DNA of 64,000 nucleotides from Spirochaetes bacterium GWE1_32_154. GTDB taxonomy: Bacteria > Spirochaetota > GWE2-31-10. Each line of letters begins with the position of its first letter. Position 1 is the stretch's first letter. A model generated the notes under the pieces. That model ran no database searches. It had not been told where the DNA came from and worked only from the letters and a program-made list of their open reading frames with translations. The stretch covers positions 62,928-126,927 of the forward strand of contig MIAY01000025.1 in assembly GCA_001829315.1 (NCBI GenBank), written 5' to 3'. The position numbers and the translations under genes were made by a program. Below, piece after piece: positions 1-64,000 of the stretch.

Positions 1-522
1 TTTTACAAGAAGATCCATAAGGTTAAGTAAGCGATACGGGGTTTCTAATAAAATAATAGTTTCTTCACGTTTTAAAAGTTTTTTTAAGTCAAGTTCTCTC
101 TGCTCTTTTTTTTGGGATATAAAACCTGCGAAATAAAAATCTTTTATTTCAAATTGAGATAATGGTAGTGCGGTAATAATTGAGTTAGCACCGGGCAACG
201 ATACGAGATTAATTTTTTTCCGTCTTAAATGTGATAAGAGATGAAAACCCGGGTCTTCAAAAAGTGGTGTTCCGCAGTCAGACACCAGCGCACCGGTTAG
301 TTTTTTTTCAATCATTTCATCAACGATGCTGATTGCTTCAGTTTCACTTTTTCTTTGACATTCAATATATTCTTTAATCGGGATGTTAAGGGCAAGACAT
401 AACTGTTTGTATTCTTTACCATGTTCACAGACAACAAAATCAACCGTTTTCAGGATATTGAGTGCACGAATTGTAATGTCTTCAAAATTCCCGATGGGAG
501 TCGCAACAATATAAAAATTCAT
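1..522 (-). CDS. rsmI: 16S rRNA (cytidine-1402-2'-O)-methyltransferase, C-terminus cut by window edge
   Basis: The reading frame opens with ATG at 522 and runs without a stop to base 1, giving 174 codons of an expected 220-290, so only the C-terminus is missing. The start follows an AAGGA ribosome-binding site. Visible family motifs are ATPIGNFEDITIRAL near residues 7-21, SDCGTPLFEDPG near residue 85 and LPGANSIITALPLS near residue 112. These are the tetrapyrrole-methylase-fold motifs of RsmI, which 2'-O-methylates C1402 of 16S rRNA using S-adenosylmethionine. Small departures from the usual GTPIGNL and SDAGTP are present but do not break the fold. It is transcribed divergently from nadC with 84 bp between them. 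The family call is firm; the missing end prevents a check of full length. Confidence 0.93.
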   Translation of the reverse strand, partial: MNFYIVATPIGNFEDITIRALNILKTVDFVVCEHGKEYKQLCLALNIPIKEYIECQRKSETEAISIVDEMIEKKLTGALVSDCGTPLFEDPGFHLLSHLRRKKINLVSLPGANSIITALPLSQFEIKDFYFAGFISQKKEQRELDLKKLLKREETIILLETPYRLLNLMDLLVK

Positions 523-606
523 AAATATTCCTTTAGTTGTAAAATATTTTTATATAATTAATTTTAATAAAATGGTAGAATAAATTATTACAAAACAGGA
601 AATAGT

Positions 607-1422
607 ATGGATATAGAAACTCAGATTAAATTTGCTTTAGAAGAAGATTGTAGAGATACCGGTGATGTTACTTCCGATGCAATATTCAGTGATGAATATG
701 CAGAATATAAACTTATAGCAAAAGATAGTGGAATTATCTGCGGGGTAGATGTTTTTAAAAAAGTTTTTGAAATAGTTGATCCGGAAATAAAAGTGCGATT
801 ATTATATAAAGATGGTGATGAAATAAAATCATTTGATGTTATTTCAGAAATTACCGGTCCGGTTAAAGGGATTTTAAAAGCTGAAAGAACAGCACTTAAT
901 TTCATTTCACATTTAAGTGCTGTTGCGACAAAAACGGCTTTATTTGTTTCAGAATCACATGGCATTAGAATTTTAGATACCCGTAAAACAATACCGGGTC
1001 TTCGTGATTTGCAGAAATATGCTGTGAAAACCGGTGGCGGTGAAAATCATCGAATTGGTTTATACGATATGGTAATGATCAAAGATAATCACATCGACGG
1101 ATGTGGCAGCATAACGAAAGCTGTCGAAAAAGTGAGAAAAAAGTGGGGCGACCGTTACAAAATAGAAGTTGAAACAAGAACTCTTGATGAGGTGAACGAA
1201 GCATTGTCATGCAATGTTGATCGTATCATGCTTGATAATATGGATAATGAAACTATGACTAGAGCAGTTTTACTTATTAACAAAAAAGCTGAAGTGGAAG
1301 CATCGGGTAATATGACGCTGGAACGCTTAAAAACATTGTCAGGGACAGGAATTGATTTTGTTTCCTTCGGGGAACTTACCCATACAATTAAAGTATTTGA
1401 TTTTTCTCTTGTAAAACAGTAG
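607..1422 (+). CDS. nadC: nicotinate-nucleotide pyrophosphorylase (carboxylating)
   Basis: The 271-residue protein is a quinolinate phosphoribosyltransferase, which converts quinolinate and PRPP to nicotinate mononucleotide, CO2 and pyrophosphate in de novo NAD synthesis. The signature spans residues 121-163: RILDTRKTIPGLR, KYAVKTGGGENHRIGL and MVMIKDNH carry the substrate-binding Arg, Lys and His residues. RTALNFISHLSAVAT (residues 94-108) is the usual domain linker motif. Near the C-terminus, EVETRTLDE and MLDNM carry the barrel acidic residues. Length is slightly below the family's roughly 280. It lies 12 bp upstream of nadB on the same strand, so the two are very probably cotranscribed. 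No nadA (quinolinate synthase) is nearby. Confidence 0.96.
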   Translation: MDIETQIKFALEEDCRDTGDVTSDAIFSDEYAEYKLIAKDSGIICGVDVFKKVFEIVDPEIKVRLLYKDGDEIKSFDVISEITGPVKGILKAERTALNFISHLSAVATKTALFVSESHGIRILDTRKTIPGLRDLQKYAVKTGGGENHRIGLYDMVMIKDNHIDGCGSITKAVEKVRKKWGDRYKIEVETRTLDEVNEALSCNVDRIMLDNMDNETMTRAVLLINKKAEVEASGNMTLERLKTLSGTGIDFVSFGELTHTIKVFDFSLVKQ

Positions 1423-1434
1423 GAGAGTAGTAAT

Positions 1435-2997
1435 TTGAAAAAGGTTTTTGATGTAATAATTATTGGAACAGGAATTTCCGGTTTATCTAATGCAATTTAT
1501 CTTAAAGAAATGGGTATGGATACTCTTGTCATTACCAAAAATGATGAAATTTCAGAAAGTAACACCTATTATGCTCAAGGCGGGATTATTGCTAAGAAAG
1601 AAGATGATACTGCTTCTTCACTGTCTAAAGATATTCTCAATGCAGGGTGTTATTACAATAATTTATCGGCTGTGAAACATTTTTCAGAAACCGGCCCGGG
1701 GCTGGTGTTTGATTTTTTGATAGATAAAATCGGTGTTAATTTCAGTAAAGATGAAAATAACAAAATTGATTATACCGAAGAGGCTGCACATTCAAATAGA
1801 AGAATTGTTCATTATGAAGATCATACCGGTGATAAAATCATTGAAGATCTAATTGCGTATGCTAAGAAAATCGGTGTCTCAATTCTCAATTCACATACGG
1901 CAATCGACTTAATTACTAATAATCACCATTCAAAAGACTGTCAGGAATTATATAAAAAACGGGAAGTTATGGGGGTGTATGTTCTTAATAATCTTGAGTC
2001 CACTGTTGATACAATACTTGCTAATTATGTTATCATTGCATCAGGCGGGGCGGGGAATCTTTATCAGCATACAACAAATCCTGCTTCGGCTACAGGTGAT
2101 GGTGTCAGTATGGCATATCGTGCCGGTGCCGATATAATCAATTCCGAATTTATCCAGTTTCATCCGACTTCATTATTTCACCGGGATATAAAACGCTTTT
2201 TAATCTCAGAGTCATTGCGTGGTGAAGGTGCAAAACTTATTAATCATAAAGGTGAAGAGTTCATGCAGAATTATTCACATTTAAAAGAGCTGGCTCCAAG
2301 AGATGTGGTTGCACGGGCGATGTATGAGGAAATGTCCAAATCAGGTGAAGAATATATGTTTCTTGATATTTCACATAATTATAAAGGTAAGGTTCCTGTT
2401 GAAGAACGGTTTTCACATATTTTTAGAACATGTCAGAAAGGTGGTATTGATATACGAACTGAACCTATTCCGGTTGTACCTGCTGCACATTATTTCTGTG
2501 GTGGTATCAAAGTTGATTTAAACGGTCGTACATCATTGAAAAATCTATATGCAATAGGCGAAGTTAGCTGTACCGGTTTGCACGGGGCAAATCGTCTTGC
2601 TTCCACTTCATTATTAGAAGGTCTGGTATGGGCTCGAAATGCAGCTGAACACATAAAAGGTAATTTTCAGCAAATGAAAGTATCCCGGTTAAATAATATC
2701 CCTGATTGGGATTCTCCTGAGTTCAGGGAAGAGTTTGATCCGTTATTAATTAAGCAGGATTTCCAGGCAATCAAATTAACAATGTGGAATTATGCCGGTA
2801 TTATCAGAACTAAAAAAGGACTTGATAGAGCAAAATCAGATCTTAATTATTATTCACATAGAATTATGAAATTTTATCGGGAAGCGAAATTAAATAAATC
2901 AATTATAGAATTAAGAAACGCGATAATCACCGCATCAATTATTGTTGATTCTGCAATGCATAATAGTAAATCGTTAGGGTGTCACTTTGTTAAGTGA
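1435..2997 (+). CDS. nadB: L-aspartate oxidase
   Basis: The 520-residue flavoprotein oxidises L-aspartate to iminoaspartate, the first step of de novo NAD synthesis. FAD-binding GTGISGL lies at residues 11-17. TYYAQGGII, the ASGGAGNLYQHTTNPASATG stretch with QFHPT after it, SESLRGEGA, LAPRDVVARAM and GEVSCTGLHGANRLASTS are the succinate-dehydrogenase/aspartate-oxidase signatures in order. The start codon is TTG, supported by AGGAGAG about 8 bases upstream and a first strand (KKVFDVIIIGTG) right at the N-terminus. NadC is directly upstream and a lipoprotein gene directly downstream. Its C-terminal helical domain is complete. Confidence 0.96.
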   Translation: MKKVFDVIIIGTGISGLSNAIYLKEMGMDTLVITKNDEISESNTYYAQGGIIAKKEDDTASSLSKDILNAGCYYNNLSAVKHFSETGPGLVFDFLIDKIGVNFSKDENNKIDYTEEAAHSNRRIVHYEDHTGDKIIEDLIAYAKKIGVSILNSHTAIDLITNNHHSKDCQELYKKREVMGVYVLNNLESTVDTILANYVIIASGGAGNLYQHTTNPASATGDGVSMAYRAGADIINSEFIQFHPTSLFHRDIKRFLISESLRGEGAKLINHKGEEFMQNYSHLKELAPRDVVARAMYEEMSKSGEEYMFLDISHNYKGKVPVEERFSHIFRTCQKGGIDIRTEPIPVVPAAHYFCGGIKVDLNGRTSLKNLYAIGEVSCTGLHGANRLASTSLLEGLVWARNAAEHIKGNFQQMKVSRLNNIPDWDSPEFREEFDPLLIKQDFQAIKLTMWNYAGIIRTKKGLDRAKSDLNYYSHRIMKFYREAKLNKSIIELRNAIITASIIVDSAMHNSKSLGCHFVK

Positions 2998-3008
2998 AGG
3001 GGAGTACC

Positions 3009-4067
3009 GTGCGTAAAACCGGTTTATTGTTGATAGGTATTCAATGTTTATTGTTACTTTCTTCGTGTAACAAAAAGGTTAATGAAATCTTCTTTATAGA
3101 AAACAATAATAGTCCGTATTCGATCCCGGATAGAAAGAGAAATATATATAATGAAAATAAAAAGAAACAATTGGTAACTGAGATTGTAGAACCGCTTGTT
3201 ACACTTAATCCATTTTCTGCAAGTACACAATCTGATATTTTTGTAAGAAATGCAACAATGGGAGCTTTGGTGTATGTAAGTCACCGGTATGGTGATGTTT
3301 ACCCTTTTTTATGTGATTATTTTAAGGTATCAGACAATCAGCTCGATTATGATTTTACTATCCCGGGTAATTTAAAATTCTCTGATGGCAGCCCGCTAAC
3401 TATTGATGATGTTGTAGAAAGTTTTAACCTGTTAAATACAATTTTAAAAGATTCAAATATTTACTTTAGATTTGTTTCCCGTTCTAATAGTGTGACGATA
3501 ACAAAAATTAATCATGAAACAATCAGGTTGTCACTTAAAAAAATCGATGATAATTTTCTGTTTAACCTTACTCATTATTCCATAGTAAAAAGAGATGAAT
3601 TACTTTCTTTAACTGATAAAATATCGTTTTATAATACAATTCAATTTACATCAGCAGGCCCGTATGTAATTAAAAATAAGCAGGAAAGTTTTATTGTTTT
3701 AGCTCGAAATCATTATTATCACCGGAAAAGTAATTCAGGTAATGTAAGACCATATACCGATGAGATAAAAGTGAATCTTACGAAAAATCGTGATAGTACA
3801 GTAGAGTCAATATCTTTTCAGGAGCTTGATTTTATTATGTATAAAAATGTGAATACGACTGGTTTATTATTGAATAATCCCGGGAAAAACTATAGAATTA
3901 TACGTTGTGATATGAATGATAGTACAATTGAGCCCCAACTTTTGCTTATTACAAACTATGCAATTTCAAATATTTACTATAACCCTGCCTTGTCGGCATG
4001 GCCGGATTTGGACACTCTTGAAAACTGCTTAGTTGCAGGTTCATTGAAGAACCTGATTTATAAATGA
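3009..4067 (+). CDS. lipoprotein resembling the N-terminal part of a family-5 extracellular solute-binding protein
   Basis: About 352 residues. The preferred start is GTG at 3009, because AAGGGGAG lies just upstream; an in-frame GTG at 2994 overlaps the nadB stop codon. The N-terminus is a lipoprotein signal (LLLLSSC), so the mature protein should be a lipid-anchored envelope protein. The section around residues 55-140 matches oligopeptide-binding (SBP_bac_5) proteins: VTLNPF, then FKVSDNQLDYDFTIPGNLKF followed by SDGSPLTIDDVVESFNLL. Family members are usually 500-600 residues. This one ends about where the second lobe should begin, so it is either a degenerate copy or a specialised half-size protein. 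No permease or ATPase genes flank it. Position behind nadC-nadB suggests cotranscription; ligand unknown. Confidence 0.6.
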   Translation: MRKTGLLLIGIQCLLLLSSCNKKVNEIFFIENNNSPYSIPDRKRNIYNENKKKQLVTEIVEPLVTLNPFSASTQSDIFVRNATMGALVYVSHRYGDVYPFLCDYFKVSDNQLDYDFTIPGNLKFSDGSPLTIDDVVESFNLLNTILKDSNIYFRFVSRSNSVTITKINHETIRLSLKKIDDNFLFNLTHYSIVKRDELLSLTDKISFYNTIQFTSAGPYVIKNKQESFIVLARNHYYHRKSNSGNVRPYTDEIKVNLTKNRDSTVESISFQELDFIMYKNVNTTGLLLNNPGKNYRIIRCDMNDSTIEPQLLLITNYAISNIYYNPALSAWPDLDTLENCLVAGSLKNLIYK

Positions 4068-4088
4068 TATTACTAAAAAGGAAGGAAT

Positions 4089-4556
4089 ATGGATAAATAT
4101 ATTAATAATTTTACAGAACTTATGAGGTTTTTTCTGTTTTTTTTTATTATTTCTTTTATGTTACTCATAACGTATAGTTTAAGTTTTTATATTTCTGATC
4201 TTGTCAGGATATTCAGAAATCCTTTGAAAATTATTTATATAGTTATTTATTCATCAATTGCCGGTTTTTATTTTTCAGCATATATTGTTTATAATGTAAA
4301 AAAAGCAAAAGTTCTTTTTTTTATTTCCGGGATATTAACCTTGTTTTATTTACATGAATATCAAAGGAATATTTTCTTTTATTCAATAGATACTTTTTAT
4401 TCGGTAATTTTCTCGTATATTTATTTGGTTTCCGGCATTATTGGTATAGTTTTAGCAACGATTGCATTGGTAATTCAATTGAAAGGTGGCGGGAATGATT
4501 TTTCGTTTTATTATAAAAAGAATAAGAATATAAAAGACTCAGAGTCGTTTATTTAG
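4089..4556 (+). CDS. small four-helix membrane protein, unknown function
   Basis: 155 residues, nearly all hydrophobic and aromatic, with four likely membrane segments around residues 12-36, 46-68, 74-92 and 102-130, then a short charged tail (YYKKNKNIKDSE). I do not recognise the family. ATG is preceded by AAGGAAGG, a good ribosome-binding site. It follows the solute-binding-like lipoprotein by 21 bp on the same strand and is probably the last gene of the nadC operon. It converges with the PAS/GGDEF gene; no clear terminator hairpin is seen in the short gap. Confidence 0.65.
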   Translation: MDKYINNFTELMRFFLFFFIISFMLLITYSLSFYISDLVRIFRNPLKIIYIVIYSSIAGFYFSAYIVYNVKKAKVLFFISGILTLFYLHEYQRNIFFYSIDTFYSVIFSYIYLVSGIIGIVLATIALVIQLKGGGNDFSFYYKKNKNIKDSESFI

Positions 4557-4614
4557 TTGATACAATGAAGTACTTTGTGATAACATTTCTCTAATCATTG
4601 CGATATTTTTTTAT

Positions 4615-5523
4615 TTACTTACTACAGGTGATGGTGTTTTTTCCTTTTGCTTTACTTTGTCGTAAAAGTGCAGTCGCACAGTTATGAGTCTCTTCCTGAG
4701 TGGCATGTTTACTAACCATACATGCTCCTGCAGATAATGAGAAATAGAAAATTGAAGAATCATATGCGCTCATCCAGCTTTTTTCAGTAAAAAACCTGAT
4801 CCTTTCCGATATAAACTCAAGTTCATCAAAGGTAATATTTTCAACAATAACAATAAAAGTTCCGCCATCTATTCTAAATGCTATATCAAATTCACGAATA
4901 AGATTTTTAAGATTCTTTGCTACTATTTCGATACATTTAGTACCGAAATCTTTACCGTGTATTGTATTAATAGTATTAAGATCGTCAATATCACACAGTA
5001 TATACCCATACATAAGTCCGTCAAGATCAATGCTTGTTTTTACTTTGTTATAATACATCTCAAGCATTAGACTATTACCAAGTCCGGTTAAAGTGTCACG
5101 TAAATCAATAGATGTTGTGTTGGAATAAAGTGTAATAATATCAAGAGTTTTTGATAAGTCAAAGAATATTTCTGATGCACCGCAAATAGTGTTGTTCTCA
5201 TCGTACATTGGTGAAATTCTGATTTTTACAGGAACCCGATGGCCATCTTTATGGTGGAGAAATAATTCTGCCTCCCGTAATTTACCATCAGTAAGTGTCT
5301 GGTGAAGCGGACATCCACTTATACATATTTCATTATTAAATTTATCAAGATGACGGAGTATGTTGTCAGAACATTGTGAACCGACAACTTCATCACGCTT
5401 ATATCCGGTTATTGCTTCCGCACGTTTATTCCATGTTGTAATGACCTGGTTTTTATCAACAAAATAAACACCTTCATAGAGATTATCAACCAGATCAAAG
5501 TAAAACGTATTTGTCATATTCAT
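4615..5523 (-). CDS. PAS domain protein with degenerate GGDEF domain
   Basis: About 302 residues from ATG at 5523. A GTG at 5574 is also in frame, but would overlap the upstream gene and adds residues unlike the PAS fold. The N-terminal PAS domain (residues 5-125) contains a Cys cluster (NEICISGCPLHQTLTDG) typical of PAS domains attached to GGDEF proteins, then VPVKIRISPMYDENN. The C-terminal half is GGDEF-like: DTLTGLGN opens the domain and YILCDIDDLNTINT corresponds to the metal/substrate loop. The active-site loop reads RIDGGTF where RYGGDEF is expected, so the catalytic acidic pair is missing. I infer loss of diguanylate cyclase activity and a possible c-di-GMP or GTP-sensing or scaffold role. 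It is cytoplasmic, with no membrane segment. Confidence 0.82.
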   Translation of the reverse strand: MNMTNTFYFDLVDNLYEGVYFVDKNQVITTWNKRAEAITGYKRDEVVGSQCSDNILRHLDKFNNEICISGCPLHQTLTDGKLREAELFLHHKDGHRVPVKIRISPMYDENNTICGASEIFFDLSKTLDIITLYSNTTSIDLRDTLTGLGNSLMLEMYYNKVKTSIDLDGLMYGYILCDIDDLNTINTIHGKDFGTKCIEIVAKNLKNLIREFDIAFRIDGGTFIVIVENITFDELEFISERIRFFTEKSWMSAYDSSIFYFSLSAGACMVSKHATQEETHNCATALLRQSKAKGKNTITCSK

Positions 5524-5554
5524 AAGACCGCCATTGTGTGTAGGACAACATTTT

Positions 5555-6883
5555 TTAATTCGGAATAACCGCACCTGTTTTTAAATCAATTACGATGTTA
5601 TTGTCGTTTGGTGGTAAATCAGTCCACCAGCCATATATTAAATCTTTTTGAGTGAATGTTACGATTTTACTCCATAGAGATAGCCCTGAATATGAAATAA
5701 TTTCTTCAGGCGGTATTTCGTCACCTTTTAAATGAGCAACATACGCTTTTGCCACAAAGTCACTAATTGTGTCAATATCTTCATTTCTGACTTTAAACTT
5801 TTTCAGAGTCTTTGATGCCATGATTTTCGTTCCTTCAGTAACAAAGGTATGTGAGTAATTTTCAAAATCAGGTATTGATTCAAGACTCGATATAATTTCA
5901 CTTTTAATATTCATTCTCTGTTCGTGTGAAATATTAATAACTCTATACGGTGAAGGGTAGGTAACCGGAGATCCTGTTTCAATATCAAAAATGAAATTTC
6001 CATCTGTATATTTTTTTGAAGTGACATCCTGACTATGAAAATGTCCTGTGAAAACAAAATTCATTTTGTAGTAACTGAAAAGTTTTGCGATTTCATTATA
6101 ATTATTAACGACATATTCACCATAGAATTGCTCATTAGCCGGATAATGTTCAAGAATTCCGTGATGCATCGTGCCGATAACAGCTTTATTCTGTTTTTGA
6201 GCCTGTTGTAAAACATTTTCAATCCACTCTAATGTTGAGTGTTTAAATGCACCATCAGTCTCCGGGTGTGAATTTAAATCATTTATACCCCATTGAGTTG
6301 AGTCAAGTGCCAACAGCCATAGTCCTGAAACCGGTTCTACAAGATAACTAAGTGATTCTTTATCCCGGTCGATTGCATCATTAAACCCTAAATCTGCATA
6401 CAAGGTTTGAAACTCATGTTCGTTAATTGTTTTTGTCTGTATTGTTTTGTCATCAATATATTGCACACCATCACCACTTTTAATATCATGATTTCCGGGA
6501 ATACAAAAAACCTTTATGTTTTTATCACGAAAACGTTGCAGTTTTGCAATCATCGCCTGATGATTGATTAACTCGGAATCTTTTGTGATATCACCGCTAA
6601 TTATGAGGAATTGTATGTTTTCTTTAAGTATTCGGTCAAACATGGTATCGATAATGATGCCACTTTCAAGCAGTAATTTTCTGTCATTTTCAATGTAGTT
6701 TTTAAATGCTGCCCCGTCAATTCCCAATGATTTATCATAGTAATGCAAATCTGTTACAATAGCAAAATTTGCTTCAGGGAAAGGTTGGAATTGTGGTACA
6801 TCTGAGTTTTCAGACCTGAATTTATATTCATTTGAACATGAAAAAATGATAAAAACGAAAAAAAATACAGCTGAAAATCTCAT
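5555..6883 (-). CDS. calcineurin-like metallophosphoesterase lipoprotein
   Basis: 442 residues with a lipoprotein signal (VFIIFSC), so probably periplasmic and lipid-anchored. All blocks of the calcineurin-like phosphoesterase fold are present in order: IVTDLHYYD (near residue 42), ISGDITKDSE, CIPGNHDI, TMHHGI and FTGHFHSQD. These supply the two-metal site. The last 120 residues, ending in a stretch with DLPPNDNNIVIDL, form an accessory region I cannot assign. It sits between dapL and the PAS/GGDEF gene on the same strand, with 15 bp to dapL, suggesting one transcript. Substrate cannot be read from the sequence; phosphodiesterase or nucleotidase-like activity is the family expectation. Confidence 0.88.
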   Translation of the reverse strand: MRFSAVFFFVFIIFSCSNEYKFRSENSDVPQFQPFPEANFAIVTDLHYYDKSLGIDGAAFKNYIENDRKLLLESGIIIDTMFDRILKENIQFLIISGDITKDSELINHQAMIAKLQRFRDKNIKVFCIPGNHDIKSGDGVQYIDDKTIQTKTINEHEFQTLYADLGFNDAIDRDKESLSYLVEPVSGLWLLALDSTQWGINDLNSHPETDGAFKHSTLEWIENVLQQAQKQNKAVIGTMHHGILEHYPANEQFYGEYVVNNYNEIAKLFSYYKMNFVFTGHFHSQDVTSKKYTDGNFIFDIETGSPVTYPSPYRVINISHEQRMNIKSEIISSLESIPDFENYSHTFVTEGTKIMASKTLKKFKVRNEDIDTISDFVAKAYVAHLKGDEIPPEEIISYSGLSLWSKIVTFTQKDLIYGWWTDLPPNDNNIVIDLKTGAVIPN

Positions 6884-6898
6884 AATGACCTCAATACG

Positions 6899-8125
6899 TT
6901 ATTTTAAATTAGAAATTCTTTTTACAGCTTCAATTACATTTTCTCGCTCACCAAAAGCGGATAACCGGAAATAACCTTCTCCACATTTACCGAACCCTGA
7001 ACCAGGCGTGCCGACAACTTGTATCTCATTTAAAAGTTTATGGAAAAATTCCCAGCTTGTTAAGTTACCCGGGGTTTTTAACCAGATGTACGGTGAGTTA
7101 ATTCCACCGGTTGACTCGATTCCCAAAGTTGATAAACCATCTTTGATTATTTTCGCATTTTCAAGGTAATAATCGATTATTGAAGTAATTTCTTTTTTGC
7201 CTTCTTTTGTAAAAATTGCACCGGCACCCTTTTGAATTAAATATGCTGTACCATTAAATTTGGTCGTTTGTCTTCTGTTCCATAATTTATTAAGTTCGTA
7301 CTGATTTCCTGCGTCATCCCATATCATAAGTTCTTTCGGTATGATTGTATAAGAAAGTCTTGTTCCGGTAAAACCGGCAGTTTTTGAAAGGCTTCTAAAT
7401 TCAACAGCTACTTCTTTAGCCCCTTCAATTTCATAGATTGATTTCGGGATAGAACTGTCTTTTATAAATGCCTCATACGCAGCGTCAAAAAGTATTAATG
7501 CTTTATTTTTCTTTGCATATAAAACCCATTTTTCAAGTTCTTCTTTAGTTGCAGTCTGACCGGTAGGGTTATTAGGAAAGCATAAATAAATAAGATCAAC
7601 TGGTTCTTTTGGCAGATCAGGTCTGAAATCATTTTCTTTGTTACATTCAAGATAGACAAAATTGGTATATCTTCCGTTTACATATTCACCGCTTCTGCCT
7701 GCCATTACATTACTGTCCACATATACAGGATAAACAGGATCCGGAATGGCAATTTTAATGTCATTATCAAACAGCTCCTGGAAATTTGCAGTGTCTTCTT
7801 TAGCACCGGTTGAAACAAAAATTTCATCTGCACTGATATTGATGTTTCGTGATGTAAAGTCATTTTCAGCAATCATTTCTCTCAGGAAGCTGTACCCTTG
7901 TTCCGGCCCGTACCCTTTGAATGTTTCTTTAGCTGACATTTCCTGAATTGCCGATTGTAAGGCTTCAATTACTTTCGGTGTAAGTGGTTTCGTAACATCA
8001 CCGATTCCTAATCTGATTATTTTTTTATCAGGATTTTGTTTTTGATATTCTGATATTTTTTTTGATATTTCTGAAAATAGATAGTTGCCCGGTAATTTAT
8101 TATAATTTTTATTTACTTTTATCAT
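6899..8125 (-). CDS. dapL: LL-diaminopimelate aminotransferase
   Basis: 408 residues, the normal length for DapL, a PLP-dependent class I/II aminotransferase. It converts tetrahydrodipicolinate to LL-diaminopimelate in one step for lysine and peptidoglycan synthesis. Diagnostic segments are IIRLGIGDVTKPL, FKGYGPEQGYSFLRE, DEIFVSTGAKED, PDPVYPVYVDSNVMAG and LCFPNNPTGQTATKEEL. EFRSLSKTAGFTGTRLSY contains the Lys that binds PLP. ATG at 8125 follows AAAGGAG at ideal spacing. The DapL pathway is shared by spirochaetes, chlamydiae, some deltaproteobacteria, plants and others, so it fits but does not prove the taxonomic guess. Confidence 0.95.
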   Translation of the reverse strand: MIKVNKNYNKLPGNYLFSEISKKISEYQKQNPDKKIIRLGIGDVTKPLTPKVIEALQSAIQEMSAKETFKGYGPEQGYSFLREMIAENDFTSRNINISADEIFVSTGAKEDTANFQELFDNDIKIAIPDPVYPVYVDSNVMAGRSGEYVNGRYTNFVYLECNKENDFRPDLPKEPVDLIYLCFPNNPTGQTATKEELEKWVLYAKKNKALILFDAAYEAFIKDSSIPKSIYEIEGAKEVAVEFRSLSKTAGFTGTRLSYTIIPKELMIWDDAGNQYELNKLWNRRQTTKFNGTAYLIQKGAGAIFTKEGKKEITSIIDYYLENAKIIKDGLSTLGIESTGGINSPYIWLKTPGNLTSWEFFHKLLNEIQVVGTPGSGFGKCGEGYFRLSAFGERENVIEAVKRISNLK

Positions 8126-8226
8126 TTGATAACTCCTTTTGATATTAATTAAAATAATTAAGTTGATTTGTCAAATAATTTCATATGGAAGAGACTCAAA
8201 AAAAATCTATTTAGTAAAGGATATCT

Positions 8227-8640
8227 CTAAAAACCAATCAGCGTTTTTACATCAAGAAGAACTTCTTTATCAATGTCTGAATTCTGCTCAGCTTCTTCTT
8301 TATACTCAATATTTTCAAGTTTATAAGCCTGCTCATAGTTTTTATAATTTTCATAACGGTAGCAAAGCATTTTGAATGTTGTATTTACCATTTCGTTAAC
8401 ATCTTCTTTATTTGAAAAAACACAACAGCCAGTTTCCGGTGACCACATGATATTTAAAGAGTTTTTTGTATTGTCAGTCACAGCTATAGTATTTTCGTCT
8501 TCTTCTCTGTATGAAGATACCGTAAATCCGGTTGCTTTTTTGAATAATTTATAAAAATCTTTCAATTGCGTTTTATGTTCATAATCCTGAAAATCAATGT
8601 ATAACACCTGATTTTTTTCGTGACAAATTATTTTACCCAT
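8227..8640 (-). CDS. hypothetical acidic protein
   Basis: 137 residues, soluble and acidic, with no signal peptide or membrane helix. I do not recognise the family. A strand-rich start (GKIICHEKNQVLYIDFQDY) and an SLNIMWSPETGCCVFSNKED centre suggest a small alpha/beta fold. The C-terminal third is charged (KEEAEQNSDIDKEVL). An AAGGA ribosome-binding site precedes the ATG. It lies upstream of dapL on the same strand, about 100 bp away. A 78-codon reading frame on the opposite strand overlaps it but has poor composition and is not credited. Confidence 0.6.
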   Translation of the reverse strand: MGKIICHEKNQVLYIDFQDYEHKTQLKDFYKLFKKATGFTVSSYREEDENTIAVTDNTKNSLNIMWSPETGCCVFSNKEDVNEMVNTTFKMLCYRYENYKNYEQAYKLENIEYKEEAEQNSDIDKEVLLDVKTLIGF

Positions 8641-8742
8641 TTTTTTCCTTTTTTATTTTGAAGAGGCTCACATAATTTCTTTTAAAATTTGATTGCCGGT
8701 AAGTGAATTATACCATTATATGTAATAATTACGAAATAAAAA

Positions 8743-8770
8743 TTGATTTTTTATAGGAAAATTGTATAAT
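8743..8770 (+). promoter_or_regulatory. candidate sigma-70 promoter of galE
   Basis: TTGATT (8743-8748) and TATAAT (8765-8770) are separated by 16 bases. The predicted start point would fall about 14 bases before the galE ATG at 8791, leaving room for the GGAG ribosome-binding site. In AT-rich DNA such matches arise by chance, so this is suggestive only. Confidence 0.45.
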
Positions 8771-8790
8771 AGTTAAAATTGGAGTTAAGT

Positions 8791-9762
8791 ATGTATGTAC
8801 TAGTTGCCGGTGGAGCCGGTTATATTGGAAGTCACATAAGCAAAATGCTTACTAAAAGAGGTTATTCTGTAATTGTTCTTGATAATTTGTCACATGGTTA
8901 TAAAGAAGCTGTAAAATATGGTGAATTTATAGAAGGTGATATTTCAGATAAAGTGTTAGTTGACTCCATTTTTAAAAAATATTCTATTTCAGCAGTTATG
9001 CATTTTTGTGCTTTCATTGAAGTAGGGGAGTCTGTTGTTGATCCTGAAAAATATTATATTAATAATGTAAGTAACACTATTACCCTTATTGAAATGATGA
9101 GGAAAAATAATGTTAATAATTTTATTTTTTCTTCAACAGCTGCAACGTATGGTAATCCGGTGAAGATACCAATTGAAGAAGATGATTTAAAACAACCGAT
9201 TAATCCCTATGGCATGTCGAAGTTAATGATAGAGAATGTTCTTGATGATTACGATAAAGCGTATGGTTTTAAAAGCATTCGATTTCGTTATTTTAATGCT
9301 TCAGGTGCTGATCCTGAATGCGAAATCGGTGAGCGTCATCAACCCGAAACTCATTTAATACCATTGATTTTACAAGCAGCATCAGGATCGCGTGATTCTA
9401 TAAAAATTTATGGAACTGATTATCCGACAGATGATAAAACAGCTGTACGTGATTATGTTCATGTTAATGATTTAGCAGATGCACATATCAGAGGGCTTGA
9501 ATATTTACTAAAAACAGGAACAACGAACTACTTTAATTTGGGTTCCGGAACAGGGTATTCTGTTAAAGAAGTTATAGATATGGTTAAAAAATGTACCGGT
9601 AAAGAATTTAAGGTTATTGAAACCGAAAGAAGAGCAGGTGACCCTCCATTTCTTGTTGCTCAAAGTGAAAAAGCTAAAGAGATATTAGGATGGGGAGTTA
9701 CATACTCACTAGAAGATATTGTTAAAACAGCGTGGAATTGGCATTTAAGTCAAAGTAAATAG
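8791..9762 (+). CDS. galE: UDP-glucose 4-epimerase
   Basis: About 323 residues starting at ATG 8791, with GGAG 6 bases upstream; an in-frame TTG at 8779 has no such support. It is an extended short-chain dehydrogenase. GGAGYIGSH near residue 7 binds NAD, FSSTAATYGNP supplies the catalytic Ser/Thr, and YGMSK supplies the Tyr-x3-Lys pair. FRYFNASGADP, RDYVHVNDLADAH and RRAGDPPFLVA are typical GalE blocks. It interconverts UDP-glucose and UDP-galactose (or the GlcNAc forms) for envelope glycoconjugates. A glycosyltransferase gene follows 28 bp downstream on the same strand, consistent with a shared role in surface polysaccharide or glycolipid. Confidence 0.93.
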   Translation: MYVLVAGGAGYIGSHISKMLTKRGYSVIVLDNLSHGYKEAVKYGEFIEGDISDKVLVDSIFKKYSISAVMHFCAFIEVGESVVDPEKYYINNVSNTITLIEMMRKNNVNNFIFSSTAATYGNPVKIPIEEDDLKQPINPYGMSKLMIENVLDDYDKAYGFKSIRFRYFNASGADPECEIGERHQPETHLIPLILQAASGSRDSIKIYGTDYPTDDKTAVRDYVHVNDLADAHIRGLEYLLKTGTTNYFNLGSGTGYSVKEVIDMVKKCTGKEFKVIETERRAGDPPFLVAQSEKAKEILGWGVTYSLEDIVKTAWNWHLSQSK

Positions 9763-9790
9763 ATAGTTAAAAATAAAAAAAAAGGTTTTT

Positions 9791-11044
9791 ATGAAGTCAA
9801 AAAGGATTGCTTATTCACTGTGTGGTGAAGGTTTTGGACATTATGGTAGAAGTATCGGTATAATAAAAAGTCTTGCTTTTCGTTTTCCAGATCATTCAAT
9901 TGATGTGTATTGTTATGATTATACATTTGATATGATGACGCGGGATAAAGATTTACCTGATAATGTTACTGTTAATAAAATACCGGGTTTTCGTTTTAGA
10001 CATAATAAAAAAAGTAAGGTTGTATTTCTAAGAACGATTTTATTCAGTCGAAAAAATTGGATTACAGGCCTTAAATTACTGTGGATTGAAATTATCAGGT
10101 TTATTATACAGCCGGTTGTGAAATTGTTTGATAAGAAAACGACAATCGCTTATGAATGGACAAAAAAATATGTAAAAGACTTTGATCTTGCTATTGTTGA
10201 TTGGGAACCATTAATTCCAATAATATGTAAGTTAAGAAACAAAAAATATATTTCAATTGATAGTATTCATTTACTGGAGTATGCAGCCTATAGAAAAGAA
10301 GGTTTTTCAATAAAAGACTGGTATTATTTGCTTGTCAATAAATTACTCATAAAAGTCTGGTCTCCATTATCAAATATCTCACTTATTACTACAATTTATA
10401 ATTTTAAAATAAGAAATAAATATGCTTCAAAAATTTATGAAGTAGGTCCGCTTGTCAGAAAGGAAATGGTTGAGATTAAAGATCAGGTCGTATATGAAGA
10501 TTTTATACTTGTTTATGTCAGGAAAGTTGTAAGAGCTACAATTCTTCCTGTTATTAAAAAATTTACGTCTGAAAAAATTATTGTTTTTACAGAGGATTTG
10601 ACGGAAATTGAAAGAGAACAGTATTCAGCATCTCATATTCAATTTCATGATGTTGACCCTAAAATATTTGTTGATTATTTAAGAAGAAGTAAGGCAGTTC
10701 TTTCTACGTCCGGTTATACTTTAATTTCTGAATCGGTTATTTTGAAAAAACCTTTTTTTGCGATTGTTCTTGGTGGTATATTAGGTTTTGAACAGAAATT
10801 AAGTTTATATTCACTTCAAAAATCAGGTTGTGGTGACGGGTGTACCATAAAAGATTTTAATATCGATAAATTGCAGGATTTTTCATCAAAAATAGCACAT
10901 TTTACTGAAGTACTGCAAAGCAAAGATTTTGTTGATGATACAGAAAGAGTGTGTGATATTATTTCAGAAGTAATTAGTGATATGTCAGTTTTTGATAATT
11001 TCGTAAGGATTCTTCAGGAAAGAGACGCTATGCTAAAAGGTTGA
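9791..11044 (+). CDS. MurG/GT28-like glycosyltransferase
   Basis: 417 residues, no signal peptide, strongly basic and aromatic in the N-terminal half. The first 25 residues (SLCGEGFGHYGRSIGIIKSL) contain the glycine-rich GxGxGHxxRS loop of GT-B enzymes of the GT28/COG1819 type. The C-terminal lobe has FVDYLRRSKAVLSTSGYTLI followed by SESVILKKPFFAIV. This resembles the donor-binding region of that family, where a Ser/Thr-Gly-Gly loop precedes an E-x7-P motif. I infer transfer of a sugar from a UDP donor to a lipid or other envelope acceptor. It follows galE closely. The exact product is not predictable. Its last 17 bases overlap a small ORF on the other strand. Confidence 0.75.
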   Translation: MKSKRIAYSLCGEGFGHYGRSIGIIKSLAFRFPDHSIDVYCYDYTFDMMTRDKDLPDNVTVNKIPGFRFRHNKKSKVVFLRTILFSRKNWITGLKLLWIEIIRFIIQPVVKLFDKKTTIAYEWTKKYVKDFDLAIVDWEPLIPIICKLRNKKYISIDSIHLLEYAAYRKEGFSIKDWYYLLVNKLLIKVWSPLSNISLITTIYNFKIRNKYASKIYEVGPLVRKEMVEIKDQVVYEDFILVYVRKVVRATILPVIKKFTSEKIIVFTEDLTEIEREQYSASHIQFHDVDPKIFVDYLRRSKAVLSTSGYTLISESVILKKPFFAIVLGGILGFEQKLSLYSLQKSGCGDGCTIKDFNIDKLQDFSSKIAHFTEVLQSKDFVDDTERVCDIISEVISDMSVFDNFVRILQERDAMLKG

Positions 11045-11204
11045 TATTGTTTCCTATTCCTTCTCTCATTTGAGAGTTTATTGCATTTGATAAACTTAGT
11101 GCAATGTTTGTTTTTGCTATGGATGCTTCTGAAATAAATCGATTAATACTGTTTGTCATTGAAAATATTCTATTGTATGTTGCAATCGTAGTTATTGACG
11201 GCAT
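11028..11204 (-). CDS. small ORF (58 residues) with a strong ribosome-binding site
   Basis: ATG at 11204 is preceded by GAGGAGGAG at good spacing, the strongest Shine-Dalgarno in this part of the window, and the frame ends with TAG at 11028. The product is 58 residues, rich in Asn, Ser, Ile and Thr, with no signal peptide or clear membrane segment. It begins MPSITTIATYNRIFSMTNSI. It is probably a single amphipathic helix after a short N-terminus. I do not recognise it. It overlaps the last 17 bases of the glycosyltransferase gene tail to tail. The evidence is the ribosome-binding site plus the absence of any competing gene. Confidence 0.5.
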   Translation of the reverse strand: MPSITTIATYNRIFSMTNSINRFISEASIAKTNIALSLSNAINSQMREGIGNNINLLA

Positions 11205-11302
11205 TATACTCCTCCTCGGGCAATCTAAAAATCAAAATAATTGATTGTCAGAATTATATTATAGATATGTTTTCGGAATATAATAAAAAACCTTAAGAGT
11301 TT

Positions 11303-11333
11303 CCACCACAGAGGCCCAGAGATCACAGAGAAA
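11303..11333. repeat. CACAGAG-type short repeat (intergenic remnant)
   Basis: Three spaced copies of a CAGAG core occur within 31 bases (CCACAGAGG, CCAGAG, TCACAGAG), just downstream of pgsA. Multi-copy CACAGAG/CTCTGTG strings are common intergenic repeats in many environmental bacteria. A degraded relative may lie at 57688-57718. Function unknown. Confidence 0.4.
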
Positions 11334-11382
11334 TTTTTCAAGGTTATGGTTTTTTTCTAAGATTTAATAGAGGAAATACTCT

Positions 11383-12021
11383 TTATTTTGATGTATTTGC
11401 AGTTTTCAATATTTTCTTTAAATTGACAAGGTAAATAATCATACTCATTACAGAAAGGAATACAATTATTGAAAAAAGGATAAGTGATGTAATCCGGGTT
11501 ATTTTGTCAATTAGTACTGTGTTTATATGATATAACTGCATAATTTGTGATGCGATAATCATAATTAAAATGATCATTGAGAAAATACACTGAGCAAACA
11601 TTTTAAGTTTACCATAAATACTTGCAGGAAGTGAGCTGCCTTTACTTTTTACAAGAGGACGAATAATTAAATGCATCGATAATTCTCTAATAACGATAAT
11701 AAATAAGTAAACCGGATTCATAAGTTTGATTATGGTGAACGTAGCAAATACAATCATAAAGAAAATAGAATCAGTTAAAGGATCCAGGTGTTTACCTATG
11801 TCAGTAACAATATTTAATTTTCTTGCATAATATCCGTCAAGTCCGTCACTGATTATAGCAAGAAGAAATATAACTAAAGCAATTATTTGAAGGATAAGGT
11901 TTCTTTGTAGTTGATTTATATCAGAAATAATAATAAAAAATAATACAAGAAAAGCTATACCGAAGAAAATTCGGGATAATGATAATAAATTAGGTAAATT
12001 AAATAATTCTTTTTGTTTCAT
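11383..12021 (-). CDS. pgsA: CDP-diacylglycerol--glycerol-3-phosphate 3-phosphatidyltransferase
   Basis: 212 residues with about five membrane segments. The CDP-alcohol phosphatidyltransferase signature is intact near residues 59-84: DGLDGYYARKLN, then GKHLDPLTD, matching DG-x2-AR-x8-G-x3-D-x3-D. The opening NLPNLLSLSRI is typical of PgsA, which makes phosphatidylglycerol phosphate in the inner membrane. A PssA-type substrate cannot be fully excluded, but the N-terminal motif favours PgsA. There is no recognisable ribosome-binding site before ATG 12021; a promoter 7 bases upstream suggests a leaderless message. It diverges from the chemoreceptor gene. Confidence 0.87.
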   Translation of the reverse strand: MKQKELFNLPNLLSLSRIFFGIAFLVLFFIIISDINQLQRNLILQIIALVIFLLAIISDGLDGYYARKLNIVTDIGKHLDPLTDSIFFMIVFATFTIIKLMNPVYLFIIVIRELSMHLIIRPLVKSKGSSLPASIYGKLKMFAQCIFSMIILIMIIASQIMQLYHINTVLIDKITRITSLILFSIIVFLSVMSMIIYLVNLKKILKTANTSK

Positions 12022-12028
12022 AGATGTT

Positions 12029-12056
12029 ACTATAACAGATTAAAAAACAAAGTCAA
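12029..12056 (-). promoter_or_regulatory. candidate promoter giving a leaderless pgsA transcript
   Basis: Read on the minus strand, TTGACT (12056-12051) and TATAGT (12034-12029) are 16 bases apart. The predicted start point is at 12022-12021, the first base of the pgsA ATG. The intervening AACATCT has no Shine-Dalgarno match. Confidence 0.5.
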
Positions 12057-12133
12057 AATAACTTTCAACTATTAACAATATTTTTACTAATTTTTATTGT
12101 TTTTTAGTCGAAAATAATAGAATGTTATCTTTC

Positions 12134-12161
12134 TAAAGTTTTTTTTTATATAATCCGGCAA
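12134..12161 (+). promoter_or_regulatory. candidate sigma-28 (flagellar-type) promoter of the chemoreceptor gene
   Basis: TAAAGTTT at 12134-12141 is an exact match to the sigma-28 -35 element. TCCGGCAA at 12154-12161 matches five of eight bases of GCCGATAA, at a spacing of TAAA-N16. It lies 40 bases upstream of the chemoreceptor start. An overlapping TATAAT-like sequence means a housekeeping promoter is also possible. Confidence 0.35.
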
Positions 12162-12200
12162 AGACGGCATAAGTATATTGATTTAGTGGAGTTTAAATAA

Positions 12201-14738
12201 ATGAAAATATTTAATAAACGAGTAATGAAGTTAAAATGGCGACTTTTATTAATAATTTTACCTGTAGCTATTATTCCAATTTCGATTATTATAATCTTTA
12301 TATATGGAAGAATATTTAATTACCTTGAAAAAGAAAGACGAACTCTTAATGATACCATGGTGTATCAGATTACAAAGAATATTAATAATTCATACGAAAA
12401 AACAATTGCTAAAATACCGGGAATTATTACAAAGAGTGAGATTAATGATAATATTTATCTTAATAAATTTAATAGTATGATTCATGAAAAAGAAATTGAT
12501 GACAGAGTAAATGGTTTAGATTCAAATCGTACAGGGTTACGTGAACTTCTAAATACGCTTGACGTTACCGGTATTATTTATTTAGTCAATAAAAACCTGC
12601 CTTCATTGTCTACATTAAGAGATTATAAAGTATGGGTTGGGGGGAGTGTTAATGAGGAGCCTCAGTTTGATCGATTTGTAAATAATGATCCGATTTATAC
12701 GAAGATGAATGATTATATTACCGTTTCATCGGAGGGGGCAAAAAATTCAAGACCGGTTTTTGGAAAATTAGCCCCAAATACATTTGCTCAGAGTGACAGT
12801 TATGTTGCGCTTACCTACCCGGTTGTTAATGTGCCTCAATCAAGTCCTGAACCCGGCAGTAGAGAATATAGTGTATATCTTATGATGTTATTGACAAATA
12901 TGGGGTCGAGCGGTTATATTGCCGAAAATGTTAAAGATGTATCGAGTATAAATCAGGGAACTGTGTTTGTTCTTGATTATAAGAATGATATTTTATATTG
13001 TAATTATTTAAGAAAATATGGTGGTAGAGAACTTGATCCTGAATTTGATACTGATGAGGAATTAGGGGTTTATGCTGAATATATTACCGCTGATGAAGAG
13101 ATATTACAAAAACCTGAAATCCGGAATGCATTATCTGAAACCTATGAAAAAGAGGATTCTATCTATAATTCGAGTATATTAAGAGTTAAACATGATGAGA
13201 ATAGTTACCAGACATTTATAATTAATTCAGAAAAAATTAACGGAATGAATTCCGGGGTTAAAATTGTATTTTTATATCCGAGAGAAGTTATTGGTATTAC
13301 GATTAATCGAATAATAATGCAAATTATGGTTCTTGTTGTTATATTTGTTATCATAATATTTTTTATTTCAGTTCTGGTAAGTAATTCTTTAATTGTTCCA
13401 ATATCAAGGCTTGATTATGCAACAAATAAAGTAAGTCAGGGGTATCTTGATGTAGAAATAAATACTGAATCAAGAGATGAGATTGGTTCATTATATAAAA
13501 ATTTCAAAAGGATGATTAAAACAATCAATGAAGTATTATCAAATATTCAAAAATCATCAAACGATTTAATCGGCTTTCAGGTTACTCTTGATAAAGTAAT
13601 TTCAAATTTTGAGGGCAGTATAAATCTTCAGGCCAGTATGGTTAATGATAGTACAATACAATTTAATATTCTCAATGACTCAATAAAAAATGTTGTTGAT
13701 AATGTAAAATCTTCATTAAATATAACTAAAAAATCTCAAGTGCAGGTTCAGGAAGCAAATCAGCGTGTTAATGAAATGGTTGATGAAATTAAGGCGATTG
13801 CTGATACGAGTAATAAAATCAGTTCGATAACAGAATTAATCAATGGTATTTCAGAACAGACAAGACTTTTGTCACTGAATGCAGCTATTGAAGCAAGCCG
13901 TTCGGGTGAGGCCGGAAAAGGTTTTAATGTTGTCGCCTCAGAAATCAGAAAACTTGCTTCTCAATCTAATCAGGCCGCTAATGAAATCGGCGGTCTTATC
14001 AAAATGAATGACAAAAAGATTAAGGCCGGCGTTAATAAAACGAAGGAAATCAGTGAGGCTTTACATGAAGTAAATGTAAGTTTTAATTTTCTGACTGAAG
14101 CGGTAAATAAGATTTCAACATCAGCGGATGAAGAGTATACGGGAAGTCAAAAAATAATGGAAGTTATATTTGCTATTTCTCAAGAAGCTGAAAATAATAT
14201 CAAACTTATTAAGGAACTATCCAAAACAAGAGATCAACTCTCAATGGAAGTTAAAAAAATGAGAAATCTTATTTTAGCATTTAAAGTTGAATCAACAGAA
14301 AAAGAAATCATTAATGATATCGGGGCTGATTATGGTACAATACAAAAGAAGTTGCTTAAGAAAAAAGCATTGATTGAATCAAAAACTAATAATAAAGAAG
14401 CGAAAATGACTGCGTTATTCAGGAAAAAGAATAAAGATTCACAAATTAATAGTGCTGATGATTTAAGGAAGCCGGTAAAATTAAAAAAGAATAATTTTAC
14501 TTTTAACAATTTAGGCTCGACAAAAAAAGAGGTTAAAGCAAAAGTTCCCGTGCATTTAGATAAAAATAAATTTGAAAAGAAAATAATTGGTAAAATTTTA
14601 AATGATAATGATAAAGATATTATCAGATTATCATATATATACGATGAATTTACTGAAAATTATGATCTTAAAAAAGATTTGACTGAAATTGATAAAAGAA
14701 AGGTTCAGGAAATTTTAACCGGTATAAAATATAAATAG
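12201..14738 (+). CDS. methyl-accepting chemotaxis protein
   Basis: 845 residues. TM1 lies near residues 13-39, followed by a large periplasmic sensor domain (about 40-370) with a dCache-like length. TM2 lies near 371-397, then HAMP (about 398-450, [20 protein letters not shown]). The cytoplasmic helical bundle carries the conserved hairpin tip, [20 protein letters not shown] then [20 protein letters not shown]. This tip contacts CheA and CheW. Unusually, about 150 residues follow the signalling domain. This basic, low-complexity tail ([17 protein letters not shown]) ends in a small helical segment ([13 protein letters not shown]). GGAG precedes the start. A sigma-28-like sequence lies upstream. 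The ligand is unknown. Confidence 0.93.
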
Positions 14739-14767
14739 AAGGTATTTTTTAATATCCTAAAGGTGTT

Positions 14768-15562
14768 ATGCGTATGAAAGTTCTTTTTCTTGGTGAAATT
14801 GTAGGGATTCCTGCAGTGAAACAGATACGAAAAAAAATTACTAAAATAATTGAAAAGTATCACATTGATTTTGTTATTGCAAATGGCGATGGTGCTTCAG
14901 ACGGTTATGGAATACTTGCCGAAACTGCGTCGGAATTATTGGACTGCGGGATTAATGTTGTTACCGGAGGCGATTTAATATTTAACAAAAAGAATATTAA
15001 GGACTTTATTGAAATCAATCATACTATATTGCGTCCTGCAAATTTATCAGAGAAGTCTCCCGGTAGAGGTTATGGCGTTTTTGTAACTGATTCCGGTGTT
15101 CGAATTGGTGTCATTTCCATTTTGGGAAGAACAAATTTCATTAAAATATTTGCCAATGATCCTTATAAAGCATGCGAAAGTATTGTTGAGCATATAAAAC
15201 AGGAATGTGATCTGATTATAGTTGATTTTCATGGTGGAACAACAAGTGAAATCCAATCAATGCAATGGCATTTAGCAGGTTCTGTTACTGCTGTATTAGG
15301 GACGAATTTAAGAGTTTTAACCGCTGATAATCGCATTTTATATGATCATACCGCTGTAATAACCGGTACCGGATTATGTTCGGCAATTGATAGTGTAGGT
15401 GGTTTTGATCCTGAAATTGAAGCAAGAAAAATGATTACCGGTAGATTTTTATATTCAAAAATACTGAAAGAAAATATTTATTTACAAGGTGTAATTATTG
15501 AAGCTGACCAGTCAACCGGAAAGGCGTTGTCAATTGATATAATAAATGAATCATTACATTGA
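14768..15562 (+). CDS. YmdB/TIGR00282-type metallophosphoesterase homologue with missing metal ligands
   Basis: 264 residues, the right length for the YmdB family, cyclic-nucleotide phosphodiesterases with a two-metal site. The fold is clear throughout: MKVLFLGEIVG, DFVIANGDGAS, LRPANLSEKSPGRGYGV, LIIVDFHGGTTSE, VTAVLGTNLRVLTADNRIL. Relative to the family pattern, the ligands are changed at nearly every position. GDIVG reads GEIVG, NGEN reads NGDG, GNHTW reads GDLIF, and GTHTHVQTAD reads GTNLRVLTAD, so three His and one Asn are lost. Only the His of DFH remains. I infer a non-catalytic, perhaps ligand-binding or scaffold, protein. It follows the chemoreceptor gene by 29 bp and is likely cotranscribed. 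Confidence 0.82.
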   Translation: MRMKVLFLGEIVGIPAVKQIRKKITKIIEKYHIDFVIANGDGASDGYGILAETASELLDCGINVVTGGDLIFNKKNIKDFIEINHTILRPANLSEKSPGRGYGVFVTDSGVRIGVISILGRTNFIKIFANDPYKACESIVEHIKQECDLIIVDFHGGTTSEIQSMQWHLAGSVTAVLGTNLRVLTADNRILYDHTAVITGTGLCSAIDSVGGFDPEIEARKMITGRFLYSKILKENIYLQGVIIEADQSTGKALSIDIINESLH

Positions 15563-15574
15563 TTTGTTAAGCTA

Positions 15575-16108
15575 TTAATCAATGTAGAAATAGTTGTAAA
15601 ATCGTAACAGAATTGAATGATCATCCGGTTTGTAGAGATTGGCTTGAAGTAAAAAAATATCTTTTTTTTGTATTGATCTGTTTTTTTGCGACCAGACATT
15701 ACGTGATTCTTTTTTTATTTGAGTAATATTTATCATAAGAACAACATCTGATTTTAAATAGTTTGCAATTGCCATTAGATCGTTTTCAGATGGAAATTTG
15801 TTAAGTATTTCTTTAATCGACTGGTCTTTTTCGAGTATATCTTTTTGTAATACAATTTTTATTGTATGTTTTTTTGATGAATCAGATATCAATGTTTCAA
15901 TATTGTTTTTTAAATTTACTTCATTAAAATCAGAAATATTGAGTAAATTGATGTCAAATATCAGTATTTCAATGTTCTTTGGTAAATTCCGGGATAGCTG
16001 ATTAAATAAATCATCTATGATTTTATTACTGCTATTTATTATAAGTGGCGATTGTTGAGAATATGCGAAAGTAGTTATGAAAAATAAAAAAAAATACAAT
16101 CGTTTCAA
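15575..16108 (-). CDS. small exported protein, unknown function
   Basis: 177 residues with a signal peptide (FFLFFITTFAYSQQ). The start is TTG at 16108, supported by GGAG 6 bases upstream. The mature part alternates strands and helices (NIEILIFDI, HTIKIVLQKDILEKDQSI, ANYLKSDVVLMINITQIKKE). That is reminiscent of small periplasmic CsgG/FlgO/LpoB-type folds, but I cannot assign a family. It converges with the YmdB-like gene (12 bp apart). Confidence 0.6.
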   Translation of the reverse strand: MKRLYFFLFFITTFAYSQQSPLIINSSNKIIDDLFNQLSRNLPKNIEILIFDINLLNISDFNEVNLKNNIETLISDSSKKHTIKIVLQKDILEKDQSIKEILNKFPSENDLMAIANYLKSDVVLMINITQIKKESRNVWSQKNRSIQKKDIFLLQANLYKPDDHSILLRFYNYFYID

Positions 16109-16247
16109 TTCAACTCCAAAGAATTATGATATAATCCGTGTATTGTAATAAATAAACAACTATATAACAAGAATAAAATTGTAAATAGTATGGCATTTTT
16201 ACGGCTTTTGTAAAAAGATTGACTAATATTGATTATGCAGGGATAGA

Positions 16248-18677
16248 ATGGATAATAGAATATTTCATATTGATAGAGATTGTTTTCTTATTTTTGCAGA
16301 AGAGTTATCATCAAGAAAAGAACGGTTTTTACGAATCGGGAATACTCATTCAATTGATGAGCTTAATGAGAAATTAACATTTATTGATTTAATCACGCCT
16401 GTTTTACCCGGTTCTACTGCAATTGCGTTAGATCAGCTCTCAGGTTTTCATAAATGTATGGGTTTAAAAAAAAATATTGATGATTATATAAATATGCTTA
16501 TTGCATATAAAAATGATATTTCAAGTATTTCTATTGTTTATGCTGACAGACCTTCTTCTGAGAAAGAGTTATCCGAGAAAGAGTTTATTAATCAAATCAA
16601 AAATGATGATATTAAAACAAGACATACTTTTGCTTCATTTTATTCAGATGGCAATATTAAAATATTTAATAAAGAAGGTGTTTTTTTTGATTTGGCAAAA
16701 GCTGTTTCTGAATCATATTCAATAAAAAAAGAAATTATTGATATGTACAATGCCAATTTGAAACGGTTTCAATATACTGATAAAACCGGATTTATTATTT
16801 CAGGCGGTTCCTTATTTTTATTTGCTGATACTAAATACCATTGTATTACGTCAGCCGGTAATTGGGTTAAAGACGCAACTGTAGTCGGTATAAATCCTTT
16901 TGAAATTGATACATTATTAATTACTAATCCGATTGTGCCGGGGTATGGCTGGTTTGAGGTTTTTTATGAAAAATGGAAGGCTGGTAACAGACTCAAAGTC
17001 GTTTCACGTTCAAATAATTATACCAATAATTCGCTGGTATATTTTGTTAACCCTTCAAAAAGAACATTTCTATATGAAAGTGAAAAATGTAATATTCAAT
17101 ATCAAAGTAACCGTTTACGAATTCTACTTGGCAATTGTAAACTTATAATCAAAGATGATCAGTTGAATTTTATAAAAGGTTCAATAATTGATTTTGTTAT
17201 GGCCGTTAATTCACAAAAAGTGAAAAGTCATTTTATAATCGATGATTTTGCTTTCGGTGCATTTTCTGTTTTAACATATAGCCCGGTTTTCCTTGAAAGC
17301 CGGCCGGTTGATAACTCAGTGATTAAAAATTCAGCGATTTTTAATACAATACCAAAACATATTGAAGATATAATCAAAAATGATAGTGAGTATGACAGCA
17401 GATTTATTATCCCGTTAGAAAATATTGGTTCACTTCAATTATCTGTTATCGGAGAATCTATACGGAGAATTGTTGCTGACGGAAATGGGAAAAGAAAAGA
17501 CATTTCATTATGTTATAAAAACCTGTTAAAGAACGTAAATGGTTTATATTTCAGGAATAATGGTGTTTCGTTGAATCAATGTATGTATGAGGAAAATCAG
17601 TTAATTATTATGAGAGATTCCTTTTTTCTAACAGGTGCCGAAAAATATACAACGATTGACGATGTTTTTACAGATTTTTCTTCCCCAACTGATAGTTTGC
17701 ACTATGAAGAGACTTTTGAGAAAATCAAAGAGTTTAATATTTCAAAACGGAAGAAAAATTATCAGAATGATATAGAACATATAGAAAATGTTTTACATGC
17801 AACACATTTTTATACAAAAGAAATTGAACGGTTAAAACAATTTATTTCTGAACTTGAACTTCTTGATAGACAAATGGAACATCACGGGATACCTTTTGAT
17901 GCACCGTATTCAACGTTACATACGATAAATCATGAGAAACAAACGTATCAAACTGATGAACCGTCATTAGTTCACGATGGTTTTAATGCAAAAGAATTGT
18001 TTGGTGATATAGCAAAAGAGAAAAATACCATTGTATTTAAGGTTATTTCACGAATTTCAGGATTTTTGCTTATTTTGCTCCTTGTTCTTCTTTTACTTTT
18101 TGCCGGTATGCGGTATATTCCTTTTTCAAAAATCACTCATGTATTTAAACAATTCGGTACGGTTAAAGATAATATTTCAAATAAGTCGATTAGTAAAATC
18201 AAAAAATTGAAACCGGTAAATACTATCGGGAAAAGAAGTATTTACTATAGTTTTTACATGACCTATAAAGACAGGATTGATATTACCAATAAAATAGCAA
18301 TAGCGAATGGTTATAGAAGGTTGTTGTTTCCTTTTGAAATCAATCATTCATACGGAAAGAGCCCTGACTGGATATATCCGGGAAATGTGCTAGTGATGCC
18401 TGATCAGAAAAGAGTTGTTGTAAAAGAAGGCGATGTTTTATGGCGAATCTGTGAAACCTATTTATATGAGCAGATGAATAGGGATGAAAAAATAATTGTT
18501 GATACGATTAAAAAAGTTGAAAAAAAAGAACTTGAGGTTGCCGAAGCACGGATTATTTTTATGCAGATTAATAGTAACTCTGACTCCGAGATGTTAAGAG
18601 CTTTTTCAGCGTTAATTATGATACAGGATAATCTTTCAGATTGGGTTTATATCGATAATCGTTTTAAAAAATTCTAA
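16248..18677 (+). CDS. large single-pass membrane protein with LysM-like C-terminus
   Basis: 809 residues without a signal peptide. One strong membrane segment occurs near residues 603-623 (GFLLILLLVLLLLFAGMRYI). The roughly 600 residues before it should be cytoplasmic by the signal-anchor rule. Within them, residues 505-545 look coiled-coil (HIENVLHATHFYTKEIERLK). The tail after the helix contains VVVKEGDVLWRICETYLYEQ near residue 723, which fits the start of a LysM peptidoglycan-binding motif. The N-terminal domain (PVLPGSTAIALDQL, GINPFEIDTLLITNPIVPGY) is not one I recognise. AGGGAT precedes ATG. The last 14 bases overlap the end of the convergent TPR gene. Confidence 0.65.
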   Translation: MDNRIFHIDRDCFLIFAEELSSRKERFLRIGNTHSIDELNEKLTFIDLITPVLPGSTAIALDQLSGFHKCMGLKKNIDDYINMLIAYKNDISSISIVYADRPSSEKELSEKEFINQIKNDDIKTRHTFASFYSDGNIKIFNKEGVFFDLAKAVSESYSIKKEIIDMYNANLKRFQYTDKTGFIISGGSLFLFADTKYHCITSAGNWVKDATVVGINPFEIDTLLITNPIVPGYGWFEVFYEKWKAGNRLKVVSRSNNYTNNSLVYFVNPSKRTFLYESEKCNIQYQSNRLRILLGNCKLIIKDDQLNFIKGSIIDFVMAVNSQKVKSHFIIDDFAFGAFSVLTYSPVFLESRPVDNSVIKNSAIFNTIPKHIEDIIKNDSEYDSRFIIPLENIGSLQLSVIGESIRRIVADGNGKRKDISLCYKNLLKNVNGLYFRNNGVSLNQCMYEENQLIIMRDSFFLTGAEKYTTIDDVFTDFSSPTDSLHYEETFEKIKEFNISKRKKNYQNDIEHIENVLHATHFYTKEIERLKQFISELELLDRQMEHHGIPFDAPYSTLHTINHEKQTYQTDEPSLVHDGFNAKELFGDIAKEKNTIVFKVISRISGFLLILLLVLLLLFAGMRYIPFSKITHVFKQFGTVKDNISNKSISKIKKLKPVNTIGKRSIYYSFYMTYKDRIDITNKIAIANGYRRLLFPFEINHSYGKSPDWIYPGNVLVMPDQKRVVVKEGDVLWRICETYLYEQMNRDEKIIVDTIKKVEKKELEVAEARIIFMQINSNSDSEMLRAFSALIMIQDNLSDWVYIDNRFKKF

Positions 18678-20718
18678 TACCGAGGTCAACTCGTTTTAAA
18701 TGAGTTGTGTCTAAATCTATATGTCGTTTACAATATTGTTTTGTACTCGGGCTGTCAGGAAATCCGTTTATCAGGTGTTTTTCAGTTTTTTTGAGTTCAT
18801 TAATAGCAAATTTTCTTTTTAAACATAATGCAAGAAGAGTTAAAAGCGGAGCGTTTTTACCATTTTTCCGTATTTCATTTGATACAAACTCAATAGTTTT
18901 TTCCGTTTTTCCATCATAATATAAAAGTGTATAACTCATCATTCGTAAATACGGGTGAAGTTGAGTTCGTTTTTCGCTTTTTACTGCATATTTTTTAATT
19001 GATTCTAAAGACAGTTCGTAACGTGAAAGGTTGACGTAGATGACTGCTTTGTATAATTCCACCCGGTGAAAATCAGGATTGGATTTTTCTATTAACCCGC
19101 ATATTTTTAAGGCTTTATGGATTTTCTTCCTTTTATAAAATACGATAAGCAATTTATATAATGCCGGTAAATAAAGCGGATTTAATGAGAGTGATTGGGT
19201 GAGATGAAAAATGCTTTCTTTTTGGTGACCAAGTAAAAGATGTGCCTGACTGAGTAAAAAAGATGTGGTATGATTTTTCTCTGATTTTGTTAAAATTGCT
19301 ATTGCTTTGTTAAAGTTTCCTGTTCTGATAAGAAAATATCCGTAATAATATACAATGGTGGAATTATGAGGTTGTTTTTCATAAATTTTACTTAAATAAT
19401 AAACAGCTTGATTTTTCATTTCTTTTTGAATAAATAAATCAACTAAGGAATTAATCGTATGTGGATCATCACTTATTTTATTATACAGTGTATAATAATA
19501 ATGTGTTGCAAGGTCTATATCCGGTTGAATATCTTTGTAATAACGACCTGTAGCTTCTAAAAACAGTGTATTTTCACCGAATATTTTCGATAAGTGAGTA
19601 AATTGAGCCTCGAAATTTTTAATTTTATTTGAAAATATTGCAGCATAATAATGCAATAACAATGTTTTGTTATCAAAAATTCCATATTCTATAAACTTTT
19701 CAGATCGGGCATACGCTTCAGAAATTGTATTGGATTCAATAAGCAATAATAAATAACTATTATTTATTAAAATGTTTTTATCAGTAATTCTATAAATAAG
19801 TTGAAATGCTTTTAATGCTTTTTCAGGTTCCCCGATTGAATTACGGGCAATTGCAACAAGATAGAGAAGCATTTCATCGTAATAGTTTTTTTTGTATAAT
19901 TGTAATAGTATTGGAATTGCTTCTTTGTATTTTTTGTTTCTTATTAATGCATAAGCGAAAATATTTGAAAATTGTTCATTTGAGTGAGAAGTTGTTATCG
20001 TATTTGATGACAGTAATTTTTCAAGTTTTTCAGTTTGATCTGTTTTATTATATAAATATGACAATGAAAGCTCTATTACTTCGGTTTTGTAATAATTTTT
20101 CAATTTTTCAAAAATATCTATAGCACTGTAATATTTTTTTAATTCAATATAAATTGATCCAATTTGAAACAATGATTGATACATAGCAGGATTAACTTTC
20201 AGTGATTTTTCAAACAGTTCAATTGATTCTTCATGTTGTCCGTTTGAAAATAAATTGATACCAATGTTATATAAAACTGCTGAAAAAAGATTGATAAATT
20301 GTTTTTTATTTCTTAAATCGCCAGGTGTTTGGTCAAGATGCTGGTTAGCTTTTTTATAGTGACCCAGATGAAAATATGATAACGCAATAAACATATGTGC
20401 TGATGGCATAGAATGTGTAATGCGCTCTAATATTTGAATTGATTCTGAATACCTTTTTGTAAATAATAAGGTTCTTCCGTAATAGTAGGATGTTAATTCA
20501 TGGTCAGTCAGATTGGTATGAGCAATTGTAAAAAAATTATGAGCTATTGAATAATTTTTTTTAATAAAATGAATTCTGCCCAGATAATAATATGCAATCG
20601 AAGCGTCCGGGTTTTCCTGTAAGTATTGATTAAAAGCAATAAGAGACTCATCATATAATTTAGAATGAAATAAATTAATTGCATCTTTAATGTTTTTTTT
20701 CTTATTTTCTGATTTCAT
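18664..20718 (-). CDS. tetratricopeptide repeat protein
   Basis: 684 residues made almost wholly of TPR-like helix pairs. Clear units include PDASIAYYYLGRIHFIKKNY (near residue 36), HEESIELFEKSLKVNPAMYQ, and ESIFHLTQSLSLNPLYLPAL. There is no signal peptide or membrane segment, so it is probably a cytoplasmic scaffold. AAGGT precedes ATG. It converges on, and overlaps by 14 bp, the LysM-like membrane protein gene. Whether the two work together cannot be read from the sequence. Partner unknown. Confidence 0.85.
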   Translation of the reverse strand: MKSENKKKNIKDAINLFHSKLYDESLIAFNQYLQENPDASIAYYYLGRIHFIKKNYSIAHNFFTIAHTNLTDHELTSYYYGRTLLFTKRYSESIQILERITHSMPSAHMFIALSYFHLGHYKKANQHLDQTPGDLRNKKQFINLFSAVLYNIGINLFSNGQHEESIELFEKSLKVNPAMYQSLFQIGSIYIELKKYYSAIDIFEKLKNYYKTEVIELSLSYLYNKTDQTEKLEKLLSSNTITTSHSNEQFSNIFAYALIRNKKYKEAIPILLQLYKKNYYDEMLLYLVAIARNSIGEPEKALKAFQLIYRITDKNILINNSYLLLLIESNTISEAYARSEKFIEYGIFDNKTLLLHYYAAIFSNKIKNFEAQFTHLSKIFGENTLFLEATGRYYKDIQPDIDLATHYYYTLYNKISDDPHTINSLVDLFIQKEMKNQAVYYLSKIYEKQPHNSTIVYYYGYFLIRTGNFNKAIAILTKSEKNHTTSFLLSQAHLLLGHQKESIFHLTQSLSLNPLYLPALYKLLIVFYKRKKIHKALKICGLIEKSNPDFHRVELYKAVIYVNLSRYELSLESIKKYAVKSEKRTQLHPYLRMMSYTLLYYDGKTEKTIEFVSNEIRKNGKNAPLLTLLALCLKRKFAINELKKTEKHLINGFPDSPSTKQYCKRHIDLDTTHLKRVDLGIRIF

Positions 20719-20814
20719 TGGTGACCTTAATAAAATTATCGGAATAATAATTAATAAATTTTAAAAAATGTAGTATAAGTTTATTTGAAGTTTTAAAGTA
20801 ATTCGGAGAATAGT

Positions 20815-21087
20815 ATGTTTATAAGTGTTGTATATGATGTTGTATCAACAGATTCTAAGAAGAAAATTTCAGATGTTCTGAAGCAATTCGGATTAAAAAA
20901 AATAATGGATACTTTGTATGAAAGTTATGATTTTCCTGTCGGAAAACTTGGTAATTTAAAAAAAGATATTTCGAATGAGCTTGATATGGATGATAAACTC
21001 AGGATCTATCAGTATCCGCTGGAAAGTAAGTTTAAAGTAAGCTACATTGAGGAAAAAAAATGGAAGCGCCTTTCAGTTGAAATTTAA
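20815..21087 (+). CDS. orphan Cas2-like protein
   Basis: 90 residues, the size of a Cas2 subunit. The first strand MFISVVYDV ends in the Asp that Cas2 nucleases use. KKKISDVLKQFGLKKIMDTL matches the helix and the YG(L)-x-R/K-V/I-Q region, LYESYDF the following strand, and DDKLRIYQYPL the last ferredoxin-fold strand (DSVRIYPL in Cas2). CGGAGAA precedes ATG. No cas1, other cas genes or CRISPR array are present in the window. The gene is 14 bp upstream of a DUF3047 gene. Toxin-like VapD and other small ferredoxin-fold proteins are alternatives; I prefer Cas2-like. Confidence 0.7.
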   Translation: MFISVVYDVVSTDSKKKISDVLKQFGLKKIMDTLYESYDFPVGKLGNLKKDISNELDMDDKLRIYQYPLESKFKVSYIEEKKWKRLSVEI

Positions 21088-21101
21088 AAATTGAGGTTAT
21101 T

Positions 21102-21806
21102 ATGCGTTTTTTAATGTGTTTTTTATTAACTATCGTTTCGTTTACTCTTTATTCAAATGATACTGTATTGTTTTTTGAGGATTTTAATAATCTTGATTCC
21201 TGGAAATCAATAAAGTTACCTCTGGCTAAAAATCCTTCACAGTATTCAATTATTACTGATAATGATCAGCATTATTTAAAAGCATACAGTAAAAATGCAG
21301 CATCTTCATTGCAGTCACAGGTTGTTTTTAATGTGTATCAATATCCGGTCGTGAAATGGCGTTGGAAGATTGACAGGGTTCTTGATAAGGGTGATGTGAC
21401 AAAGAAAAATGGTGATGATTATCCGATAAGAATTTATATAAATTTTGTGTATAAAAAAGAAATGAATCATCCTGGTTTTGCTTTTAAGCATAATTTTGTG
21501 AAAGCAACGTATGGATTAGAGATTCCGCGGTATAGCCTCAATTATATCATTGAATCAAAAAATCAGAAGAAAGTATTTTATGATAACCCGTTTGACCCTG
21601 ATGACTCAAAAATTATTATTAAAAGGTCAAGTCAGGAGTCTGTTAGCATCTGGTTTGATGAGTCAATCAATATTGTAGAAGATTTTAAAAAAGCATTCGG
21701 TTTTGATCCACCGTTGGAAGCGTATGTTGCCATCATGTGTGATACGGATAATACCGGAGAAGAAGTTTCGGCGTATATCGATTATGTTGGTGTTTACAAA
21801 GAATAA
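21102..21806 (+). CDS. DUF3047 family exported protein
   Basis: 234 residues with a signal peptide (FLMCFLLTIVSFTLYS). The body matches the DUF3047 pattern: VLFFEDFNNLDSWKSI, AASSLQSQV, VVKWRWKIDRVLDKGDV and then NGDDYPIRIYINFVY, with a C-terminal EAYVAIMCDTDNTGEEVSAY. The overall beta-rich layout resembles a carbohydrate-binding-module fold, but no function is established for the family. It is probably periplasmic. AGGT precedes ATG. It lies between the Cas2-like gene and the outer-membrane barrel gene on the same strand. Confidence 0.78.
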   Translation: MRFLMCFLLTIVSFTLYSNDTVLFFEDFNNLDSWKSIKLPLAKNPSQYSIITDNDQHYLKAYSKNAASSLQSQVVFNVYQYPVVKWRWKIDRVLDKGDVTKKNGDDYPIRIYINFVYKKEMNHPGFAFKHNFVKATYGLEIPRYSLNYIIESKNQKKVFYDNPFDPDDSKIIIKRSSQESVSIWFDESINIVEDFKKAFGFDPPLEAYVAIMCDTDNTGEEVSAYIDYVGVYKE

Positions 21807-21896
21807 ATAATTGAATTATTTAGTTTTTAATGATAATACAGAGGTGCTTAATAATCACTGCATTTTTACTTTAAAAAGATTAAGGATAATCAGGTA

Positions 21897-23684
21897 ATGA
21901 AGAAAATTTCAATATTGATATTATTTTGTGTTTTTTCCTTTAAAATACATTCTATTGTAGCATATAATAATTATTTTGATCCCGGTCTGGTTGAAAAGAA
22001 TGGCGTTTTTGACCTTAATAAATACTTATTTGATAACTATATAATGGGTTTTGCAAGTCATGGACTAAGCGGAGCTGACGGTTCAACCGTGTATGATGAA
22101 GCCGGTGCAAAACTTCATTTACGATATGCACCTGATGAGTTAAAAGGGTTTTATTTTAATGCAGATTTATATATGAGTAAAATTACTGCCCAGAAACTAT
22201 CCGGTGATGCAGCTGACTGGTGGGGTGGGAATATGCCTTTTTTCGGAGAAACTTATTTCGGGTTTCAATCAAAAATATTTGATTTTTCATTCGGGTTTCA
22301 AAATCTGAAATCGTCAGATACAATATATCATAATGTAATGATAGACAGTTATTCCGGTGCATTTTTTTCGTACAAATCAAATCTTATGATAACTAAGTAT
22401 TTTGATTTTCAAGTAGCGTATAATTTTATCAGATTTCATCAGGGCCCGTGGTATAATGGTGATGTAAATTATGATTATACCTATATGAATGACCAATGGA
22501 AAGAACATAAAGATGACGCAACATATCCGGGGCTTTTTGAGCCTAAATATGGTAAGAGTTTATATTTTCATAAGATTAATATAAGACCTGCACCGTGGAT
22601 CAGATTTGGTCTTATGGAAACAGTCTTCTTTCTGGGCGAAAATATTAATCCTTATTTTGCCAATCCTGTGTTTTTATATTTTGCAATGGCAATGATTGAA
22701 CAGTCATTAGCACAAAAATATGGTTCTAATCAGGGCACAAATGCTTCCTCAATTATGCTTGGTTTTGATTTTAATATTGGCTTTGATGGCTGGAGATTGT
22801 ATGGTGAAATGATTGTTGATGATGCAAATGGTGAATACGTCACTTTTGATCAGCCAAACCATCCCGATAGAGTGGGCTTTGTTATAGGTGGAGAATTGCG
22901 GGGGTATTTATTTGATAAATACCTCTCTATACCGCGAAATCTTTCGTTTTTTATCAGTAATTTATTTGTTAATCTTGAGTTTGCCGTGGTTTCACGATAT
23001 ACGTATTCAAGAGATCATATGTTTTATTACGAATATGTGAGAGATGAATATCCATATACTTATTATCCTGCACATTTTAAAGATCAAGTTGATGCAGTAA
23101 CTGGTAATCTAATTTACCCGGAGTATGTAGAGTATACTGAGGCTCAAAGGAAACGAACAAATCGTGAAGGTAACTTTCTTGGATATATGTATGGTAATAA
23201 TGCCGATAGTTTTGATATTGCATTCGGCTGGAGAAATGATTTATTTAATGTTGATGATTCAACAGCCGGTTATATAGTTGACCGGTATTATGAAAGTCAG
23301 AAAAAGAAGTTTGAACACAACAGGTTATTTAAACTTCAATTTCATTATAGAAGATATCGGCTTGGTGAATATCGTGATGTTTCTGTTCCTTATTATCAGA
23401 ATCAACATTTTTTATATGATCTTGATCCTTTTACTGATTCAGATAATAATACAATTACAACTGATGATAAAACTAATTTAACAACCGGTTTTGTTGATAT
23501 AGTTGTTGAACAGGGTGATATTTTTGATATTAATCTGTATGCTGATATTGTAAGGTTTAACAGGTTTGTTCTTGGTGTTGAAGGGAAAGCAGAGTTTAAG
23601 TGGGTTACTGCGTATCCAAATTCGAGTTTACAGAAAACTGATTTTGTTGCTAAATTTGATATTGGTTTGATATTAGGTTTTTAA
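21897..23684 (+). CDS. large outer-membrane beta-barrel protein, possibly Wzi-like
   Basis: 595 residues with a signal peptide (ILILFCVFSFKIHS). The mature protein is rich in aromatic residues alternating with polar ones, typical of a barrel of roughly 16-18 strands, and ends in a hydrophobic Phe (FDIGLILGF). The central part (IRFGLMETVFFLGENINPYF, then ANPVFLYFAMAMIEQ, then SIMLGFDFNIGFDGWRLYGE) resembles capsule-assembly Wzi proteins, which have conserved NP and E positions. That family match is tentative. A porin or other surface barrel is the alternative. It is followed after one base by the PfkB kinase gene. Confidence 0.6.
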   Translation: MKKISILILFCVFSFKIHSIVAYNNYFDPGLVEKNGVFDLNKYLFDNYIMGFASHGLSGADGSTVYDEAGAKLHLRYAPDELKGFYFNADLYMSKITAQKLSGDAADWWGGNMPFFGETYFGFQSKIFDFSFGFQNLKSSDTIYHNVMIDSYSGAFFSYKSNLMITKYFDFQVAYNFIRFHQGPWYNGDVNYDYTYMNDQWKEHKDDATYPGLFEPKYGKSLYFHKINIRPAPWIRFGLMETVFFLGENINPYFANPVFLYFAMAMIEQSLAQKYGSNQGTNASSIMLGFDFNIGFDGWRLYGEMIVDDANGEYVTFDQPNHPDRVGFVIGGELRGYLFDKYLSIPRNLSFFISNLFVNLEFAVVSRYTYSRDHMFYYEYVRDEYPYTYYPAHFKDQVDAVTGNLIYPEYVEYTEAQRKRTNREGNFLGYMYGNNADSFDIAFGWRNDLFNVDDSTAGYIVDRYYESQKKKFEHNRLFKLQFHYRRYRLGEYRDVSVPYYQNQHFLYDLDPFTDSDNNTITTDDKTNLTTGFVDIVVEQGDIFDINLYADIVRFNRFVLGVEGKAEFKWVTAYPNSSLQKTDFVAKFDIGLILGF

Positions 23685-23685
23685 T

Positions 23686-24564
23686 ATGAATAATGTGGTG
23701 CTGTTAGCCGGTGATTTAACGCTGGATTTAGTGTTAAACGACAATCAATTTGATATCAGAGCCGGTGGTTCGATTTTAAATACATCTTCAGTATTAAAAA
23801 AACTTGGCCATGATATTGATATTTATTCGAGAGTGGGCAATGATATTCCCGGTCAGATATTATTGGATTATATGAAAAATAATCAAATTCCCATTAATCA
23901 TATAGTGACTGATACTCAATTTAGAACATCAGTAGCATTCTGCAAGTTGGACGCAGAGCATATTCCATACTATAATTTTTATAAAGACTCCACACCATTT
24001 TTGTTAAAAAATATTTCAATAAATACCAATGTTTCGTTATTTCATTTTGGCTCATCATTTGCATACAATGATTCATCTTTTCCTATAATACAGAAAATAA
24101 TCAAAGGTTGTAAAAAAATAAATACACCGATTTCGTATGATTTGAATTTGCGTTGTTCATTGCCGGATAGGTTACGAAGAAGAGTGTTATCAAATATACG
24201 AAAATCTGATTTTGTAAAGGGGGCAATTGAGGATTATTATTATTTATTTAAAAGAGAGAGTATTCAGGAAATTGTTTCTTTTCTCCGGTCATCAGGTGTT
24301 TTAACCGGCATTATTACTAAAGGGGATCAAGGTCTCGTGTTATTTAATTCAAATGAAATTGTTGACATCGGTATACAGAAAAAAGTTCAGAATGTCAGTA
24401 CTATAGGTTGTGGTGATGCATTTAATGCCGGTGTTATATCAGCTGTTTTAAGACAGGTGAAAGATAAAACAGAAATAAAAAAGATATATCAGGATATAGT
24501 TCAAATGAAGATGATAGCAGAATATGCTGTTAGTGTTGTCTTTTCTTATCTGTCAGGGCTTTAA
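23686..24564 (+). CDS. PfkB-family carbohydrate kinase
   Basis: 292 residues of the ribokinase fold. The first signature is AGGSILNTSSVLKKLG (near residue 26). The second is TIGCGDAFNAGVISAVL (near residue 243), containing the catalytic Asp and anion-hole GCGD. YSRVGNDIPGQILLDYM and GIITKGDQGLVLF fit the same family. It phosphorylates a sugar or nucleoside; the substrate is not evident. ATG comes one base after the barrel gene stop, so translation is likely coupled. Its last 35 bases overlap the convergent COG2426 gene. Confidence 0.88.
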   Translation: MNNVVLLAGDLTLDLVLNDNQFDIRAGGSILNTSSVLKKLGHDIDIYSRVGNDIPGQILLDYMKNNQIPINHIVTDTQFRTSVAFCKLDAEHIPYYNFYKDSTPFLLKNISINTNVSLFHFGSSFAYNDSSFPIIQKIIKGCKKINTPISYDLNLRCSLPDRLRRRVLSNIRKSDFVKGAIEDYYYLFKRESIQEIVSFLRSSGVLTGIITKGDQGLVLFNSNEIVDIGIQKKVQNVSTIGCGDAFNAGVISAVLRQVKDKTEIKKIYQDIVQMKMIAEYAVSVVFSYLSGL

Positions 24565-25360
24565 GCAGTGTGCCGATGGTAAGTAAAATCACACCACCAA
24601 CGAGTCCTTTCCAGCCAAGGAATGTGAAAAAAGAAACAATAATTGCAGACAGTATAACACCAAGAGAAATGTAAATTAACGATTCTTTCAGTTTTAATTT
24701 AAGCAGATAGGATAGTAAAGAGCCTGTCCATGCACCTGTAACAGGTAATGGTACTCCAACAAAAAACATAAGACCGAGTTCTTCATATTGCTTGATAGAT
24801 TCACTTTTCGCCATGGTTATGGAAAAGACTGTATCAATTATGTAGTTGAGAATTTTTACTTTTCTGAACAGTTTTTCAAGATATTTAAGAGCAATGAGAA
24901 TAAAAAAAACAGGAATTATATTTCCGATAATCGATATCAGTATTACTAAAAAAGGATTTAAATTGAAAAACAATATACCAACGGGTATAGCACCCCTTAA
25001 TTCGATAATTGGTATCATAGCAGTAATAAAAATGATTAGATATGGATTGATGCCAAGTATATCAAGTTTATAAAAAATTGTATCTTTTAATGAAACTTTG
25101 TATGTAGATTTTGCAAGGATTTGTTTTATTTTGCTTACATTATTTTCTGAGATGTTATTATGGACTATGCCGTATTTTGAGTCGGGAGCAGTATTGTAAA
25201 ATTGCAAAATAAATTCAATTTCTGATGTTGTGAGAGTTGATTGTGATTTTTCATTAAATAATATAGTATTAATAATATGAGGGAGCTCTTCTGAATACGA
25301 ATTAAATGTCAGGAAAAAGAAAAAGAAAAAGGATAGAATTGTTATTAGATATTTAATCAT
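24530..25360 (-). CDS. COG2426-type small multidrug export protein homologue
   Basis: About 276 residues from ATG 25360, which has GAGG upstream; two earlier in-frame starts (to 25390) lack this. A signal peptide and about 90 residues of soluble sequence precede the membrane domain. The domain is typical of the family: TAMIPIIELRGAIPVGILFF, GNIIPVFFILIALKYLEKLF, FVGVPLPVTGAWTGSL. Four to five membrane segments follow. The family is named for multidrug export, but evidence for that role is thin. The soluble N-terminal extension is an unusual addition. It overlaps the PfkB gene by 35 bp tail to tail. Confidence 0.82.
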   Translation of the reverse strand: MIKYLITILSFFFFFFLTFNSYSEELPHIINTILFNEKSQSTLTTSEIEFILQFYNTAPDSKYGIVHNNISENNVSKIKQILAKSTYKVSLKDTIFYKLDILGINPYLIIFITAMIPIIELRGAIPVGILFFNLNPFLVILISIIGNIIPVFFILIALKYLEKLFRKVKILNYIIDTVFSITMAKSESIKQYEELGLMFFVGVPLPVTGAWTGSLLSYLLKLKLKESLIYISLGVILSAIIVSFFTFLGWKGLVGGVILLTIGTLLKALTDKKRQH

Positions 25361-25474
25361 TATTAACCTCATTTCGTTATTAAATATCATTAATGAAATA
25401 ATAAATCAAATGAATTTGAAAGTCATTGAATAATATAGTAAAATGTAAACATGTCAGGTAGCGTGGTGGTAAAA

Positions 25475-26749
25475 ATGGAAGTTATAAACGATTTTGAGAG
25501 AAAGACTATTTTATATATTGAAGATGAACCATATAACAGATTGTTAGTAAAAAAGATATTAGGTTTACATCAAATTGATGTCCTGGAAGCAGAAGATGGT
25601 TTATCTGGTTTAGAGATAGCACAAAGAAGAAAAGTTGATTTAATATTACTGGATATTAATATGGAAGGTATGAACGGGTATGAAATTGCAACCCGTTTGA
25701 GATCTATTGAAATGACCAAAGAAACGCCACTTGTTGCGTTAACGGCAAATGTTCTTCAGCGAGCAAGAGACAGGTCACTTATTTCGGGATGTGACGGGTT
25801 TATTACAAAACCTATTGATCAGGAGACGTTTATTCCGCTGATCAATGAATATATGAACGGAAGGAAAGATTTTGTTGATTCAAATAAAATTGAACAATTG
25901 ATGAAAGAAAATAATAAAGAACTTGTTTATCATTTAGAAAAAGAAATCAAAGAGTTAAAACGGGCGAATGATGAATTAAAAGAGTTGGATAAGTTAAAAT
26001 CTGATTTTATTTCATTGGCATCACATGAGTTAAGAACACCCTTAGTGACAATTGTCGGGTATACCGGTTTATTGTTAAGTAAAAGACTTGGAGACATAGC
26101 TCCGAATCATGAGAAAATATTAAAAATTGTTGAACGAAATTCAAAAAGACTTGAAAAAATAGTAAAAGATCTTTTTACATTAAATATGATAGATAAAGAT
26201 TCTGATTTTCTCGAAAAATCAGAGGTTTCTATTCCCGAACTTGTAACGGATGTTATTGATGATTTACTTCTTGTTTTTGAAGAGAGGGAATTGACTTGCA
26301 ATTATCATTTTGAGGGGGAGATACCCAAAGTGTTTTGTGATGATAATAAAATAGCTCAGGTTATTGATGCTGTCATGGGGAATGCAATTAAATATACACC
26401 AAATGGCGGTACAATTGATATGTATGTGAGATACCCGTCTAATAATATTTTAAGACGATTTGATCTTGATGCAGAAAAGTATGTTGAAATAGTCATAAAA
26501 GACTCAGGTATTGGCATTCCGGATAATAAGTTAATCAAAATATTTGACAAATTTGTTGAGCTTGGTGATATTGAAAAACACCATAGTTCAGATGTTGAAT
26601 TTATGGGTGGGGGAACAGGGTTAGGTCTTTCAATAAGCAAAGCAGTGATTGAAAAACACCATGGTGTTATTTGGGCTGAGAATCGAAGATCATCTCAAGG
26701 GGCAAAATTTTATATAATTTTACCGATTAAGTCCGGTTATAATGATTGA
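25475..26749 (+). CDS. response-regulator/histidine-kinase fusion (REC-HisKA-HATPase)
   Basis: About 424 residues from ATG 25475 (GGTGG upstream); ATG 25451 is in frame but lacks a ribosome-binding site. An N-terminal receiver domain (residues 8-125) has ILYIEDEPYN, the phosphoacceptor LILLDINMEGMNGYE, and ITKP. A short coiled-coil links it to HisKA with FISLASHELRTPLVTIVGYT, then a complete HATPase: N box VMGNAIKYTPNGG, G1 DSGIGIPDN, G2 GGGTGLGLSISK. It is cytoplasmic, with no sensor domain. The receiver at the N-terminus suggests it takes a phosphoryl group from, or is gated by, another kinase. It overlaps the convergent atypical kinase by 13 bp. Confidence 0.93.
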   Translation: MEVINDFERKTILYIEDEPYNRLLVKKILGLHQIDVLEAEDGLSGLEIAQRRKVDLILLDINMEGMNGYEIATRLRSIEMTKETPLVALTANVLQRARDRSLISGCDGFITKPIDQETFIPLINEYMNGRKDFVDSNKIEQLMKENNKELVYHLEKEIKELKRANDELKELDKLKSDFISLASHELRTPLVTIVGYTGLLLSKRLGDIAPNHEKILKIVERNSKRLEKIVKDLFTLNMIDKDSDFLEKSEVSIPELVTDVIDDLLLVFEERELTCNYHFEGEIPKVFCDDNKIAQVIDAVMGNAIKYTPNGGTIDMYVRYPSNNILRRFDLDAEKYVEIVIKDSGIGIPDNKLIKIFDKFVELGDIEKHHSSDVEFMGGGTGLGLSISKAVIEKHHGVIWAENRRSSQGAKFYIILPIKSGYND

Positions 26750-27447
26750 ATTGGTATAATAATTTTAAAACCATGCTGAGTTTTTATATTTGATTGTATG
26801 ACATCAAGCTCTGCAGCCCATTTTTTCCCATAGAGGTAATGTATTGTTCCATTGTATTCTTTTATAAGTTTTTCAATAAACATAGGTGCAAGACTTCTTT
26901 TCCCTTTAAGTATTTCATCAAAGGAAAAATAATCAGATTCAATGTAAATAGGTGTTGATGTGTCATGGTAATAAAATAAGAGTGCTTTGTCGTTAATAAA
27001 TAAATCAATGTTAATTTGTCTGTTTGTTACTGATTTCATACCTTTTAAAGAAAATTGAAAGAAATTATCGAGAATTCTGGTAAATATACCTTGGGGTAGT
27101 TTTAGTATTGTGTCGTCTTTTAAATTATTATTAATAATAATTTGTTTGTCGTTTATTATGTCGAAATTCTGTTTAATAAATATTTCATATTCTTTTTTGA
27201 TGAAAACGGATTCAATTGGCATATCAAGTGTATCCATCATAAAATAATCAATATTTGATAAAAGTTGTTCTATATGCATTCCTGATAAAATAATATTTTT
27301 TATATATGATCTGACTTCTTCGTTGATCGATTCATCAATTTGTAAAATTGATGAAAAACCGATAATAATATTAAGAGGGTTTCTAATATCATGAATAATC
27401 TGAGGTATTGCTTTTCCAAAATATTTTTCTTTTTCTTCTTTGTTCAT
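26737..27447 (-). CDS. atypical histidine kinase with degenerate ATPase domain
   Basis: 236 residues, no membrane segment or sensor domain. The H box is clear near residue 18 (IIHDIRNPLNIIIGFSSIL). The C-terminal part has an N-box-like FTRILDNFFQFSLKG and a G2-like ELDVIQSNIKTQHGFKIIIP. The G1 box (DxGxG) reads YYHDTSTPIYI, and the GxGLGL motif cannot be found (SLAPMFIEKLIKEYNGTIHY occupies its place). ATP binding is therefore doubtful. It could act as a phosphotransfer or dimerisation partner for the neighbouring receiver-kinase, whose gene it meets tail to tail; that partnership is inferred only from position. AAAGG precedes ATG. Confidence 0.75.
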   Translation of the reverse strand: MNKEEKEKYFGKAIPQIIHDIRNPLNIIIGFSSILQIDESINEEVRSYIKNIILSGMHIEQLLSNIDYFMMDTLDMPIESVFIKKEYEIFIKQNFDIINDKQIIINNNLKDDTILKLPQGIFTRILDNFFQFSLKGMKSVTNRQINIDLFINDKALLFYYHDTSTPIYIESDYFSFDEILKGKRSLAPMFIEKLIKEYNGTIHYLYGKKWAAELDVIQSNIKTQHGFKIIIPIQSL

Positions 27448-27516
27448 AAAAACCTTTATTATAATTATTTTCCAACAATGAGATACGTATAAAACTTTAT
27501 CATATTATATTTATTT

Positions 27517-28602
27517 TTATCTAAAAGGCAAGCATAAAGCATTAATTTTTATATTTAAATTTTGAATAACATCTAAAGCCATTTTATTTGTAATTTTGTC
27601 CCGTGGTTCGCTGTGTGCGGGGGCATCACCTATAATAAAAGCAGTTCTTTTTGCGTCATTATTAAAATTTACTTGACTTAAATTATACATTGCTTCATTG
27701 AGTGCTTCTGGAACATCCTGTCCGCCTTCAATTTTTTCGGAATATAATTGATTGAAAATATCATCCATATTATCAGATAGTTCAACAATTTTCGTAATAT
27801 ATTTTTCACCATAATCTCTATAGAAAATAAATCCTATTCTAAAATATTTTACTTTTTTTGAAATCTCAATACAGATTTCAGGAAAAACTTTTTTGAAAGA
27901 AGGAAATTCTTCAATCATTGATGAAGTAGTATCAATTAAAAATACAATATCCTGTTTAGGAGCAATGCTGATATTCTCAGGAATTATTTTTTTAAAGAAA
28001 TCATCGTTATTATCATCAATGTTTTTAATTATTATTTTGCCGGTATTTTTCATATCTTCTAAAAATTTTTTGTTATATCGCGCATCGGTAATAAATAAGT
28101 CCAGTGTAATCCATTGATCTTTAAATTGACCTTCATAATTAGCATATTTTTGTTCAAATATTCTTAGATTTATTCTTATTCCCGGTTTTATGTTGATTTC
28201 ACCTTTTCTGCTCCAGTCATATCCAAATAAAACTTTTTCAGGTAAAAAATATCTAAAAGCCTGTCCTAGTGTTTCGTGTTTTTCCGTCGTTGAGTCAACA
28301 AGAAAAAACGCATCATATCGGGTGCTGAGTTCTTTTCCATCAAGTATTCTTTTTTCATCGCTATTGGCTTCAAAGTATTTTTCAGTTCTTAATCCATAAT
28401 TAGTCTTTTTGCTATCTGCCCATTTTTGCGATTCTGTTAAAAGTATTGACTCGATATCATCTTTTTTTCTGATAAATAATTCGTATCCGCTGTCAGATTT
28501 AGTAAATACATAGTCATTCTTATTGATTATGGGATTCCATGCAAAACAATTTACTGAAATAAGAATTAATATGGTACTGTATAAAATTATTATATTTTTC
28601 AT
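27517..28602 (-). CDS. exported von Willebrand factor type A domain protein
   Basis: About 361 residues from ATG 28602, with a signal peptide (IILYSTILILISVNCFAW). The N-terminal 200 residues are an unassigned beta-rich region. The C-terminal 160 form a VWA domain: DIVFLIDTTSSM carries the metal-binding MIDAS D-x-T-x-S, and GGQDVPEALNEAMYNL and RTAFIIGDAPAHS supply the other positions. Such domains bind protein partners through a divalent metal. It is probably periplasmic or surface-exposed. No good ribosome-binding site precedes the ATG; a TTG at 28620 is an alternative. It diverges from the CPBP gene. Confidence 0.78.
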   Translation of the reverse strand: MKNIIILYSTILILISVNCFAWNPIINKNDYVFTKSDSGYELFIRKKDDIESILLTESQKWADSKKTNYGLRTEKYFEANSDEKRILDGKELSTRYDAFFLVDSTTEKHETLGQAFRYFLPEKVLFGYDWSRKGEINIKPGIRINLRIFEQKYANYEGQFKDQWITLDLFITDARYNKKFLEDMKNTGKIIIKNIDDNNDDFFKKIIPENISIAPKQDIVFLIDTTSSMIEEFPSFKKVFPEICIEISKKVKYFRIGFIFYRDYGEKYITKIVELSDNMDDIFNQLYSEKIEGGQDVPEALNEAMYNLSQVNFNNDAKRTAFIIGDAPAHSEPRDKITNKMALDVIQNLNIKINALCLPFR

Positions 28603-28636
28603 ATTAAAATTGTCGGACAAAAGGAGTTTAAATATA

Positions 28637-29194
28637 ATGAGTAAAAACTATAAACCATTACTTTTTTATGTAATGTTTTTATTCTTAACCATTTTGTTGA
28701 TTGTAATTTTTAAATTCAATCAATTTTTGCGATGTACATACAGTATACTTGGATTTTTAGGAATATTTTTCTTTTTATTTATTGTATTCATATTTGATCG
28801 TCTATTTCGTAACTCAGAACGAAATGAATTAAATAAGCATTTATATGATACGTTGTTAGGGGGCGATCGATCTCTTATATTTAACTTTATTATATCAGTG
28901 ACAGGTTCATTTTCGGAGGAATTGTTTTTTAGGGTTTTCTTATTTTCATTGTTGCATATAGTTATAGGATTAAATGCTTATGTGACAATTGCGATTATTT
29001 CTATTTTATTTGGGGTGATGCATTTTACTCAAGGTAAATTAGTGTTCATTTTGTCGTTATTGTCATCTATTTATTTTTTTTTACTTATGATTATAACAAA
29101 AAGTTTTGTATATCCGGCAATAGCTCATACTCTATTAAACTTTATAGAGTTAGAATTGATACGAATTGAGAAAAATAAAAAAAAACCTGCATAA
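28637..29194 (+). CDS. CPBP family intramembrane metalloprotease homologue
   Basis: About 185 residues from ATG 28637, supported by AAGGAG upstream; longer in-frame starts to 28523 overlap the divergent VWA gene and are not preferred. Five to six membrane segments. The three CAAX-protease/bacteriocin-processing (CPBP, Abi) motifs are present: SFSEELFFRVFLF (EE-x3-R), FGVMHFTQG (F-x3-H) and YPAIAHTLLNF (H-x3-N). These form the glutamate-based intramembrane protease site. Substrate unknown. The stop codon lies inside a terminator hairpin. Confidence 0.86.
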   Translation: MSKNYKPLLFYVMFLFLTILLIVIFKFNQFLRCTYSILGFLGIFFFLFIVFIFDRLFRNSERNELNKHLYDTLLGGDRSLIFNFIISVTGSFSEELFFRVFLFSLLHIVIGLNAYVTIAIISILFGVMHFTQGKLVFILSLLSSIYFFLLMIITKSFVYPAIAHTLLNFIELELIRIEKNKKKPA

Positions 29195-29205
29195 TGCAGG
29201 TTTTT
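29181..29205. terminator. bidirectional rho-independent terminator
   Basis: AAAAACCTGC and GCAGGTTTTT form a 10-bp stem around ATAAT, with T runs on both strands. It ends the CPBP gene on the plus strand, overlapping its stop codon, and the rplY gene on the minus strand. Confidence 0.85.
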
Positions 29206-29217
29206 ATTATGTATGTA

Positions 29218-29796
29218 TTACGCTTCTGTTGTAGCGACAGGAGCTTCTGTTGTAGTTCCTGAAATAGAAACAATAACTTCATCAAGGTGTGTTAAAATTT
29301 TATATTTTTTATCTAAATTTAAATCTTTAACATGAATGTTTTGATTCAAGTCAAGTTTGGAAATGTCAATATCTAAATGTGTTACAATATCAGCAGGTTT
29401 ACATTCAACTTCAATTTTACTTAAATGAGTATCGAGAACCCCGCCTTTTTTAACACCTATAGGTGAACCAATAAGGGTAAGAGGTATTGTAACATGAGTG
29501 TTTTGACCTTTTTTAAGTTCAAAAAAATCAATATGAATAAATTCATTTCTTAAATAGTTTTTATCATAGTCCTTAATTAAGGTTTCATATGATTTTCCTT
29601 CATAAACAAGAGTTATAACTGTTGATTTTGTTAACTTAGGATACATTTTCATAAATGATCTTGAAGTGATTAATATATTAGTATTTTTACCTTGACCATA
29701 GATGATTGATGGGATAAAACCATCTCTTCTATATCTTTTTGATGCTTCTTTTTTTAGTAGTTCTCTCTTTGTAGCTTCTAAAACAAATTCTGACAT
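29218..29796 (-). CDS. rplY: 50S ribosomal protein bL25 (Ctc family)
   Basis: 192 residues, the long CTC form: an N-terminal bL25 domain that binds 5S rRNA (residues 1-95) plus the TL5-type C-terminal domain. Diagnostic stretches are RRDGFIPSIIYGQGKNT near residue 23, FIHIDFFELKKGQNTHVTIP, and GGVLDTHLSKIEVECKPADI. The tail TTTEAPVATTEA is a short repeat-like extension. AAGGAG lies upstream. It is immediately downstream of a tRNA-Gln gene and ispE on the same strand, an arrangement I associate with spirochaetes, where pth or spoVG often joins it; neither is present here. Confidence 0.96.
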   Translation of the reverse strand: MSEFVLEATKRELLKKEASKRYRRDGFIPSIIYGQGKNTNILITSRSFMKMYPKLTKSTVITLVYEGKSYETLIKDYDKNYLRNEFIHIDFFELKKGQNTHVTIPLTLIGSPIGVKKGGVLDTHLSKIEVECKPADIVTHLDIDISKLDLNQNIHVKDLNLDKKYKILTHLDEVIVSISGTTTEAPVATTEA

Positions 29797-29861
29797 TTAA
29801 TGTATTCTCCTTAAAAAAAACAAGATTGTATCAATTATATGCACCGGAAAGGTGAAAAAAA

Positions 29862-29934
29862 CTGGGTCGGCAGGATTCGAACCTGCGGAATGACGGGATC
29901 AAAACCCGTTGGCTTACCACTTGCCGACGACCCA
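29862..29934 (-). tRNA. tRNA-Gln (anticodon TTG)
   Basis: On the minus strand the sequence begins TGGGTCG and folds into a full cloverleaf. The acceptor stem TGGGTCG pairs with CGACCCA. The anticodon stem ACGGG/CCCGT holds the loop TTTTGAT, giving anticodon TTG. The T arm contains GGTTCGAATCC. The discriminator base is G, as expected for Gln, and CCA is not encoded. It lies between ispE and rplY and is probably processed from their joint transcript. Confidence 0.96.
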
Positions 29935-29988
29935 ATAATGTGCGCATTATAGTAGTATTTCTTAATGATGTCAAGAGTGATTAAACAA

Positions 29989-30852
29989 TTAAAATCTGAA
30001 AGAAACTGCTTGAATCTTATAACCTTTTCCTTTTAAAATATCAATACTTTTATTTATTTTTTCGTTATTAATTGCAAACCCCATCATTGTTGAGCCGGAA
30101 CCTGACATTAATACAGCATCGAGTCCGGTTTTGAGCATTTCATTTTTAATATTAAACAATGCAGGGCATTGTTTAAATATTGGGATTTCAAATTTATTGT
30201 AAAGAGAATGAATTATTAATGGGATGTTGTTGGATTGAATACCCGTAACCATGTTATTAAACATTTTTTTTGACGAGTAACTTTCGCAGGAGAGTTTCAT
30301 TTCGTCTAAATATTTATAAGCATCAGAGGTTGGTACTTTTTCATCCGGGATAACAATGATTGCATTTAAATGTGTCATCGGTGTTTTTATTGGTGATAAT
30401 AGTTCTCCATAACCAAAAACTTTTTGAGTTTTAGACTGAATAAAATAGGGGACATCAGCTCCAATCGTTTTTGCTATTTTAATTAATTCTTTTTTTGAAA
30501 ATTCATTTTTGTTTTGTTTATTTAGAATTTTTAAAATAGCAGCGGCATTTGATGAACCGCCACCCATTCCGCCACCAATTGGGATTTTTTTATTTATATC
30601 AATATGTATTCCTATTTTTGGTCTATTTGAAAAACGATAATAAGCTTGATACGCTTTTGTTAATAAATTATCGACCGGAAGATTATTTTCTTTGTCAGTT
30701 ACTTCAATGGTTTTAGTCTCATTTATTGAATAGTCTAATGTGTCAAATAAGTCTGTTTCAAGAAATATGCTTTTTATACCATGGTATCCATTTTTATAAA
30801 CGGATACAACATCAAGAAATATATTTACTTTTGCATAACTTTTATAAATCAT
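29989..30852 (-). CDS. ispE: 4-diphosphocytidyl-2-C-methyl-D-erythritol kinase
   Basis: 287 residues of the GHMP kinase fold. The N-terminus YKSYAKVNIFLDV, the ATP-binding PIGGGMGGGSSNAAAIL (near residue 90), ADVPYFI, and the C-terminal AVLMSGSGSTMMGF are the IspE signatures. It phosphorylates CDP-methylerythritol in the non-mevalonate isoprenoid pathway. It is 12 bp downstream of the P-loop/Asp23 gene and upstream of tRNA-Gln. The organism therefore probably uses the MEP pathway, although no other MEP gene is in the window. Confidence 0.95.
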   Translation of the reverse strand: MIYKSYAKVNIFLDVVSVYKNGYHGIKSIFLETDLFDTLDYSINETKTIEVTDKENNLPVDNLLTKAYQAYYRFSNRPKIGIHIDINKKIPIGGGMGGGSSNAAAILKILNKQNKNEFSKKELIKIAKTIGADVPYFIQSKTQKVFGYGELLSPIKTPMTHLNAIIVIPDEKVPTSDAYKYLDEMKLSCESYSSKKMFNNMVTGIQSNNIPLIIHSLYNKFEIPIFKQCPALFNIKNEMLKTGLDAVLMSGSGSTMMGFAINNEKINKSIDILKGKGYKIQAVSFRF

Positions 30853-30864
30853 TTTTTTTCCTTA

Positions 30865-31743
30865 TTATAAAGGGTGTCCTGTAGATTTTTTTATTTCAAT
30901 ATTTACAACTTTGATATTTAATCCAGTAAAATCATTAATTTTATCTTTAATGACGTTTTGGAGTCGTATAAAGTCTGATGGATTGTTTGACGAGTAATTA
31001 GCAGCCACATCAAGATGTATCGCATAATTTTCCGGAGTTTCATCGAGTTTTACTTTTAATACCACTATATCGGTTGAATATTCTGCAACGCAGTGGGTTA
31101 TCATTTGAACTATAGCTTCTTCCGAAATTGAAATTTTACCTTCAGTTCCAAAGTTTGGTCTGATTATTGTTTTTTCGTAGGTTTTTTGTTTTTTTGTTCT
31201 GAATAAACCGCTCGTTTTTTCGTTGTTAAACATATGAAGGGCATGTAAAACTAAATTCGGATATTTTTTTTTAACTTCAATTAAAGGAATCGGTATGACA
31301 TGTTTTCCTTCTTTTACTCTGCTTTTTCTTGCTGTTTTTATTTCTTCTTCAGTTGCAATGTCTTCAATTTTAATAATTTTAACCGGTGATTTGAGATGAA
31401 GTCTCTCCATTATTTTGTAAAACATATTATCACTTGTTGCTAATATTAATATTGAATTGTATCGTTCTTCAATTAACTTTTTTCTTACTTCACGGGCATG
31501 TTTTGTTTCAAAAAAAATTGCCCGTTTTACTGCCGTAATATGAAGTTTCTCTTCTTTTGCTGATTTACCTGCTAAGATTTTTTGTCCTTTCAGCAGTAAT
31601 CCATCATCAATTATAAATTGTATATTATATTTTTCAGCTACAAGGAAAGCTCTAAAACTTTTACCGGTTCCAGGTCCGCCAACAAGACCGTATATTTTTT
31701 TAGGTTGTATTGCCCAAATAAGATCTTTGAAAATATTAGCCAT
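30865..31743 (-). CDS. P-loop NTPase fused to an Asp23/Gls24-like domain
   Basis: 292 residues, soluble. The N-terminal half has a Walker A, GLVGGPGTGKSFRAF (near residue 19), a likely Walker B-like strand (SILILATSD), and basic helices (KKLIEERYN). After a linker, residues 200-290 resemble the Asp23/Gls24 (DUF322) fold: FGTEGKISISEEAIVQMITH, then VVLKVKLDETPENYAIHLDV, then LNIKVVNIEIKK. Asp23-like proteins are usually small membrane-associated or envelope-stress proteins, so this fusion is unusual. It is first in an operon with ispE, tRNA-Gln and rplY. Function unknown. Confidence 0.72.
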   Translation of the reverse strand: MANIFKDLIWAIQPKKIYGLVGGPGTGKSFRAFLVAEKYNIQFIIDDGLLLKGQKILAGKSAKEEKLHITAVKRAIFFETKHAREVRKKLIEERYNSILILATSDNMFYKIMERLHLKSPVKIIKIEDIATEEEIKTARKSRVKEGKHVIPIPLIEVKKKYPNLVLHALHMFNNEKTSGLFRTKKQKTYEKTIIRPNFGTEGKISISEEAIVQMITHCVAEYSTDIVVLKVKLDETPENYAIHLDVAANYSSNNPSDFIRLQNVIKDKINDFTGLNIKVVNIEIKKSTGHPL

Positions 31744-31853
31744 TACTTAATACCCCATGCATTATATATATCAAAAAATATTAAAAAAATCTAATTAAAT
31801 TAGTGTTATTGCAAAACATACACCAGTTTATAGAAAAAAATGAAATTTTATTA

Positions 31854-31993
31854 GAGCTTCTTGCAAAAATACTCTTTTTTATCTCGAATTTTTTCAAGAA
31901 GCTTTTTATAATGCGATTTTATCGCATATGGCGAAAACATAAAAAAAGTACCCTTTTTTTTCATCGAGTACTCTTTATTTTTGTAAAAGCCTC
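31854..31993. mobile_element. MITE-like inverted-repeat element, copy A
   Basis: 140 bp bounded by imperfect 17-bp inverted ends: GAGCTTCTTGCAAAAAT (31854-31870), and ATTTTTGTAAAAGCCTC (31977-31993), which match at 13 of 17 positions when the second is reversed. The left part is itself a hairpin (arms 31855-31870 and 31888-31903) with loop containing ATCTCGA. A second hairpin, ATGCGAT-TTT-ATCGCAT, lies at 31911-31927. No protein is credibly encoded. Same layout as the element at 35375-35563. It lies directly upstream of the leaderless lipoprotein promoter. Confidence 0.6.
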
Positions 31994-32022
31994 ATTACAT
32001 ATAATTTTTTTTCACCATAAAT

Positions 32023-32051
32023 TTGACATATTAATTAAAAATTAGTATTAT
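32023..32051 (+). promoter_or_regulatory. strong promoter giving a leaderless lipoprotein transcript
   Basis: TTGACA (32023-32028), a perfect -35 hexamer, lies 17 bases before TATTAT (32046-32051). The start point predicted 7 bases after the -10 element is 32058, exactly the A of the lipoprotein ATG. No Shine-Dalgarno sequence exists in the intervening ATCAAT. The combination argues for a leaderless mRNA. Confidence 0.65.
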
Positions 32052-32057
32052 ATCAAT

Positions 32058-33266
32058 ATGAAAATATTCAAACGTTTTTTATTGTTAATTATTGTTTCTT
32101 TATTTTCCGTCTCATGTGCTGATCCTGAAAGTGAGATTGGTGAAGTGAGTATTTTATCGGTAAAACCAGTCGGAACTCATGATATTCAACCATTAGAAAC
32201 TTCAGATCAGTTAAATGTAGAAGTTGTTGCAGTACTTGATAAATTAACAGACTCTGCATTAACTACTTCTACGTGGATAATCGAAAAGATTAAATATGAT
32301 ATAGATGATGAATCTCTGAAAACAGAAAGTATTATATCTTCTGAAGACTCTGAAACTGCATATTTTCTTGAAACATCAAAAGATGGTTTAACCGCTTTTA
32401 TTTCTTTTTATCATCACGGAAGTTACAGAGTAACTTACTCAGTTACTGATTATCAAGTTGTAAAGAATTATTCTATCATTATTAAAAATGGTGAACCGGA
32501 ATTTCCTCATTTGTTTTTATCATTAAATTTATATGAAAATGAAAAAAATAAAATTCTTGAGTATCGGGGGGCAATCAATTTGGAAGTTTCCGGTGAAAGT
32601 GGCGTAAATATAATTAATGATTTGACGGTCGATAGAGTTGGTTCTTCATGGTATGATACAGATATTTCGTTAAATCCATTAAAATCTTTTACTATTCAAT
32701 CTGGTATTCCAGTTGTATATGATGATAATACTAATGATATACAATTATTATCAATTGATCAAATATTAAAAATATCAGATGAATCAGGCGAGTTGACAGA
32801 AATTAAAAGTCAGATTGATGTTACCGGTAATAAACTTACAATTGATTTAATTGATAAAAAATCATTTATTTTGTCTGATGTTTATACTGTTTTGCATTAT
32901 TGGATAAAAGGGGAGAAAGATGATGAGTATAAGTTTCTTACTAAAACAATTAAAGGTGATGAATATCCTGTTTTTGAAGAAATAGAAGATGATGGAGTAC
33001 ATTCTGCAAAGCTCTTTATCGGAAATATTGGTGTCTTTTACAGTAATACCAGGACATTTACTTATTTTAGTGTTGAAGGTTTAAGAAATTCATTTGTTGA
33101 TATAAAAAATATCAGACCATTTCCAAGTTTACCTTTTGGATATCTGGTAGGTAAATTAGGTGACTCGGGAATCCCTTTTCCAATTGGTGCTTCTTATGAA
33201 TTTATTGAAAAAACAAGTGAACCCGTTTATTATTATGATGGTGAGGAATTTGTTTTAAATAAATAA
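32058..33266 (+). CDS. lipoprotein of unknown function
   Basis: 402 residues with a lipoprotein signal (LLIIVSLFSVSC) and an acidic mature start (ADPESEIGEV). The mature part is beta-rich with many Asp, Ser, Thr and Ile residues; residues 40-160 look like an Ig-like fold (GLTAFISFYHHGSYRVTYSV). I do not recognise the family. Expression appears to use the leaderless promoter at 32023-32051, with a structured element on each side (31854-31993 and 33288-33340). Gene, promoter and elements look like a small self-contained unit. Confidence 0.75.
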   Translation: MKIFKRFLLLIIVSLFSVSCADPESEIGEVSILSVKPVGTHDIQPLETSDQLNVEVVAVLDKLTDSALTTSTWIIEKIKYDIDDESLKTESIISSEDSETAYFLETSKDGLTAFISFYHHGSYRVTYSVTDYQVVKNYSIIIKNGEPEFPHLFLSLNLYENEKNKILEYRGAINLEVSGESGVNIINDLTVDRVGSSWYDTDISLNPLKSFTIQSGIPVVYDDNTNDIQLLSIDQILKISDESGELTEIKSQIDVTGNKLTIDLIDKKSFILSDVYTVLHYWIKGEKDDEYKFLTKTIKGDEYPVFEEIEDDGVHSAKLFIGNIGVFYSNTRTFTYFSVEGLRNSFVDIKNIRPFPSLPFGYLVGKLGDSGIPFPIGASYEFIEKTSEPVYYYDGEEFVLNK

Positions 33267-33287
33267 TAATTTCAAAAAAAATTATAG

Positions 33288-33340
33288 AAAGCTTCTTGCA
33301 AAAATATTCTATATTATCTCGAATTTTTGCAAGAAGCTTT
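33288..33340. repeat. short form of the inverted-repeat element, copy B (also a terminator candidate)
   Basis: An 18-bp perfect inverted repeat, AAAGCTTCTTGCAAAAAT (33288-33305) with its complement at 33323-33340, surrounds a 17-base loop containing ATCTCGA. It lies between the convergent lipoprotein and ddl genes and could terminate both. The arms and loop match the left hairpin of copy A. Confidence 0.65.
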
Positions 33341-33367
33341 ATATTTAAAATGGTAAGTATACTGATA

Positions 33368-34510
33368 TTAGATTTTAGAGCTTTTCATTTTATTTCCATT
33401 TTTTGATAGTTTGTTTAAAATTGTTGAATCATAACGCAGGATTTTATCTTTTCGTATTGTATTTTGGTTGATTGTTTCTTCTATAATAGTCGTTATTAAA
33501 TCTTTGAATTGCAGATTATTATATTCCCATAGATAAAAACTAAATGAACCGGGAATTGTGTTAACTTCATTAACAAATATGTGTTCTTTATTTTGATCTA
33601 ATAAAAAATCTACTCTTATAACACCATTACAGTCCATTGTTTTATAAATTAGTTTCGTATATTCTGAAATATGTTTTTTTATCTCATCTGATACTTCAGC
33701 AGGGATTTTTCTTCCCATGCTACTCATACCTTTGGTTTTTCCATTTGAATTAATATATTTATCTTCAAATGATAAAAATGTATCCCATCGAACCGGTTCT
33801 TCAAGTACCGAGGTTAATACTTCTTTATTTTTCATAATTGCAGAGCAATTGATTTCTACAGAAGGGCTTATTCCTTTTTCTATAATAATTCTATAATCGT
33901 ATTGACTTGCAATAGTAACTGCATTTATAAGCTCATTTTCATTATTCGCCATTGAAATCCCAATTGAAGAGCCAAGATTAGCCGGTTTAACAAAAACAGG
34001 ATAATCAAGGGTGTAATGCACTTTTTTTATCATTTCGGTCTTGTTTGATAGCCAATCATCTTTAGTAAACCAAATATATGGTAGAATAGGTAAGTTTATG
34101 CCTTGGAAAATACTTTTCATGACTATTTTATCCATGCCCGCTGCAGAACCAACAACTCCACTTGACGTGTAGGGTATGTCCAGAAAATCAAATATCCCTT
34201 GTAATCTTCCATCTTCTCCAAAATTACCATGACATGCGACAACTATAGCATCAAATTTATTTAATATATTTTTTTTATTTTTTCGATCTAAATCAGGGGT
34301 GAATTTTTTTCCATATTTTTTTTTCCAGTCTTTATAAATAGAGATGTCCCGTAATTTATCGCCGTAAAACCAATCTCCATCTTTGTCTATATACAATGGG
34401 GATGCTTTATAAAGATTTGTATCCATATTATCCAGGATTTGTTGCCCTGTAATAATTGAAACCTCATGTTCTACTGACATACCACCGTAAATTACTGCAA
34501 TATTTTTCAT
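33368..34510 (-). CDS. ddl: D-alanine--D-alanine ligase
   Basis: 380 residues, ATP-grasp fold, joining two D-Ala for peptidoglycan precursors. NIAVIYGGMSVEHEVSIITG opens the protein (binding Glu in EHEVS). VACHGNFGEDGRLQGIFDFL near residue 90, YTSSGVVGSAAGMDK, FVKPANLGSSIGI and the C-terminal FVNEVNTIPGS with catalytic and metal-binding residues are present. Length suits Ddl of the A/B type. AAGGGG precedes ATG. Copy B of the repeat sits just past its stop codon. Confidence 0.95.
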   Translation of the reverse strand: MKNIAVIYGGMSVEHEVSIITGQQILDNMDTNLYKASPLYIDKDGDWFYGDKLRDISIYKDWKKKYGKKFTPDLDRKNKKNILNKFDAIVVACHGNFGEDGRLQGIFDFLDIPYTSSGVVGSAAGMDKIVMKSIFQGINLPILPYIWFTKDDWLSNKTEMIKKVHYTLDYPVFVKPANLGSSIGISMANNENELINAVTIASQYDYRIIIEKGISPSVEINCSAIMKNKEVLTSVLEEPVRWDTFLSFEDKYINSNGKTKGMSSMGRKIPAEVSDEIKKHISEYTKLIYKTMDCNGVIRVDFLLDQNKEHIFVNEVNTIPGSFSFYLWEYNNLQFKDLITTIIEETINQNTIRKDKILRYDSTILNKLSKNGNKMKSSKI

Positions 34511-34691
34511 ATAATCCCCTTTTTTAAAGACATTACTGTCTAACTTATTTTATTAAAAAAATCAATAGAACCCATGATTTTTTTAGTTTCATTTTTTCTA
34601 TATTGGTGTTTAATCATCATATTATAGCTTTCTACTGATTAAGTCTGTTCAAATATTTGCTTTTATTGTATTGATATACTATGAGGTTTTT

Positions 34692-35366
34692 ATGGTATAT
34701 AAAAAGTTTTTTAAATTGAGAGCGTTACCGGGGGGCGTTTTATTTTTTATTTTTTTCGCTACAACATTATATCGGGTAAATACAATAGATCAGCAATTAC
34801 TTGCTGATCAGGTACAGGTTTTACTCATTCAAAGTTACGGGAGACTATCAAATCTTTCCCCGATTGAAAAAATTGTAATAGAAATGGGGCGTGCAACTTT
34901 TGTTGATAATGTTAGAATCTGGAGACTATATTATAATGACATTTCATTAATTCCGATAAAACTTCATCCGCAGATTAAAAAAGTGTCAAATATTATTCAT
35001 AAATATGGTGATGAAAGTGAAGCGTTTTTATTTGATGTTTATTTAAAAGAACTGACATTTTTAGGGTATAGAAATATAGATTATTATTACCAGGCATTAC
35101 TTGCAATGGATTCTTTAAAGGATACAAATATTAGTCTTGAGGATATTGAATATGCAGTCTCATCACCACAGTTTTATAAGAAGAAAATCGAATTATTTGA
35201 AAGAGAGGCTGTATTAAAAAAAGAGATAAGGCTAATTATGAATTCTGAAAAACTTAAAAGACGATTAGGAATTTATATTTTCTTTTATGATTTTTTGAAT
35301 AAAATAAGAGATAAAATTATAGCGAGTGATCTTGAATATTCTCATAAACGATTAATGAAAAAATAA
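34692..35366 (+). CDS. hypothetical protein with an N-terminal signal/anchor helix
   Basis: About 224 residues from ATG 34692 (GAGG upstream); TTG 34671 is in frame but has no ribosome-binding site. Residues 14-29 (GGVLFFIFFATTLYRV) are a signal peptide or anchor. The rest is helical and charged (ADQVQVLLIQSYGRLSNL, EREAVLKKEIRLIMNSEK). I do not recognise a family. It ends 9 bp before the start of repeat copy C. Confidence 0.6.
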   Translation: MVYKKFFKLRALPGGVLFFIFFATTLYRVNTIDQQLLADQVQVLLIQSYGRLSNLSPIEKIVIEMGRATFVDNVRIWRLYYNDISLIPIKLHPQIKKVSNIIHKYGDESEAFLFDVYLKELTFLGYRNIDYYYQALLAMDSLKDTNISLEDIEYAVSSPQFYKKKIELFEREAVLKKEIRLIMNSEKLKRRLGIYIFFYDFLNKIRDKIIASDLEYSHKRLMKK

Positions 35367-35374
35367 ACTAAAGT

Positions 35375-35563
35375 GAGGCTCTTGCAAAAATCATAATTAC
35401 ATTATTTTTCCTCCCGCTGATACGCAATAAAATTGCGTTAAGCAGTGTTTCGGGGTACCGAAAACTGTACCTGGTCGTAACGAGTACATTACTGCTCGGG
35501 CATGCAACCTGAGTAGCCTCATTCAAAAATTCGAGATTTAAAGAGTGTTTTTGAATGAAGCTC
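35375..35563. mobile_element. MITE-like inverted-repeat element with several hairpins, copy C
   Basis: 189 bp with ends GAGGCTCTTGCAAAAAT (35375-35391) and GTTTTTGAATGAAGCTC (35547-35563). In order it holds ACGCAAT-AAA-ATTGCGT (35422-35438), CAG/CTG-closed stem with CGG-GGTA-CCG (35443-35467), CTGCTCGGG paired with CCTGAGTAG through two G-U pairs (35492-35516), and CATTCAAAAA/TTTTTGAATG (35520-35557) with loop starting TTCGAGAT. A 65-codon minus-strand frame across it has no support as a gene. G-U pairing suggests the RNA form matters. Confidence 0.6.
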
Positions 35564-35572
35564 AAGTTTTTA

Positions 35573-35989
35573 TTAATTAGTAAGCATTTTATTTTTGATT
35601 TTCTTCAACAATTCTTTAACTTCAACATCATGTTCATATTCAGCTCCGAAATGAAGCCCGATTTTTATATTACCGGTAATATTATCTGTTTCCTGCCATC
35701 TGACTAAAACCGGGAATTGTTTAATAACGGTGTTTTTTCCATTTTCATTTTTCTTTACAAATCTGATTTTCAGTTTATTTAACTCCGCTGATGATATTTC
35801 AAATTGAAGAGGAATCATTACATGAATACCAATACCACCTATAGCTATATCAATGAAATCAGCTGATAGCCATTTATCATCATCTTTAGAGATTTGAATT
35901 TCAACATCACCGGCTTTTGTTTTTTTATGATGTAAAGTATTATCATCTGGTTCGAAAATTTCATTTAAATCCGGTAATTCATCAAGCAT
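35573..35989 (-). CDS. PilZ-like domain protein
   Basis: 138 residues, soluble. FIDIAIGGIGIHVMIPL near residue 45 corresponds to the D-x-S-x2-G-G-I/A block of PilZ domains, and GLHFGAEYEHD near residue 115 to the closing strand. The usual upstream R-x3-R c-di-GMP-binding motif is not seen, so c-di-GMP binding is uncertain. It follows the 150-residue hypothetical gene by 19 bp on the same strand, in a four-gene minus-strand group with the HD-domain protein. Confidence 0.7.
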   Translation of the reverse strand: MLDELPDLNEIFEPDDNTLHHKKTKAGDVEIQISKDDDKWLSADFIDIAIGGIGIHVMIPLQFEISSAELNKLKIRFVKKNENGKNTVIKQFPVLVRWQETDNITGNIKIGLHFGAEYEHDVEVKELLKKIKNKMLTN

Positions 35990-36008
35990 ATAATCTCCAG
36001 GTAATTAA

Positions 36009-36461
36009 TTATTTCGATTTATATTTTGTACTGATTATTTCAATCATTTTTTTTAGTATCGGATCATTTTGTGATTTAATCGAGCAGTCCTTCAATATAT
36101 CACTTCTTTCTTTTAAAAAATACCGGTAAAGATTGGCGGAGCTTTTTTCAGAAGATATTTTTACGACTGAGCGCATTTCATCTCTTGTTAAAAATTTTCT
36201 TGAATTCCGCATGATAAAAATGAAGTTACTTTTATCTTTTTCTGCTTCAATAACAAAATCATCAGCAGATTTTATAGAAACTTTTGTTTCAGTTCTTTTA
36301 GTTTTTGATGTAACTGCACTATTATTTGCTTTTTCAACTTCTGCGTTATATTTTATAATATTGGCTTGTTCTATTAAAAAAAGAAGCCCTTCGGTGTTGA
36401 TTGTTTTTGTTAGTGCTGATAGTTGCTTTCTTAGTTTTCCGTTTTCTGAGAGTTCCCGCAT
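36009..36461 (-). CDS. hypothetical helical protein
   Basis: About 150 residues from ATG 36461, chosen because GGAG lies upstream and it falls just after the HD-domain gene stop; a longer frame to 36542 overlaps that gene. The protein is charged and helical (ENGKLRKQLSALTKT, LLFLIEQANIIKYNAEV), with a C-terminal SSANLYRYFLKERSDILKD segment. No family recognised. Its Lys-Thr rich middle (TSKTKRTETKVSIKSADDF) may be a linker. Likely cotranscribed with the HD-domain and PilZ-like genes. Confidence 0.65.
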   Translation of the reverse strand: MRELSENGKLRKQLSALTKTINTEGLLFLIEQANIIKYNAEVEKANNSAVTSKTKRTETKVSIKSADDFVIEAEKDKSNFIFIMRNSRKFLTRDEMRSVVKISSEKSSANLYRYFLKERSDILKDCSIKSQNDPILKKMIEIISTKYKSK

Positions 36462-36480
36462 AGTGTTACTCCAATATAAT

Positions 36481-37677
36481 TTAAAGTTCAAAAGACTTAA
36501 ATATTTGCCCGATATCAATCGTCCCGATATATCCGATTTCATCGTATTTATTTTTTAGTTTCAAATAAGCATCTTTAAATTCTTTAGTAATGCTGCCATT
36601 TTTTATTGCAGTATATGCTTCAATGTATGCTGAAAGTTCATCTGCTGACTTTATGAGCTTACCATCTCTTGGGTCATAAAAGTCCGCATTGTATTTTTCA
36701 TTAATTTCTGTTGAAGTCGTATCAATAAAAACCCCATTTACCACAGCGTAATCAGAGAATTCGGATTCTGTGAATCTTTTAATTTCTTCTTTGATATTAT
36801 CCGGTAGGAGTGGATATACAATTTCATTCATTTGTTCAGACTCACATTCTCTAATGATATCAGAAAGACCTGCAATAGAATTTTTCACTGGTGTAATAAT
36901 ATCTCTAGTCAGAACCTCGGGTAAATCATGAAATAAACCTGTAAATGTATTGTTATAGCATCTTTTTGTAGACCCGTTTTGAAGCATTGTAAAAATATAA
37001 CTTGTTAGTGAAACAAATAAAGAGTGACCGAGAACGGATGTTTTTGGGAATCGTAATAGATTTGCCCATCGTGTTTGATATCGCAGTTGACCGCATAAAT
37101 CAATAAAATCTCTATATGATTTATAGAGTGCTATTAATTTAACACTTTCTAAATCGTAATAGTTTTCCATTCTTGAATCAAACCATTTTCCAATGTAATG
37201 TATATCATATCCGTCAGGATTTGCTTTTTCAATTATGTTAAATTCCCATTTTGATGCATATATATGGGCAGCCCCAATTATTCGTTTGATTGTAGTATTA
37301 TCATCAAGATTAAAATATGCATTATATCGATTGCAAAAATCAGTGCCGAGTGGTTCAATAATTGGTTTAATCTGCAATGTTGACCAGTCATTGAGTTCTT
37401 TTGCTTTTCCATGATCTTTTTTTATTTTATCAAGTATTGTTGGTTTTATATCAGTCATAATCAGTCGTTGTAAAAATTCAAAGAAGAACCCTTCAATGAG
37501 TCCGGTCCAGTCAATTGATGTCGTTTTTTCTTCTAATTTTCCAAGTAGATAAGCTATCATAAATTTATGAGCTTGTTTATCAAGCTCAATAAATTGTATC
37601 GGACGAAGTTTGTCATTCCATCTTTGCATATACGCCGCATCAAAAATTTTCAGCAGGAAATCCTTTAATATTAACAT
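36481..37677 (-). CDS. HD-domain phosphohydrolase (YfbR-like)
   Basis: 398 residues. The second half contains the HD motif set: SVLGHSLFVSLTSYIF supplies the first His, then FTGLFHDLPEVLTRDI supplies the His-Asp pair, followed by a downstream Asp-rich FYDPRDGKLIKSADELSAYI. YfbR/COG1896-type proteins of this pattern hydrolyse nucleotides or phosphate esters. The N-terminal 190 residues are extra, helical and unassigned. The gene is between a four-helix membrane protein (7 bp overlap) and the 150-residue hypothetical. Confidence 0.8.
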   Translation of the reverse strand: MLILKDFLLKIFDAAYMQRWNDKLRPIQFIELDKQAHKFMIAYLLGKLEEKTTSIDWTGLIEGFFFEFLQRLIMTDIKPTILDKIKKDHGKAKELNDWSTLQIKPIIEPLGTDFCNRYNAYFNLDDNTTIKRIIGAAHIYASKWEFNIIEKANPDGYDIHYIGKWFDSRMENYYDLESVKLIALYKSYRDFIDLCGQLRYQTRWANLLRFPKTSVLGHSLFVSLTSYIFTMLQNGSTKRCYNNTFTGLFHDLPEVLTRDIITPVKNSIAGLSDIIRECESEQMNEIVYPLLPDNIKEEIKRFTESEFSDYAVVNGVFIDTTSTEINEKYNADFYDPRDGKLIKSADELSAYIEAYTAIKNGSITKEFKDAYLKLKNKYDEIGYIGTIDIGQIFKSFEL

Positions 37678-38123
37678 TTTTTTTCTCTTTTATTAAAGTA
37701 TTTTTTGATAACCCGGTTTCTTATGTTAATTAGATATAAAGTTACGAATATAATAACAATTTGAAGAATTACCTCAAGAAGCAGGAAAATATAGAAGTTG
37801 ATAATAAACGATAATCGGTAAAAAATAGCCTCAATTATAATAATCGTAAAAAGATACAGTACCGGAAGTATGTTTAACGTTATAATGTGTGACAATGCAA
37901 GTAGCAGGCTATTGTATTTTTCACTCAGTTTTATCATTCCTCTGCTTAAAAGAAATAAACTATAAAGAACTATTAAACCTATAACTATTTTATTGTAGAG
38001 CATCGGGTTTATATCTGATATTTTGTAAACCGGATAAATGATTAACACAGATACTGCTATAAACAATAAAAAGATAACAATTATTATTTTGAATACATAG
38101 GAAAGAGTTTTTAAAGAACTCAT
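37671..38123 (-). CDS. small four-helix membrane protein, unknown
   Basis: 150 residues with four membrane segments near residues 9-30, 40-60, 75-97 and 103-130. It ends in a basic tail (RNRVIKKYFNKREKKC). No family recognised. The final bases overlap the HD-domain gene by 7 bp, so translation is probably coupled. It diverges from the FtsB-like gene. Confidence 0.65.
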   Translation of the reverse strand: MSSLKTLSYVFKIIIVIFLLFIAVSVLIIYPVYKISDINPMLYNKIVIGLIVLYSLFLLSRGMIKLSEKYNSLLLALSHIITLNILPVLYLFTIIIIEAIFYRLSFIINFYIFLLLEVILQIVIIFVTLYLINIRNRVIKKYFNKREKKC

Positions 38124-38283
38124 CGTAACCTCTACATTTTACTTATTGCTGAGTCTTTTAGAAAAGACTTTACTTAATGATATATATTTAATTGTTATGT
38201 GTCAACTGTTTATAGTAATTCAACTTGATTTTAATTCTTATTTTATGTATTATTTTTTCATCTTTTCTTACTATGGCCCGATT

Positions 38284-38727
38284 ATGAAGAAATTTTTTAT
38301 GTCGTTATATATTTTTATTCTTGCGTTTATATTGTATCAATTAATTCTGGGGAAAAATGGTCTATTAGAGGGGTATCGATTGACTAAAGAGGCACAGGCG
38401 CTTGACAAGTATATATCGTATCTCAAGATCGATAATGCAAAACTAAAAAATAATGTTGAATTTTTAAGGAAAAATCCCGGAGACAGGGAAGAGTTGGCTA
38501 ATAAAATGGGTTTCTTTAAAGACCCGGTAACGCAATATCGTATTGTTAAAGAAGATGATAAGCCGGTTTTTAATATTTCACAAAGTGATAGTTATTTATC
38601 TGATTTTGTCGAAGCAAATATTAAAATTGAAACCATTAATAAAATTAGAATTTATATAAATATTGGTTTTTATACTATCGTGTCACTTTTTATTTTATTA
38701 ATTGTCTTTGGTGGTAGTCGAGAATGA
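38284..38727 (+). CDS. septum formation initiator (DivIC/FtsB) family protein
   Basis: About 147 residues from ATG 38284; longer in-frame starts to 38146 would add a hydrophobic region unlike the family. One membrane segment (SLYIFILAFILYQLILG) is followed by NGLLEGYRLTKEAQAL and a coiled-coil to FLRKNPGDREELANKMGFF, the DivIC/FtsB pattern, where these single-pass proteins form part of the divisome. A second membrane segment near the C-terminus (FYTIVSLFILLIVF) is unusual for the family. It overlaps apbE by 4 bp. Confidence 0.75.
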   Translation: MKKFFMSLYIFILAFILYQLILGKNGLLEGYRLTKEAQALDKYISYLKIDNAKLKNNVEFLRKNPGDREELANKMGFFKDPVTQYRIVKEDDKPVFNISQSDSYLSDFVEANIKIETINKIRIYINIGFYTIVSLFILLIVFGGSRE

Positions 38728-39731
38728 AAATTTTAATATACATATTGGTTTTATTTTCTTTTTCAAATTTTTTTTCTCCATTAAAAAAATATACAAAAAC
38801 AGAAATGGTTATGGGGACGGTTTTGTCTGTAACTGCATTTCATACTCAAGGTGGCGAAAAACTACTTAATGAGTTATTTCAGTTGGCAGAATCGTATGAG
38901 CAGCTTTTTTCATCCCGAAGAGAAGACGGTGTAATTTTTGGTATCAACAAAAATAGCTCAGGTATACTAAAAGATGATAAAATCAGTGATTTAATTAATC
39001 AGTCCCTTTATTATGCAGTTTTAACCGATGGTGCATTTGACCCGGGGTTATATCGCGTTATTTCTTTGTGGGATATAGAAAGCAAGCAAATTATACCAAA
39101 GATTGAAGATATTGCTTTTGCAATGAAAGAGTCCGGTTATAAAAATGTAATTGTAAACGGAGAGCATTTGCAATTATTGCATAATGCGGGGCTTGATCTT
39201 GGTGCTATTGCAAAAGGTCGTATTATTGGACTTCTTGCTGATTTTCTTAAGGAGAAAGGTTGTTATGACTTTTTAATTAATGCTGGTGGTGATTTAATTG
39301 CCTCGGGTTTATACGACAAAAAACGGGAATGGAATATTGCAATAGCCGACCCGTATAATAAAAATGAAACAATAGGTTTTATTAAGCTCTCCGATAAATC
39401 CATTGTTACCTCGGGTGATTATGAACGGTATTTTATCGGAGATGACGGTAAAAGATATCACCATATTATTGATCCTGTTACCGGGTATCCTGTTGATAAT
39501 GGTTTAAATTCTGTAACAGTAATTTCAGATAACCCTACAGAAGCAGATGCTTTGTCCACTGCCTTTTTTGTTATGGGGATTGACAGGGCATTGAAGTTGG
39601 CTGAAAAACTAACCGGTGTTGAAGCTGTTTTTATTAAAAAAGATGAACATGATGAAATACAGATTATCACAACTCAAGGAATAATTATGAAACCTCAAAC
39701 CGGAAATGGATTTGAGTTTGGTATTAAATGA
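38724..39731 (+). CDS. apbE: FAD:protein FMN transferase
   Basis: 335 residues with a signal peptide. It covalently attaches FMN to Thr or Ser residues of envelope proteins such as NqrB/RnfG. KTEMVMGTVLSVTAF is the N-terminal motif. LDLGAIAKGRIIGLLADFL, NAGGDLIASG, SIVTSGDYERYF and HHIIDPVTGYPV carry the flavin-binding residues and the metal site, and ADALSTAFFVMG closes the domain. It overlaps the DivIC-like stop codon (ATGA), suggesting coupling. No Nqr or Rnf genes are nearby. Confidence 0.94.
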   Translation: MKILIYILVLFSFSNFFSPLKKYTKTEMVMGTVLSVTAFHTQGGEKLLNELFQLAESYEQLFSSRREDGVIFGINKNSSGILKDDKISDLINQSLYYAVLTDGAFDPGLYRVISLWDIESKQIIPKIEDIAFAMKESGYKNVIVNGEHLQLLHNAGLDLGAIAKGRIIGLLADFLKEKGCYDFLINAGGDLIASGLYDKKREWNIAIADPYNKNETIGFIKLSDKSIVTSGDYERYFIGDDGKRYHHIIDPVTGYPVDNGLNSVTVISDNPTEADALSTAFFVMGIDRALKLAEKLTGVEAVFIKKDEHDEIQIITTQGIIMKPQTGNGFEFGIK

Positions 39732-39770
39732 AAAAACGAGTGACAGAAATTAATCCGCACTCGTTTTTTT
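39731..39770 (+). terminator. rho-independent terminator of apbE
   Basis: AAAAAACGAGTG (39731-39742) and CACTCGTTTTTTT (39758-39770) form a stem flanked by A and T runs. It could work on both strands. Confidence 0.75.
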
Positions 39771-39790
39771 CAAAAATTCTCTCATTACAA

Positions 39791-40450
39791 TTAAAATACT
39801 GTATAAAAACTCACTCTACATTCAATACCAAAGTTAATAATTGAAGATGTTTCAACAGCGATAATATATCGATGATCTACACATAATTCCGCACTTATTC
39901 TACCGCCAACTACTAAAGATACGTTATCATCAAAAAGTAATTTTTCTATACCGACAAAGATTCCCGGACCTGTATAAAATTTTTGTATTTTAAATATTGA
40001 TACATTTTGATAGTATTCTGTGTATTCTCCAGGTCTGAAACTTGCACCTGCTTCAAATAATATTTTTAGTTCATTTATAGAAGGTGTTTTTGCCATAAAA
40101 TTTAATAGTGCATTAAATGATAAAAAACTTCTACTTACGTCAGTAACCGGTATTTCTATGCCATAAGCTTTATATGCTACCGTCGGACCGCCGACTACAC
40201 CAAAACCAACTAATATTGAACCACCGATTGACCATTCATTATCTAATGCATAAGCAACAGTAACCGGTACTTCAACATTGATTCCAAAACCAACAGACGT
40301 TTCGTTTGTTTCGGTATTAACAATTGTTTTAACATTAACGCCCATAATTGAGGGAATTAAATGAAGTCTTGCTGCTCCGCCTACTGAAAATTGAATTTCA
40401 GCAAACATAAAAACCGGTAAAAGTAATAAAATAAAAATAATTTTTCTCAT
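39791..40450 (-). CDS. outer-membrane beta-barrel protein
   Basis: 219 residues with a signal peptide (FILLLLPVFMFA). Alternating strands with glycine-aromatic turns (FSVGGAARLHL, SIGGSILVGFGVVGG, FYTGPGIFVGI, FGIECRVSFYTVF) and a terminal Phe indicate an 8-10 stranded barrel. It resembles small spirochaetal barrel proteins; no precise family. GGGAG precedes ATG. It converges with apbE and is divergent from the lipoprotein operon. Confidence 0.68.
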   Translation of the reverse strand: MRKIIFILLLLPVFMFAEIQFSVGGAARLHLIPSIMGVNVKTIVNTETNETSVGFGINVEVPVTVAYALDNEWSIGGSILVGFGVVGGPTVAYKAYGIEIPVTDVSRSFLSFNALLNFMAKTPSINELKILFEAGASFRPGEYTEYYQNVSIFKIQKFYTGPGIFVGIEKLLFDDNVSLVVGGRISAELCVDHRYIIAVETSSIINFGIECRVSFYTVF

Positions 40451-40650
40451 TTTTTCTCCCTTGTAAAAATAGTAATATTTGTAAAAATAATTATTTAAAT
40501 ACCGTAAATTGTCAATTTCATTTACTTGGTTTTTTTTGTTTTTAATGTTAATTTAAGATTGGCCGTTACAAGGAAATTGTATTTGTAAGGGGTGTAGTGG
40601 TATTATTATTTCAAAATAATTTCAAAAATATATAAAAAATGATATTTTTG

Positions 40651-40678
40651 TTGTTTTTATATAATAAACAGTTATACT
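40651..40678 (+). promoter_or_regulatory. candidate promoter for the lipoprotein/starch operon
   Basis: TTGTTT (40651-40656) and TATACT (40673-40678) are 16 bases apart in the 366-bp gap before the operon. A 5' leader of about 130 bases would result. The gap is otherwise AT-rich with no gene visible. Tentative because of base composition. Confidence 0.35.
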
Positions 40679-40764
40679 ATAATTTATAGCTATTTTATTT
40701 TTTATGTTAAAAGTACACCTATGTTTCTATTATAAAAGTAATTATTCTTTATTCAAGGAAAAGA

Positions 40765-40781
40765 CAATATCAGTGATATTG
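40765..40781. promoter_or_regulatory. 17-bp perfect palindrome in the operon leader
   Basis: CAATATCAGTGATATTG is an exact inverted repeat of 8 bases around one G, 35 bases before the 375-residue lipoprotein ATG. It could be a dimeric repressor operator or a small mRNA hairpin ahead of the ribosome-binding site. No cognate regulator gene is in the window. Confidence 0.4.
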
Positions 40782-40816
40782 ATTAATTAAATTTATGAGA
40801 AGTATAGGGGGAAAAA

Positions 40817-41944
40817 ATGAGAAGCAGTTTATATCTGCCGGTTATTTTTTTTATTTTAGGGGTTATTTTTTTAACCGGATGTACAAGTAACGGGAACGAT
40901 GAGAACAAAGAAGAAAATGTTTTTACATATATAGACCCGGAAATTGAAATTGAAAATGATGTAACGGCTGATAGTGTCAGAGCGGAATTCTGGGGGTTAC
41001 CGGCAATACAGTTTAAAGGATTTCAACCTCAATATCATATAAAAGCATCGACAAATAATGGTGAGTTGGAAAATAGAACATGGAATGACAGTTCAAATAA
41101 CATCTTTGAATATGGTCAGATTCTATTCAATACATCACATTATAAACAATCACTAATAACTGATGTGACGACTGATCAGTCGGGTAAGAAATCAGTAACA
41201 GTTAATGAAAAAGTTCTTTTTGCTGAAGAATACAAATTATTTAAACGAACTTCACCACCGCCTCTTATTATTGATAAAAAAGCATATACAGAAATAAAAA
41301 CAATTCTTACGCTCGTTAATTTAGATTTACTGCCTGATTTTGAAAAATCATACATTTTGGATGCATCAAATGATGTGTATACCATAACAGAAGCTGTTTC
41401 AAACGATAGAATAAAAACCATTCTTGAAACAGGTGGTTTTATTGATAAAGAAATTGATCATGTTGTATACGACACGACAAATGATACGGTAATTATTCAA
41501 TTAGATCATGAAGTAACCGGAGGCTTGTCTCTTGTTGATGGAGATAAAATTGCAGTAATTGCGACAAATAGGCCATATCACTGGCATAATAATTCAACTG
41601 ATTATGTTGATTATTCGATTGTTGATTCACTTCCGGTTTCAAATGTGAGTATAGTAAATCAAGGCGATGCTGTAATTTCCATGGCAACCGGCATTAAGAG
41701 TGATCGAGCTAATACGCGAATTGTCGAGCCTGTAACTCTTTCTTTTACAGGTGATTCTCATATAATAGAAGGCACTTCAAACGGATGGTTTCAGAAAATG
41801 GTTGTTTATAAGGACAAAATTGTTTTATCCATGAAGTATTGTAAAGATGGAGATACAGCAAAAATGTTCTGGGATGCGAAAGATCCTTCAGGAAAAGCAT
41901 TAATGCCTTTTATGCTTTTCTGGATAGCCATTGATAAACAATAA
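40817..41944 (+). CDS. lipoprotein of unknown function, first gene of a surface operon
   Basis: 375 residues with a lipoprotein signal (IFFILGVIFLTGC), followed by an acidic linker. The mature part is beta-rich (FWGLPAIQFKGFQPQYHIKA, IIDKKAYTEIKTILTLVNL). I do not recognise the family. AGGGGGA precedes ATG. It is followed 11 bp later by the 1519-residue lipoprotein and then the amylase gene, so a shared surface-assembly or glycan-uptake role is plausible. Confidence 0.7.
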   Translation: MRSSLYLPVIFFILGVIFLTGCTSNGNDENKEENVFTYIDPEIEIENDVTADSVRAEFWGLPAIQFKGFQPQYHIKASTNNGELENRTWNDSSNNIFEYGQILFNTSHYKQSLITDVTTDQSGKKSVTVNEKVLFAEEYKLFKRTSPPPLIIDKKAYTEIKTILTLVNLDLLPDFEKSYILDASNDVYTITEAVSNDRIKTILETGGFIDKEIDHVVYDTTNDTVIIQLDHEVTGGLSLVDGDKIAVIATNRPYHWHNNSTDYVDYSIVDSLPVSNVSIVNQGDAVISMATGIKSDRANTRIVEPVTLSFTGDSHIIEGTSNGWFQKMVVYKDKIVLSMKYCKDGDTAKMFWDAKDPSGKALMPFMLFWIAIDKQ

Positions 41945-41955
41945 GGAGTTGCATA

Positions 41956-44900
41956 ATGAATAAATTTATACGAAAATTGTATAGTCTGATGTCGATATTT
42001 TTTACTTTTATGATAGTGGTTTCCTGTACCCCGGTTGTTAATGAGATTGGTACAAAGATTGTTAATATAACAAAAACTAAAGAAAAATTGTCTGTTCCTG
42101 TTTTTACAATTATTCCTCCTGAAGGAAAAACCGAGGCTGATATTTCTGATAGTGACGGTAATTATTATGAAATTTTCGAGGTTAGCATCACTTCACCTGA
42201 TGAAAATGCTGTTATCTGGTATACTTTTGATGGTTCAACACCGTCAAAAGATAATAAAATGGCTTTTCAATATTCAGCACCTGTTTCAATAACGAGATAC
42301 AGACAAATTAAAGCGATCTCATATGTGGATAATCCGGCATACAAGGAATCTGATGCTGTAATTCAGGAATTTAAACTCAAAGTACGACCTCCTGTTGTTA
42401 GTTGGAATGAGACAAAAACTGAAGTTATTCTTGATTCTACAACTGATGCTTCAATTATTTCATATTCATTTACCGGTCAGTCAGCAGATTTAATACGGTA
42501 TGTCAATCCTGTTAGTGTTCCTCAAGAGGGGTATGTATTATATTCAATAGCAGAAAAGGAAGGTTGGGCTGATTCCTCACTGGTAATAACTGATAAAAAA
42601 GCTCCCGGTCAGATTTCTTCGTTAAATGCTAAAGCTGGTAAAGGAAGTGTCATACTTAATTGGACTGATCCCGGTGATAATGATTTTGAGTCTGTTACAG
42701 TACAATATAACAGCGAAATATTGAGTGTACTAAAAGGAATACAGTCACTTCTTGTTGAAGGGTTAGATAATGGATTAACATATTCATTTACTTTTACAAC
42801 GGTTGATTCATCCGGTAATGTATCAGCAGGGAAAGAAATATCAGCAACGCCGAGTGCTTCTGCTATAGATGATATAATACCCGCCGGAGAGGTAACCGGT
42901 TTAATACTTAAGCCGGGTAACGGTTCTGCCGTTTTACAGTGGACAGATCCTGAAGACAATGATTTTGTGTATGTTTCTATACAATATAACAGTACAATTG
43001 TTAAAGTTCCAAAAGGACAGCAGTCACTTCTTGTTGAGGGATTGAATAATGGAACAGAATATTCATTTACTGTTAAAACTGTAGATTCATCAAGTAACTT
43101 TTCTACGGGACTAATAAAAGTTGTAACGCCTTCAATTGATGCTGAAGTTGATTTAATTCCGCCCGGTGAAGTAAGTGCCGTTGTAAGTATACCGGGAAAT
43201 AAAAGTGTTACGCTTACATGGACTGATCCCGGTGTTATTGACTTTGATAAAGTTGAGATAGTGTATGGAAGTCAGATTTTATCTGTTAATAAAGGAAAGC
43301 AGTCACTTCTTGTTGAAGGACTGGAAAATGGCATCGAATATACATTCATTATTAAAACAATAGATACAAGCGGTAATAAATCAAGCGGAATCGTTCATAA
43401 AGCGACACCGGAAAGTTCTGTTGGAGATGATATAACACCACCTGCAGAAGTTACTGCTTTATTTCTTTCAGAAGGAACCGGTAAAGTAACATTGACATGG
43501 GCTGACCCTGTTGATAGTGATTTTTACCAGATTGAGATTGGATATAACAGCCAGGTTTTTCTTATTTCTAAAGGCACTCAAATAAAGGAAATCACCGGCT
43601 TAACAAATGGAGTATCATATCTTTTTACAGTTAAGACAATTGATACAACCGGCAATAAATCTGTAGGGGTTGAAAAGATAGGGACTCCTCAAGTAACAAC
43701 TTCAAGTGATACAACCCCCCCGGGAAATGTTACAGGTTTAACAGCAACACCGGGTAGTGGAAAAGTTCTTTTAAAATGGACTGATCCGGGTGACCCTGAT
43801 TTAGCGAAAATAGAGATTTCTTATACAGGAAGCACTGAACCTGTATATGTTGGTAAAAACATTCAGGTTTATGAAGTAAGTCAACTTGAAAACGGTAAAG
43901 AGTATAATTTTACAATTAAAAGTATCGACACAAGCAGTAATATATCAAGTGGCGTTTCAAAAACGTGTACACCTGTTAAAATTGCTGTTACCAGTGTAAC
44001 TTTGATTAAAGAAACAACGACATTATTAGTTAATGGTAAAGAAACGCTATCATATTCTATTCTTCCTTCAGATGCAACGGATAAAGGGGTGATCTGGAGT
44101 TCCGGTAATACAGCCGTAGCCTCAGTCAGCAGTAGTGGAGAGGTTACCGGTATAGCTACCGGTACTGCGATTATCACTATTAAAACAGTTGATGGTGAAA
44201 AAACAGCAATGTGTACGGTAACAGTTACCAATACTTCTGTTTCTGTAAGTAGTGTTGCATGTAGTGAATCTTCAGTGAGTATGATTGTGAATGATAAAAA
44301 AACATTAATCGCAACAATTACACCTGCTAATGCAACCAATCAGAATATAATATGGAGTTCTTCAAATTCAAATATAGTTACTGTCTCTCAAACCGGTGAA
44401 TTAACAGCAATCGCTACAGGAACAGCAACGATTACAGTTACAACAGAAGATGGTGGAAAGACAGCTATATGCACAATTGTCGTTAATAATCCGACTGTGT
44501 ATGTTGAGAGTATCACACTTGATGCTATTTCGTTAAATATATTGATTGGTTCAACAGAAACGCTTACTCCAATTTTTGTTCCGTCAAATGCTACAAATAA
44601 AAATGTAACATGGAGTTCTGATAATGAAGCTGTTGCATCTGTAGGCGGGGGTGTTGTTACTGCAGTTGCTGTGGGAACTGCAAAAATAACTGTAACAAGT
44701 AGTGATGGTGGTAAAAAAGCATATTGCGATGTTACTGTAACTCCAATACCAGTTGTAAGTGTAGCTCTTAATAAAAATACAACAACTATACTTGCCGGGT
44801 TCAAAGAAACTTTATCTCCGACAATTACTCCTGTTAATGCAACAAATAAAAATGTTACCTGGTCAAGTTTAAATACGGCAGTTGCTACAGTAGATGGTTT

Positions 44901-46515
44901 TGGCGAAGTCACTGCAAAAACAGTGGGGGAAGCGGCAATTACAGTAACAACAGTAGACGGCAGTAAAACTGCAACATGTATAGTAACCGTTACGGATGTT
45001 GTTGTTCCGGTAACTGGTATTACCTTAAATAAATCGGTAACAACTCTGGATGTCGGAGGAAGTGATGTACTTATTTCAACGATACTCCCTTTAGGTGCGA
45101 CTAATCAGAATGTTATCTGGTTAAGTAAAGATACTCAGGTTGTAACGGTGAGTAATGGTCAGATAACAGCTCTTAAAGCCGGAATTGCAATAGTTTCAGT
45201 TACAACAGAAGATGGTGGAAAAACTGCAGAATGCAGTGTTACCGTAAATCCTGTTTTAGTAACAGGGGTTAATTTAAATAGTACTACATTAAGTTTAATA
45301 ACCGGTGACTCCGGGACTTTAGTAGCAACAGTGCTACCGGATAATGCAACGAATAAAAATGTTACATGGACCTCCTCAAATACCGGTGTGGCGATTGTTG
45401 ATAATGGTTTAGTAACGGCAATTGCTGCGGGATCTGCAACGATTACAACAACAACACAAGAAGGTAGTAAAACAGCAACATGCTCAGTAACTGTTACAGA
45501 TCCATATATTGCTGTGACCGGAGTAGAAATAAGTAAGACATCAACCGGTTTAGTTGTTGGTGGAAATGAAACGTTAACAGCAACAATTCTACCGTCCGGT
45601 GCAACGAATAAAGCGGTTACATGGAGTTCTTCAGATTCAACTAAGGTGACTGTTGATTCTAACGGGAAAATAACAGGTATTGCTGTCGGAACTTCAATTG
45701 TAACAGTAACAAGTACTGATGGTGCTAAAACAGCCTCATGTACCGTCACTGTTAATGCAGCAGTAATAGCAGTAACCGGTGTTTCAATAAATAAAACAAT
45801 TATTTCGAATCTTCTGGTAACTCAAACAGAACAGTTAACAGCAACGGTAGCACCTGCTGATGCAACAAATCAGAATGTAATCTGGACTTCATCAGATAGT
45901 ACAAAAGTTTCTGTAACAACGAGTGGTTTGATAACAGCTGTTGCAGCAGGTACTGCAATAATTACGGTAACATCTCAAAGTGATGGCACTAAGAAAGCAG
46001 AATGTACTGTTACAGTGCCAACTACTTATTCAGTAAGTTATAATGGAAACTCAAATTCAGGGGGATCTGTTCCTTCCACGGTAATGTATGCAACAGGTAA
46101 TACTGTAACAGTTGCTGCAAATACCGGAAATCTGGTTCGTACGGGGTATACGTTCGCAGGCTGGAATACGAAAAGTGATGGAACCGGAACAAATTTTATT
46201 GCGGGAAGCGGAACTTTTGTAATATCGGCAAATACAATTTTATATGCACGATGGAATTCTATTGAGTATGAAATAACCTATAATCTAAATGGCGGAACAA
46301 ATCATGCAGATAATCCAGCAAATTATACTATTGCAACAGCAACAATAGTTTTGAGTAATCCAACCAGAACAGGGTATACATTTGCCGGGTGGTATGATAA
46401 TGCCTCTTTCTTAGGTACTGCAATAACACAAATTGCAGCCGGTTCTACCGGTAATAAAGTTTTGTATGCAAAGTGGAATATTGGTTCCGGTGGTATTGGT
46501 TTTGATTTTAACTAA
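41956..46515 (+). CDS. giant surface lipoprotein: chitobiase-C-like, five FnIII, eight Big_2 and two Listeria-Bacteroides repeats
   Basis: 1519 residues with a lipoprotein signal (FMIVVSC). Residues 60-135 form a chitobiase-C-like Ig module (VIWYTFDGSTPSKDN). Five fibronectin-III-like domains of about 90 residues follow (215-670), with WTDPGDNDF-type starts and LLVEGLENG turns. Eight Big_2 Ig domains of about 83 residues follow (670-1350), each with an ATNKNVTWSS-type core and a C(S/I)VTV end. Two InlB/Flg_new repeats (RTGYTFAGW, YARWN/YAKWN) close the protein. Such arrays hold a functional tip away from the surface or bind polysaccharide or host glycans. AAGGAG precedes ATG. Middle gene of the operon. 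Confidence 0.85.
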   Translation: MNKFIRKLYSLMSIFFTFMIVVSCTPVVNEIGTKIVNITKTKEKLSVPVFTIIPPEGKTEADISDSDGNYYEIFEVSITSPDENAVIWYTFDGSTPSKDNKMAFQYSAPVSITRYRQIKAISYVDNPAYKESDAVIQEFKLKVRPPVVSWNETKTEVILDSTTDASIISYSFTGQSADLIRYVNPVSVPQEGYVLYSIAEKEGWADSSLVITDKKAPGQISSLNAKAGKGSVILNWTDPGDNDFESVTVQYNSEILSVLKGIQSLLVEGLDNGLTYSFTFTTVDSSGNVSAGKEISATPSASAIDDIIPAGEVTGLILKPGNGSAVLQWTDPEDNDFVYVSIQYNSTIVKVPKGQQSLLVEGLNNGTEYSFTVKTVDSSSNFSTGLIKVVTPSIDAEVDLIPPGEVSAVVSIPGNKSVTLTWTDPGVIDFDKVEIVYGSQILSVNKGKQSLLVEGLENGIEYTFIIKTIDTSGNKSSGIVHKATPESSVGDDITPPAEVTALFLSEGTGKVTLTWADPVDSDFYQIEIGYNSQVFLISKGTQIKEITGLTNGVSYLFTVKTIDTTGNKSVGVEKIGTPQVTTSSDTTPPGNVTGLTATPGSGKVLLKWTDPGDPDLAKIEISYTGSTEPVYVGKNIQVYEVSQLENGKEYNFTIKSIDTSSNISSGVSKTCTPVKIAVTSVTLIKETTTLLVNGKETLSYSILPSDATDKGVIWSSGNTAVASVSSSGEVTGIATGTAIITIKTVDGEKTAMCTVTVTNTSVSVSSVACSESSVSMIVNDKKTLIATITPANATNQNIIWSSSNSNIVTVSQTGELTAIATGTATITVTTEDGGKTAICTIVVNNPTVYVESITLDAISLNILIGSTETLTPIFVPSNATNKNVTWSSDNEAVASVGGGVVTAVAVGTAKITVTSSDGGKKAYCDVTVTPIPVVSVALNKNTTTILAGFKETLSPTITPVNATNKNVTWSSLNTAVATVDGFGEVTAKTVGEAAITVTTVDGSKTATCIVTVTDVVVPVTGITLNKSVTTLDVGGSDVLISTILPLGATNQNVIWLSKDTQVVTVSNGQITALKAGIAIVSVTTEDGGKTAECSVTVNPVLVTGVNLNSTTLSLITGDSGTLVATVLPDNATNKNVTWTSSNTGVAIVDNGLVTAIAAGSATITTTTQEGSKTATCSVTVTDPYIAVTGVEISKTSTGLVVGGNETLTATILPSGATNKAVTWSSSDSTKVTVDSNGKITGIAVGTSIVTVTSTDGAKTASCTVTVNAAVIAVTGVSINKTIISNLLVTQTEQLTATVAPADATNQNVIWTSSDSTKVSVTTSGLITAVAAGTAIITVTSQSDGTKKAECTVTVPTTYSVSYNGNSNSGGSVPSTVMYATGNTVTVAANTGNLVRTGYTFAGWNTKSDGTGTNFIAGSGTFVISANTILYARWNSIEYEITYNLNGGTNHADNPANYTIATATIVLSNPTRTGYTFAGWYDNASFLGTAITQIAAGSTGNKVLYAKWNIGSGGIGFDFN

Positions 46516-46527
46516 AGGGGGAGTGTT

Positions 46528-49500
46528 ATGTTTGTAAAAAAAATTATAGGTTTATTTATAGCGTTATGTATTATTACAGGGTGTACTCAGAATGTTGATT
46601 TCGCTGGTAACACAGGTGCGATAGAAAAGAAAACAGGTAGTTTAACAATTGTCAGAGATAATCAGGTACGTTCGGGTTCAGGTTTTTTAGAACCCAATAA
46701 ACAGATTGTTATTTCTGATATTGTAACTGTTAATGTTACCGTTTCTGGAGCCGGATTTACTGATATTTCAAAAGTTGTTACCGGGGTTACAGGTGGTGCC
46801 GGAAGCAATATTACAATTGATGATATTCCTGTTGGTAACAATAGAGTAATTACTGTCCGGGCATATTTATCAAACAGTGAAATGGAAGGTGTTGTGTTAA
46901 GGGGAATTGTCAATATAGCGGCGGGTACTAATACTGCTTCTGTGACATGGCTTACAACAGGACTTGGTAACGTTTTTTATGAACTATTAAAGACTCATTC
47001 GTATAATATTTCGGGTATAAGTCCTGCAGATATAACAACACTTAGTGGTTTGGTTACCGGTGCAGGTGTTACACATCAGTCACTGGTGAATTATGTTGCT
47101 ATTGCAGCTGATTATAAAGCAAGTACATTAAAAGCTCCGGGTGCTGTTGCTTATCAAATAACTCCGTCATCAGCAACTTTTTCAATAAATAATATTACTG
47201 ATTTTACAGGATATAAAGCACAAATTACAGACCCCGCATCCTCTGTTAAGGAAACAGTGGTCTCAGGAATAAATACAATTTCAGGCATAACACCCGGGAT
47301 CTGGCAGCTTGTTATTTATAAAGGAACAGATATAGTTTACAGAAGTGTATTAACCTCAATTATTGCCGGTGAAACAAAATTATTTGGTGCTGTTGATTTT
47401 GTTGTATCTAAACCTGCAATTTCTCCTGCTGAACCTTTATTCTCATCAGCATCGTTATCTGTTACAATAACAACGACAACTGATGGTGCTGCTATTTATT
47501 ATACAACAAATGGAACAGAGCCTACAACAGGAAGTACGTTGTATTCCGCACCATTTTCAATTTCAGCAACAACAACAATAAAAGCAATTGCTGTTAAAAG
47601 TTTATTTGTTAATTCGCAAGTTGAGACAAAAGAATATACAAAACAAATAAGTGCCACTATTGGTGAAAATCACCCGGCAACCGGCATTTTCAGTCCTGTT
47701 GATTCTGCTACATGGGGAACAGCAACGTGGAGTCTCGGTTCTCATTTTGTCGGAAGCGATGTCACATTTGCTGTGTATTCAAAAAATGCTACACGTATTT
47801 TACTTGAAATTTACGAAACAGAAACAAGTACAACAAATACAAAAAAAGGTTATGGAACATCTGCCCGATATGATTATTGGATGACAAAAGGGGCTGATAA
47901 TATCTGGAGAGCAAAACTTGCATCGGTACCGCCAAAAACCTATTATGCATTTAGAGCGTGGGGGCCGAACTGGACATTTGATGCAACATGGACACGTGGA
48001 AATTCAAACAAAGGTTTTATAAGCGATGTTGATGATAACGGAAACAGATTTAATCCTAATAAAGTTTTATTTGATCCGTATACAAGAGAGTTATCACATG
48101 ATAAGGAATTTCCTGAAATGGATGCTGCAGGTGAATCTGGCGGTATGTATGGAACCGGCGGTTCAACGACTTTACCAACACCACAAATGTACTCGGGACC
48201 AATGACAACCGGTGGTGTTTCTATTGATAGCCGTAATGTAGACACAGGACGATGGGTACCAAAAGGGATTATACTGCAAAAGACAAATGAAACATTTACA
48301 AAACCGGTATTCGCCGAAGAGTCTTCTGTTATGTATGAAGCGCATGTTCGTGGTATAAGTGCTCATAATTCAGTAACTGATTTACAAACAATTCTTTCCG
48401 GTATGTCAGGTTTTGAAGGTGTAGTTAATGTACCGGCAGAATATCGCGGAACATATAAAGGTGCCGGGTATTTAGCAAAGTATCTTAAATCAATAGGTGT
48501 TAATACTATAGAACTTTTACCGGTTCATGAAACCGAAAATGATATGATGCCGTTTGACGGCAGTCAACCGACACTTGGCGGGGCTAAAAACTTCTGGGGG
48601 TATATGACGTATGGTTTTTTTGCCCCTGACAGACGTTATGCTTTTGATAAATCAGCCGGCGGACCTGTTTCAGAATTTCAGCAAATGGTTAAGGCATTAA
48701 ATACTGAGGGAATTAAAGTATTTCTTGATGTCGTTTATAATCATACCGGAGAGGGTGGAAACTGGGGTAAAAAAGATGTAACAGGTTTTGTTTCTATGGG
48801 TGGTTTTGATACTGCTGAATATTATCATCTTGTACCGGGTGGACTTGATAAAAATTTACTTGTGGACGGTGCAACCGGTTGTGGAAATCAACTGAATTTT
48901 TCAAAGACAGTTAATCATAACCTTGTTCTTGATTCATTAACGTACTGGATTGACGATATGGGTATAAGCGGTTTCCGTTTTGATCTGGCAGCGGTTCTTG
49001 GACGAAAACCCGATTTACATACATGGGATCCGGATACAACATATTGGGATAGGGTAAAAGCATTTTATAATGATCATCCTACACTTCTGGCAATGGCTGC
49101 ACTTGGTCAGTCAAAAGGTGCATGGATGATTGCAGAAGCATGGGATATGTGGGGATACCCGGTTGGTAACTTTCCAAATGGCTGGGGCGAATGGAATGGC
49201 CGATATAGAGACTCTGTAAGAAAATATATGACAGGTGATACATCCGGTCATGACGGTGTTAGTTATACTGACGCTTTTTATGGTGATTATGCTCATTTTA
49301 ACGATCAGGGCGGACCTCATAAATCAATTAATTTTCTGGTAGCTCATGATGGTTTCACATTGACTGATCTTGTCAGTTATAATGCTAAGCAGAATTCGTT
49401 TCTTTCGTGGCCGTTCGGACCTTCCGATGGTGGCGGTGACAGTAATATGAGTTGGGACTCAGATGGTAGTCAATCTTTTAGAAGACAGCGTCTACGAAAT

Positions 49501-52443
49501 TTCTGGGCATTTCAGATGTTCAGTCGTGGAACTCCAATGATTGTCTACGGTGATGAATTGGCAAGAACGCAAAATGGAAATAATAATCCGTATAATATTG
49601 ATAGTGTTATGACATGGAATAATTATTCGATGATTAATACTGATGCACCTCATGCTGCTTCAACAGAATATGGTGGTGCGTATCATAATAATGTAGGAAC
49701 AGATGCTTTAGCTGACGGGAAAAATAATATTTTCAAATTTTCAACATATTTAATGAAGTTAAGACGGGATACAGCTGCACTTCATGCAAAAGATTATACA
49801 GAAACAATTGGTTATACAACTGAAACAGGAGCAGCATTTACTAATGGGAGAGCTGTACGAATATGGCGAGGTGATTTTCTGATTTGTTCAAATATGTGGA
49901 CTGAAAATCTAACGTATACTATTCCTGCTGCATCATCAGGTAAAGGCTGGGCACGAATTGTTGATACCGGTTCATGGGCTGAAGCATATAATAACTACTG
50001 GGATATTGAGGAAGCAGCTGAAATATCAGGTACGTACAGTGTTAACGCGTGGGCAATGACTGTTTTTAAACAAGTTGAGAAAACAGTAACACCTGTTGTA
50101 AAGGCAAGTGAGCTTTTTACTGATACCTATACAATTACTGCAACAACCACAACAGTGGGGGGAGATATTCGCTATACAACAGATGGTACAGAACCCACTA
50201 TTTCAAGTACAATTTTCCCGGGTGCGGGTCTTGTAATTAATTCAACAACAACTTTTAAGGCAAAAACATTTAAAGCCGGTGCATTAACTTCTGCGGTGGC
50301 AAGTGAAACATATACCAATAGTGCTGCTGTTGAGTTGCCGGTTGTTTCTTTAAATACCTCAAAATTCTGGAACGCAATAACTATATTTGCTCACACAAAA
50401 ACTGTTGGTGCAACACTTCGATATACAACTACCGGAATCGATCCTATTGCAACGGATACTTTATTTCCTGATACCGGCGTTCCTTTTACTACAACTTCAA
50501 CATTGAAAGTAAAAGGGTTTAAAGATGGTTTGTCAGACTCTCAAGTGACAACCGCAACGTATACAAAGCAAACCAATCCGACATATACCGAGTCGCCGTA
50601 TGGGGTTATGCTCCAGGGTTTTCATTGGGGAAGTGCTTCCGATGCGAAAACATGGTATTCAATTATACGAACCAATGCAGCTGATATAAAAAACACTTTT
50701 GAATATGTCTGGTTCCCGCCACCAAGTAAAACTCCGAGTTTTTCACAACAGGGCTATATACCGACTGATTTAAATGATCTTAATTCATACTATGGTTCTG
50801 TTGCTGAGTTAAAATTAGCAATAAGTGATATTAGTCCTGCGAAAGCGATTGCTGATATTGTTGTTAATCATAGAGGCGGTTCTGTAGGATGGGGACAGTT
50901 TGAAAATCCACGCTGGAATGTTGACTATACATCAATTGCTTCAGATGATGAGGGTTTTACGGCAATCGCTTCTGATATGTTCGGCTGGGCAGGTCCGAAA
51001 GGTGCTTCTGACAGTGGAGAAGGGTATGATGCCGCACGTGACCTTGATCATTCAAACGTAAATGTTCAGAAAGGTATTGAAACATGGATGAATAGTGTTT
51101 TAAAAGATGCCGGTTTTATGGGATGGCGATATGATTATGTGAAAGGGTTTCATGGAAAATATGCCGGGCAGTATAATAAAAATACAAGTGCCGGTTTTTC
51201 TGTAGGTGAATATTGGCCGACAGCGGGTTTTGACCCATTGAATACAGCAGGATGGTCTACTTCTATTAATGGCTGGGTAACTCAAACGGCTGAGAATGCA
51301 GGGCAGTCTTCCCGCGTTTTTGACTTCGTATTAAAAGGTAATTTTAACTATGCATTTGGATTTAAAGTTGGTGATCCTGTTACAGAAGATAAAACAACTT
51401 TGTGGGATATGTCACGACTTGCACATACCAATAATATTTTCAGATCAAATCCTTCAAGTGCAGTAACTTTTGTTGATAATCATGATACAGGAAGTTCTCA
51501 ACATCATTGGGAATTAGATCCGGCTGATGTGGGTATTGCAAATGTGTTTATTCTTACTCACCCCGGGTATCCTTCTGTTTCGTGGGAACATTATTTTAAT
51601 AATAAAACCCATATTCAGAAACTTATACAAATACGAAAAGATGCTAAAATTAAAAATACAAGTGCAATAACAGTTTTAGCTCAAACTACAACAAACTATG
51701 CGGCAAAAATTACAGGGGACGATGGTCATGAAATAATTGTAAAAATAGGCGGTGATTTGTGGAGTCCGACACCAAATGATAATAACTATTTTATAGTATA
51801 TTCAGGAACCAATTTTTGTATCTGGAAAAATACAGGTATGAGTGGTGACGGTGATTTCGGGAATACTTTAAGCGGAACTGTTGATAAAACTTTTACGATT
51901 TATAATAAATCAGGTGTTTCATATACAACAACAGATAAGTTGAGTATCTCGGGAACAGGTGCAAGTGCTTTTAGTGTAAGTTCACTACCTGCAGCGACAG
52001 TTGCTTCTTTAGGTTCTGCAACATTTGTAGTACGATTTAATCCTGCATCTGATGGTATTTATAATGCTTTACTAACATTATCTGATGGTAATACTATAAA
52101 TTTAACCGGTAAAAGAAATGCAACAACTACAAAACTAAGAACTAACTATGGAACTTCAATTGGTCAGAATATTTATTTTGGTTACCGGGTAAAAAATGGA
52201 GCCACTGAAGTTAAAGCATGGACCACCGTCGCAGGGTATTATTCAACAGGAACTCAAAGCGGTAACGCTTACAACTGGGAATGTACCATAGATTATGTTG
52301 GAATAAGCACAGCGATTGAGTGGAAGGCTTTTAAAGTTGAAACTTCAGTTGCAGATGATTGGATGCCGGGGACTGATAGAAGTGTAACAACAGGTCTCAC
52401 TCAGTTTTCTTCATGGGATCAAAGTATCAATGTAACAGAATAA
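46528..52443 (+). CDS. bifunctional surface glucanase lipoprotein: isoamylase-type plus alpha-amylase GH13 domains
   Basis: 1971 residues with a lipoprotein signal (CIITGC). A chitobiase-C-like module (near 295-375, YYTTNGTEPTTGST) and a CBM48-like domain precede the first GH13 domain (about 500-1170). That domain has FLDVVYNHTGEGG, the nucleophile in GFRFDLAAVLG, the acid in IAEAWDMWGYP, VAHDGF, and the GlgX/isoamylase tail DELARTQNGNNN. Two more chitobiase-C modules follow. The second GH13 domain (about 1360-1740) has LQGFHWGS, DIVVNHRGG, GWRYDYVKGFHG, VGEYWP and FVDNHDTGS, like plant-type alpha-amylases. The tail has a Hydin/ASPM-like module and a starch-binding-like domain. Together they cleave alpha-1,6 and alpha-1,4 bonds. 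Last gene of the operon. Confidence 0.9.
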   Translation: MFVKKIIGLFIALCIITGCTQNVDFAGNTGAIEKKTGSLTIVRDNQVRSGSGFLEPNKQIVISDIVTVNVTVSGAGFTDISKVVTGVTGGAGSNITIDDIPVGNNRVITVRAYLSNSEMEGVVLRGIVNIAAGTNTASVTWLTTGLGNVFYELLKTHSYNISGISPADITTLSGLVTGAGVTHQSLVNYVAIAADYKASTLKAPGAVAYQITPSSATFSINNITDFTGYKAQITDPASSVKETVVSGINTISGITPGIWQLVIYKGTDIVYRSVLTSIIAGETKLFGAVDFVVSKPAISPAEPLFSSASLSVTITTTTDGAAIYYTTNGTEPTTGSTLYSAPFSISATTTIKAIAVKSLFVNSQVETKEYTKQISATIGENHPATGIFSPVDSATWGTATWSLGSHFVGSDVTFAVYSKNATRILLEIYETETSTTNTKKGYGTSARYDYWMTKGADNIWRAKLASVPPKTYYAFRAWGPNWTFDATWTRGNSNKGFISDVDDNGNRFNPNKVLFDPYTRELSHDKEFPEMDAAGESGGMYGTGGSTTLPTPQMYSGPMTTGGVSIDSRNVDTGRWVPKGIILQKTNETFTKPVFAEESSVMYEAHVRGISAHNSVTDLQTILSGMSGFEGVVNVPAEYRGTYKGAGYLAKYLKSIGVNTIELLPVHETENDMMPFDGSQPTLGGAKNFWGYMTYGFFAPDRRYAFDKSAGGPVSEFQQMVKALNTEGIKVFLDVVYNHTGEGGNWGKKDVTGFVSMGGFDTAEYYHLVPGGLDKNLLVDGATGCGNQLNFSKTVNHNLVLDSLTYWIDDMGISGFRFDLAAVLGRKPDLHTWDPDTTYWDRVKAFYNDHPTLLAMAALGQSKGAWMIAEAWDMWGYPVGNFPNGWGEWNGRYRDSVRKYMTGDTSGHDGVSYTDAFYGDYAHFNDQGGPHKSINFLVAHDGFTLTDLVSYNAKQNSFLSWPFGPSDGGGDSNMSWDSDGSQSFRRQRLRNFWAFQMFSRGTPMIVYGDELARTQNGNNNPYNIDSVMTWNNYSMINTDAPHAASTEYGGAYHNNVGTDALADGKNNIFKFSTYLMKLRRDTAALHAKDYTETIGYTTETGAAFTNGRAVRIWRGDFLICSNMWTENLTYTIPAASSGKGWARIVDTGSWAEAYNNYWDIEEAAEISGTYSVNAWAMTVFKQVEKTVTPVVKASELFTDTYTITATTTTVGGDIRYTTDGTEPTISSTIFPGAGLVINSTTTFKAKTFKAGALTSAVASETYTNSAAVELPVVSLNTSKFWNAITIFAHTKTVGATLRYTTTGIDPIATDTLFPDTGVPFTTTSTLKVKGFKDGLSDSQVTTATYTKQTNPTYTESPYGVMLQGFHWGSASDAKTWYSIIRTNAADIKNTFEYVWFPPPSKTPSFSQQGYIPTDLNDLNSYYGSVAELKLAISDISPAKAIADIVVNHRGGSVGWGQFENPRWNVDYTSIASDDEGFTAIASDMFGWAGPKGASDSGEGYDAARDLDHSNVNVQKGIETWMNSVLKDAGFMGWRYDYVKGFHGKYAGQYNKNTSAGFSVGEYWPTAGFDPLNTAGWSTSINGWVTQTAENAGQSSRVFDFVLKGNFNYAFGFKVGDPVTEDKTTLWDMSRLAHTNNIFRSNPSSAVTFVDNHDTGSSQHHWELDPADVGIANVFILTHPGYPSVSWEHYFNNKTHIQKLIQIRKDAKIKNTSAITVLAQTTTNYAAKITGDDGHEIIVKIGGDLWSPTPNDNNYFIVYSGTNFCIWKNTGMSGDGDFGNTLSGTVDKTFTIYNKSGVSYTTTDKLSISGTGASAFSVSSLPAATVASLGSATFVVRFNPASDGIYNALLTLSDGNTINLTGKRNATTTKLRTNYGTSIGQNIYFGYRVKNGATEVKAWTTVAGYYSTGTQSGNAYNWECTIDYVGISTAIEWKAFKVETSVADDWMPGTDRSVTTGLTQFSSWDQSINVTE

Positions 52444-52462
52444 TTTTTTTTGTATAACCGAT

Positions 52463-52501
52463 ATATCCTTCATGCTCATTGTGAGTATGAAGGATATTTT
52501 T
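52463..52501 (+). terminator. strong rho-independent terminator of the surface operon
   Basis: ATATCCTTCAT (52463-52473) pairs with ATGAAGGATAT (52487-52497); an inner CTCA/TGAG stem closes a TTG loop, and TTTTT follows. It separates the operon from the next amylase gene. The rest of the 303-bp gap holds no credible gene. Confidence 0.8.
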
Positions 52502-52746
52502 ATTAACAGACACTCTACGGTTTTTTTCTGATTTTTAGAAACATCACCTGAATTGTAGTATGTTAATTTTTTTTTATATTGAATATACGAATTGCGCAGG
52601 CTTGAAACAGTCAATAAAAGTTGTGAATACATCATTTTTTGTAACTTTCGTGTTTTTGTGAAAACAAAATAATCCTGGCAATACCGGTTATTTTTCAGGT
52701 ACACTTTATGCTTGTTATTTATCAAAATACAATGCAAGGAGATACA

Positions 52747-55700
52747 ATGAAAAAAATTAAAGGTATTACAGCTATTATTGTAACCATTCTATTTGTAATG
52801 TCGTGTACTCAACCAATTGCTTCGGTTCCCGATAAAGCACCTGAGGAAAAAATTACGTTATTGGGAAATATTATTATTTCACATAGTCTTATATTAGCTG
52901 AATGTGTCAGTTCTATAACAATTTCTTCCGATGCACTTTCATCTTCTGTTACAACTGAGTATAATGATGAATTAATTATTCTTTCAGAAATGAGTGAAGG
53001 TACTCATGATTTTACTATCAGTTTTACTGATTCAGCTATGAATGAATACTATAAAAAAGAAATGAGTATTACAGTAATAGGTCAGGAAACAGTAAGGGTT
53101 ACCATAGACGATGTTGTTCAAACAAAAGTGACACCTCTACAGGCCCTCACTCCATCAGGTATAATTTCACCTGAAACGCAATTAGTGCTTACCGCAGAAA
53201 GTGATGATGTAGTTATTTATTATACTATTGATGGTTCAATTCCTGATAGTCAGTCAAAAGTGTATGCGGGTCCGATTTTATTATCTGATAGTGCTACCCT
53301 CAAAGCAGTCGGAGTTAAAAAAGATTTAATGTCGTCTGATATTATTTCAATCGATTATATTGTAAGTTTGACGAAAGCATCATCACCGGTAATTACACCG
53401 GTATCAGGTGATTATAACAAATCTGTAATCGTGACAATCCTATCATCAGATAATTCGGAGATTTATTATACCGATAATGACACAACACCGGATGTTAATT
53501 CAAAAAAATATACAGCTCCATTTGCTTTGTCTGATAATGGAACATATATAATAAAAACAATAGCCATTCATAGTAAGAAAGAAAATTCTGAAATTATCAC
53601 AAGAAGATACGTGATAAGTAATGCTATAGAAATGAAGAAAACAGCAACTCCTGTGGTTTCTGCTGCACATGCTGACCCGTATTTTCCGACAACATTATTT
53701 ACGCTGTCAACCGGTACTGAAAATGCAACAATTTATTATTCAGTTAATAATGAAAATCTAGTAAAGAGTGAAAAGTTTCTCTATAAATCAGGTTTTACAT
53801 TACCTGAAGGAACTCATACAATTAAAGCATTTGCGGTTCATACAGAGTATGACGATTCTGATATGCTGGAAGTTACATATCAGATTACAAAGGCTACTGA
53901 CCCTGTAAAAATAAAGGTGTCAACACCTTCTCTTAAAGCAGAACATGAAGCTCCCTATACAATAACAACTCAATTTCAGTTGATTACTGGAACTGATCTT
54001 GCAAAGATATATTATACAACTGATGGAACTGAACCGGCTATAATTGATGAAAATCTTTATAGTAAGGGGTTTATTCTTGCTAAAGGTGTCAACGTTATTA
54101 AGGCACGGGCAATAAAAACTGATTGTACTAATTCAGATCTTTTTGTAATATCTGTAACAATAGTTGAGTCTGATATTATTAATAAAAAAGTAACCCTGCC
54201 TTCTATTACTGCAAGTCACGCAGCACCTTATAAATTAACAACTGTATTCCAATTATTATCGACAACGCCGGAATCAAAAATTTATTATACAACCAATGGT
54301 GCTGATCCGGAAGTTAATCCTGCTTTATTATATTCTACCGGTTTCAGTCTACCTGAAGGTACATATACGCTAAAAGCAATTGCGGTTAGAGCAGATTACG
54401 ATAATTCGGATATTTTTTCAAATACTATAATAATCAATACAAATGAAATAGTTAAGAAGGCTGAAATGCCTAATTTGATTAGTGATATTCCATCACCTTA
54501 TAAACCTGCTACCAAATTTCAATTAGTTTCAAATACAGAATCAGCATCTATTTATTATACAACAACCGGAACTGAACCGGCTATTGATGCAGGCAATTTA
54601 TATAATGGGGCATTTTCACTTGCAAAGGGTTCATATACTATAAAAGCAATTGCTGTAAAAGACGGTTATATAAAATCTGATGTTTTTGCAGTTTCTGTTA
54701 ATATTAGCGATGAAATTATTATAACCGATTTCATAGTTCATTTCAAAAAACCTGCTACATGGAACGGTGTTTTTATTCACTACTGGCAAAATGCGTCCTC
54801 ACCGATTACTGATTGGTTTTCAGGCGGTGTAGCTATGACAGAAAGTGAGAACGGATGGTATAGTTTTACATTTAATAAAACTGATCTGGTTTCAAATAAG
54901 ATAAGTTTTCTCTTTAAAGATAAAGCGGGCGCTCCAACGAATAAGTCAGTAGACTTTACCTCCCGATCAATGAGTGATCCGAACTGGTACTGGTCAGACA
55001 GCAAATGGTATTCTGAAAATCCTGAAACACCAGCTGCTCCGTCAATTGTAATATCTCCAGAGAACGGATCATTAAACGGTGATGATAAAATCAAAATTAC
55101 TATTACATCAGTCAATAACCCGTTAACTAAAAATGATATACTATTCGCCGGAAAAACAGTTACGATGACAGGTGATTCTATTGAATTAACAGTAAAAGAT
55201 TATATTAGTGCTAATGGTAATTCCGCACAACTTAGTATTAATACATCAAACAGCGTTGGTGACACCAATAAAGTCACAACATTCACGAGAAATGATGAGA
55301 TTCAGGTAAAAGGAATTAAATTATATTTTGAATTGCCGGTTGCTCCTGTTTTATATGTATGGATTACTGATAGCGCAGGCAAAATAATCGCTTCTCCTAT
55401 GGGAGGATGGCCCGGTAAAACTATGACAGAAACGTATATCGGAGCAAATAGTAAATTGTGGTATGTTTTTGATGCCGGTGATGTTCCTGCCGTAAACTTT
55501 ATTCTCAATGCAGCAGGTGGTTCAGATCAGTCAAGAACGCAAACCGGCTGGTTAGCTGCCGATGGGAAATGGTATGACGAGGATCCTTATAAACCTTCAG
55601 CTCCTGTAATCACCGTTAACTTCTCAAACAATGCTATTTATAAAGGGGAAAAAAGTATTTCTATTGCCGTTACAGCAAGAAATGCAACTGTTGATACAGT

Positions 55701-57603
55701 TACATCGACCTCGGATGGTTCCAGTTTCAATTATAGTTCTGCAGGTCTTATGTTGTCTGATATAATCAAGACTGATATGAAAACATCAACGATTGTTATT
55801 GAAGCATCAAACTCAATTGGTGCAACAAGAAAAACGTATGTTATAAAAAGAGATGATAATTATTCGATACCTACAGGTATCTTTACATGGGATAATGCAC
55901 TGGTTTATTTTGTTCTAACCGACAGATTTTTTGACGGTAATTCGACAAATAATACATCGTATGATAGAAAAAGATTTGATGATGAAGTTCTTGATATTGC
56001 AACATTTCATGGCGGAGATTTAAAAGGTCTTACTATGAAAATTGAAGAAGGGTATTTCAATGAACTTGGTGTTAATGCAATATGGATGACAGCTGCCTAT
56101 GAACAGATTCATGGCTGGGTCGGCGGTGGGAGTGGTGATTTTCCTCATTATGCTTATCATGGATATTATGCTCTTGACTGGACTATGCTTGATAGAAACA
56201 TGGGAACTGTTAATGAAATGCGTGAACTGGTAAAAACGGCACATGAACATAATATCAGAATTGTAATGGATGTTGTTGTTAATCATGCCGGTTATAACTC
56301 AGTTATTGATATGTATGATTATGGTTTTGCATCATTTGATCAAAGTGTTATTGATGATAGATTATGGACTCATCCTTTAGTGAGACAGGATTGGCAAAGT
56401 CATCATGGTGATAAACCAAATGGAACAGTTTTTTATAAAGCTGATCAGATTAAAGATCCGTTAACATCAACACCTATTACTGACTGGTTACAATGGTGGG
56501 GACCTGATTGGGTACGATGTGGAATCGATGGATATGAACCCGGTGATGGCAGTTTCATCGAAGCTCCTCTTGCAGGACTTCCGGATATTAGAACTGAGAA
56601 AACCACAGCGGTTGCTATGGCTCCGATAATGAAAACAAAATGGAGTAAAGAAACATCGGCAGAGTATGATCCATGGATTGTTCCTGCAAATAAAGCAAAA
56701 AGGAATCCGGCTTCATCAGTAGTTCCGGCTGATTTTATTATAAGTTCACTTGCCGGCTGGGTTGAGGAATTTGGTATTGACGGCTTTCGAGTTGATACTG
56801 CAAAACATGTAGAACTTTTTAGATGGAAACAATTAAAAGAAGAAACTGATGCTGCATTAAAAAAATGGCGAGCAAGTTCACGAAGTGATAATGATCCTGC
56901 AAAGAACTGGACGGAAGATTTCTGGATGACCGGAGAGGTTTGGGATCAGGGAGTTAATAAAAATTCATATTACAGTAACGGCTTTGACTCGTTAATCAAT
57001 TTTACTTTCCCGCATAAAAACGGTGATGGTGATGTGGGTTCAACATGGGACGGGTATGCACAAGCAATTAATACTGATCCTGATTTTAATGCACTGACAT
57101 ATATTAACTCTCACGATATGGGGAAAGTTGGTTTTTTTGGTAAAGGTTCAAGCACTATTAAAGCCGGTACAGCACTTGTGTTGTCTCCGGGCGGGGTTCA
57201 AATATTCTATGGTGATGAAAATGACAGGGCAAAAGGTCCAACATGCAGTGATCCTGATCATCCGGTACGATCTGATTATCAATGGGGTGCTAATCCTGAA
57301 AAGTTGGCACATTGGAATAAAATCGGTCAATTCCGTAATCTTCACTTTGCTGTAGGAGCCGGTTTACAGGAAACACTATCGTCAAATGTGTATTACAGAG
57401 AGGCAACAGTTAAGGGTATACTTGATAAAATTGTTATAGCAATACAGGCAAGTGGTTCCCTAACGGTTGATGTTACAGGTAAATGGACTGACGGTATAGT
57501 ATTACGCGATTTTTATACAGGAAATATTTCCACTGTTACCGATGGAAAAGTAACTTTTGAAGCACATCAGAATGGTGTTATTCTGATTGAAGAAGTAAAG
57601 TAA
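52747..57603 (+). CDS. MalS-like alpha-amylase lipoprotein with chitobiase-C repeats and starch-binding modules
   Basis: About 1618 residues from ATG 52747 (AAGGAG upstream); an earlier in-frame start has no support. A lipoprotein signal (ILFVMSC) starts it. Six chitobiase-C/hexosaminidase-C-type Ig modules follow (about residues 125-655), with IYYTTDGTEPAI-type cores. Two CBM26-like starch-binding modules follow (GVFIHYWQNA, then WYVFDAGDVPAVNF). The C-terminal GH13 domain resembles periplasmic MalS: ALVYFVLTDRFFDG, YEQIHGWVGG with FPHYAYHGYY, VMDVVVNHAG, GIDGFRVDTAKHVEL (nucleophile), FWMTGEVWDQ (acid) and INSHDMG. It hydrolyses alpha-1,4-glucans at the cell surface or in the periplasm. Confidence 0.92.
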   Translation: MKKIKGITAIIVTILFVMSCTQPIASVPDKAPEEKITLLGNIIISHSLILAECVSSITISSDALSSSVTTEYNDELIILSEMSEGTHDFTISFTDSAMNEYYKKEMSITVIGQETVRVTIDDVVQTKVTPLQALTPSGIISPETQLVLTAESDDVVIYYTIDGSIPDSQSKVYAGPILLSDSATLKAVGVKKDLMSSDIISIDYIVSLTKASSPVITPVSGDYNKSVIVTILSSDNSEIYYTDNDTTPDVNSKKYTAPFALSDNGTYIIKTIAIHSKKENSEIITRRYVISNAIEMKKTATPVVSAAHADPYFPTTLFTLSTGTENATIYYSVNNENLVKSEKFLYKSGFTLPEGTHTIKAFAVHTEYDDSDMLEVTYQITKATDPVKIKVSTPSLKAEHEAPYTITTQFQLITGTDLAKIYYTTDGTEPAIIDENLYSKGFILAKGVNVIKARAIKTDCTNSDLFVISVTIVESDIINKKVTLPSITASHAAPYKLTTVFQLLSTTPESKIYYTTNGADPEVNPALLYSTGFSLPEGTYTLKAIAVRADYDNSDIFSNTIIINTNEIVKKAEMPNLISDIPSPYKPATKFQLVSNTESASIYYTTTGTEPAIDAGNLYNGAFSLAKGSYTIKAIAVKDGYIKSDVFAVSVNISDEIIITDFIVHFKKPATWNGVFIHYWQNASSPITDWFSGGVAMTESENGWYSFTFNKTDLVSNKISFLFKDKAGAPTNKSVDFTSRSMSDPNWYWSDSKWYSENPETPAAPSIVISPENGSLNGDDKIKITITSVNNPLTKNDILFAGKTVTMTGDSIELTVKDYISANGNSAQLSINTSNSVGDTNKVTTFTRNDEIQVKGIKLYFELPVAPVLYVWITDSAGKIIASPMGGWPGKTMTETYIGANSKLWYVFDAGDVPAVNFILNAAGGSDQSRTQTGWLAADGKWYDEDPYKPSAPVITVNFSNNAIYKGEKSISIAVTARNATVDTVTSTSDGSSFNYSSAGLMLSDIIKTDMKTSTIVIEASNSIGATRKTYVIKRDDNYSIPTGIFTWDNALVYFVLTDRFFDGNSTNNTSYDRKRFDDEVLDIATFHGGDLKGLTMKIEEGYFNELGVNAIWMTAAYEQIHGWVGGGSGDFPHYAYHGYYALDWTMLDRNMGTVNEMRELVKTAHEHNIRIVMDVVVNHAGYNSVIDMYDYGFASFDQSVIDDRLWTHPLVRQDWQSHHGDKPNGTVFYKADQIKDPLTSTPITDWLQWWGPDWVRCGIDGYEPGDGSFIEAPLAGLPDIRTEKTTAVAMAPIMKTKWSKETSAEYDPWIVPANKAKRNPASSVVPADFIISSLAGWVEEFGIDGFRVDTAKHVELFRWKQLKEETDAALKKWRASSRSDNDPAKNWTEDFWMTGEVWDQGVNKNSYYSNGFDSLINFTFPHKNGDGDVGSTWDGYAQAINTDPDFNALTYINSHDMGKVGFFGKGSSTIKAGTALVLSPGGVQIFYGDENDRAKGPTCSDPDHPVRSDYQWGANPEKLAHWNKIGQFRNLHFAVGAGLQETLSSNVYYREATVKGILDKIVIAIQASGSLTVDVTGKWTDGIVLRDFYTGNISTVTDGKVTFEAHQNGVILIEEVK

Positions 57604-57621
57604 GAATTCGTTTAATAAAAA

Positions 57622-57655
57622 AACTGCCACTATACATTTCTGTATAGTGGCAGTT
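57622..57655. terminator. rho-independent terminator, mainly for the minus strand
   Basis: AACTGCCACTATACA and its perfect complement form a 15-bp stem around TTTC. A T run follows on the minus strand and terminates the Rpn-like gene; the plus strand has only a weak T tract after the stem, so it may also slow readthrough from the amylase gene. Confidence 0.7.
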
Positions 57656-57687
57656 ATCTTGAATGTGGGATTGATATTTACTATCCC

Positions 57688-57718
57688 CTCTGTGAACTCA
57701 TAACCTCCGCGTGAAACA
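57688..57718. repeat. degraded CTCTGTG-type intergenic repeat
   Basis: CTCTGTGAACTC and CCTCCGCGTGAAAC in 31 bases resemble the reverse of the CACAGAG repeat at 11303-11333, heavily degraded. It lies between the terminator and the Rpn-like gene. Confidence 0.25.
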
Positions 57719-57753
57719 CTCCTGAAAAAAAAGGTTGAAAATCATTGAATCTC

Positions 57754-58737
57754 TCAAACCCGAAAAACTTCGAGAATCTCTTCTTTTTCCTTTCCCAAAA
57801 TGAGCATATCAGATGCCTCTTCAATTTTAGAAGTATCATTACAGTTTTGAATAATATCCTCATCTTGTTCAGAAATGAAAAATTTAAGTTTTAATTGACG
57901 AAGAAGCACTTTTTTCTCACCTTTGATCTCACCTTTCATTTCTCCTTTAATTTCACCTTTCATCATCCACTCTGCACCATGCAATCTTTCAAATGTATTT
58001 ACATAAGCCATCTTTTTGCTCTCCTGATAATTTAGTAATGTATCTTCAAATTTCTTATCAATATCAATGGGCAGTTTAATCACCCAATCAATGAAGTTAA
58101 ATAATACTCGTATATATTCCTCACTAAACCCTTTTTCAAGCAACAGTATTGTCAATCTGGTTTTCAAATCAAATTTCTTTTGTTGCTCTTTATTGCATGT
58201 ATGCCATTCTAATAAGCTATATGTTACCAAAGCAAAGGGGTTTTGTAAAGTTAAAAGTAGATCGCTTTGATCCTTAAAGTCTGTTATCTTCTTGTATGGA
58301 AATCTGAATTTATATTCAAACTCTTCAAACTTAAATAGATAGACATTATTAATGTTTTTACTGCTTCCGTCTGTCAAAAGTGCAACGCTCAGTATATCAT
58401 GATTATACCGGTCTTTGATTCTCGTATGGTAGTGAAGCATTCTTTCTGCAAAGTCTTTTTTGCGTGTTCCCTGAACTTCGATGTGGATGTAAAGGATGCT
58501 TTTTTTCCCATTTTTAAGGGTAACTGCTATCAATTTGTCAGCAACTTTATGGGTATGATATGATTTAGAAAATATCTTCTGAAGCTCTTTGTCTTTATGT
58601 TCAACCGGTTGTGTAAAATCAATACGATTATATAATGCCGGGAAGTAGAAATCAAAGAAATCGGTAGTGAATGCTTCGATTAAACTTTTCCATGCTTCAT
58701 CATATTCGCTTCGTGGTGTTGTTTTGTGGTTTTGCAC
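57754..58737 (-). CDS. Rpn family recombination-promoting nuclease / PD-(D/E)XK transposase-like protein
   Basis: 327 residues. The N-terminal half has DKLIAVTLKNGKKSILYIHI then EVQGTRKKDFAERMLHY, giving the PD-(D/E)XK D and E-x-Q positions. The second half is helical and includes a repetitive linker (KGEIKGEMKGEIKGEKK) before the C-terminal LRQLKLKFFISEQDEDII segment. Rpn proteins promote recA-independent recombination and are often multi-copy in bacterial genomes, including spirochaetes. Low-complexity repeats of this type are common in the family. The gene stands alone between the amylase and hybrid-kinase genes. Confidence 0.82.
   Translation of the reverse strand: MQNHKTTPRSEYDEAWKSLIEAFTTDFFDFYFPALYNRIDFTQPVEHKDKELQKIFSKSYHTHKVADKLIAVTLKNGKKSILYIHIEVQGTRKKDFAERMLHYHTRIKDRYNHDILSVALLTDGSSKNINNVYLFKFEEFEYKFRFPYKKITDFKDQSDLLLTLQNPFALVTYSLLEWHTCNKEQQKKFDLKTRLTILLLEKGFSEEYIRVLFNFIDWVIKLPIDIDKKFEDTLLNYQESKKMAYVNTFERLHGAEWMMKGEIKGEMKGEIKGEKKVLLRQLKLKFFISEQDEDIIQNCNDTSKIEEASDMLILGKEKEEILEVFRV
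57917..57964. repeat. four 12-bp tandem repeat units inside the Rpn-like gene
   Basis: Four units of 12 bp of the type TCACCTTTNATN (plus strand) occur back to back. Each encodes four residues of the KGEI/KGEM/KGEK linker, so any change in copy number stays in frame. Slipped-strand variation is possible. Confidence 0.7.
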
Positions 58738-58952
58738 ATTGTACTCCGTTTTTTCTCTACTTGTATTAAAGTGAAAAACGTGTAAAATCTGCGGATTTTT
58801 GAAAAAAATTATCTATTTTTTTATGCAAGTGTTTTAAGTAATTTACAATAGCGGTTACAAAAGAGAAGTAGTTTCAGGCTGTTTTTATATATTTTTCACT
58901 TTGCCGGATGGTCAGAGAGAATTATTTTATGGTTTCAAAGAAACGATGTTCT

Positions 58953-61265
58953 TTATTTCATAAGCATATATACTTTTTCAGAAAGCTCTTTAAAGAAATA
59001 AGGTTTTTGGATAAATTCGTCAGCACCCATTTGTAATGTCTGCTCAACTCTTTCATCTAACTGAAAACCGGAGGTTAATATAACTTTAACATCAGGTTTA
59101 ATTCCTTTTAAGTCTTTGTACGTTTCTTTTCCGGAAATCTTCGGCATTATCATATCAAGTAAAACAACCCTGATTTTATCGGGATTCTTCTTGAAAATTT
59201 CAATTCCTTCTAAACCGTCATTCGCAAGAATTACTTCATAACCGCATTTCATCAGCATTTCCCGCACAACTTTACGCATGATTTCTTCATCTTCAATAAC
59301 GAGAATTGTTCCGTTACCTTTTAGAACTTCTACTTCATCAGTGATGAAGTAATCAGGAATAGATTCGTCATTATAAACGGGAAAGTATATTTTAAAAGTT
59401 GTTCCCACGCCGAGCGTTGAATCAACTGAAATGAAACCTTTATGTTGTTTAATAATATTGTATACAATGGAAAGACCCAAACCTGAACCTTTGTCTTTTT
59501 TCTTTGTAGTAAAAAAAGGATCATATATCCGTGGTATATCTTCTTTATTTATACCTTCGCCGGTATCGTTTATTGAAATAACCCAATAATCTGTTGAGTT
59601 TGAATCGGGAAATAAAAGCTCAATTTTCTCGTTATAATCTTCTTTCTCTATCGAAAATGTTAATTGGCCACCCCATTTAGTAGATGAATCGCGCATAATT
59701 GTCATAGCATGACATGAATTTATTGCTATATTAAGTATTACTTGTTCAATTAACGCAACGTCACCAAAAATTACAGGATGGGGTGTTGTGTATGGTTTAA
59801 ATGTGATCGATATACTCTTATCAAATGAATTGAGAGATAATTTGTAAATATTTTCAATCGCGTTGTTCAGATCAACCGGTCTTTGTTTCATTGAATGTTT
59901 ACCTGAAATTGATAAAAGTTGCTTCACCAGTTCAGTCGCTCTTTTTGACGCTTGTTCTATTGTATCTAAATTATCAAGAAGAGACGGCTCATTATCAGGT
60001 ATTTCCATTTTTGCAAGAAAAACAGAACCTAATATGCCTCCCAGAATATTATTAAAATCATGAGCAATCCCGCCGGCTAAATCACGTACACTTTCCATTT
60101 TAAGAGTTTGTATTAGTTGTTCATCTTTCATAACCATTTCAGTTATATTCTCAAGTCTTAAAACAGTATATTTTTTCCCGTTATAATAAAATGGAGTTAT
60201 ATATAGATTGTAATAATAGCTTGAATTTGCATGAGTGTATTTGATATTATTAATAGTTCCTTTTTTATTATGTTCAATAAGATTTTCTATTGTATGTTTA
60301 TACTGAGAAAGAAAACCAAGTTCCATTATTGAAAATTTTTCTTTTTTCAAATCGAATGTATCAGTAAAAAATTTTGCCTCATTATTCATTTCGTGAACAT
60401 AAAAGTCAGCATCAATCGTAAACAACATTGAACTGATTGAATTAAAAATGGTTTCTATGTATTTTTGACCGCTTCTGACTTTTTCTTCGGCGAAAATTCG
60501 TTCTTTTATTTCTCTCTGAAGCGTTTCATTATTATCTGCTAATTGGTTTAAAAGAGAGTTTTTCTGATTAATAGTAGTATTAAGTTTTTGCATTAATCCG
60601 TTAAAACGGTTGCTTAATTCACCAAGTTCGTCATTTGAGTCGGTATAAATAATTTTGTTATATTCTGTATCAGAATATTCAATTGATTTAATAAAAACGG
60701 TTAATGAAACAATCGGATTAATAATTATATTTTTCAATGTAATAAAAAGTACAATAAAGAAAATGAGTGATAAAAATGTAAGACTTAATATAATTTTTTG
60801 AATGTTTGCAAATATTGTTTCTTTATATTTTCTATCTGAAATATAAATTTTGATTTCACCTAAAATCATGTTTTTATACATGATTTTAGATGTTTGTAAG
60901 TCAATTAAACCTTTAATTGTGCCTAAATCATCAGTATTTTTCTTTACAGGATACCATGTATTATTTCTTTCTGCTGCATAAACGAGTTTTCCGTCTTTAT
61001 TCGTGAGGTATGCACTGTAAATGTTTTTGTTTGATAACATTTCTATATACAAAACATTTGATATTTCATAATAATTTGAATCAAATAATGGTTGTGTGAG
61101 TAATAAAGTAACTCTTCTCAATGATTCTTTAGTACTTTCTTTAATTTCATTGTTTAAATTGAAATTTTGAAGTAAATTATACCCGTAACCCAAGAATATC
61201 ATGAGAATTAATATGCTTAAAGAAAGTGTTATTATTATTTTTAAAGAAATTGACTTAATTTTCAT
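58953..61265 (-). CDS. membrane hybrid histidine kinase (HAMP-PAS-HisKA-HATPase-REC)
   Basis: 770 residues. TM1 near 10-30, a sensor domain of about 130 residues, TM2 near 163-185, HAMP (NPIVSLTVFIKSIEYSDTEY), a coiled-coil, then PAS (SISSMLFTIDADFYVHEMNN). HisKA has GGIAHDFNNILGGILGSVF. HATPase has INSCHAM, INDTGEGINKED and GSGLGLSIVY. The C-terminal receiver has LVIEDEEIMRK, VVLLDMIMPKISG and FIQKPYFF. All catalytic residues are present. The phosphoryl group is expected to pass from His to the attached receiver. No output regulator is adjacent. Confidence 0.94.
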   Translation of the reverse strand: MKIKSISLKIIITLSLSILILMIFLGYGYNLLQNFNLNNEIKESTKESLRRVTLLLTQPLFDSNYYEISNVLYIEMLSNKNIYSAYLTNKDGKLVYAAERNNTWYPVKKNTDDLGTIKGLIDLQTSKIMYKNMILGEIKIYISDRKYKETIFANIQKIILSLTFLSLIFFIVLFITLKNIIINPIVSLTVFIKSIEYSDTEYNKIIYTDSNDELGELSNRFNGLMQKLNTTINQKNSLLNQLADNNETLQREIKERIFAEEKVRSGQKYIETIFNSISSMLFTIDADFYVHEMNNEAKFFTDTFDLKKEKFSIMELGFLSQYKHTIENLIEHNKKGTINNIKYTHANSSYYYNLYITPFYYNGKKYTVLRLENITEMVMKDEQLIQTLKMESVRDLAGGIAHDFNNILGGILGSVFLAKMEIPDNEPSLLDNLDTIEQASKRATELVKQLLSISGKHSMKQRPVDLNNAIENIYKLSLNSFDKSISITFKPYTTPHPVIFGDVALIEQVILNIAINSCHAMTIMRDSSTKWGGQLTFSIEKEDYNEKIELLFPDSNSTDYWVISINDTGEGINKEDIPRIYDPFFTTKKKDKGSGLGLSIVYNIIKQHKGFISVDSTLGVGTTFKIYFPVYNDESIPDYFITDEVEVLKGNGTILVIEDEEIMRKVVREMLMKCGYEVILANDGLEGIEIFKKNPDKIRVVLLDMIMPKISGKETYKDLKGIKPDVKVILTSGFQLDERVEQTLQMGADEFIQKPYFFKELSEKVYMLMK

Positions 61266-61360
61266 CTGTTAGCAACCAATCGTAATTCCGATATAATGAT
61301 ATATGTTTAAATCACTATAACAGAAAAAAAGATTAATTGTAACAGAAGAGTAAAAAAATA

Positions 61361-62161
61361 TTAGTAATGAATATCATGTATCATTTTTTCAATAACATCC
61401 AATTTTTCATTTAAATTTTTAATTGTTTTTTCGATTTTTTCTTTTTCTTTCTGAAGCTTTGTAATCGGATCATCAGTTTCTTTTTCTTTTGCACTGTCAG
61501 ATATAATGCCTTTAACGGTATCAGGACTCTCACCTTCCATGAAAGCTTCTTCTGCTTCTTTACGAGCTTCTTCATCTTTAATAGAAGAAACAAGCTTCAT
61601 ATTTTCATAACCGATTTCAGGTGTAATATCCATTTCATGGACTCTGATTATTGTTTTTGCTGTATTTCTATGTATATTTAATTCACGGTCAACAAAATCT
61701 TCAAAACTAAGATCGTGTTTTATACATAATAAATGAGCTTCTTTCAGTAAACCGCCAAGTTCTTTCATCAACTGACCGTTTTCCTGTAAAAAGTTCTTTT
61801 TTATCCGTTTAATGAGAATTTCAAACTCTTTGTCTTTTTTATATGGATTGGTATAAATATTCGCTTCTTCTGCTTTTTTTAATAGTTTATGAAAAATCTG
61901 CTGATATTTTGAAGTATGTGATCGTGCTGTAATAATAGGTCCGAACATAGTGTGATTTATGTGATGAGCAAACTCATGAATTGCCGCATAGATAAGCTGA
62001 TTATCATCAGTAAAATTTTTATTATGAATTAGAATTTCTTTTTCTTCCGGTTTATATAAACCGTGCACTTTTTTACTCATTTTACCGGTAAAAACAAGAA
62101 GGAAGTCAGGTGCTTGCGGGTACAAACTTACGAGTTTTTCTTTAACCTGTTCTATATTCAT
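61361..62161 (-). CDS. HExxH zinc-peptidase-like protein with ParB-like helix-turn-helix region
   Basis: About 266 residues from ATG 62161 (GGAG upstream); longer in-frame starts to 62248 add an implausible hydrophobic stretch. IYAAIHEFAHHINH near residue 60 matches the HExxH zinc-peptidase motif, within a small SprT-like or M78-like N-terminal domain. Residues 145-200 (CIKHDLSFEDFVDRELNIHR then NTAKTIIRVHEMDI) look like a ParB/KorB-type HTH. A charged coiled-coil forms the C-terminus (KEKEKIEKTIKNLNEKLDVI). It is soluble. The combination is unusual. It diverges from the partial lipoprotein gene. Confidence 0.7.
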   Translation of the reverse strand: MNIEQVKEKLVSLYPQAPDFLLVFTGKMSKKVHGLYKPEEKEILIHNKNFTDDNQLIYAAIHEFAHHINHTMFGPIITARSHTSKYQQIFHKLLKKAEEANIYTNPYKKDKEFEILIKRIKKNFLQENGQLMKELGGLLKEAHLLCIKHDLSFEDFVDRELNIHRNTAKTIIRVHEMDITPEIGYENMKLVSSIKDEEARKEAEEAFMEGESPDTVKGIISDSAKEKETDDPITKLQKEKEKIEKTIKNLNEKLDVIEKMIHDIHY

Positions 62162-62276
62162 TAGTATCTCCGATATTGAAATTATTTGATATTTAATAGT
62201 GAAAAAAATTGGAAAGTAATGTATAGTATTAATAGTGATGATTGTCAATTTTATATATTACACAAGATGGAGCGTT

Positions 62277-64000
62277 ATGAGAATATCTTTATTTTTTTGT
62301 GTATCTTTTATAATTTTTTCGTGTAATTTCAGTAATGAATTAGGTTTTTATTTAAGTAATGAAGCACCGGTAATTTCCGGTTCTATCTATACTAATACAA
62401 CAAAACCGCAATGGCAATGGAACGCTCTTCCCGGTGCCGTGAAATACCGGTTTAGAATTGATAAGTCAGAATGGATTGAACAGACTGCATTGTTGTATGT
62501 CTCACCAAAAGAATTAAAAGAAGGTACACATACTGTAGAGCTTCAGGCATACAATAAAGGGAAATGGACCAGTCCGTCATTTTATACCACAATAGTCGAT
62601 TTAACATATCCAGCAATACATCCCGGCAGTTCTCTCTATACAGGTTTGGATAGTGTTGATTTAAAAGCAAATTCGTATGATGAGTTGTCAGGAGTTGGCA
62701 CGATTGCATGGCGTGTTAATCCTGCATCAGCAGTTTTATCAGCCCCCGGTTCGCTTGAAACAACATTGAAACTTTTTGAGTATGGTGAATATACTGTAAC
62801 ACTTCGGGTTACCGATAAAGCGGGGAACGGTAGTGAAAGTTCATTAATAATTTCATATTTCCCTCAAAAAACGTTGTATGTCGCAGCTGATTCAACGAGT
62901 GTAAATCCTACCGGCGAAATAGCAGAGCCATATAAAACAATTTCCCAGGCATTAGCAGTTATTTCTGATAAGGCCGGGTTGGGGTATTTAATTAAAGTTT
63001 CTCAAGGTGATTATTTTGAAAAAATAACCATTAATGCATCCAATATTACGATTGAAGGCAGCTTTGAAAATGTCACAACGATTACTTCATCTTCAAATTC
63101 TCAGGGAAGCATCGATAATCCAAATGCAACGGTTACAATTCAAAACGTTCATAATGTGTCAGTCAGAGGTTTTACAATAATCGCCCCTGATTCTTCCGGT
63201 TCTATGTATTCGAGTGCTATTTTTGCGTCACAATCTGTAGCAGATATACAAAGATGCAGAATATCAGGTTTCAACGGGCAATTCAGTTCGGCAGTAACAA
63301 TAAGCGGAGAAAGTAAAATATCTATTTTCAATAACCTGATTAATGGCGGTGACGGCGTACGAATATCAAGGGGTATTTTTATAACTCCGAAAACATCCAA
63401 TTCTCAACTCATTGCTAATAATACTATTTGCATCGGTACAGGGAAAATGTCTGCATTCGGTGTTCATAGTATGTCTGATCTGCCGGTTTTTATTTACAAT
63501 ACAATTATTGGTGTCGCAGATGGTTTTGATTATACCCTTGTTCAATCTGTTGCGGTAGAGGGCGCTGCTCTTTCATACTATAATGCTATCGGCATACAAA
63601 ATAAAATGCAATTTGTTCCTTATGTTAATGACACATACAGTATTTACAGTCCGGTTTTTTTGTTGCCTGACGGTCTGCCGGCTGGCGGGGAAATTGAGAG
63701 CATAATTAGAAAATGGGGTGTTGATATAAATGTTGTCTTTAACGGCTTGTTTTCCACTGATTTTTTTGGTAACCCGAGAACTTCTGAAAATGGTTTTGGA
63801 TATAGCGTTGGTGCTGTAGAATATGATACAGCTGACCCGGTTCAATGGGGAAGTTTTTCTGAAATACCAATAGTGTTTACTTCGTTTAATTTTTTTAATT
63901 CTATAAACAATCAAAATTATGGTGCGGGACTGCAAAAAGATGGTCGTTTTGCACTGTATGAAAAAGACACTACCGGCAATCAATTTGTATTGGATTATAT
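62277..64000 (+). CDS. right-handed beta-helix lipoprotein, C-terminus cut by window edge
   Basis: The frame opens with ATG 62277 (GGAG upstream) and stays open to the last base, giving 574 codons. A lipoprotein signal (VSFIIFSC) is followed by Ig-like modules: WNALPGAVKYRFRIDKSEWI then DLTYPAIHPGS. From about residue 200, repeated short strands (LYVAADSTSVNP, NPNATVTIQNVHNVSVRGFT then II, SQLIANNTICIG) resemble a pectate-lyase-like or DUF1565 right-handed beta-helix. This is a surface or periplasmic protein that may bind or cleave polysaccharide. The stop lies beyond the window. Confidence 0.75.
   Translation, partial: MRISLFFCVSFIIFSCNFSNELGFYLSNEAPVISGSIYTNTTKPQWQWNALPGAVKYRFRIDKSEWIEQTALLYVSPKELKEGTHTVELQAYNKGKWTSPSFYTTIVDLTYPAIHPGSSLYTGLDSVDLKANSYDELSGVGTIAWRVNPASAVLSAPGSLETTLKLFEYGEYTVTLRVTDKAGNGSESSLIISYFPQKTLYVAADSTSVNPTGEIAEPYKTISQALAVISDKAGLGYLIKVSQGDYFEKITINASNITIEGSFENVTTITSSSNSQGSIDNPNATVTIQNVHNVSVRGFTIIAPDSSGSMYSSAIFASQSVADIQRCRISGFNGQFSSAVTISGESKISIFNNLINGGDGVRISRGIFITPKTSNSQLIANNTICIGTGKMSAFGVHSMSDLPVFIYNTIIGVADGFDYTLVQSVAVEGAALSYYNAIGIQNKMQFVPYVNDTYSIYSPVFLLPDGLPAGGEIESIIRKWGVDINVVFNGLFSTDFFGNPRTSENGFGYSVGAVEYDTADPVQWGSFSEIPIVFTSFNFFNSINNQNYGAGLQKDGRFALYEKDTTGNQFVLDY

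Follow-up and report, generated by a model that had tools for sequence, protein, structure and literature searches.

Three copies of a structured inverted-repeat element, A, B and C, lie within 3.7 kb of the window, by which we mean the whole 64,000-nucleotide stretch of DNA that was analysed (Table 1). The two open reading frames between the copies, 32058–33266 (402 aa) and 34671–35366 (231 aa), gave no match in Pfam; the first has a lipoprotein-like start. An earlier sequence-only reading of this DNA had placed A and C exactly to the base, while its coordinates for B (33288–33340) are off by one base. Its account of the loop ATCTCGA/TCGAGAT, of the related ends of all three copies and of an internal hairpin that reads ATGCGAT/ATCGCAT in A and ACGCAAT/ATTGCGT in C agrees with what we found. 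A and C do share their ends as it described, but the end sequence is present three times in each, not twice. Likewise B is a short form with one hairpin, but short forms proved to be mostly left-end/right-end fusions or truncated long copies.

Table 1. Element copies in the window and their parts (TSD, target-site duplication)
Feature	Position	Strand	Remarks
Copy A, long form	31854–31993	+	140 bp; 138-class with extra A7GTACCCT7 hairpin
Copy A, left TSD	31850–31853		ATTA; identical to 31994–31997; 4-bp duplication is the family rule
Copy A, arm 1	31854–31870	+	left terminal inverted repeat; PWM match
Copy A, arm 2	31888–31904	-	internal inverted end copy; pairs with arm 1 around ATCTCGA loop
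Copy A, internal hairpin H2	31911–31928	+	ATGCGAT...ATCGCAT
Copy A, arm 3	31977–31993	-	right terminal inverted repeat, GAGGC type
Copy A, right TSD	31994–31997		ATTA
Copy B, short form	33289–33339	+	51 bp; single hairpin, degenerate; TAGA vs TATA flanks
Copy C, long form	35375–35563	-	189 bp; two extra hairpin modules
Copy C, left TSD	35371–35374		AAGT; identical to 35564–35567
Copy C, arm 3	35375–35391	+	right-type terminal inverted repeat GAGGCTCTTGCAAAAAT
Copy C, hairpin end	35514–35563	-	arms 1 and 2 around ATCTCGA
Copy C, right TSD	35564–35567		AAGT

The element is abundant beyond the window. Its core, CTTGCAAAAAT, has 352 exact matches across the 4.03-Mb genome, where a reversed-pattern control has 1, and the hairpin module has at least 144 genome sites within 3 mismatches against 0 for the control. 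A 17-mer end profile with the consensus GAG(C/G)(C/T)TC(T/A)TGCAAAAAT, which describes 17-bp terminal inverted repeats (TIRs), matched 376 sites against 1 in reversed sequence within a genome sample of ~810 kb (~20%); about half of the sample, including 390 kb of contig C1, was picked regardless of copies. These controls bear directly on the notion that the three forms are hairpins or terminators without kinship, alike only through the composition of the genome: the genome is AT-rich and the stems do contain A and T runs, but reversed sequence gives 0–1 matches where the real sequence gives hundreds, which refutes that explanation and leaves it practically no probability.

The sequence-only reading had proposed counting copies in the genome and had named two outcomes that would speak against it, a lack of further copies and an explanation of the matches by a known terminator or repeat class. 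The counts dispose of the first, and as to the second, Rfam at gathering scores returned no match for the elements, its one match in the window being a tRNA at another place. Neither exact-pattern scans of GTDB r220 and IMG/VR nor blastn against plasmids and phages gave a match to the element, and a literature search for spirochaete MITEs, with subscription journals and ISfinder outside its range, found no description of the family. The family seems not to have been described before; it is abundant, and its host belongs to a spirochaete order that has been little studied.

Two layouts dominate among the copies. Short copies carry two inverted ends flanking a 16-bp loop region with ATCTCGA, 50 bp in total, and long copies carry a third copy of the end, following the order 50-bp hairpin (arms 1 and 2), H2, H3 and arm 3. 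Arm 3 is inverted relative to arm 1, and arms 2 and 3 are direct repeats. H2 is of the ATGCGAT/ATCGCAT or the ACGCAAT/ATTGCGT type, and the H3 hairpin type is AAAATCAAG-TACT-CTTGATTTT. Long copies measure 118–120 bp, or 138–140 bp with an added A7GTACCCT7 hairpin, and other sizes of about 146, 157, 164, 181 and up to 212 bp carry further hairpins at recurrent places: next to H2, inside the H3 loop, or in the stretch that separates arm 2 from H2. When the extra modules were sought outside the element as independent mobile hairpins there was no convincing match, all convincing matches being in element copies or in copies that had lost their right end. The H1 type of a copy shows no association with its H2 type (P = 0.51) but is associated with its H3 type (P = 0.0007). 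The internal hairpins are exchangeable modules, which copies have probably exchanged or gained over time.

Position 4 of the end distinguishes left from right, with GAGC at arm 1 in 55 of 66 long copies and GAGG at arm 3 in 62 of 66. This position also separates two kinds of short copy. Those with a duplication (at most 1 mismatch) comprise 11 C/G left/right hybrids and 3 C/C copies, and those without one comprise 4 hybrids and 11 C/C copies (Fisher P = 0.009). In the C/C short copies without a duplication, what is left is the arm 1–arm 2 hairpin of a long copy whose right part is gone. Since arms 2 and 3 are directly repeated, a deletion between them would yield a 50-bp form with both true termini, and this is the route by which the short form with both termini retained may have been produced.

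The sequence-only reading had also suggested looking for target-site duplications, and these have a constant length. Of 66 long copies sampled, 48 have exact 4-bp direct repeats at their flanks, where 2.1 would be expected from shuffled right flanks; for short copies the figures are 14 of 44 and 1.1. A and C (ATTA and AAGT) are among the copies that have them. Other repeat lengths gave little signal, and no longer repeats are present. The duplicated sites are AT-rich and without a fixed sequence. In the large stretches, 34 of 37 copies lie between ORFs although ORFs cover ~91%, an over-estimate since they were called mechanically, and the orientation of the genes neighbouring these 37 copies is like that of all intergenic gaps. 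Mean identity among copies of the 118 class is 84.5%, but two pairs of copies reach 99% although the members of each pair lie at separate loci, and some of the dispersal has therefore probably happened recently. Empty sites, which had been suggested as a further check, were less forthcoming: a systematic search, in which most other 'spanning' matches were the queried site itself, gave one partial paralogous case, a ~150-bp repeat at about C1:440978–441133 and C1:443099–443255, where the element follows AGTA in one copy only. This repeat is itself not a MITE; its two copies are 2 kb apart, and each adjoins a MITE copy.

The duplications also decide a question raised by the palindromic arms. Together with a GTAG stretch that stands beside the inner arm in many long copies, the arms recall REP/BIME-type elements, whose mobiliser would be a tyrosine (HUH) transposase, TnpA-REP, that works on single-stranded hairpins. 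To our knowledge, HUH elements leave no target-site duplication, and we rejected this origin on the exact 4-bp duplications at 48 of the 66 long copies; in addition, the GTAG tag is absent at the true termini, and both termini are inverted repeats common to a DDE-type IS described below, so that such an origin is extremely improbable.

The stems themselves could be the reason for which the elements persist. The consensus long form folds far better than dinucleotide shuffles (z = -7.2; z = -3.8 for copy C), and paired changes occur at four positions (H1 5/46, H2 58/72 and 61/69, H3 92/99), where Watson–Crick pairing is seen in 45–48 of 48 copies against 26–29 expected. These joint changes indicate that stems are kept as stems, although the same pair counts could arise from a few module types copied as blocks, so that the counts alone are no proof of stem function. 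Folding and compensatory changes in several stems would suit elements kept chiefly for a role as structured RNAs or transcription terminators, their spread by transposition being secondary history; but the gene context is like the intergenic background, with no clear enrichment at convergent gene ends, Rfam offers no match, and the compensatory changes fall in few module types, possibly copied as blocks. On this evidence we regard retention mainly as RNA or terminator as quite improbable. Also unlikely is the proposal that selection has shaped the three-end build of hairpin modules, in which the hairpin end and internal GTAC-loop stems might serve as DNA or RNA structures during transposition or in its regulation and new hairpins might be added preferentially into or beside existing loops, giving nested growth.

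The family is a MITE family, with every testable defining feature in place: the elements are 50–212 bp long, non-coding and dispersed, have 17-bp ends and a fixed 4-bp TSD, and share their ends with an IS. The idea of a non-autonomous MITE that lacks a transposase, first put forward from the window alone, is thereby upheld by dispersed copies, TIRs, 4-bp TSDs, mostly intergenic sites and IS-matching ends.

A transposase with matching ends, for which the sequence-only reading had proposed a search, exists as a TIR-linked DUF772 remnant in this genome and as intact relatives in other spirochaetes. Neither Pfam nor NCBIfam had a match for the 29-aa transposase start, and the relatives were therefore located by genome search. 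In G001, a genome from a different genus of the same family, a MITE end precedes an ORF starting MKSIAETLGDVQ, and a search with this ORF start led to the remnant on contig C40 of the element's own genome (L184). In the remnant, the end GAGCCTCTTGCAAAAAT is followed by MKSIADLLGDKRELFEF and, after a frameshift, by a DUF772 segment (PF05598, E = 2e-8); the remnant is truncated, being cut off by unrelated IS21-like sequence. At about 1650–2390 of this locus the DUF772 remnant runs into IS21-like coding fragments (IstA-type, by eye), and the presence of both on C40 indicates that transposon remains have piled up there; a tyrosine-recombinase-like ORF lies just upstream. In a second, shorter fragment in the same genome (C31:17740), a TIR is followed by MKSIADLLDDKQELFEFYEEY and a stop, with another end copy adjoining. 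Neither this genome nor the 8 others searched from its order yielded an intact autonomous copy.

Intact transposases of ~370 aa with DUF772 and DDE_Tnp_1 domains (PF05598 and PF01609) and the same MKSI start are found in distant Spirochaetota, relatives that place the host in this phylum. An intact 1480-bp IS in Sphaerochaeta sp. UBA6084 (L199) has the inverted repeat (IR) GAGGCTCTTGCAAAAT and the duplication CGTT/CGTT, and copies of the 1480-bp IS with this IR in genome G357 have the duplications TATG/TATG and TAGG/TAGG. The terminal repeat common to MITE and IS is GAGGCTCTTGCAAAA(A)T, and both duplicate 4 bp. The MITE ends recur on the remnant L184 and, in nearly the same form, on the intact L199, L189 and L195; the intact relatives of 1.48 kb are in Sphaerochaeta-type genomes. 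Since the protein of the remnant is only ~33–34% identical to the intact spirochaete transposases, the link to the intact IS is made by TIR sharing and not by close protein identity.

An inverted partial copy of the terminus is already present at the 5′ end of the intact IS (GGCTCTTGC-AAAATA-GCAAAAGCC), and its counterpart in the own-genome remnant is TTGCAAAAA-TAG-TTTTTGCAA, and the hairpin end of the MITE may therefore most simply be seen as an elaboration of the left end of the IS. The G001 genome has a MITE of its own, 97 bp long, in which the same ends, the arm-2 copy and the third end surround a different interior; two genera thus have this layout in common. MITEs of this G001 family, 88–98 bp long, were noted at L156, L162, L165, L168, L170, L172, L176 and L182, some with exact 4-bp duplications.

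Taken with the TIRs, these comparisons make it very probable that the MITE family descends from a DDE-type IS with a DUF772 + DDE_Tnp_1 transposase (IS1182/IS5-like) and has been mobilised by it in trans. Such an IS is the likely mobiliser; mobilisation in trans and the direction of descent are what we infer from the same comparisons, and the local autonomous IS would now be dead. In the origin we propose, the inverted partial end copy inside the transposase-5′ end of the parental IS would have become the near-perfect palindrome of the MITE, and copies would later have exchanged or gained internal hairpin modules.

Against NCBIfam, the intact transposase relatives match IS1182 best (87.5 and 80.3 bits, below the cut-off of 270), followed by IS5_4 (74 and 67 bits, below 140) and IS5_3 (63–68 bits, below 110). 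As these scores lie under both the IS1182 and the IS5 cut-offs, we call the parental IS IS1182/IS5-like and a member of neither. With the IS1182 family it shares a DUF772 transposase and a 4-bp duplication, but it scores under the cut-off, its DDE part fits DDE_Tnp_1 best and its transposase has ~370 aa; with the IS5 family it shares the DDE_Tnp_1 domain, but again falls under the NCBIfam cut-offs. IS1272 is usually placed in the IS1182 family. It replaces stem-loops without duplication (PMC5678879), a behaviour not seen in the present elements, whereas ISPse1 of the IS1182 family, with a 16-bp IR and a 4-bp duplication, fits the parental IS (PMC3281130).

What is new in this MITE family is its three-end, modular-hairpin build. 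RUP, Correia/NEMIS and similar MITEs are mostly simple two-ended elements, whereas the present element has a hairpin end, a plain end and exchangeable internal hairpins. All are short non-autonomous repeats dispersed in bacterial genomes (PMC2229807). The nearest analogue of the modular interior is BOX of Streptococcus pneumoniae, which is likewise high-copy, non-coding and modular, with fixed ends, a variable interior, TIRs and duplications on insertion (PMC3049150). BOX, however, has tandem boxB copies between boxA and boxC (PMC3049150), unlike the distinct, partly nested hairpins in set slots, the third end copy and the DUF772 IS ends seen here. The present MITE is tied to a parental IS whose remnant persists in the same genome, the same three-end layout surrounds the same IS ends in two genera, and the more than 100 mosaic, modular-hairpin copies form a natural data set on module gain and loss in bacterial MITEs.

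Two other transposase genes or groups came to light. The genome's only DDE_Tnp_1 match, an IS982-like gene (L061, C36:78935–79429), was rejected as a mobiliser because it is without matching ends; its transposase ORF looks intact. Genome G310 contains a related IS of 1.2 kb in four copies that are almost identical (L188, L192, L194 and L196); its ends are different (AGAGCCGATTTCAAAATCAA), and a weak stem may lie inside its transposase-5′ end.
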